Shown one piece after another: positions 1-27,471 of a DNA stretch of 27,471 bases (position 1 is the stretch's first letter; each line of letters opens with the position of its first letter). The position numbers and the translations under genes are program-made. Under the pieces are notes generated by a model. It was not told where the DNA came from. It ran no database searches and was given only the letters and a program-made list of their open reading frames with translations. Source of the DNA: a virus; IMG/VR virus record IMGVR_UViG_3300025785_000071, positions 1 to 27,471 of that record. One strand, written 5' to 3'.

Positions 1-58
1 TAGAAATTTCTACGATGTAATTTGACTTGTGGGGGGTCAAGACTGTAATATTCCACAA
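1..58 (+). promoter_or_regulatory. Possible promoter/operator region upstream of the terminase genes
   Basis: The leader opens with a perfect 12-base palindrome (TAGAAATTTCTA, 1-12). A -35-like TTGACT lies at 22-27 and a weak -10-like TAATAT at 46-51, spaced 18 bases apart. A short dyad, TTGAC (22-26) with GTCAA (36-40), overlaps the -35 and could be an operator. Transcription from this -10 would begin almost at the ATG at 59, giving a nearly leaderless message. The -10 is poor and the window edge cuts the upstream context, so this is a weak call. Confidence 0.22.
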
Positions 59-529
59 ATGAACAAAAAACCACCAGAGCTTCACATAATTGATGGAACA
101 AAACCAAGAACAACAACGCCAGTGGATTTGCCACAGGCAATCAAAAAACGCATCCCGCAAGCGGAGTGGCTCAACAATTATGAGGAATGGAATAAGGAAA
201 CATTCATCTCGGAGACCGCTGAGTTCCTTCACTCCGTTTACGGTATCGGAAGCGAACAAGATAAACACACTCTTGCGATGCTGGCTAATGAAATTGATAC
301 CTACATTGAATGTTGCAAAGGGATTAAAAAGGGGGGAATTGTTATACGCTTTAACAATGGTGCTAATCTTGGTAGTAATCCGTTCCTTATTGAAAGGGGT
401 AAAGCCCTCAAGAATTGCATCCAATTAATGAATGAATTAGGATTAACCCCTAGAGGCAGACTTAATTCGGGTAAACCCGAGGATAATTCCGCCGTAGCAA
501 AGTTCCTTAGAGGACCAATGGCACAATGA
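59..529 (+). CDS. terS: Terminase small subunit, P27-like
   Basis: This is the DNA-recognition subunit of the packaging motor, which should bind phage DNA and hand it to the large terminase at the portal. The protein has 156 residues from the ATG at 59. The N-terminal PPELHIIDGTKP matches the opening of P27-family small terminases (PP..L..L.G.P), and the C-terminal LGLTPRGRLNSGK matches their usual LGLTP.SR.RL ending. A GTG at 29 would add ten residues, but the family motif sits right after the ATG at 59, so I prefer 59. The stop overlaps the next ATG (ATGA, 526-529). Position directly before the large terminase supports the call. The family assignment rests on short motifs only. Confidence 0.78.
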   Translation: MNKKPPELHIIDGTKPRTTTPVDLPQAIKKRIPQAEWLNNYEEWNKETFISETAEFLHSVYGIGSEQDKHTLAMLANEIDTYIECCKGIKKGGIVIRFNNGANLGSNPFLIERGKALKNCIQLMNELGLTPRGRLNSGKPEDNSAVAKFLRGPMAQ

Positions 530-690
530 AATTAAAAAGGTCTAAAAAGGAGCAACAGGCTCAAGATGAATATCTCCGCAAGGTGTTCAAAGAAATAAAG
601 GAGCAACAGGAACTGGTTGCTGTAATACTTCCTAGAGGAACATGGGAAGAAATAGCCTATTCAATCAAATTAGCCTTAAAAGTCAAATGA
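526..690 (+). CDS. Small hypothetical protein (54 aa) between the terminase subunits
   Basis: This short ORF begins in an ATGA overlap with the small terminase stop. It ends in TGA at 688-690, which overlaps an in-frame ATG of the large terminase at 687. The product is lysine- and glutamate-rich (MKLKRSKKEQ start) with a probable amphipathic helix over residues 8-30. I recognise no family. Tight coupling at both ends argues that it is translated. It may tune large terminase expression or assist packaging, but that is speculation. If real, it favours a large terminase start at 687 rather than 642. Confidence 0.5.
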   Translation: MKLKRSKKEQQAQDEYLRKVFKEIKEQQELVAVILPRGTWEEIAYSIKLALKVK

Positions 691-2351
691 AATGGGAAGA
701 TGGCGTTACCTACGCCCACTCCGTAATTAAGGGCGATATAAATGTTTGCAGGGATGTCCGCCTAGCCTGTCAGCGTTTTATAAACCAATTGGAAAACAAG
801 GAATGGGAATGGGTATATGACAGCCGATTCCCTCAGCATGTGCTGGATTTTGCGGAGACTTTAAAACACACCAAAGGTCCTGATGCTGGAAAACCCATTA
901 TTCTTGAGCCATTCCAAATTCTCCTTATAAACGCCATATACGGCTTTAGAAGCAAAAAAGACCAAGAAAAACGCATGGTTTCCGATGTGATACTGTTTAT
1001 TCCACGGAAGGCAGGAAAATCCACATTAACGGCTGTAATAGCACTTTATGAACTCCTATGCGGAGAGGCTGGCGCAGAGGTATTTACCCTAGCAACCAAC
1101 CGAGAGCAGGCTACCATTGTGTTTGATGCCGCTAAAGGCTTCATAGAAAATATGCCATCCGCCCTCACCTCGTTGTTTATTGTTAATAAATATGAAATAA
1201 AAAAGGTAGGCGATACCCAATCCATGTTTAAAGCCTTATCTAGGGATACCAAAAAGACTGGAGACGGAAAGAATCCTTCTTGCGTAATTATTGATGAAGC
1301 CGCTCAAATTCTAGACAGAAACTCCATCGAGGTTCTTCATTCAGGTATGGTGGCACGGAAAAATCCTTTGCGAATCTATATTACAACTGCCAGCTTTACT
1401 AAAGAAACCAAGTTTTATGAAGATTACTCCTTATTTCAGTCCATGCTTTACGGAGAGGCTGAGGATAATCCTAAGTGGTTTGGCTTGCTATACGGACTTG
1501 ATCCACAGGATGAATGGAAAGACCCTATAATTTGGGCTAAGGCTAATCCAATGCACGGTATAAGCGTGTTCTCCGAGGCGATAGCTCAAAGAGCCGAGGA
1601 GGCAAAGAATAAACCAGCCGCACTTAATGAGTTCCTATGTAAGACACTTAATATATTTGTAAGTGCTAACTCCGCTTGGATAGATCGCAAATACTGGGAT
1701 GATAGTAAATTTATTGTAGCAGATGAAAGAACCCCCGAAGCCGTATTTATAGGATTTGACTTAGCCGCTACCCGAGATTTAAATGCGGTATGCACCTTAA
1801 AACGATATGGAGAGCTAGACTATGAAGCAGAATTTCAATTCTTCCTACCTGAAGCTGGTTTGGAGCTTATCCCCAAACACTACGCAGATATATTCCGCAT
1901 GGCAGTTAATACTGGAATCCTAAAACTTACCGAAGGTAATGTAATGGATGATCGGGAGATCAGCGACTTCATTAAACACCAATGCGAAAAGTATGATGTA
2001 AAAGAGGTTGGATATGATGCTTATAATGCCGCTTCCCTTGTGGCTAGATTGCATGATGTTGGAATTCCTGTAAAAAAGGTTGGTCAAGGTATGGCTGTGC
2101 TTAATAATCCTTCCAAATATGTAGAGAAATTGATCCTAAATCACCAAATACGCCATAATGGTAACCCATTCCTCGGCTGGCAATTAGGTAACTGTGAAGT
2201 GTATGAGGATGTAAACGGCAATATTAAAATCAGGAAAAACGAAGCAGACAAGGCGGCAAAGGTTGATGGTATTATTGCTATGATTATTGCGGCGCATTGT
2301 AGCTTGGATAATCCTTATGTATCAAATAGTTTTGGTTTGAGGATTTTCTGA
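642..2351 (+). CDS. terL: Terminase large subunit (ATPase/nuclease)
   Basis: This is the packaging motor that pumps DNA into the prohead and cuts it. The protein has 569 residues. The N-terminal ATPase shows a Walker A variant PRKAGKS at about 121-127, a Walker B VIIDEA at about 215-220, and a YITTA coupling motif near 246-250. The C-terminal RNase H-like nuclease shows acidic residues in GFDLAATRDL (D373), in GYDAYNA (D459) and in KVDGIIA (D542). The architecture and PRK.GKS motif are typical of HK97-like large terminases. The start at 642 has AGAGGA close upstream. An alternative ATG at 687 forms an ATGA overlap with the preceding small ORF and removes 15 residues that carry no motif. Confidence 0.96.
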   Translation: MGRNSLFNQISLKSQMKWEDGVTYAHSVIKGDINVCRDVRLACQRFINQLENKEWEWVYDSRFPQHVLDFAETLKHTKGPDAGKPIILEPFQILLINAIYGFRSKKDQEKRMVSDVILFIPRKAGKSTLTAVIALYELLCGEAGAEVFTLATNREQATIVFDAAKGFIENMPSALTSLFIVNKYEIKKVGDTQSMFKALSRDTKKTGDGKNPSCVIIDEAAQILDRNSIEVLHSGMVARKNPLRIYITTASFTKETKFYEDYSLFQSMLYGEAEDNPKWFGLLYGLDPQDEWKDPIIWAKANPMHGISVFSEAIAQRAEEAKNKPAALNEFLCKTLNIFVSANSAWIDRKYWDDSKFIVADERTPEAVFIGFDLAATRDLNAVCTLKRYGELDYEAEFQFFLPEAGLELIPKHYADIFRMAVNTGILKLTEGNVMDDREISDFIKHQCEKYDVKEVGYDAYNAASLVARLHDVGIPVKKVGQGMAVLNNPSKYVEKLILNHQIRHNGNPFLGWQLGNCEVYEDVNGNIKIRKNEADKAAKVDGIIAMIIAAHCSLDNPYVSNSFGLRIF

Positions 2352-2380
2352 TATAAAATGGCGGGAAAACGAGGAAAAAA

Positions 2381-3826
2381 ATGGGAATCCTAGACATTTT
2401 CAGCAGGAAAAATAAGGTTGTCAAAGAGAACAATACGCTTTTTGGACAAACCCAATTAGGTAACCAAATTGTCCGTCAAGCTCAAGACGGCAAAGGTGGA
2501 GCTAATTTCCAACTCCTTTATGTAACCACAAGCTCAACGACCAACGCTGGTCGTATTGTGGATATGTCGGTGCTTACCCGAAACAGCACCATTATGTCTT
2601 GCGTAGGCGTTATTGCTAGAGCCCTTTCTCAATGTTCAATTTATATTGCATACAGAGAAGATATTGGCACTTTTGTAGATGCCCTTCAATCAGATAAAGC
2701 TGGTAGCCGTGATAAAGCCAAAGCAAAGCAAGTATTAACTCTCCTGCAAGAGCCTAACAACTTCCAGTCCCAGTATGAGTTTTGGTATCAATGGGTAATG
2801 TGGTATCTCCTATCGGGTGAAGTATTTACCTTGTTATATCGTAAAGACCAAAAAGACCCAAATCAAACCCCAATAGAGTTATATAACCTAGATTCGACTT
2901 TAATTACAACTCAGTTAAATCCTGCCCGTTATCCTACTTATCGCCTATCTACACCTTCTTATGGCTTTAATCGTGATGAGCCACTAGATGCGCACCAAGT
3001 AATTCATATTTCAGAAGCCGCTTGGCAGGGCTCCGCAGGTTTCAATAAAGGTATTTTGGCAACAGAATTAGTGGCTTTAGATCAGGATATTGACCTATAT
3101 GCTAACTATGTAATGCAAAACGGAGCAAAACCTAGCGGTATGTTTGTTACCGATCAAGTTATTCCTGACGCCAAATACAAAGAAATTGCCGCACGGCTGA
3201 AAGAGGCTTGGTCTTCCATGACAGGTTCAAAGCCCACAGATTTGAGTAAGCCTGGGCAATCCATTATGTTAGATAACGGCATGAAATATGAGCCGTTGAA
3301 AATGCTAACTCTCCAAGATGCCGATTGCGCCCGCTTGAAAGAGCAAACTACCAAGCGTATATGTGCCTTATTTGGCGTGCCACCGCAAATGCTTGGCTTG
3401 GATGTAGGTAAATTTAATAATACTCAGACTTTATTGGATGAGTTTTATAAAACCACCATGTATCCAATGATTATTGCTATTGAGCAAAAGTTTAAAATGG
3501 GATTATTAAAAGGCTATCCAAACCTTTGTATTCGTTTTGATACTAAAGACTTCCTAAAAGGAGCCGCTTTAGATCAAATGAATTTTGTAAACGCTGGTGT
3601 GGCTGGTGGAATTATGACCCCAAATGAAGCCCGTGAATATATGAATATGCCTAAAATGGATGGAGCTGATGAGCTTTTATCTGTAAATGCTCAAGCTATT
3701 TCCTCTGATAATGTGCCAGTAGGACAAAAAACTGCTAAAGTTCAAGCATTACCCGGAAGTTCCCCACAGGATACGGGTGGCGGAGGCGGTAATCAGAAAA
3801 GTAAAATGAACATTGGGAAGAAATAA
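2381..3826 (+). CDS. Portal protein, HK97 family
   Basis: This is the dodecameric portal ring at the unique capsid vertex through which DNA enters and leaves. The protein has 481 residues. Features typical of the family are a conserved early helix (MSCVGVIARALS, about 70-81), LLQEPN at about 121-126 followed by an aromatic-rich YEFWYQWVMWYLL stretch, and FGVPPQMLG at about 330-338. The tail of the protein is low-complexity with a glycine run, as is common in portals. A GAGGA Shine-Dalgarno precedes the ATG. The stop overlaps the next ATG (TAATG, 3824-3828). Its place between terminase and protease is the standard HK97 order. Confidence 0.95.
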   Translation: MGILDIFSRKNKVVKENNTLFGQTQLGNQIVRQAQDGKGGANFQLLYVTTSSTTNAGRIVDMSVLTRNSTIMSCVGVIARALSQCSIYIAYREDIGTFVDALQSDKAGSRDKAKAKQVLTLLQEPNNFQSQYEFWYQWVMWYLLSGEVFTLLYRKDQKDPNQTPIELYNLDSTLITTQLNPARYPTYRLSTPSYGFNRDEPLDAHQVIHISEAAWQGSAGFNKGILATELVALDQDIDLYANYVMQNGAKPSGMFVTDQVIPDAKYKEIAARLKEAWSSMTGSKPTDLSKPGQSIMLDNGMKYEPLKMLTLQDADCARLKEQTTKRICALFGVPPQMLGLDVGKFNNTQTLLDEFYKTTMYPMIIAIEQKFKMGLLKGYPNLCIRFDTKDFLKGAALDQMNFVNAGVAGGIMTPNEAREYMNMPKMDGADELLSVNAQAISSDNVPVGQKTAKVQALPGSSPQDTGGGGGNQKSKMNIGKK

Positions 3827-4044
3827 TGGACACAATTAACAAAATAATTGGCGTTTTAGGTTATCAGTTAGTAAAAAATAATGTTAAACTGCCAACAAAG
3901 ACAAAATCCCGTAATACAATAACTGACAATAATCAATCTATCAGAAATGGGATTATCAATGAATCAGAACCTGAATTTCCTGTGCGAAGCAAAGCTAAGC
4001 CTAAACCAATCCTCAAAAAACGGAGCACCAAGCGGGAAAATTGA
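3826..4044 (+). CDS. Small basic overlapping ORF (72 aa), function unknown
   Basis: The ORF starts inside the portal stop codon (TAATG), an arrangement used for translational reinitiation. It overlaps the first 98 bases of the protease gene in a different frame. The second half is rich in lysine and arginine (KAKPKPILKKRSTKRE), and I recognise no domain. The protease ATG at 3947 has no good Shine-Dalgarno, so translation through this ORF may deliver ribosomes to it. It could be a genuine small head protein or only a translational leader. The basic composition partly mirrors the protease frame, which tempers confidence. Confidence 0.45.
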   Translation: MDTINKIIGVLGYQLVKNNVKLPTKTKSRNTITDNNQSIRNGIINESEPEFPVRSKAKPKPILKKRSTKREN

Positions 4045-4753
4045 AGCCCGTGTTACCTCTTGGGGTGCTAGAGAAGGCGCAGACGGGAGAAAATTCAATT
4101 ATCAGCCCGAAGGATTTATGGAATGGGCAAATTCCTTTACCGAAGCTGGTAAACCTTTGCCAATGTTCCTAAACCATAACGATATGGGTATGCCTATTGG
4201 TCAATGGAATGAATTTACTTTTGACAAAACAGGTTTAGTTGCTAGTGGTGAATTATTTATGAATACCACCGCAGGCTCAGATATTTACGAAGTTTTAAAA
4301 TCATCACCTAACTTGTTTGGTGGTGTATCAGTAGGCGCATACGCAGAAGAAGCCCGTTTTGTTAATGAAGCTGGCGATGAAGTGGATGATGACGATACAG
4401 ATGAAGCCTATTTCCAAATTACTAAAGGTGGCTTGCGTGAAGTATCTGTTGTAATGTTCCCAAACAATCCAGCCGCCGAAATTCAGAAATTAGAGTGTTT
4501 TGATGCCGAAGGGCATTTGAATCCTCGCATAGTTGAGGAAGCCTTGCGTGAGGCAGGTCTTTCCAAGAAGGGTGCGACCACCGCATCTTCCGTCTTTAAA
4601 AAGATTCTTGAATTGCGTGATGCAAACAAGGAAATTGTTAAAGAAACCCCACAACCAAGTGAATTGGAAGCGGTGGTAAATGAAGCTGATACTATTCTCA
4701 AAGCGTTAGAGCATAGAGAATTGGTAAAAGCATTAACTAAACGCATCAAATAA
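3947..4753 (+). CDS. HK97-type prohead maturation protease (peptidase U35/S78-like)
   Basis: This protease digests the scaffold domain of the capsid protein inside the prohead. The protein has 268 residues. The catalytic pattern is visible: His77 in MFLNHND, Ser128 in FGGVSVGAY, and an acidic residue in GLREVSVVMFPNNPA (Glu165), which is the usual LxEVSxVxxPA block. Residues up to about 180 are the protease. The remaining roughly 90 residues form a helix-rich charged tail, which may be a targeting or scaffold segment. The start is uncertain: ATG 3947 or 3959, neither with a clear ribosome site. The gene overlaps a 72-residue ORF and lies directly before the capsid gene, its presumed substrate. 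Confidence 0.92.
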   Translation: MGLSMNQNLNFLCEAKLSLNQSSKNGAPSGKIEARVTSWGAREGADGRKFNYQPEGFMEWANSFTEAGKPLPMFLNHNDMGMPIGQWNEFTFDKTGLVASGELFMNTTAGSDIYEVLKSSPNLFGGVSVGAYAEEARFVNEAGDEVDDDDTDEAYFQITKGGLREVSVVMFPNNPAAEIQKLECFDAEGHLNPRIVEEALREAGLSKKGATTASSVFKKILELRDANKEIVKETPQPSELEAVVNEADTILKALEHRELVKALTKRIK

Positions 4754-4762
4754 GGAAAAATC

Positions 4763-6118
4763 ATGATTGAACAGATCAACGAAAAACTTGATGCAATCGA
4801 AACACAAACGGTTGCTAAAGTAGAAGAAGTTAAGGCTGAGGCAGTTGCCGCAGTTGAAGCCGCTAAGACAGAAATGACTGAAAAGTTTGTTGCCTTAGAA
4901 GCAAAAGTATCCGCTATTCAAGCTCCTGAAATTGCTCGCAGTCCTGCTAAAACAATCAAGCAAGATGTAAACCGCAAGGTTAAAGAGCAGTTGGCAAAGA
5001 TGGTTAAAAAAGGTTCAATGAACAAAGAATTTGAAATGTTTGCTGATGAATCTGAATATTCTGCCTATTTGAAGGAAGATGGTTCACAAATTGGTAATCC
5101 TGCTGGTTACGGCGGTGGTTACAATGTGGGTGGTCGTACCGCTTATGATCCTGTATTCCACAAGTTGCGTTTAATGAACCCATTGCGTGGTGTTAGCCGT
5201 AATGTAACCACAGATGGTTCTGTATACCAATTCCGTGCCAAAACAGGTAATGCTGGTGCTCAATGGGGTTATGCAATCCAAAACAACGGTGCACCAACAA
5301 CTGAAAACACCAATATTTGGCAAGTTGTAATGCAAGATTTGAATGTCCAGTTCCCAATTCGTACCGCCGCTTTAGACGATATTGATGGTTTGGAGTCCAA
5401 TGTAGTTGATGATATGTTGCTCGAATTTAGCCAGCAAGAAGGTTTGGCTATGATTCAGAACAACGATCAAGGCTCTACTTCCCTGCCATACGGCGGTTCT
5501 AATGGTATCCGTGGCTTGAACCAATACGGCGGAGCTAATGCTTCCTACACAGGTGGCACAATCTCTACTGCCGCTTTCGGTTCTTCAGGCACAGCATCAA
5601 CAAACGGCTTGCATAGCATTGCTACCTACGACCAAATCACCACCAATGGTGATACCGCAGGTGCAAACAATGTAACCTTTGATGACATCATTAACTTCCT
5701 ACATTTCTTGCCACAGGAATACTGGACACCAACAGCAAAAATCGTTGTGTCTCCTTTCTTCTTGGCACAGATTCGTGGCTTGAAGGATACAAACGGCACG
5801 CCAATTTTTGATCGTATGACACCATTGATTACCGAAGGTATCGTAGGTCAAATTGCTGGCTTTGATGTAGTAGTCAATAAGTATCTTGACCAACCATATC
5901 AAACAACTGGCAACACAGCTACCAGCTTGTATCCAATGTATTTTGGTGATTTCCCACGATTCCACACAATCGTTGATCGCTTGAATATGGTTCTCCGTCG
6001 CTATGACCAAACATTACCCGGCTTCATCACCTTTTTCGGTGAAAAGCGTTTGGCAACCAGCGTTGTTGATCCATTCTCAGCAATCCGTTACCGTTCTACT
6101 GCAACAGCAGGCGTTTAA
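4763..6118 (+). CDS. Major capsid protein, HK97 fold, with N-terminal delta domain
   Basis: This is the main shell protein. The protein has 451 residues. Residues 1-55 are an alanine/glutamate/lysine-rich coiled coil typical of the delta (scaffold) domain removed by the prohead protease. A linker reaches to about residue 115, and the HK97-fold core begins at NVGGRTAYDP (121 onward). Conserved core features include PIRTAALDDI, LLEFSQQEGLAMIQNND and a C-terminal TLPGFITFFGEKR. An AAGGA Shine-Dalgarno precedes the ATG, and a double stop (TAATAA) ends it. A paralogue without the delta domain follows at 6171. Cleavage is predicted near residues 95-115, by analogy only. Confidence 0.94.
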   Translation: MIEQINEKLDAIETQTVAKVEEVKAEAVAAVEAAKTEMTEKFVALEAKVSAIQAPEIARSPAKTIKQDVNRKVKEQLAKMVKKGSMNKEFEMFADESEYSAYLKEDGSQIGNPAGYGGGYNVGGRTAYDPVFHKLRLMNPLRGVSRNVTTDGSVYQFRAKTGNAGAQWGYAIQNNGAPTTENTNIWQVVMQDLNVQFPIRTAALDDIDGLESNVVDDMLLEFSQQEGLAMIQNNDQGSTSLPYGGSNGIRGLNQYGGANASYTGGTISTAAFGSSGTASTNGLHSIATYDQITTNGDTAGANNVTFDDIINFLHFLPQEYWTPTAKIVVSPFFLAQIRGLKDTNGTPIFDRMTPLITEGIVGQIAGFDVVVNKYLDQPYQTTGNTATSLYPMYFGDFPRFHTIVDRLNMVLRRYDQTLPGFITFFGEKRLATSVVDPFSAIRYRSTATAGV

Positions 6119-6122
6119 TAAG

Positions 6123-6149
6123 GCAGGGGGGAGCAATCCCCCCGCTTTT
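6123..6149 (+). terminator. Strong hairpin between the two capsid genes, terminator-like
   Basis: A GGGGGGA (6126-6132) and TCCCCCC (6137-6143) stem closes on a GCAA tetraloop, which belongs to the stable GNRA class. It is extended by an outer GC/GC pair with a bulged A, then followed by TTTT (6146-6149). This is an intrinsic terminator layout, though the U-tract is short. Because head genes continue downstream without a clear new promoter, it more likely acts as a partial terminator or an RNA-stability element. That would make the first capsid message more abundant than the second. Confidence 0.7.
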
Positions 6150-6170
6150 ACTATTTAATTTGGAATAAAA

Positions 6171-7211
6171 ATGGCTAATCTAATTCTTGAAGCAGTCCAA
6201 ACCGCCCTTAAAGAGGGACAGGCAACAGTAAACTTAAAAGAGGCATCACAACTTACTGGATCGGGTTCAGGAGTTGGTGGTCGCACAATTTATGACGATG
6301 CTTTTGCAAGTTTGCGTCAAAACAACCCAATTCGTAATGCTGGTGCAAGAGTTATCACCACCATTGGCTCAGATGAAGCCTTTGTAGTTAAAACAGGTGA
6401 TGTCACCAACATTCAAAACGGCTCTTATAACCCATGGGGATATCCAATTAACAGTAATAATTCTGTTAATGGTATTGCTACTTCCTATTGGCAGTTACCA
6501 GTCCGTGCAATTAATGCGGTAGTTCCAATTCGTACCGCTGTTATGGATGATATTAATAACATCAACGAAGCTATTGTTGGCGACATTATGTTGGAATTTG
6601 CACAACAAGAAGCCCTTTCCATGATGTTTAACAACGACCAAGCTGGTTCTACCACAGTTCAAACTGGTGCTACCTTAGGCTTGCGTGGTTTAAATTCTTA
6701 TACAGGCTCGACTTCTGCCGCCGCTTTTGGTTCCAATGGTCCTGCGATGACCAATGGCTTGCATACTGTGCTAGAAGTTACCCAAACAAGTCCTTCCGCC
6801 ATTTCTTATAACGATATTGGCAACCTAGCTTCTGCTTTACCTCCACAATACTGGACTGATCCTAGCACCGCTTGGATGATGCACCCTTCCACAATCAAAC
6901 AAATCCGTGAATTGACTGGATCAGGTTCAGGCTTGCCAGTATTCCTAGAGGTTGGTGATATGGATGGCGGTGCGGTAACTCGCATTTTTGGATTCCCAGT
7001 TATTGCCAACCCTTACATGGATGTGGCTGGATCAGGAAAGCACCCAGTTTACCTTTGCGCATGGGATCGTTTTGTTACCATCGCTGACAATGAATTAATG
7101 AATATTTCCGTGTTTGAACAAACATTACCCGGATTTATGACATTATTCTGTGAAAAACGGGTTGTCTCCACCATTCGGGATGTGTTTGCAGGCGTTAGAT
7201 TGGTAGGCTAA
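6171..7211 (+). CDS. Second HK97-fold capsid protein (paralogue lacking delta domain)
   Basis: The protein has 346 residues and is clearly homologous to the capsid protein at 4763. Both share VGGRT.YD near the core start, PIRTA..DDI, the LEF.QQE.L.M..NNDQ block, GLRGLN, TNGLH, and a C-terminal QTLPGF.T.F.EKR. By hand, 25 of 52 residues match in the central block. The core starts about 87 residues earlier than in its neighbour, so the coiled-coil delta domain is missing. It may be a minor shell protein, for example at special positions or as decoration, or a second shell subunit needing the first for assembly. The hairpin upstream suggests lower expression. Structural function is inferred. Confidence 0.88.
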   Translation: MANLILEAVQTALKEGQATVNLKEASQLTGSGSGVGGRTIYDDAFASLRQNNPIRNAGARVITTIGSDEAFVVKTGDVTNIQNGSYNPWGYPINSNNSVNGIATSYWQLPVRAINAVVPIRTAVMDDINNINEAIVGDIMLEFAQQEALSMMFNNDQAGSTTVQTGATLGLRGLNSYTGSTSAAAFGSNGPAMTNGLHTVLEVTQTSPSAISYNDIGNLASALPPQYWTDPSTAWMMHPSTIKQIRELTGSGSGLPVFLEVGDMDGGAVTRIFGFPVIANPYMDVAGSGKHPVYLCAWDRFVTIADNELMNISVFEQTLPGFMTLFCEKRVVSTIRDVFAGVRLVG

Positions 7212-7212
7212 T

Positions 7213-7881
7213 ATGCCATTAGATAGTCTTACAAATGGTCCTTTTTTAGGGACTACTCGTAATCCTTATAGTTATGACAAGATTGAGCAGGTAAGCCGTG
7301 ATATGCAAACGGCTTGGCTATCTCTTGATGAGATAACTCAGCAATTAAACTTGTTTGAGGATCAAAGCCAAGATTCATATCTGCAAGGACTTGAATTGGC
7401 GACCCGTATGGCGATTGAGGACTATCTTGGTATGTCCATATTCCCAACCACATACAAGGTCTATTACGGCACTTTTAACGGCATGACAGGCACACAAATG
7501 AGCCTTGATTTGCCCGAAGTGAGCCAAGATTTTCAAGGTCAAAAAGGTGTGGTAATTAATGAGGTGGCTTATTACTCAGGAGCCACTCCCCCTGTTTATA
7601 CAGTTATTGCACCTGCAAATTATTATTATGATCCTACGGGTAACAAGGTAATCGTATCGGGTATCCCTGATTCCGCCAGTCAGATTATGACCAGCCCTAT
7701 TGTTTGCACATATACCTGTAACGCTAATCCTATTGCTCAATATCCAGTAATTAAACAAGCTGGTCTCCTTTTATTAACCCACTTGTATAACAACCGCTCC
7801 AATTCGTTTAACGGCAAATTGGCTAATATTCCATACGGGGTGGATCAACTTTTACGCCCATACAAACCATTGGTGATGTAA
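7213..7881 (+). CDS. Head-tail connector, gp6-like (adaptor)
   Basis: This is probably the adaptor ring that docks under the portal after packaging. The protein has 222 residues. The N-terminal part contains a helical LSLDEITQQLNL...YLQGLELATRMAIEDYLGMSI pattern typical of gp6/gp8-like connectors (helix followed by A...IE.Y.G). The middle is beta-rich, and the C-terminus is again helical (KQAGLLLLTHLYNNR). It begins two bases after the second capsid stop and is followed immediately by the next connector, the usual HK97 order. Family identification is from pattern and position. Confidence 0.82.
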   Translation: MPLDSLTNGPFLGTTRNPYSYDKIEQVSRDMQTAWLSLDEITQQLNLFEDQSQDSYLQGLELATRMAIEDYLGMSIFPTTYKVYYGTFNGMTGTQMSLDLPEVSQDFQGQKGVVINEVAYYSGATPPVYTVIAPANYYYDPTGNKVIVSGIPDSASQIMTSPIVCTYTCNANPIAQYPVIKQAGLLLLTHLYNNRSNSFNGKLANIPYGVDQLLRPYKPLVM

Positions 7882-8226
7882 ATGGCTATTGCACGGTATG
7901 AGCAGGTTGATGTTAATAATGTAACCAATTCTGTTGATGATTTAGGTCAATACACCACCACTTTGTCCAAATGGTTTACCACACGGGCAAGGGTGCAGGA
8001 TGTCCATAATGGGCTACAAATCAACAAGGACACCCGTGTATATACCGATTTAGTCAAATTAACCATGAATTACACGCCGTGGACAAGACAAATGGTTGAT
8101 AATCAGCAGTTATATAGTATTACATACCGAGCTAAAGATTGGCGTATTACAGATTGCTTTGAAAGCAACGATAAAATGAATATTACATTCCTTTGCTATC
8201 GTAATGATCCTGTGGTGCCAGTATGA
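7882..8226 (+). CDS. Head-tail joining (stopper) protein
   Basis: This is a small beta-barrel protein of 114 residues, probably the stopper beneath the adaptor ring. Features consistent with the phage head-tail joining family are an early beta strand (RYEQVDVNNV), a W-containing RARV strand, TDLVKLTMNYTPW, and the ITYRAKDWRI strand that matches the usual Y.V.Y....W.I.......... pattern. It starts directly at the stop of the adaptor gene. Its own stop overlaps the next start (ATGA, 8223-8226). The call depends mostly on gene order and length. Confidence 0.72.
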   Translation: MAIARYEQVDVNNVTNSVDDLGQYTTTLSKWFTTRARVQDVHNGLQINKDTRVYTDLVKLTMNYTPWTRQMVDNQQLYSITYRAKDWRITDCFESNDKMNITFLCYRNDPVVPV

Positions 8227-8636
8227 GTCAAAACAACATTGTCGATTATGCAAAGGCTATTCAATATCAGCTTAAAAGCATAGTAAACCCAGTTCCTGTT
8301 TACGCTAATTTCAACAGAAATTTTGCATCAGAGCCTAAATTCGTGGTGTGGAATTTGAGAAATGTCCACCAGCCAGTTTATACAGGTGTAAATCAAAATA
8401 ATAAGGGTATTGATCGCCCTATATTTCAAATTAGTATTTTTTGCCAAAATATGAATGATGCTTTTAGTATTGGCAATTCCATAATACAATCTTTGCATGG
8501 ATATAATGGTCAATTTGGCGGTTCAAGTGGCTTTTATATCTCAAAGGCTGATGTAGTAATGCTTTACAATACATACGATAATACTGTAGGATTGCAACAG
8601 ATAGTGATGGATTGCACCTTAGACATTCCAACATAA
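8223..8636 (+). CDS. Tail completion/terminator protein, DUF3168-like
   Basis: The protein has 137 residues. The pattern DRPIFQISIFCQNMNDAFSIGNSIIQSLHGYNG, a beta strand followed by an amphipathic helix and a short loop, matches tail terminator or completion proteins of the gpU/DUF3168 type. These cap the tail tube and join it to the head. It is translationally coupled to the stopper gene by an ATGA overlap and sits just before the major tail protein, as expected. No catalytic motif is present. The exact family is inferred. Confidence 0.62.
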   Translation: MSQNNIVDYAKAIQYQLKSIVNPVPVYANFNRNFASEPKFVVWNLRNVHQPVYTGVNQNNKGIDRPIFQISIFCQNMNDAFSIGNSIIQSLHGYNGQFGGSSGFYISKADVVMLYNTYDNTVGLQQIVMDCTLDIPT

Positions 8637-8672
8637 AATAGCATTTATTAATTATTTTCTAAAGGAATTAAA

Positions 8673-9194
8673 ATGGCACTTCCAAATCAAATTCTCCCAG
8701 GCTTTTCGGCATCGTTATGGTGTCAAACTGGCGCAACTCCAACAGCTTTAACGCTAACCCAATTATCTACTTGGACAGGTCAAGTAGCATCTATTGTTGG
8801 AACATCGGCAAACGGAACTGGATCAGGCGGTCAGCAATTAAATGTTGAAGCTATTCCTGCCTTTGGTCAAGATGACGCATCTGCAAACTTCATGGTTGCT
8901 GGTAGTCGTCAAAGTGATGTAATTCCTACTCAAAGTAAGCCAACCTCAATGACCATCGTTGCTCCTTGGAATCCAAGCGATGCTGGTTTATTGTTAATTC
9001 GTGCTGATGCTTATAGTGGAATTATTGACCGCACTTTTGTTGTTGCCGCTGTATCGGGATCAAATACTGTTGCTTATGCTTTTAATGGTCGTGTAAGTGA
9101 ATTTAAAATTGATGCGGCACCCGGCAAAGAAGCAACTTGCACCTTTACAGTTCACCCTCGTGGTAATCAATACGGTTGGTCAAACAATACTTAA
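8673..9194 (+). CDS. Major tail (tube) protein
   Basis: The protein has 173 residues and is predicted all-beta: long alternating hydrophobic stretches such as SMTIVAPWNP, LLLIRADAYSG and TFVVAAVSG, ending in YAFNGRVSEFKIDAAPGKEATCTFTVHPRG. That last block is characteristic of tube proteins (F.G.V......G....T.T). It would stack as hexameric rings to form the tail tube. A good AAAGGA Shine-Dalgarno precedes the ATG, and the 36-base gap before it is one of the larger gaps in the operon, consistent with high expression. Position before the chaperone and tape measure genes supports the call. Confidence 0.78.
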   Translation: MALPNQILPGFSASLWCQTGATPTALTLTQLSTWTGQVASIVGTSANGTGSGGQQLNVEAIPAFGQDDASANFMVAGSRQSDVIPTQSKPTSMTIVAPWNPSDAGLLLIRADAYSGIIDRTFVVAAVSGSNTVAYAFNGRVSEFKIDAAPGKEATCTFTVHPRGNQYGWSNNT

Positions 9195-9198
9195 TATT

Positions 9199-9354
9199 AT
9201 GAAAATCAAATTTGCTAATGGTAATACCTATGAAGCGGTTGATGTTGATGAGGCTATCGCCAAATGTCTAGCCGATGGAAATGACCCATTTAATCCTGCG
9301 ATTTTAACTGAAGAACAAGATAAGATTGAACCAACAGATGAACATAGAGAATAG
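9199..9354 (+). CDS. Small acidic hypothetical protein (51 aa)
   Basis: The ATG at 9199 follows the major tail protein stop by four bases. The product starts MKIKFANGNTYEAVDVDEAI and has a strongly acidic second half (EEQDKIEPTDEHRE). I recognise no family. A beta-hairpin followed by a helix is likely. Its location between the tube protein and the neck/chaperone genes suggests a small tail assembly factor, but nothing in the sequence shows this. An upstream in-frame start at 9097 lies inside the major tail protein gene and is not credible. Confidence 0.6.
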   Translation: MKIKFANGNTYEAVDVDEAIAKCLADGNDPFNPAILTEEQDKIEPTDEHRE

Positions 9355-9568
9355 TTCAGATTTATTAAGTTATTTATTAAGCCAAGCCAATTCAGGAGTT
9401 AAGAATTGGTTTGGTTTTGCTCAACAGCGCATTACAGGTATTTATTTGGCACATGAAATGGCTAAATATCATGCCGATAAATTTACCCCTGATGAAATAT
9501 CTGATTATGTAATTAAATTAAATAATTCCATATATCAAAAATTAATCAAGGGTGATGGAAATGGCTGA
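9338..9568 (+). CDS. Small hypothetical protein (76 aa) in the tail module
   Basis: The ATG at 9338 overlaps the end of the preceding small gene by 17 bases in another frame. The product is mostly helical, with an amphipathic DLLSYLLSQANSGV stretch, GIYLAHEMAKYHADK in the middle, and a lysine-rich helix at the C-terminus. There is no recognisable domain. A TTG four codons upstream (9326) is a weaker start. It overlaps the next gene by 8 bases, so it is part of a translationally linked chain from the major tail protein to the gp10-like protein. Confidence 0.6.
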   Translation: MNIENSSDLLSYLLSQANSGVKNWFGFAQQRITGIYLAHEMAKYHADKFTPDEISDYVIKLNNSIYQKLIKGDGNG

Positions 9569-10052
9569 TTCTGTAACCTTCAAATTTGAGGGTTTTCAAG
9601 AATTTACCGCAATGGTAAATGAAATCAGAGAAGATTTTGGCGAAAAAGACGCCAAAAATATTATGAATAAAGCTATGAGATTGGCTATGGAGCCAGTTTT
9701 AAGCCTTGCTCGTAATCTTGTGCCAGTAGATTCAGGAGCTTTACAAGATTCCCTTAGGATAGAAGCTAGAAAGCCTACAAGCAAAGATAAACATTCACGA
9801 TATGTCAATGCCACCGATGTAGTAATTGCAACGGTAACGACGGCTCCTGCAAGTGCTATGAAGAAAAAGGGATTTAACGATTTTAAGCCCGACTTCCGTG
9901 CTTTAGCTATGGAATTTGGCACAGCAAAAATACCGGGCGGTAAGCCATTTCTCCGACCAGCTTTAGAAGGTCAAAGTCAAGCGGCAACCAATGTTTTAAC
10001 CGATTCCCTTAGGACAGTTTTAGAAAGATACAAATCAAAATACAACAAGTGA
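9561..10052 (+). CDS. HK97 gp10-like tail/neck protein
   Basis: The protein has 163 residues from ATG 9561. It follows the HK97 gp10 family pattern: F.GF.EF at the N-terminus, helix NKAMRLAMEPVLSLARNLVPVDSGAL (the family's A...aP..tG.L), and the late MEFGTAKIPGGKPFLRPALE matching EfGT....pFlrPa. Family members are neck or tail completion proteins. The usual position is before the major tail protein, and here it comes after. In-frame ATG 9555 and GTG 9552 are alternative starts; 9561 gives the better spacing to GGTGATG upstream. Confidence 0.82.
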   Translation: MADSVTFKFEGFQEFTAMVNEIREDFGEKDAKNIMNKAMRLAMEPVLSLARNLVPVDSGALQDSLRIEARKPTSKDKHSRYVNATDVVIATVTTAPASAMKKKGFNDFKPDFRALAMEFGTAKIPGGKPFLRPALEGQSQAATNVLTDSLRTVLERYKSKYNK

Positions 10053-10058
10053 GGATTT

Positions 10059-10547
10059 ATGAATACATTTGCTAGTGCATTAGGTAAAAAGTTTTTAGAG
10101 GACAAAGATGCAGTCCGCACCCGTTCATTTGAGCTAGGTGGACATACTTTTAAAGTCAAAGTGCCACTTACGGCTGAATATGAGGCTATCCTAGCTCGAA
10201 TCGCCGTTACAGATGAAGCTACCATTGAAAAATACTTTCAAGAGCTTGCAAAGCCCTTTATGGAACGCCGTGAGGAGTTTGAAAAGGAACAGGATATTGA
10301 ATATACGGAAAACGATATTCTGTTAAAAGGAACATCCATGCGGGAAACCGCCAAAAACAAAGCCATTACAGAAAATCGTATTTTGGAGTTTTTCAAGTTA
10401 ATTGTCCCCGAGGAAAAGGACTTTGACATGACAACTATTACATACGATATGGTGGAAGAATTATTCCCATTTCCAATTCAGATTCAAATAATGGGTGAAA
10501 TTGGTAATGTTATTTCTCCTTCTTATAAGGAAATTAAGGGAAAGTAA
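10059..10547 (+). CDS. Tail assembly chaperone, gpG-like (0-frame product)
   Basis: The protein has 162 residues and is predicted to be a helical chaperone that coats the tape measure protein and recruits tube subunits. It is identified by context: it lies directly before the tape measure gene and ends in a slippery heptamer (GGGAAAG, 10538-10544) followed by TAA, with a second open frame continuing in the -1 register. A GAGG Shine-Dalgarno precedes the ATG. The N-terminal ELGGHTFKVKVPLTAEYEAI strand-helix pattern is common in tail chaperones. Sequence similarity to lambda gpG itself is not evident by eye. Confidence 0.78.
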   Translation: MNTFASALGKKFLEDKDAVRTRSFELGGHTFKVKVPLTAEYEAILARIAVTDEATIEKYFQELAKPFMERREEFEKEQDIEYTENDILLKGTSMRETAKNKAITENRILEFFKLIVPEEKDFDMTTITYDMVEELFPFPIQIQIMGEIGNVISPSYKEIKGK

Positions 10548-10903
10548 TTCGGTCAGCCCGTAGGCAGGTTAAGGCTTATATAACGGCACATGGAGCTGAC
10601 CCTGATGCAATCTCGGAGGAAGTATTTAATGATATTTGCGTTTTATATCATGAAGGATTAATTGGTAATCAAGGAATATTAGAAACTCTAGGTAATTTGA
10701 CCGCAGGTGTTTATAATTACATGCGGAAAGAGGGATCTAAACCTTACTCATTAAAAGATATTATTCCAAAGGCGTATGATTATATTTATCCGCCATTATC
10801 GGAAGAAGATAAGAAGGAGCAAGCTAGCCAACAATTATTAGCGTTTGTATTACAAGCACCTAATGTGCCAAAGAGATTAACGGAGAAAAAAGTAGATGAG
10901 TAA
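10059..10903 (+). CDS. Tail assembly chaperone fusion, gpGT-like, made by -1 frameshift
   Basis: A -1 slip at 10538-10544 joins 10059-10544 to 10544-10903 and gives a 281-residue fusion, close to the size of lambda gpGT (about 279). The downstream frame is open from 10538 to the stop at 10901 and encodes a 119-residue T-like domain. That domain includes EEVFNDICVLYHEGLI and YDYIYPPLSEEDKKE. It has no upstream start codon of its own other than a TTG at 10697 and an ATG at 10721 that would cut the domain. The T part is expected to bind tape measure and tube protein. Its end overlaps the tape measure start. Confidence 0.85.
10538..10601 (+). promoter_or_regulatory. Programmed -1 ribosomal frameshift signal (slippery heptamer plus stem)
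   Basis: The heptamer G GGA AAG (10538-10544) allows both tRNAs to re-pair in the -1 frame as GGG AAA. It is the same heptamer used in the lambda G/GT genes. After a six-base spacer, GGTCAGC (10551-10557) pairs perfectly with GCTGACC (10595-10601), and CCGT (10558-10561) can pair with ACGG (10583-10586) inside it. The zero-frame stop TAA lies right after the heptamer. All parts of a -1 frameshift site are in register. Confidence 0.88.
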
Positions 10904-12776
10904 CAATCTAGCTCGACTTGGCGTGGTGATGGGGCTTGACACCACCGAGTTCCAACAAAATCTTGCTTCCGCTAATAAGATGATGGAAAACTTCAAGGAT
11001 AAACTCCTTGAATTAGGCACTATTGCAGGATTTGGCGAATTAATTAGTAAATCAATGGAGTTTGCCGATTCCATTGTTAAAACCGCAAAAGCTAATGATG
11101 TAACCACGGCTTCCGTTTTGGAATTATCCAAAGCATTAGAAGAAAACGGCGGTAGTGCCGAAGAAACTGGAAGAATATACTCAGGTTTTAACCAAAAGGT
11201 TGAAACTGCCGCTTTAGGTAGTGCTAAGGCACAAGAATCGTTTGCTCGTTTAGGGATAACGCTTCAAGATATAGCCCATTTATCAGCTCAGGACTTGTTT
11301 GAAAAAACCATTACTGGCTTGGCAAAAATTAATGATTCCGTAACTCGTAACGGTATTGCTTTTCAAGTTTTAGGAAAAGGTATTCGTGGAGTTGATATTG
11401 TTGGTCTTGCTCAGACATTAGAAGAATCAAGAGGCAAGTTTGACCAATACGCAGAATCCGTTAATAAGGCGCACGAATTGCACCTACGATTGGAAGCTAG
11501 TGGTCGAATGGTAACCTTAGCGTTTACGCAAGCCTTTATACCAACCTTAGATGCCCTATCTAAAGCGTTTAACGACACCGCCAAAGAATCAGGCGGATTT
11601 GTAGGTTTTATTACCGATGTAATTAATGTTTTAGGCGTATTGTTCCGCTATACGACCACAGTTGTTGTGGCATTGGTAGATACCCTTAAATTGGCAGGAG
11701 TGGAGCTTAAAAATGTCCTAACGGGCAATTTTGGAGCTATTGTTGATACCTATAAATCCTACGATGACAAAATCAAGGCGATGGTGGAAGCCGATGCTAA
11801 ATTTTCGGAAGATTTACTAAATCCAAAAAAAGGAGCAAAAACTTCTGCTGAAAATGATCCTGAAGCGCAAAGAGAAATTATTAATGCTAATGCTAAAAAA
11901 CTAGGTTTAGCTCAGAATTTAACCGCAGAATACAAAAAACACGCCGATTTGACTCTCCAAGAGGCGTTACAAGCCCGTGACCTCCTTACATTAACTAAGG
12001 ATCAGCAATCTGTCCAAGTGGCTATAAATAAGGTTATTAATGAAAACCAAAAAGCTATTGATGCCATTGATAAACAAATTGCCGCCGCAAAAGGAACACA
12101 AGGCGGTGGAGCATTAATTGCCGAATACGAAAAACAAAAAGCCGCTATTTTAAGTTTGCGTGATACCTATATTCAAGCAACTAAAGAGGAAGTCCAAGCA
12201 ACCATTGATTTTCAACGCACCTTTGAATTTGGTTGGGAAAAAGCATTTAACCAGTTTAAAGAAGATGCAGGAAATAACGCCAAAATTGCACAGGATATGT
12301 TTAGCTCTGTGCTAGGTAGCATGAATAGTGCCATTGACACCTTTGTAACCACAGGAAAACTGAGCTTTTCCGATTTAGCGGCAAGTATTCTGCAAGACCT
12401 AGAAAAAATTATCCTAAAAGCCTTATTAATGAAGGCAATTACTGGTATGAGTGGAATGATGGGAACAGGAACATCATCCATATTTAGTATTACTGGTTTT
12501 GCATCAGGCGGTGATCCACCCGTAGGAACTCCATCTATCGTAGGCGAAAATGGTCCTGAATTATTTATCCCTAAATCGGCAGGTACAATTATCCCAAATC
12601 ATCAATTAAGTAGTGTTATGAATAGCTCAAGCGGTGGCGTTACTTACAATGGTCCTTATATTGCTAATATGTCTGCTATTGATACTCAATCGGCTACCCA
12701 ATTCCTTGCTAGAAACCAAACAGCAGTATGGTCAGCAAACCAAGCGGCACAAAGAGGACTGCCTTCAAGCAGATAA
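10896..12776 (+). CDS. Tail tape measure protein
   Basis: The protein has 626 residues, mostly helical, and sets tail length. At roughly 1.5 angstrom per residue that gives a tail near 90-95 nm (estimate). A hydrophobic segment lies at about 233-262 (GFITDVINVLGVLF and following), which may insert into the host membrane. The C-terminal part has the lambda-type tape measure ending: FEFGWEKAFNQF, a hydrophobic ILKALLMKAITGM stretch, then FASGG....GTPSIVGENGPELFIPKSAGTIIPN (about 533-568). No peptidase or transglycosylase domain is visible. It starts inside the end of the GT frame (8-base overlap), as is usual. Confidence 0.93.
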   Translation: MSNNLARLGVVMGLDTTEFQQNLASANKMMENFKDKLLELGTIAGFGELISKSMEFADSIVKTAKANDVTTASVLELSKALEENGGSAEETGRIYSGFNQKVETAALGSAKAQESFARLGITLQDIAHLSAQDLFEKTITGLAKINDSVTRNGIAFQVLGKGIRGVDIVGLAQTLEESRGKFDQYAESVNKAHELHLRLEASGRMVTLAFTQAFIPTLDALSKAFNDTAKESGGFVGFITDVINVLGVLFRYTTTVVVALVDTLKLAGVELKNVLTGNFGAIVDTYKSYDDKIKAMVEADAKFSEDLLNPKKGAKTSAENDPEAQREIINANAKKLGLAQNLTAEYKKHADLTLQEALQARDLLTLTKDQQSVQVAINKVINENQKAIDAIDKQIAAAKGTQGGGALIAEYEKQKAAILSLRDTYIQATKEEVQATIDFQRTFEFGWEKAFNQFKEDAGNNAKIAQDMFSSVLGSMNSAIDTFVTTGKLSFSDLAASILQDLEKIILKALLMKAITGMSGMMGTGTSSIFSITGFASGGDPPVGTPSIVGENGPELFIPKSAGTIIPNHQLSSVMNSSSGGVTYNGPYIANMSAIDTQSATQFLARNQTAVWSANQAAQRGLPSSR

Positions 12777-12779
12777 TTT

Positions 12780-13463
12780 ATGGCAAATTTAACTACCATC
12801 CTATCCATAGCGGAACAAGTAACTATTAATGACCAACGCTTTGTAGGTCAAACAATTAGCCGAAATCAGCGTATTTCCACCAGCGAAATTGTTACAGTTG
12901 TGCCTTTTCAATTTGAAATGAAGCCAATGAATTACCTGTTGTATAGCCAAAATAGGGATTTATTAGCAAATCTCCGTTATTTTGACAAATCAATGGAGCA
13001 ATATCTTAATTTTGGTTCTACTGGTTGGGAAAATTACATCAATTATCGTGGTGATATGACCCCGACACAGGTTGCATCCTGCCAATGGCAAACGGCTTCT
13101 GCAAATAAAGTGTTGGTATTAGGGAATTTACCTAGTATTTCCTCTACCGCTTTTATTGTTAAAGCAGGTGATTTTTGTCAATTAGACCGATACAGTTATA
13201 TTGCAACGCAGGATGTCCTAAGAGGCTCAGGCACGACAGTTAATATTCCAGTTCATAGAACCTGCCTAACCACATTAGTAAGCCCCGAAAATGCAGTAAT
13301 TGGTCAATATGGCACAACTATTGCTATGGGTGGAAACACCTATACGGGTTGTACCTTTCCAGTAATTTTGCAACAATATCCGACATATACTTTAGTACCT
13401 ATGACCAATGATTCATTTATATCTTGGACAGGAACATTTAAAGCGTTTGAATCAGTATTATGA
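12780..13463 (+). CDS. Distal/minor tail protein
   Basis: The protein has 227 residues and is predicted beta-rich. The C-terminal half contains KAGDFCQLDRYSYIATQDVLRGSG, a pattern seen in tail tip proteins that recurs as GD.iq......y.v..dv. Placement between the tape measure and the hub-like gene fits the gpM/gpL position of lambda. I cannot assign a named family. Spacing to the tape measure stop is three bases with no clear Shine-Dalgarno, so translation is probably coupled. The stop overlaps the next ATG (ATGA, 13460-13463). Confidence 0.6.
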   Translation: MANLTTILSIAEQVTINDQRFVGQTISRNQRISTSEIVTVVPFQFEMKPMNYLLYSQNRDLLANLRYFDKSMEQYLNFGSTGWENYINYRGDMTPTQVASCQWQTASANKVLVLGNLPSISSTAFIVKAGDFCQLDRYSYIATQDVLRGSGTTVNIPVHRTCLTTLVSPENAVIGQYGTTIAMGGNTYTGCTFPVILQQYPTYTLVPMTNDSFISWTGTFKAFESVL

Positions 13464-14056
13464 CAACACCTATAACACCAATACAAAATACAAACAATAT
13501 TCGATATGCGGACTTTGTTCGTGTAGTAACGCCTACCGCCACCTTTAGATTTTCTACCGCACCAACGCAGATGACTATTCCTGCCGTGGATGCTTTACCT
13601 TTTGATGGATTAGGTGTTTTGGTAGGTATTGGTAAAGTCCAGCGAGATATTAAATCCACAGCAAATCAAACCACGATTACTTTAGTAGGTATTGATACGG
13701 CTTTACTTGGTGAAGTTTTAGGAAATAACTTTAAAGGCGCACAAATTACCATGTGGAAGGGATTTTTTAATCCCGATGGCACATTAATTACCTCAGGTGG
13801 CAGCGGTGGTCTTTACCAATATTTTTATGGTTTTATTAATACTTTCAACATTGGCGAACAATGGATGGAAGAAGTCCGTATGTATGTAGGTACAATTACT
13901 GTAAGTGCGGCAAATATTCAGATGATATTACAAAACAGAACGGTTGGAAGGTTTACAAACGATCCTAGCTGGCAATTTTTTTACCCAAATGATACCTCTA
14001 TGAATCGTGTTGCTACCATTTCAACTGTTTATTATCCTTTTGGTAAAAATGGTTAG
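13460..14056 (+). CDS. Tail hub/baseplate-type protein, DUF2163-like
   Basis: The protein has 198 residues. Its pattern VGIGKVQRDIKSTANQTTITLVGIDTALLGEVL...GAQITMWKGFFNPDG is typical of DUF2163-like or distal hub proteins (short strand, beta-turn, then A.I...rg). It ends with GRFTNDPSWQFFYPNDTSMNRVATI, resembling the common tail-hub ending with a proline, a short loop and an aspartate before F..V. It would form part of the tail tip ring. In related phages the next gene is often an NlpC/P60 peptidase, which is not the case here. Confidence 0.58.
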   Translation: MTTPITPIQNTNNIRYADFVRVVTPTATFRFSTAPTQMTIPAVDALPFDGLGVLVGIGKVQRDIKSTANQTTITLVGIDTALLGEVLGNNFKGAQITMWKGFFNPDGTLITSGGSGGLYQYFYGFINTFNIGEQWMEEVRMYVGTITVSAANIQMILQNRTVGRFTNDPSWQFFYPNDTSMNRVATISTVYYPFGKNG

Positions 14057-14471
14057 ATTCGCTAATAAATTTGACTTTCCTGTTATCCATGACCTATTAA
14101 GGCATTTTTGCAGGTTACATAAGTTTGCAATCCTAAAAGATGAAGCAACTTGGTCGGAAAGTCATGTAAATAAGCAATTAAGCATGGTTTTGGCTGGTGC
14201 TGGATTTATCTTGATAGCGGAAGATGGAAGCGGTTTTTTGGTAGCTTTAAAAGCTCCTTGTTTTTTTATTGAAAATGCTTTTTCTTTGCATGAAATTATT
14301 TGGCACGCAACTAACGACAAAACATCATTAAGATTATTTAAAAGGTATATTGAAATTGGCGAGGAAATGAAAAAAACTGGAGAAATAAAAGAAGCTCATT
14401 TTTCCTGTTTTTCAGAATCCGATTTCAGTAGATACGGCGCAACTAAGCTACAAAATACTTGGAAGATATAG
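14049..14471 (+). CDS. GNAT acetyltransferase-like protein in the tail module
   Basis: The protein has 140 residues from ATG 14049, which overlaps the preceding gene by 8 bases. The secondary-structure order fits a GNAT fold: an N-terminal RFANKFDFPVIHDLLRHFC strand-helix, GFILIAEDGSGFLVALKA hairpin, FSLHEIIWHAT strand, TSLRLFKRYIEIGEEMKK helix, EIKEAHFSCF strand, and a final GATKLQNTWKI. The acetyl-CoA loop (normally Q/RxxGxG/A) is not intact: the region reads HATNDKTSLRLF. It may be a degenerate or divergent enzyme. A target could be a tail protein or a host factor, but this is open. The longer frame from 14007 lies inside the previous gene and is unlikely. Confidence 0.55.
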   Translation: MVRFANKFDFPVIHDLLRHFCRLHKFAILKDEATWSESHVNKQLSMVLAGAGFILIAEDGSGFLVALKAPCFFIENAFSLHEIIWHATNDKTSLRLFKRYIEIGEEMKKTGEIKEAHFSCFSESDFSRYGATKLQNTWKI

Positions 14472-14472
14472 C

Positions 14473-17400
14473 ATGGGCGGAGGCGGAGGCGTAATTGGTG
14501 CAGTAGTCGGAGCAGTTGTAGCCGTAGTAGGCTTTGTAACTGCACAGCCCGAATTAGTAATGATGGGCGTATGTATGATGGCATCGTCTGTCGTATCTGC
14601 TCTTACCGCACCTAAATCTCCCGAAAGTAACGGAAGCACCTCATCTCAGTTAAATACTGGCTCAAATATTCAAGTCCAGCCAGCGACCAATAATAAACTT
14701 CCTGTGGTTTACGGAACTACCTATATTGGCGGCACTATTGTTGATTTATCTATTTCTTCCGATAATCAGCAACTTTATTATGTTTTAGCATTATGTGAAG
14801 TAACTGGAAATAGTGCCGATAATATTACAATCGGTAATATCCTTTACGGCGGTAAACAAGTTACATTAAGCGGTACAGCCGTAACCGCATTAACCGATCC
14901 CTCTACTGGATTAGTAGATACATCAATTAATGGTTATTTGAATATTTATTTATATAGCAACGGGTCATATAGCGGTATTAATACTTCCCAATCTGCTATT
15001 AGCGTAATGCAAGCCTCAGGTTTGACATACCAATGGGATAACACCAAATTAATGAGCAATACTGTATTTGCCATTGTTCATTTAACCTACAATTCCAATG
15101 CAAATGTAACCTCGATTGAACAAACTCAATTTGAAGTCATTAATCCACGGAACAATGCTGGCGATTGTATTTATGATTATTTAACCAGCACTATATACGG
15201 CGGTGCTGTTCCAGTAAGTCAAATTGATACGGACAGCCTTAATGCTTTAACAGCTTATTGCAACCAAACTATTACCTTTAATAATTATTTAGGCGTTCCT
15301 TCTACTCAACCACGCTTTAAATTTAATGGAGCTATTGATACAACACAAAATGTATTAACTAATCTTCAAGATATGACCAGTTGTTGCGACTGTTTATTAA
15401 AATACAACGAAATTTACGGAAAATGGGGCGTTATTGTCCAAACCCCTACATATTCAGTAGCAATGGATATTAATGATTCCAATATCGTATCTGCAATTCA
15501 AATTACTTCATTAGATATTTCAAATACCTATAATATTGCCGAATGTCAATATCCTGATTTAACCTTAAATAGCGCATTTAATTCGACAACTATTGATTTA
15601 TCGGTGGTTGATCCATCGTTATTATATCCAAATGAGCCACAAAATAGCCAAACTATTAAGCTCCCATTAGTTAATAATAATGTTCAAGCTCAGTTATTAG
15701 CTACACGTTTCCTTAAAGCGGCTAGAATGGATATACAAGTCCTTTGCACAGTAAATTATATTGGGCTTGAATTGGAAGCTGGTGATGTGGTTACCGTAAC
15801 CAATGCCAATTACGGATGGGTGGCTAAATTATTCCGTGTTTTACAGGTAAAACAAAATTTTATGCCTGACGGGACTATTTCCATTGATTTAATGTTACAG
15901 GTATATGATCCCACGGTTTATAGCGATACCACTATTAACCAATATACTCCACCGCCTAATTCGGGATTATCCGTTCCTAATATTTTTGGAACAATTCCAG
16001 CCCCAGTTATTAGTAATTTACAAGTAAGTGCGGCAATTCCATCTTTGCAGGTAAATATTACAACTTCAAGTGCCGGTATTACACAATATGCAGAGGTTTG
16101 GTATTCAGCATATCCAACTCCCACATCAAGCCAATTAATATTTGCTGGAACAAGCCAAATCCAGCCTAGTGGAGTGCCTTATGGAAATAATGCGGTAATT
16201 CCCTATGTAACTTTATCCACCATTCCAGCAGGAGATTGGTATTTTTTTACTAGAATGGTTAATTCTATAGCCACTTCTCCATATAGTCCTGCCAGCTCCA
16301 TAGTTCATTGGAGACCTTTAACATTTCAATATGTAAATCGGTATCTTTCCGTTGCTTATGCTGATTCCTTAACAGGATCAGGGTTTTCCCTTAACCCCAC
16401 AGGAAAATCCTATTTTGGATTGATTAATACCACTTTTGCATCGGTAGATTTTGTTGCATCCGATTACACATGGTATTTAGGAAATCCTACTTTTGGCACA
16501 ACCAATCATCTTTTATATTCAAATAGAAGCAACAGGAAATTTAGCTTTGCCACGGGCACCGCAAATTATGCGGCTGGATCAGCTTCTTATGTGCCTAGCG
16601 ATACTTCCACCTATGATCCCTCTATTTGGGCGGCACTTCCTACGGGCACAAACTTAATAGATTTAGACCAAAGGACTGGTCAGCTTATTCAGACTGGAAC
16701 AACCACAGTAGGTAATGGACAAATCTCCATTAATAATAACGATCAGGGATTGGTTGTAGCCTCCTTAGCGCAATTATTGGATTTTGGCACGGGGGTTTAT
16801 ACCAAAACCGCATCAGCGGCTACTATTACCGTTGATATTTATGGTCGAGTGGTAGGATTTAGTCCCCCCGATGTGTTTGATTATTCTATGACAGCTTATA
16901 CGGCTTCATCAGGTCAGACTTATTTTGCTGTTACCCGTGGAGCTGGCTATATTGTTGGTCAATGCTTTGTATTCCAAAACGGACTTTTATTGGATACCAG
17001 CGAATATACCGATGCTTCGGGATCGGTAACTTTAGTGCATGGAGCAACTTTAGGAGATATTATTACAATTATTTCCGTAAAATCTTCCAATACCTCAACT
17101 GGTGTATATGCCTCATTTACTAGAAATGTGGTAAGTTTGTCCAACCAAGCAAATTACACCTGCTCAGGGTTTACCATTACTAGCGGAAATGAGCTTTTAT
17201 TCCTTAATGGCACAGTTGTAAATGCGCAAGATTACAATATTAGCGGTCAAACAATTTCCTTTGTGTCCTCTGCAACTGGTGATTTAGAGGTAATTCAATG
17301 GACTAACAACAATTTAGGAGTTCCAAACGGCACTCCAGTAAATTCGGATATTTATACAGTTATAGGACAAACAGTTTATTTATTTAGTTATGATCCTAAT

Positions 17401-17547
17401 GCATTTAACTTATATAATAATGGAGTGCTACAACTGGAAACAGTAGATTATTCCGTAGGAACTGGGCAATATACTTTATCAACAGCTCCAACAACTACAT
17501 CGAATATTTTGGTGCAACAAACATTTAGCAGAACGGGTCCCGTATGA
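14473..17547 (+). CDS. Tail tip / host-specificity protein, J-like
   Basis: The protein has 1024 residues. It opens with a glycine run and a hydrophobic stretch (residues 7-45), as in tail tip proteins with a fused gpI-like segment. KLPVVYGTTYIGGTIVDLSIS and LYYVLALCEVTGN at about 78-120 are typical of J-type hub proteins. A fibronectin III-like domain spans about 507-612 (APVISNLQVS to IVHWRP). The C-terminus carries three related beta repeats centred on NG at residues 836, 912 and 983. The protein should close the tail tube and contact the host surface. The stop overlaps the first fibre gene (ATGA, 17544-17547). Confidence 0.85.
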   Translation: MGGGGGVIGAVVGAVVAVVGFVTAQPELVMMGVCMMASSVVSALTAPKSPESNGSTSSQLNTGSNIQVQPATNNKLPVVYGTTYIGGTIVDLSISSDNQQLYYVLALCEVTGNSADNITIGNILYGGKQVTLSGTAVTALTDPSTGLVDTSINGYLNIYLYSNGSYSGINTSQSAISVMQASGLTYQWDNTKLMSNTVFAIVHLTYNSNANVTSIEQTQFEVINPRNNAGDCIYDYLTSTIYGGAVPVSQIDTDSLNALTAYCNQTITFNNYLGVPSTQPRFKFNGAIDTTQNVLTNLQDMTSCCDCLLKYNEIYGKWGVIVQTPTYSVAMDINDSNIVSAIQITSLDISNTYNIAECQYPDLTLNSAFNSTTIDLSVVDPSLLYPNEPQNSQTIKLPLVNNNVQAQLLATRFLKAARMDIQVLCTVNYIGLELEAGDVVTVTNANYGWVAKLFRVLQVKQNFMPDGTISIDLMLQVYDPTVYSDTTINQYTPPPNSGLSVPNIFGTIPAPVISNLQVSAAIPSLQVNITTSSAGITQYAEVWYSAYPTPTSSQLIFAGTSQIQPSGVPYGNNAVIPYVTLSTIPAGDWYFFTRMVNSIATSPYSPASSIVHWRPLTFQYVNRYLSVAYADSLTGSGFSLNPTGKSYFGLINTTFASVDFVASDYTWYLGNPTFGTTNHLLYSNRSNRKFSFATGTANYAAGSASYVPSDTSTYDPSIWAALPTGTNLIDLDQRTGQLIQTGTTTVGNGQISINNNDQGLVVASLAQLLDFGTGVYTKTASAATITVDIYGRVVGFSPPDVFDYSMTAYTASSGQTYFAVTRGAGYIVGQCFVFQNGLLLDTSEYTDASGSVTLVHGATLGDIITIISVKSSNTSTGVYASFTRNVVSLSNQANYTCSGFTITSGNELLFLNGTVVNAQDYNISGQTISFVSSATGDLEVIQWTNNNLGVPNGTPVNSDIYTVIGQTVYLFSYDPNAFNLYNNGVLQLETVDYSVGTGQYTLSTAPTTTSNILVQQTFSRTGPV

Positions 17548-18011
17548 CGCAAGCTTTTAATTTATCGCAATTAGCTAATCGAGTTGATTCCACAGGGCAT
17601 TTAGATGCTTCAACTGGTCTTGTCAACGGCGTGCCTTTTGCCAATGGCGGAACTGGTGGAACAAGTCCTTCTACCGCATTAATTTCCTTAGGAGCAATTA
17701 CTTCATTAACAGGTTCTCAAATTCTTCCTAAAGGTAGTGCGGCTCAGCGTGATGTATCTCCTTTAGCTGGATATATTCGTTTTAATACCGATATACATGA
17801 ATTTGAAGGATATAATGGCACAACTTGGACTTCTGTTGGCGGTGGTGCAACAGGTGGCGGATCAGATCAGGTGTTTGTTTTAAATGGACAAACTATTACA
17901 ACTAATTATACAATTCCAACAGGATCAAATGCTTCATCTGCTGGAACAGTAACAATTAATACTGGCATTGTAGTTACAGTATCCACAGGTAGTCGTTGGG
18001 TAATCGTTTAA
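17544..18011 (+). CDS. Short tail fibre protein
   Basis: The protein has 155 residues. The N-terminal FANGGTGGTSPSTALISLGA motif is the widespread short-fibre segment (NGGTG.....AL..LG). It is followed by SAAQRDVSPLAGYIRFNTD...FEGYNGTTWTSVG, a domain common in fibre and knob proteins. The last 27 residues (TVTINTGIVVTVSTGSRWVIV and upstream) recur at the end of the fibre gene at 22263. Translation is coupled to the tail tip gene by ATGA. It is likely to trimerise and bind the host surface. Confidence 0.78.
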   Translation: MTQAFNLSQLANRVDSTGHLDASTGLVNGVPFANGGTGGTSPSTALISLGAITSLTGSQILPKGSAAQRDVSPLAGYIRFNTDIHEFEGYNGTTWTSVGGGATGGGSDQVFVLNGQTITTNYTIPTGSNASSAGTVTINTGIVVTVSTGSRWVIV

Positions 18012-18020
18012 GGATAAATT

Positions 18021-18425
18021 ATGGCTGGCACTCTAGTCGCAAATACAATTAATACAGATACAGGCTTATTTAGCACTAATAATGCTTATAGCGGTATTGC
18101 TAAAGCATGGGTAACTTTTACTGGTGGAAATGGAAATACTGCTGGAACAGTATCTGCTTCTTTTAATGTAAGTTCAGTTACAGTAAATGGTTCTGCTGAT
18201 TACACAGTAAATTTTTCTACTGCTATGCCAAATACAGTTTATTGTGTAATTTGTGGTTGCCAAGAAGATGAAGGAAATTCTACTCTTAATGGCAACAGAA
18301 TTTTATCTCCAGCAAGAACAACAACAGCATTACAAACCACAAGTGTAAGACTTGTTTCTTCATATACTGCTGGTGGTTCACAAAATAATATCTATTATGG
18401 ATATGTTGCAATATTCAGCGCATAA
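18021..18425 (+). CDS. Small receptor-binding/fibre tip protein, copy A
   Basis: The protein has 134 residues and is beta-rich. The segment IAKAWVTFTGGNG, then VSASFNVSSVTVNGSADYTVNFSTAMPNTVY, is a recurring module in phage fibre tips (KAWV.F......SYNVSSIT..g.g.YtvnF..am.d..Y). The next gene encodes a paralogue with the same module, indicating tandem duplication. AAGGATAAATT upstream of the ATG serves as Shine-Dalgarno. Binding target unknown. Confidence 0.72.
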   Translation: MAGTLVANTINTDTGLFSTNNAYSGIAKAWVTFTGGNGNTAGTVSASFNVSSVTVNGSADYTVNFSTAMPNTVYCVICGCQEDEGNSTLNGNRILSPARTTTALQTTSVRLVSSYTAGGSQNNIYYGYVAIFSA

Positions 18426-18435
18426 AGGATAAATC

Positions 18436-18825
18436 ATGGCAGGAACAATAGTCGCAGATACTCTACAAGATGGTGCTGGTAATAGCACAGCAATGGATAA
18501 TGCCATTTATGGTAGCGCAAAGGCTTGGGTAAATTTTTCAGCAAATGGCGGAACTGTAAGCATTAAAAAATCTTACAATGTAAGTAGCATAACTGTAACT
18601 GTAAGTGGCTCGCAATATACAGTCAATTTTACAAATGCTTTAGCTGATGCTAACTATTCAGTAATAGGCACATCAACTTATGCTTCTTCTACAGGAACAT
18701 CTGGAAGAACTTTACAGCCTTATAGTGTCGCTACAAATACAGCATCTAGTTGTAATTTAAGACCTTATGCAATCTCCGCAGCTTCCAATGAAGCTGATGG
18801 AATGTATGCAGCATTTTACGATTAA
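18436..18825 (+). CDS. Small receptor-binding/fibre tip protein, copy B
   Basis: The protein has 129 residues and is a paralogue of the preceding gene. Both begin MAGT.VA.T, and they share AKAWV.F, the SYNVSSIT-like strand and the YTVNF..A..... Y block, then diverge toward the C-terminus (GRTLQPYSVATNT here against NRILSPARTTTALQTT there). The more divergent ends would be the exposed binding loops. The ribosome site AAAGGATAAATC is nearly the same as upstream of copy A. It may form an alternative or mixed tip with copy A. Confidence 0.72.
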   Translation: MAGTIVADTLQDGAGNSTAMDNAIYGSAKAWVNFSANGGTVSIKKSYNVSSITVTVSGSQYTVNFTNALADANYSVIGTSTYASSTGTSGRTLQPYSVATNTASSCNLRPYAISAASNEADGMYAAFYD

Positions 18826-18838
18826 CAAAGGAATAAAA

Positions 18839-19243
18839 ATGGCTCAAGTAATCATATTTCAAAACCCCAATGGCGGTGTTTCGGTCTGTGTCCCTACAGG
18901 CGAATTGCCAATTAACGAAGTCTTAGCAAAAGACTGCCCAGCAGGTGCAATTATTGTTGATGACTCTGTATTGCCTACTGGCTCAGACGCACAATTTTTT
19001 GATGCTTGGGAACTTGCAGATGGCAAAGTAACAGTAAATTTTGCTAAGGCACAGGCTATTAAATTGGCACAATACAATTCATCTGCTGTAAATGTTGCGC
19101 AAAAGCGTCAATTAAACACATTAGCTGGTATTGAAAACAGCGTATCTGATGCAGACTTTACTGCTGAATTGACTGCTGGTCGCACCGCTATTTCTGCCGC
19201 CAAAACAACTGCCGAATTAGTAGCAATCGCTAATCCTGTTTAA
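18839..19243 (+). CDS. Tail fibre assembly-like protein
   Basis: The protein has 134 residues from ATG 18839, preceded by AAAGGA. The middle has AQFFDAWELADGKVTVNFAKAQAIKLAQYN, matching tail fibre assembly/chaperone proteins (FR.AWE...G.v.vd..KA..i), and the N-terminal MAQVIIFQNPNGGVSVCVPTGE is a common start of that group in aquatic phages. The C-terminal helix region is alanine-rich. It probably helps fold the neighbouring fibre tips. An in-frame start at 18767 lies inside the previous gene and is rejected. Confidence 0.62.
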   Translation: MAQVIIFQNPNGGVSVCVPTGELPINEVLAKDCPAGAIIVDDSVLPTGSDAQFFDAWELADGKVTVNFAKAQAIKLAQYNSSAVNVAQKRQLNTLAGIENSVSDADFTAELTAGRTAISAAKTTAELVAIANPV

Positions 19244-19252
19244 GGAAATATT

Positions 19253-19717
19253 ATGTCAGTATCTTTATATGGTAGTGGAAATACAGTAATACAGGTGGTT
19301 AGTTCAACTTTAAATACTAACTTTTCTTCTTCAAGCACATCTTATATTACAACAGGTTTAACTGCTTCAATTACTCCACAAAGCACTACAAGTAAAATTT
19401 TAATTAATTATACATTTAGTGGTGCGACAACAAATAGTTTTCAAACTCAAATTTATAGAAATGGTTCTATTTTGTCTGGTGCATCTGGAACTGGAACAAC
19501 TTATCAAGCATCTTCTCTTTTTATTCCACAAAATAGTGGTTCTTCAGGAATGTATACAGTTTCTAGTAATTATTTAGACAGTCCAGCAACCACTTCATCC
19601 ACTACCTATGCAATTTATATAAAAACAGATGCTGGAACATTTTGGTTTAATACTAGAAGTGGTAGTGATTTTAGTGGAATAGCAACAATTACTCTTTTAG
19701 AAATTTCAGGAAGCTAA
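19253..19717 (+). CDS. Fibre tip / adhesin-like beta-sandwich protein
   Basis: The protein has 154 residues, rich in serine and threonine. The N-terminal GNTVIQVVSSTLNTNFS..STSYITTGLTASITPQSTTSKILI matches a frequent phage fibre-tip domain (vLQvv......s.......tgLs.sITP.S.sSKilI). The remainder alternates strands and loops and ends TITLLEISGS, typical of this domain's last strand. It is likely a receptor-binding tip. AAGGA precedes the ATG. Confidence 0.7.
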   Translation: MSVSLYGSGNTVIQVVSSTLNTNFSSSSTSYITTGLTASITPQSTTSKILINYTFSGATTNSFQTQIYRNGSILSGASGTGTTYQASSLFIPQNSGSSGMYTVSSNYLDSPATTSSTTYAIYIKTDAGTFWFNTRSGSDFSGIATITLLEISGS

Positions 19718-19718
19718 T

Positions 19719-19967
19719 ATGGCAGACTTACATGATGCAATTCGTGCTTTAAATTCTTTTGTAATTACCATTCGTGGCGATATTGCTTATGATAAAGATG
19801 AGCAAGTAGTTCAATATGATATGGCTCAAGCACAAGCTAAATTAATAGAACTACAAACCCAAGAAGCACAAGCAGAACAAGCTGCTAAAGACGCAAAGGC
19901 TTCTGCATTAGATAAATTGGCAAAATTAGGTCTTACCGATGCGGAAATTAATGCTTTAATTGGATAG
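19719..19967 (+). CDS. Small helical protein following fibre genes (82 aa)
   Basis: The product starts two bases after the previous stop. The N-terminal half (LHDAIRALNSFVITIRGDIAYDKDEQ) is followed by an alanine- and glutamine-rich coiled coil and ends DKLAKLGLTDAEINALIG. That ending (LaaLGLT..Ei.ALLG) recurs at the C-termini of small phage proteins of unknown role next to fibre genes. A fibre-associated or assembly role is plausible but not shown. Confidence 0.6.
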   Translation: MADLHDAIRALNSFVITIRGDIAYDKDEQVVQYDMAQAQAKLIELQTQEAQAEQAAKDAKASALDKLAKLGLTDAEINALIG

Positions 19968-20052
19968 TTTGATACAATAAATACATAAAATAAGACATGA
20001 TTAGCGGCTACTGGGAGTGCCTAGTGCTGAAAACCGAGAATTGGGATAAATC
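19968..20052 (+). other. 85-base intergenic spacer with a hairpin and short direct repeat
   Basis: This is the longest gap within the rightward operon. GGC-T-ACT (20006-20012) pairs with AGT-GCC (20016-20021) around a GGG loop, with one bulged T. The 3' arm contains the first of two AGTGC repeats (20016-20020 and 20023-20027), so a competing fold is possible. There is no T-run, so it is not an intrinsic terminator. An extended -10-like TGATACAAT lies at 19970-19978 without a good -35. A 42-codon ORF from 19997 overlaps the next gene and is probably chance. Confidence 0.35.
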
Positions 20053-20532
20053 ATGGCATTATTTAGCAAAAATACCATTACGCAGGTCAGCGGATTTGAC
20101 AATCCATGTATTGCTGGCGAATTAGTATATGGTCAAAAAACCTTTTGGAATCTAGTATTTTCCTCCAATGGCGCTCCAGTTGATTTAACGGGAGCTTCCA
20201 TTGATGCCCAAATTATTCGCAGGAATGTATCTAACCTTCAAGATACTCGCTATGGCTTATCCTTTGATATTGCCGATTATGTGCCCGAACCTGCTCCAGT
20301 AAGTTTGACTATTACAAACCGAGATGATGCCAATGGACTATTTACCTTAGTCATTGACGAAACCGCTTGGGATGTCATTTCTACTGATCCTCAACTCAAT
20401 ATTTCAGCCGATAATCCTGTTGCATTTAGTGGTCGCATTAAGGTTGGATTCCCTGCCGTAGGCTCAAATCCAGCTCAAGATTCGATTATTTTCCTTTTGT
20501 ATCTAGTTAGATCAGATGGAGTGGTAAATTGA
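20053..20532 (+). CDS. Minor tail/baseplate-associated beta protein
   Basis: The protein has 159 residues. LVYGQKTFWNLVFSSNGAPVDLTGASIDAQIIRR, then LTITNRDDANGLFTLVIDETAWDVI, is a common pattern in phage accessory tail proteins (a strand, then PVDLTGA.i.aqir, then a G.f.l.i.......L). It resembles the N-terminal Ig-like domain of lactococcal BppU-type proteins. It would be an adaptor between tail tip and the collagen-like and fibre proteins downstream. The stop is followed two bases later by the next ATG. Confidence 0.6.
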   Translation: MALFSKNTITQVSGFDNPCIAGELVYGQKTFWNLVFSSNGAPVDLTGASIDAQIIRRNVSNLQDTRYGLSFDIADYVPEPAPVSLTITNRDDANGLFTLVIDETAWDVISTDPQLNISADNPVAFSGRIKVGFPAVGSNPAQDSIIFLLYLVRSDGVVN

Positions 20533-20533
20533 T

Positions 20534-20848
20534 ATGGCAACTCTATCCATTACCAAAGGAACTGTAAACGATATAGCGGTTTCGGTTAATGCTACCGATG
20601 TATCAGTTACTCAACAAAATAATATAAATGTCGAAGTTACTCCAGTCGGTAAGACGGAAGTTACCATTGACAGAGGATTAATAGGACCACAAGGACCAGC
20701 AGGACCACAAGGACCAAGTGGCGGAACAGATATTGGTGGTTATCCAGTTGTTATTACTGGAGCGCAAAACTTTGATGCGCTTATGTTTGTTAGTAATGAA
20801 TGGATAAATGTAAATCAACTTGAAATAGCCGATGGCGGAAACTTTTAG
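20534..20848 (+). CDS. Collagen-like tail fibre connector (104 aa)
   Basis: The protein has 104 residues. The N-terminal half is beta (TLSITKGTVNDIAVSVNATDVSV). A short collagen-like GPQGPAGPQGPSGG run follows at about 55-68, giving Gly-X-Y triplets for a short triple helix. The C-terminus is beta (ALMFVSNEWINVNQLEIADGGNF) and resembles the ending of the next gene. Such proteins usually form trimeric linkers in fibres. The gene's stop TAG forms part of the next gene's Shine-Dalgarno (TAGGAG). Confidence 0.68.
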   Translation: MATLSITKGTVNDIAVSVNATDVSVTQQNNINVEVTPVGKTEVTIDRGLIGPQGPAGPQGPSGGTDIGGYPVVITGAQNFDALMFVSNEWINVNQLEIADGGNF

Positions 20849-20857
20849 GAGCATTAA

Positions 20858-22222
20858 ATGAGCAATACCATACGAATCAAAAGACGGGCTAATGGCGGTG
20901 GTGCTGGTGCTCCTTCTTCATTGGCGAACGCTGAAATGGCGTTTAATGAACAAACTAATATTCTGTATTACGGAACAGGCACAGGTGGCACAGGCGGTTC
21001 TGCTACCTCTATTATTCCTATTGCTGGTAATGGCGCATTTGTAGATTTAAACTCTGCTCAAACTATTGGTGGAACAAAAACCTTTAGCTCCACTATTAGC
21101 GGTTCTATTACAGGTTTGGCTGGAACGGCTACTGCTTTGGCTACTGGTCGCACCATTTCCATTACAGGAGACCTTGCTTATACATCAGGCTCTTTTGACG
21201 GAACATCCAATGTAACTGGAACAGGCACATTATCCAATACAGGCGTTACCGCAGGCACTTATACCAAGATTACAGTAGATGCTAAAGGTCGTGCCACAGT
21301 CGGTGCGGTAGCTTCCATTAGCGACCTATCTGCGCCTACTGGTGATGTTTCTTTTGGTAATTACAAAATTACCTCTTTATCTGATCCAATTAATGCTCAA
21401 GATGCCGCCACTAAAAATTATGTGGACAGCGTTGCACAAGGTTTGAATGTTAAATCTGCCGTTGTAGCCGCTACAACTAGCTCTATTACATTGGTTGGCG
21501 GTCAAACCATTGACGGAGTAACAGTTGTTGCTGGCGACCGAGTATTGGTCAAAAACCAAGCTTCTCCTTCTGCCAACGGTATTTACAATGTTCAAACGAC
21601 TGTATGGACAAGAACTACCGATGCCAATACATGGACTCAATTGGTTTCCGCATTTGTATTTGTGGAAAAAGGCACAACTCAAGCCGATACTGGTTGGGTA
21701 TGTACCGTTGATCCGGGAGGCACATTAGGAACAACCCCTGTTACTTGGGCTCAGTTTAGCGGAGCAGGAACTTATACCGCAGGCACAGGCTTATCTTTGT
21801 CAGGCGGAGTATTTAGCATTTCCAATACCGCCGTTACCGCTGGTTCTTATGGAAGCGCAAGCCAAACATTAAGCGCAACTGTAAACGCACAAGGTCAGCT
21901 TACAGCGTTATCTGCGCAATCAATTAGTATTGCTCCTAGCCAAATTAATGCGACAATTCCTAACAGCGGATTGACCAATTCGACCATTTCGGGTGTTGCT
22001 TTAGGAAATAGCCTATTTGCTTTGACAATCGGAACTGGTTTAAGTGGAACAAGCTATAACGGATCAAGCGCAGTTACTGTTGCTTTGGCTAATACGGCAG
22101 TTACCTCAGGAACATACGGAACTACCGATGGCACAACTACAATGCAAATTGCAGTTAATGCACAAGGTCAAATTACAAGTGCCGCTCAATATTCAATTAA
22201 TGTGGATGGTGGAACTTTCTAA
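20858..22222 (+). CDS. Tail fibre protein with repeated shaft segments
   Basis: The protein has 454 residues. The N-terminal MSNTIRIKRRANGG...SLANAEMAFNEQTNILYYGTG segment is a common fibre attachment segment in phages. Residues about 170-320 contain YKITSLSDPINAQDAATKNYVDS, then a conserved domain with VVAGDRVLVKNQASPSANGIYNV. The rest is threonine/serine/glycine-rich shaft with pseudo-repeats (LANTAVTSGTYG, LSATVNAQGQLTAL). IGTGLSGTSYNGSSAVT recurs in the next gene. It should form a trimeric beta-helical fibre shaft. It lacks a visible intramolecular chaperone domain. Confidence 0.82.
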   Translation: MSNTIRIKRRANGGGAGAPSSLANAEMAFNEQTNILYYGTGTGGTGGSATSIIPIAGNGAFVDLNSAQTIGGTKTFSSTISGSITGLAGTATALATGRTISITGDLAYTSGSFDGTSNVTGTGTLSNTGVTAGTYTKITVDAKGRATVGAVASISDLSAPTGDVSFGNYKITSLSDPINAQDAATKNYVDSVAQGLNVKSAVVAATTSSITLVGGQTIDGVTVVAGDRVLVKNQASPSANGIYNVQTTVWTRTTDANTWTQLVSAFVFVEKGTTQADTGWVCTVDPGGTLGTTPVTWAQFSGAGTYTAGTGLSLSGGVFSISNTAVTAGSYGSASQTLSATVNAQGQLTALSAQSISIAPSQINATIPNSGLTNSTISGVALGNSLFALTIGTGLSGTSYNGSSAVTVALANTAVTSGTYGTTDGTTTMQIAVNAQGQITSAAQYSINVDGGTF

Positions 22223-22262
22223 TTTTTTTAACCCTGCTATATAGCAAATATAGGGATGCCAA
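22223..22262 (+). other. Short intergenic hairpin between the two long fibre genes
   Basis: After a run of seven T bases lies CCCTG...TATAGGG around a perfect 10-base palindrome GCTATATAGC. Two alternative hairpins are possible from the same segment. The U-tract precedes the stem on the plus strand, so it is not a standard rightward intrinsic terminator. The AGGGATG just after it may serve as ribosome site for the fibre gene at 22263, and the hairpin could mask that site. Confidence 0.3.
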
Positions 22263-23270
22263 ATGGCTAATGTAATAAAACCAAAGCGGTCAAATACCGC
22301 TAACAATACGCCTACAACTTCCAATCTCACCTCAGGTGAATTGGGAGTTAATATGGCGGATAAAAAAATATTTATTAACAACGGGACTGCTGTTGTTCAA
22401 ATTGGAGCTGGCAATTTATCCGCATTAGGGGATGTCGCTTTAACTTCTCCAGCCTCGGCTAATTTACTAAGTTACAACGGCACCAATTGGGTAAACCTTG
22501 CGCCTAGCTCGGTAACTGGAGTAGGTAGTCTTGCTAATGCTTTAAGTATTGGAACAGGTCTTAGCGGAACTTCCTATAATGGCTCATCAGCTATAACCAT
22601 AGCCCTTGCAAATACAGCAGTAACCGCAGGAAGTTATACAAACGCTAATATTACAGTAGATGCACAAGGGCGTATTACCTCGGCGGCAAATGGAACATCA
22701 AGCGGTGGTGTTACAGCAGTTAATGGAACAACAGGGCAAATTAGCTCTACTGGCGGAACAACTCCTACATTAGCTTTGGTTACAACAGCAGTATCGGCTG
22801 GATCATATACAAATACCAATATTACAGTTGATGCTTATGGCAGAATTACCTCGGCTTCCAATGGATCAGCAGGAGGCGTTAGCAGTTTTAATACTAGAAC
22901 TGGAGCAGTAACCTTATCCTCCAGCGATGTTACAACCGCTTTGGGCTACACTCCGCCAACTCCTACGGGATCAGGAGCAAGTGGAACTTGGTCAATAAAT
23001 GTGACTGGTTCTGCTGGTTCTGCCACCACAGCAACTACGGCTACAACAGCAAATGCCTTAAATACAAGCAACGCCTATACAGGAGCAGGATTTACCTCTT
23101 CTGCTGGATTTACGGCAACCTCTAATAATCCATTTATATATAATGCAACTACTGTATCAGCTAATGTGACAATTCCATCTAACTATAATGCGGTGGCGGC
23201 TGGTAAGATTACAATTAATACAGGTATTGTGGTAACTGTTTCAACTGGTAGTCGTTTAGTAATCGTTTAA
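22263..23270 (+). CDS. Second repeat-containing tail fibre protein
   Basis: The protein has 335 residues and is related to the fibre before it. It starts MANVIKPKRSNTANNTPTTSNLTSGELGVNMADKKIFI, a typical fibre N-terminal segment. The shaft contains IGTGLSGTSYNGSSAIT, shared with the upstream fibre, and two internal near-copies of TNANITVDAQGRITSA (about 22618-22693 and 22789-22864). LSSSDVTTALGYTP is another common fibre motif. The C-terminus TINTGIVVTVSTGSRLVIV copies that of the fibre gene at 17544. It is probably the distal fibre with its receptor end at the C-terminus. Confidence 0.8.
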   Translation: MANVIKPKRSNTANNTPTTSNLTSGELGVNMADKKIFINNGTAVVQIGAGNLSALGDVALTSPASANLLSYNGTNWVNLAPSSVTGVGSLANALSIGTGLSGTSYNGSSAITIALANTAVTAGSYTNANITVDAQGRITSAANGTSSGGVTAVNGTTGQISSTGGTTPTLALVTTAVSAGSYTNTNITVDAYGRITSASNGSAGGVSSFNTRTGAVTLSSSDVTTALGYTPPTPTGSGASGTWSINVTGSAGSATTATTATTANALNTSNAYTGAGFTSSAGFTATSNNPFIYNATTVSANVTIPSNYNAVAAGKITINTGIVVTVSTGSRLVIV

Positions 23271-23283
23271 TAAAGGAAAAGAC

Positions 23284-23436
23284 ATGATTAAGCTAGATTT
23301 AGAAATTGAAGAAGTTAATTTTATTTTAGAGAGTTTGGGAGATTTACCGAGCAAATCGGGAGCCTTTCAGCTTATGGTAAAAATCAAATCTCAGGGTGAG
23401 CCACAGGTGCCAAAACCCGAGGAAGTTAAGGAGTAA
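23284..23436 (+). CDS. Small conserved phage protein of unknown function (50 aa)
   Basis: The ATG at 23284 is preceded by AAAGGA with good spacing. The 50-residue product (IEEVNFILESLGDLPSKSG..LMVKI) matches a small protein type often found next to phage lysis genes (v..vN.IL..Lg.lPy.......L..ki..Q). I know no demonstrated function. The ending is proline- and glutamate-rich. It lies between the fibre array and the lysis cassette, four bases before the next ATG. Confidence 0.72.
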   Translation: MIKLDLEIEEVNFILESLGDLPSKSGAFQLMVKIKSQGEPQVPKPEEVKE

Positions 23437-23439
23437 GCC

Positions 23440-23673
23440 ATGGAATGGCAACCAGTTATTAATTTTATTGGCTCTGCCATTCTTGTTGCTATCGGTTGGT
23501 GGTGTAAACAAATTTGGGATTCTGTGGACAAATTAAAAGAATCCGTAAAAAGTATTGAAATTGATTTACCTATGAATTATGTCCGTAAGGTAGATTTAGA
23601 TGCAAAATTTGACAAATTAGAAACAACTTTACAGCGAATTTTAGATAAATTAGATAAAAAAGCTGATAAATGA
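23440..23673 (+). CDS. Small membrane protein with coiled coil, lysis-associated
   Basis: The protein has 77 residues. One transmembrane segment at about 9-25 (FIGSAILVAIGWWCKQIW) is followed by a charged helical coiled coil (DKLKESVKSIE and FDKLETTLQRILDKLDKK). Small phage proteins of this layout sit beside holins and endolysins. It could be a holin, antiholin or accessory protein. GGAG lies upstream of the ATG, and the stop overlaps the next start (ATGA, 23670-23673). Confidence 0.6.
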   Translation: MEWQPVINFIGSAILVAIGWWCKQIWDSVDKLKESVKSIEIDLPMNYVRKVDLDAKFDKLETTLQRILDKLDKKADK

Positions 23674-23891
23674 AAGAATTTTTCAAACATTTATTAACGG
23701 GAAAAGATAATGAAACCTATGACATTGGTCGGGTTACTTGGCTTTTCGGTGTTATTACTATTATTTGTTTGGCAGGTTATCAAGTATTTCATACTGCTGT
23801 CAGTCTCCGTGAGCTTGCGGAATCTCTCGGTATAGTATCGGGAGCTGGCGGTGCATCCGTAATGATGAAAAAAGACACGGAGCCACAATAA
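23670..23891 (+). CDS. Holin candidate (73 aa)
   Basis: The protein has 73 residues with one clear transmembrane helix at about 23-45 (VTWLFGVITIICLAGYQVF) and a weaker hydrophobic stretch near 55-66 (IVSGAGGASVMM). The cytosolic N-terminus is basic. The C-terminal ELAESLGIVSGAGGASVMMKKDTEP is characteristic of a group of small phage lysis-region proteins. Length, hydrophobicity and position directly before the spanin and endolysin genes suggest a holin. The preceding small membrane protein is the other candidate. Confidence 0.62.
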   Translation: MKEFFKHLLTGKDNETYDIGRVTWLFGVITIICLAGYQVFHTAVSLRELAESLGIVSGAGGASVMMKKDTEPQ

Positions 23892-24304
23892 TGTTTCCAC
23901 TTCCTATTAGCACCTATATTTATGCTGGTTTGATTCTAATTGCCGTTGCTGGCTTTGGCTATGGTAGTTATGAGCATAAAAACTACATTAATTACAAAAA
24001 TGAAGTTGAAACGCTAGCAAAACAACAGGAAGCTAAAGTAGAATCTGAAAAACAACAGCAAGCTCTTGTAAACAAAGGAATTCAAGATGAATATGATGCG
24101 AAATTGGCTTTATTGCGCCAGTATTATGCTAACGGGGTGCGCAAATCCAGTAGCAGTTCCTTGCCCACCATTTCCTCAGCCAAATCCCTCGTTGATGCAA
24201 CCTCCGCCTACGCAATTCTTGCTGGACAATGCTCAGAAACAACTCTCCAATTAATTGAGCTACAAAAGTGGATTAATGAACAAATAGGCATAAATGTTAA
24301 ATAA
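23891..24304 (+). CDS. Inner-membrane spanin, Rz-like
   Basis: The protein has 137 residues. An N-terminal signal-anchor (residues about 8-27, YIYAGLILIAVAGFGYG) is followed by a periplasmic coiled coil rich in glutamate, lysine and glutamine (about 33-80). The C-terminal domain contains a Cys in AGQCSETTLQLIELQKWIN, a common Rz ending. With the embedded lipoprotein at 24087 it should span the periplasm and fuse the membranes at the last step of lysis. The start overlaps the holin stop (TAATG). The end overlaps the endolysin start by 11 bases. Confidence 0.85.
   Translation: MFPLPISTYIYAGLILIAVAGFGYGSYEHKNYINYKNEVETLAKQQEAKVESEKQQQALVNKGIQDEYDAKLALLRQYYANGVRKSSSSSLPTISSAKSLVDATSAYAILAGQCSETTLQLIELQKWINEQIGINVK
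24087..24254 (+). CDS. Outer-membrane lipoprotein spanin, Rz1-like, embedded in the Rz gene
   Basis: This is a 55-residue ORF wholly inside the i-spanin gene in the +1 frame. The product starts MNMMRNWLYCASIMLTGC: a short basic and hydrophobic signal with lipobox LTGC and acylated Cys at residue 18. The mature part is proline-rich (PVAVPCPPFPQPNPS, MQPPPTQF) and short, ending in a polar DNAQKQLSN. This combination is diagnostic of Rz1 proteins, and embedded Rz/Rz1 arrangements are known from lambda. A lipoprotein spanin means the host has an outer membrane. No strong Shine-Dalgarno is seen, so coupling with Rz translation is likely. Confidence 0.88.
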   Translation: MNMMRNWLYCASIMLTGCANPVAVPCPPFPQPNPSLMQPPPTQFLLDNAQKQLSN

Positions 24305-24830
24305 TTTTCAAACAAGTTTGGGATTGTTGTTAGGAGAAGAAGCAGGTTTTCAAGATGATCCAAGAGATAGTGGCAATCATTTACCCGATGGAAGGGCTGG
24401 TTGCACCAATTTAGGCGTCACTCAAGCCGTTTGGGAGGAATACTTAGGGCATCCTGTCAGCCGTGCCGATATGCAAGCCCTAACGCCCGAAAAGGTATCT
24501 CCTTTTTATAAAATTAAATATTGGAATCCTTCCTATTGTGATGTCCTTCCTAGTGGTCTTGATTATTGTTTATTTGATTTTGCCGTAAACCACGGAGCTG
24601 GTGGCGCAGTTAAAATTTTGCAACAGGCTATTGGTTGCGTTCCTGATGGAGTTATAGGACCACGCACACTACAAATGATTCAACAGCAAGACCCTGCCGA
24701 AGTAATTAAAAAATTTACAATGGCGAAAGAAACTTTTTATGAAGGCTTGAAGGCTTATCCTATATACGGGCATGGCTGGATAGCAAGATCAGAAAAAGTC
24801 CGCCAAGACTCCTTAAATATGGTGAAATAA
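24294..24830 (+). CDS. Endolysin, GH108-type muramidase with C-terminal peptidoglycan-binding domain
   Basis: The protein has 178 residues and should cleave the glycan strands of the host wall. The start of the catalytic domain, LLGEEAGFQDDPRDSGN...GCTNLGVT, matches GH108 (E-G-G-Y/F..dp.D.GG.T..GIt), with Glu16 as the predicted catalytic residue. The usual EGG is EAG here. The C-terminal half (FDFAVNHGAGGAVKILQQAIG, DGVIGPRTL) is a PG-binding 3-type segment. There is no signal peptide, so release depends on the holin. The ATG overlaps the spanin stop region, and the stop overlaps the next ATG (TAATG). Confidence 0.88.
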   Translation: MLNNFQTSLGLLLGEEAGFQDDPRDSGNHLPDGRAGCTNLGVTQAVWEEYLGHPVSRADMQALTPEKVSPFYKIKYWNPSYCDVLPSGLDYCLFDFAVNHGAGGAVKILQQAIGCVPDGVIGPRTLQMIQQQDPAEVIKKFTMAKETFYEGLKAYPIYGHGWIARSEKVRQDSLNMVK

Positions 24831-25843
24831 TGACTTTAGCCGCCTGTCCCGAAGATGAATTTATTAGGATTTGGCAGGAATTACAATCGCCTACTTTAGT
24901 AGCAAAAGCATTAGCCATTGATCCTCGTTCTGTTATGCGCCGTAGGCGGTATATTGAGCATAAAAATGGAATAGTTTTAGAAGCAAAAGGTCATACACAA
25001 AAAGCTCCAATAGATTTAAAACAACTTAAACAAAATGTAGAAGCCAAACTCCTTCAAACCCGTCATCATGCAAGACGGGGAACGGAGATGGAAAAAGGCA
25101 GGGTTGTTGTATTCTCGGATGCCCATTTTTACCCCGATGAAACCACGACTGCCTATAAAGCCCTATTGGAAACCATTAAAGAGTTTAAGCCTTCCGTAAT
25201 CGTATGCAACGGCGATGCTTTTGATGGAACTACCGCCAGCAGACATCCGAGGATTTCGTGGGCTTCTGCCCCAACTATTAAAGAGGAACTGGAAGCCTGC
25301 CAATACTACCTAGAAGGCATTGAAAAGGCTAATAGAGGCGGTGAATTAATATGGACATTAGGTAACCACGATGCCCGTTTTGAAACCTTCCTATCCAACC
25401 AAATTGGACAATATGAAGGAGTGCAAGGTTTTACCCTTAAAGACCATTTTCCTTTGTGGAAACCTTGCTGGTCATATTGGATCAATACCGATACTGTAAT
25501 AAAACACCGATGGAAAGGTGGCTACACCGCAGGACACAACAATACGGTGCAAGGCGGGGTTAATATTGTTACAGGTCATACCCATGTATTAGCCGTTCAG
25601 CCATTTACCGATTATTCGCCAGCTTTTTCTGAAAATGGTGGAACTCGTTATGGTGTTCAAACAGGCACATTAGCCGATCCAAATGGTGACCAATTCCTTG
25701 ATTACACCGAGGACAACCCTAAAAATTGGCGTTCAGGTTTTGCCCTTTTGACATTTGATCGTGGTAGATTACTTATGCCTGAACTTGTACAAGTCTGCGG
25801 ACAAGATGAGGTGGAATTTAGAGGAAAAATTCATTCCGTTTAA
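24830..25843 (+). CDS. Calcineurin-like metallophosphoesterase with N-terminal HTH
   Basis: The protein has 337 residues. An N-terminal helix-turn-helix-like segment (about 15-42, LVAKALAIDPRSVMRRRRYIE) precedes the phosphoesterase core. All metal-binding motifs are present: FSDAHF (Asp97, His99), CNGDAFD (Asp129), LGNHD (Asn179, His180) and TGHTH (His250, His252). Substrate is unknown; phage members may act on nucleic acids or phosphoproteins. It is coupled to the endolysin gene by TAATG, so it is a late gene. The downstream protease starts 19 bases after its stop. Confidence 0.85.
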   Translation: MTLAACPEDEFIRIWQELQSPTLVAKALAIDPRSVMRRRRYIEHKNGIVLEAKGHTQKAPIDLKQLKQNVEAKLLQTRHHARRGTEMEKGRVVVFSDAHFYPDETTTAYKALLETIKEFKPSVIVCNGDAFDGTTASRHPRISWASAPTIKEELEACQYYLEGIEKANRGGELIWTLGNHDARFETFLSNQIGQYEGVQGFTLKDHFPLWKPCWSYWINTDTVIKHRWKGGYTAGHNNTVQGGVNIVTGHTHVLAVQPFTDYSPAFSENGGTRYGVQTGTLADPNGDQFLDYTEDNPKNWRSGFALLTFDRGRLLMPELVQVCGQDEVEFRGKIHSV

Positions 25844-25862
25844 CGCACAAAGGCATGATGGC

Positions 25863-26216
25863 ATGAAATTGACACCCGAAATAGTCCGTAATTTGTATTC
25901 AACGCTTTATTGTTGTTATCCATTTTCTAAATGGAAAATGCCGTTGCCTGAGGAAATTGAATTTGAAATTTCTGATGACAAAGATGCGTTAGGCACATAT
26001 ATGCACGATACAGGTGGAGATTATGAGCATACCATTACCATTTCATCGGCTCGTTGCGGACACCTTTATACCGCTTTAACTACCTTAGCCCATGAATGTG
26101 TCCACATGAGTTTTTATCGCCTTAAAGGCTACAAATGGGCGCATCATGGTAAAGAATTTAGAAGAAGGTGCAAAATGGTAGCCACCGAGTTAGGATTTGA
26201 TCCTTTAGAGCTATAA
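25863..26216 (+). CDS. SprT-like zinc metalloprotease domain protein
   Basis: The protein has 117 residues from ATG 25863, preceded by AAAGG. The helix TLAHECVHMSFY carries HExxH (His77, Glu78, His81), and HHGKEFRRR supplies a third histidine (His94 or His95), as in SprT/Spartan-type proteases (HE.~H......HG..F). No extra zinc-ribbon is seen. The role is not known: it could process a phage or host protein late in infection. An upstream in-frame start at 25755 lies inside the phosphoesterase gene and is rejected. It is the last rightward gene. Confidence 0.78.
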   Translation: MKLTPEIVRNLYSTLYCCYPFSKWKMPLPEEIEFEISDDKDALGTYMHDTGGDYEHTITISSARCGHLYTALTTLAHECVHMSFYRLKGYKWAHHGKEFRRRCKMVATELGFDPLEL

Positions 26217-26296
26217 AACTGTATAAAATATTGCACAATTTATACATATAAATGCCAATGTATATAAAAAATATATATCTATTATTAACAAATTTG
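26217..26296. other. AT-rich convergent intergenic region with overlapping inverted repeats
   Basis: This gap separates the rightward and leftward operons. GTATAAA (26221-26227) pairs with TTTATAC (26239-26245). TATACAT (26241-26247) pairs with ATGTATA (26258-26264). These two stems share bases and exclude each other. A perfect 14-base palindrome TAACAAATTTGTTA (26286-26299) reaches into the stop codon of the leftward small gene. There is no GC-rich stem with U-tract, so bidirectional termination here is not proven. An operator or replication-associated role is also possible. Confidence 0.45.
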
Positions 26297-26443
26297 TTAC
26301 TTTGTGGATATTAAAAAAGCTCCGTAATTTGCAACGGCATATCCAAAATACATCCAAGCCAAGCCAAAATTACCTTTCCAGCAACTTTCTCCGCATATAT
26401 ATGCGTAAATAAGTCCTGTCAAAATAATTAAATTACTACTCAT
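26297..26443 (-). CDS. Small membrane protein (48 aa)
   Basis: On the minus strand, ATG at 26443 overlaps the end of the nuclease gene by 8 bases. The 48-residue product has two hydrophobic helices (about 4-17 LIILTGLIYAYI and 28-46 LAWMYFGYAVANYGAFLI) joined by a GESCWKGNFG loop. Small phage membrane proteins with a KGN....... GYA.AN.G pattern occur elsewhere, and none has a known role. It could be an inner-membrane superinfection or early host-interaction protein. There is no signal of function beyond topology. Confidence 0.6.
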   Translation of the reverse strand: MSSNLIILTGLIYAYICGESCWKGNFGLAWMYFGYAVANYGAFLISTK

Positions 26444-26711
26444 TAATCAAACTTTCGGTCTGTACCAATAATTCTTCTTCGGTGATTTGATAGGTTTGCT
26501 CAAATTGCTTTCTACCCATTCCGTGAATACTGGTATTTGATCCTCTATGGTGGTATGGACAAAGGGGGATAACAGGGGCATTACTTCGTTTACCAGCTCG
26601 TCTAATGTGATGCAATTCTGCTGGCGTTCCCTCATTGCCTTGATGCCTACATAATGCGCATCCCAATTCAGCAACTTTTCTGTAATGTTCTTTTTCAAGT
26701 TTAGTAGCCAT
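26436..26711 (-). CDS. Ref-like HNH nuclease (RecA-dependent type)
   Basis: The protein has 91 residues. It contains CALCRHQ (Cys18, Cys21), ELHHIRRAGKR, PLCPYHHRGSNTSIHG and GRKQFEQTYQITEEELL, which together match the C-terminal nuclease domain of phage P1 Ref and related small HNH proteins. P1 Ref cuts DNA at RecA filaments; this protein lacks the long basic N-terminal arm. It overlaps the 90-residue gene upstream by 11 bases and the small membrane gene downstream by 8, forming one operon with the NinB-like gene. A recombination role is inferred from the context. Confidence 0.83.
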   Translation of the reverse strand: MATKLEKEHYRKVAELGCALCRHQGNEGTPAELHHIRRAGKRSNAPVIPLCPYHHRGSNTSIHGMGRKQFEQTYQITEEELLVQTESLINE

Positions 26712-26973
26712 AAGGATTATTTACAAAATTTTGTGTAACGGCTTCCACTTCTTCTGCGGTGTCCTTAATTACACAAGAAACTTCAAAGGCTTTTTGAAAT
26801 TCTTTTTTAGTCATTAATTGATGATATGTTTTTATTAAAGCGTTCAAACGCAGGAGTGGTCCTGCATAATCGTAATCAATTTCTGCCATCATTCTGTCTT
26901 CCGTTGTAAAAGTGGTCATATCATCATCTCCCGTAATAATTAACCAGCCAAAAAAAGGTATAGGTATTCTCAT
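26701..26973 (-). CDS. Hypothetical protein (90 aa) between NinB-like and Ref-like genes
   Basis: On the minus strand, this overlaps the upstream gene as ATGA and the downstream gene by 11 bases. The N-terminus is short and hydrophobic (MRIPIPFFGWLIITG), which may be a membrane-contacting or buried strand, followed by an acidic region and a helix-rich part (LLRLNALIKTYHQLMTKKEFQKAFEVS). I recognise no family. Internal ATGs follow GDDD and would remove the hydrophobic start. Its place between two recombination genes suggests a related role, but only by position. Confidence 0.68.
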   Translation of the reverse strand: MRIPIPFFGWLIITGDDDMTTFTTEDRMMAEIDYDYAGPLLRLNALIKTYHQLMTKKEFQKAFEVSCVIKDTAEEVEAVTQNFVNNPYGY

Positions 26974-27344
26974 CGTGGATGCTCCATTAGGTTAATTACA
27001 CCATGTTCAGATGCAAAAGCCATGACCTGTTCAATATAATCTGAAAATTCTTTTTTTGACAAATCTGTGGTGGTGCGTTCCACTTCTTTCAGTTTACCAT
27101 TAGGTAATTCCATCATTTTTGGCACAAGGTATCTTGCTTTGAAATATTCGTGCCATATTTCTGCTCTATATCTCCTGCCCTCGTTTACCAGTTGCATTTC
27201 TATTGCACTCAGTAACTCCCAATAGAACCTGTTTTGAGATTTAGTCCTATTTGATTCCCGTATTTCCAAAATTGAGCCGTCAGGTGCGTTGTTAATCGCA
27301 TCTATAGCCATTTTCCTAGTATCGGGTAAAAGACAAATGTTCAT
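26970..27344 (-). CDS. NinB-like recombination protein
   Basis: The protein has 124 residues. It follows the NinB (lambda Orf) family pattern: RTKSQNRFYWELLSAIE (family R...QN..yW.ll), then RYRAEIWHEYFKARYLVP, a basic and proline-containing middle, TTTDLSKKEFSDYIEQVMAFASEHGV. Lambda Orf/NinB binds single-stranded DNA and replaces RecFOR in Red recombination. The stop overlaps the next gene start (ATGA). The start overlaps the stop of the upstream partial gene (ATGA, 27341-27344). Confidence 0.87.
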   Translation of the reverse strand: MNICLLPDTRKMAIDAINNAPDGSILEIRESNRTKSQNRFYWELLSAIEMQLVNEGRRYRAEIWHEYFKARYLVPKMMELPNGKLKEVERTTTDLSKKEFSDYIEQVMAFASEHGVINLMEHPR

Positions 27345-27471
27345 TTTTCTTGTGCCTTTTTTAGTATTGCTTTAGCAAAAATAATGTTTTGTTCGCCTGT
27401 GTCAGTTTCCATGCCACTCCAAATTTCAATTATTTCCTCATCTGTTAGTGTCTTTGCTGGATGGGTGTAGA
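27341..27471 (-). CDS. Partial CDS, C-terminal 42 residues of an unknown protein
   Basis: This frame is open from the window edge and ends in TGA at 27341-27343, overlapping the start of the NinB-like gene. The visible part (THPAKTLTDEEIIEIWSG then DTGEQNIIFAKAILKKAQEK) is a short helical segment. The KTLTDEEI..IW pattern recurs at the C-terminal or core part of many small phage proteins of unknown function. The start lies beyond the window, so nothing further can be said. Confidence 0.7.
   Translation of the reverse strand, partial: YTHPAKTLTDEEIIEIWSGMETDTGEQNIIFAKAILKKAQEK

Follow-up and report, generated by a model that had tools for sequence, protein, structure and literature searches.

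The stretch of DNA analysed here (the window, a 27,471-base virus record from a freshwater virus of bacteria) encodes two HK97-type capsid paralogues, A and B, of which A carries a scaffold-like N-terminal domain and B does not. We consider it fairly probable that the shell of this virus is built of A hexamers together with a scarcer, scaffold-less B, which would most likely be placed at the vertices and would use the scaffold of A. The HK97-type capsid is the textbook case of a shell in which one protein, with its own fused scaffold, forms both the hexamers and the pentamers.

The locus and its head genes

No second copy of this virus record was found. The head genes of the window are arranged in the order small terminase, TerL, portal, S78 prohead protease, A, B, head-tail adaptor and tail genes. 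The features referred to below are as follows.

642 to 2351, + strand: terminase large subunit, TerL (phrog_9, E 9e-135; Pfam TerL_nuclease and TerL_ATPase)
2381 to 3826, + strand: portal protein (Pfam Phage_portal, E 1.7e-61)
3947 to 4753, + strand: prohead serine protease, S78 type (Pfam Peptidase_S78, E 1.1e-11)
4763 to 6118, + strand: capsid protein A (ORF A), 451 aa, HK97-type major capsid protein (PF05065, E 1.3e-27; TIGR01554; alignment to B)
4763 to 5026, + strand: N-terminal helical delta-like domain of A, residues 1 to about 88, boundary approximate (joint A/B family alignment; low-confidence predicted helices)
6119 to 6170, + strand: intergenic gap between A and B, 52 nt
6126 to 6150, + strand: terminator-like hairpin GGGGGGAGCAATCCCCCC, then GCTTTTA (115 of 119 distinct junctions)
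6171 to 7211, + strand: capsid protein B (ORF B), 346 aa, HK97-fold paralogue without a scaffold domain, proposed vertex subunit (PF05065, E 7.8e-19; alignment to A; model and Foldseek; selection)
7213 to 7881, + strand: head-tail adaptor, Ad1 / Phage_connect_1-like (phrog_442 and phrog_40; PF05135, E 2.7e-4)

ORF A and ORF B are consecutive, both intact and both on the + strand, and B is separated from Ad1 by 2 nt in the window (family median 8 nt). The protease scores 41.2 bits against the NCBIfam HK97 proheadase profile, under the cut-off of 59. Further downstream, the products of 20858-22222 and 22263-23270 are tail-end proteins akin to tail fibre / head decoration families (phrog_2647, phrog_11518), the second with a weak Mtd_N match (E 0.019). 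A gene for a calcineurin-like metallophosphoesterase (24830-25843; PF00149, E 1.8e-9) adjoins the endolysin gene (24294-24830; phrog_315), and an Rz-like spanin (23891-24304) is also encoded nearby.

A and B are HK97-type paralogues, and only A has a scaffold-like domain

A sequence-only reading of this DNA had described tandem HK97 capsid paralogues, and this description is borne out by pairwise and profile comparisons. A and B are 38% identical across 358 columns (E 7e-69). Both exceed the cut-offs of PF05065 (Phage_capsid; 97.4 bits for A and 68.6 for B, curated cut-off 24.2) and TIGR01554 (major_cap_HK97; 105.9 and 70.9 bits, cut-off 27.5), and both match the PHROG 'major head protein' phrog_10. 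Every motif quoted in that reading, VGGRT, PIRTA..DDI, LEF.QQE and QTLPGF, is common to A and B. The predicted fold of B is likewise HK97-like: the model, made from a 47-sequence alignment (pLDDT 71.5, pTM 0.73), has as its best Foldseek match the RcGTA capsid 6tb9 (E 8e-18, probability 1.00, TM by target 0.70). The model of A is poor (pLDDT 55.8) and its best Foldseek matches are the same capsids (E 3.5e-12). Sequence profiles of the two families also find the RcGTA capsid first (A, E 3.8e-9; B, E 4e-6). Because the model of A is too weak to superpose on that of B, the domain comparison given below is made from the sequence alignment.

A has about 90 extra N-terminal residues that are without counterpart in B. 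Aligned together, 65 A and 65 B sequences converge on a common E-AS-ALTGSG..GGR segment. Ahead of TGSG..GGR, B has just 25 to 30 or so residues, which are conserved and align to the stretch of A immediately before the segment. The match of B to TIGR01554 covers profile positions 90-370 of 385. The joint alignment and the range of this match thus uphold the earlier observation that only A has an N-terminal domain of about 90 residues and that B begins near the core. The short N-terminus and the start of the match at position 90 also suggest that B starts close to the predicted start of matured A. The extra domain of A is predicted to be mostly helical, with helices at residues 2-51 and 65-83 (low confidence, pLDDT about 50), and it is rich in A, E and K, like fused delta (scaffold) domains. 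Since the S78 protease gene adjoins that of A, this delta-like domain is probably cleaved by the S78 protease.

Spread, age and selection of the pair

Scans of IMG/VR and of genome contigs yielded several hundred relatives. Related phages had been named beforehand as the place to look for the same gene pair and for decay of its second copy; the pair is found there and no decay of B was seen. A is followed by B in 284 of the 295 loci having A or B, although some of these loci come from the same contig, so that 284 overstates the number of independent genomes; the distinct B starts number 219. The remaining 11 loci end within or beside A or B at a contig end, and this explains every one of the 11 candidates for A without B or B without A. 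Head-gene order is kept in all 277 loci that show at least five head genes. One viral contig with the capsid pair, L241, is 75,987 bases long, twice the usual size of 36-39 kb; it may be chimeric, or it may come from a larger phage that has these head genes.

In a maximum-likelihood tree the A sequences form one clade (support 90/75) and the B sequences another (99/95), and A and B together are separated with support of 100/100 from six single-capsid outgroups (KS9, Bcep176, RHph_X2_25, PARCL1pr, Javan124 and MW462191), the exact root being unsure because the outgroup branches are long. The simplest reading of this tree is that A and B descend from one duplication that is older than the diversification of the family.

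Both genes are under purifying selection. In the 56 locus pairs where dS stays below 1 for A as well as for B, dN/dS has a median of 0.126 in A and 0.147 in B. B evolves somewhat faster than A (median pN 0.304 against 0.232) and is clearly constrained. We found nothing in favour of B being a functionless duplicate, whether redundant or decaying. These values, the retention of B in all loci that cover its position and the age of its clade, which equals that of the family, all speak against this. To the extent that sequence data can refute such a reading it is refuted, and we give it practically no weight.

A distances and B distances do not co-vary in any special way. The partial correlation between them, allowing for TerL and portal, is 0.23, and that between A and the protease is 0.44 (20 loci only). 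We therefore dropped co-evolution of A and B distances as a proof of contact. Some loci combine a close A with a distant B. Locus L145 has A, TerL and portal near-identical to those of L144, L146 and L131, but its B lies at a distance of 0.47 from the others, where the A distances are 0.05-0.09. Residues 1-29 of this B are unchanged from L144 and L146. The distant core behind an unchanged start suggests that the core of B was exchanged by recombination in the TGSG linker, and such loci point to exchange of B by recombination more generally. Together with the lack of co-variation, this exchange speaks slightly against a very tight interface between A and B.

The region between A and B has also received other sequences. 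In L081 (5689-7014), and also in L082, B has about 100 extra N-terminal residues that match phrog_2859, a family of unknown function (E 3e-26); the extra domain is encoded between the terminator-like hairpin and the usual start of B and is a domain fusion. A long B frame is found in L080 too (ORF 84-1484). In L148 a gene of 202 aa (5920-6528) is inserted between A and B, after the hairpin; its product has no Pfam match and looks like a GIY-YIG homing endonuclease. In L165 an HNH endonuclease-like gene (7363-7689; Pfam HNH, E 3.7e-5) lies between A and B before any hairpin.

A terminator-like hairpin and codon bias suggest different dosage

The intergenic gap of the window contains a G+C-rich hairpin with a T run (6126-6143 plus tail), that is, the sequence pattern of an intrinsic terminator, and by G+C pairs this is the best terminator-like site in the first 14 kb of the window. 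A hairpin is present at 115 of 119 distinct A-B junctions with 91 different stem sequences, so the position is kept and the stem varies. After dinucleotide shuffling of the junctions it appears in 0 to 5 of the 119. Three of the four junctions that were missed (L183, L145 and L193) still show a hairpin by eye, and the fourth is that of L165 with its inserted gene. Hairpins are almost absent from the 70 nt after the other head genes: TerL 0/95, portal 0/105, protease 0/105, B 3/125, Ad1 1/143 and the next gene 0/126. The single-capsid relatives Bcep176 and PARCL1pr have a terminator-like hairpin after the capsid gene as well, which suggests that the hairpin is an ordinary trait of a capsid gene and weakens the idea that it is an invention specific to the two-capsid family. 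B would lie on the low side of this putative capsid terminator, equally with the adaptor and tail genes that follow it.

Codon usage in 108 non-redundant loci gives a similar order. The median effective number of codons is 39.5 for A, 43.3 for B, 48.6 for portal, 48.4 for protease and 47.9 for Ad1; A is below B in 93 of the 108 loci and B is below portal in 101. This order fits a copy number of B between that of the major shell protein and those of the low-copy head proteins. We treat codon bias as supporting evidence only, and base composition could contribute to it. In the sequence-only reading, B was proposed to be a minor or vertex-specific subunit, or to co-assemble with the help of the scaffold of A. 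This proposal is partly supported. Two outcomes named there as refuting it, a predicted fold of B unlike HK97 and decay of the second copy in related phages, were looked for and neither was seen. That B would be made in lower amount than A has indirect support from the conserved terminator-like hairpin and the intermediate codon bias.

These data bear on two further explanations. B may have the HK97 fold yet do a different job in the head (for example at the portal vertex, in the neck or in the shell interior), outside the regular lattice, in keeping with its position abutting Ad1 and, like the adaptor and neck genes, beyond the terminator-like hairpin. Its codon bias is, however, stronger than those of portal, protease and Ad1, and residues of the N-arm, E-loop base and P-domain that are conserved in A are kept in B, as for a lattice subunit; we regard such a job as improbable. 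Alternatively, the roles could be reversed, with hexamers made from B, and A at the vertices or serving mainly as scaffold. Both proteins have full HK97 cores, and hexamer identity is not readable from sequence alone. It is A, however, that has the scaffold domain, precedes the terminator-like hairpin, shows the strongest codon bias and is the more conserved by pN, and the single-capsid relatives have the architecture of A, with proteins of 401-429 aa encoded directly after the protease. A reversal of roles is therefore very unlikely.

Divergence is greatest in the A-domain

We compared the two families by capsid domain, placing the domain limits by visual inspection of the B model and the alignment. 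Among positions conserved in both families, A and B have the same residue at 88% in the N-arm and spine, 75% in the E-loop, 72% in the C-terminal strands of the P-domain and 64% in the A-domain. The A-domain lines the axis of the capsomer. Of its 129 positions in A, 26 are deleted in B, and 9 of these are well conserved in A. The A-domain is also more variable inside each family (fraction conserved 0.44 in A and 0.29 in B), so the contrast between A and B there is partly generic. The concentration of divergence in the A-domain is thus suggestive only as to the role of each protein in the capsomer.

The domain pattern also has to be read against a mosaic shell, in which B would be a minor subunit mixed with A in hexamers, for example tuning size or stability, and without a fixed position. 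A and B have the same fold and are conserved as a pair, the residues they have in common in the N-arm, spine and C-terminal strands of the P-domain would permit mixing, and exchange of B by recombination suggests loose coupling. Against this, one B is strictly kept per genome, forms its own clade and has its own deletions in the A-domain, which suggest a defined and different environment, not chance replacement of A. We consider a mosaic shell unlikely, if less so than a role for B outside the lattice.

A model of the two-protein shell

In the arrangement that we favour, A would be the major capsid protein and build the hexamer lattice, and its delta-like N-terminal domain would be a built-in scaffold that is removed by the neighbouring S78 protease. 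B would have arisen by the one old duplication of A, its delta domain having been lost or never present. Its output would be smaller because its gene lies beyond the terminator-like hairpin. B would join the same shell as A, guided by the scaffold of A, and would most likely form pentamers at the 11 non-portal vertices, with A specialised for hexamers, so that the pair would work in the manner of gp23 and gp24 of phage T4. We infer both that B is present in the virion and that it is placed at the vertices. T4 gp24-type vertex proteins are present in 55 copies, as pentamers at 11 vertices.

A family that always keeps a scaffold-less paralogue would, if the vertex reading is true, mean that the jobs of hexamer and pentamer formation are separable in the HK97 system, and it would let the formation of pentamers without a delta domain be tested. 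With A and B sequences matched locus by locus over a few hundred loci, one could look for the residues that fix hexamer or pentamer identity. New here are the hairpin found between A and B at nearly all junctions and almost absent from other head-gene junctions, the order of codon bias (strongest in A, intermediate in B, least in other head genes), and the greatest A/B divergence in the A-domain.

Comparison with known systems

The phage collection holds a single isolate with the pair, Methylophilaceae phage P19250A (KX815270). It has the same pair and gene order in a genome of 38.7 kb, and its A and B are 60.6% and 53.1% identical to those of the window. In its record A is named 'gene transfer agent capsid protein' and B 'hypothetical protein', and we found no mention of the capsid pair in the papers covered by our search that name the phage. 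As a cultured phage with proteins that are 53-61% identical, P19250A is suitable as a test system. The marine OM43 phage Venkman (MT375522) has been called syntenic with P19250A (PMC8163748). We ruled out kinship with the capsid pair: in the Venkman record a single capsid gene lies beside a separate scaffolding gene, and there are tail tube A/B genes as in short-tailed phages, which suggests that its head module is unrelated to that of P19250A.

HK97 and the Burkholderia phages KS9 and Bcep176 have the order TerL, portal, protease, capsid and Ad1, a capsid protein of the PF05065/TIGR01554 family and a fused N-terminal domain as in A. They differ in having a single capsid gene directly before the adaptor region, whereas here B lies in between. 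The nearest solved structure by sequence profile and fold is the capsid of RcGTA (PDB 6tb9, 6tsu), but its solved particles are listed with a single major capsid protein, Rcc01687. Caulobacter phage Colossus is a siphophage that, like the phages described here, has a capsid gene with a diverged second copy (PMC3556154). It is, however, a large phiCbK-like phage in which the copy lies about 21 kb upstream and is found in one of six relatives, so there is no conserved adjacent pair (PMC3556154). In our literature search, which covered few subscription papers, we met with no HK97-type siphophage family described as having an adjacent capsid pair in all its members. The same literature yielded no virion proteomics or cryo-EM study of any member of the present family.

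Dedicated vertex paralogues are already known from T4-type phages. In T4, gp24 is a paralogue of gp23, sits at 11 vertices and is shortened by just 10 residues when it matures, and gp24-bypass mutations in gp23 include A-domain sites between subunits of one capsomer (PMC9958956). The division between hexamer and vertex proteins can thus arise through duplication of a capsid gene (PMC9958956). T4 has two HK97-fold paralogues, the minor one with a much shorter N-terminal propeptide, and a protease gene in the head cluster (PMC9958956); here too we find two such paralogues, the putative minor one with a much shorter N-terminal segment, and a protease gene beside them. T4 differs in other respects: it is a large myovirus with a prolate head, its scaffold core is separate, its two paralogues share about 20% identity and gp24 undergoes cleavage. 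In the window the scaffold-like domain is part of A itself, A and B are 38% identical, the protease is of S78 type and the vertex position of B is a proposed one. B has no match to T4-type families at E <=0.001, its only credible Pfam match being PF05065 and its only PHROGs phrog_10 and phrog_15928, so by sequence it is not a member of the T4 gp24 family. The arrangement of A and B is thus probably a convergent variant of that of gp23 and gp24. On a wider view, we speculate, with the balance about even, that a widespread freshwater lineage of siphophages of about 38 kb has independently evolved a two-protein HK97 shell. In such a shell only the hexamer protein would have a fused scaffold and be a substrate of the protease, a scaffold-less paralogue at the vertices would borrow that scaffold, and dosage would be set by a conserved terminator, which would make it a convergent counterpart of gp23 and gp24 in T4.
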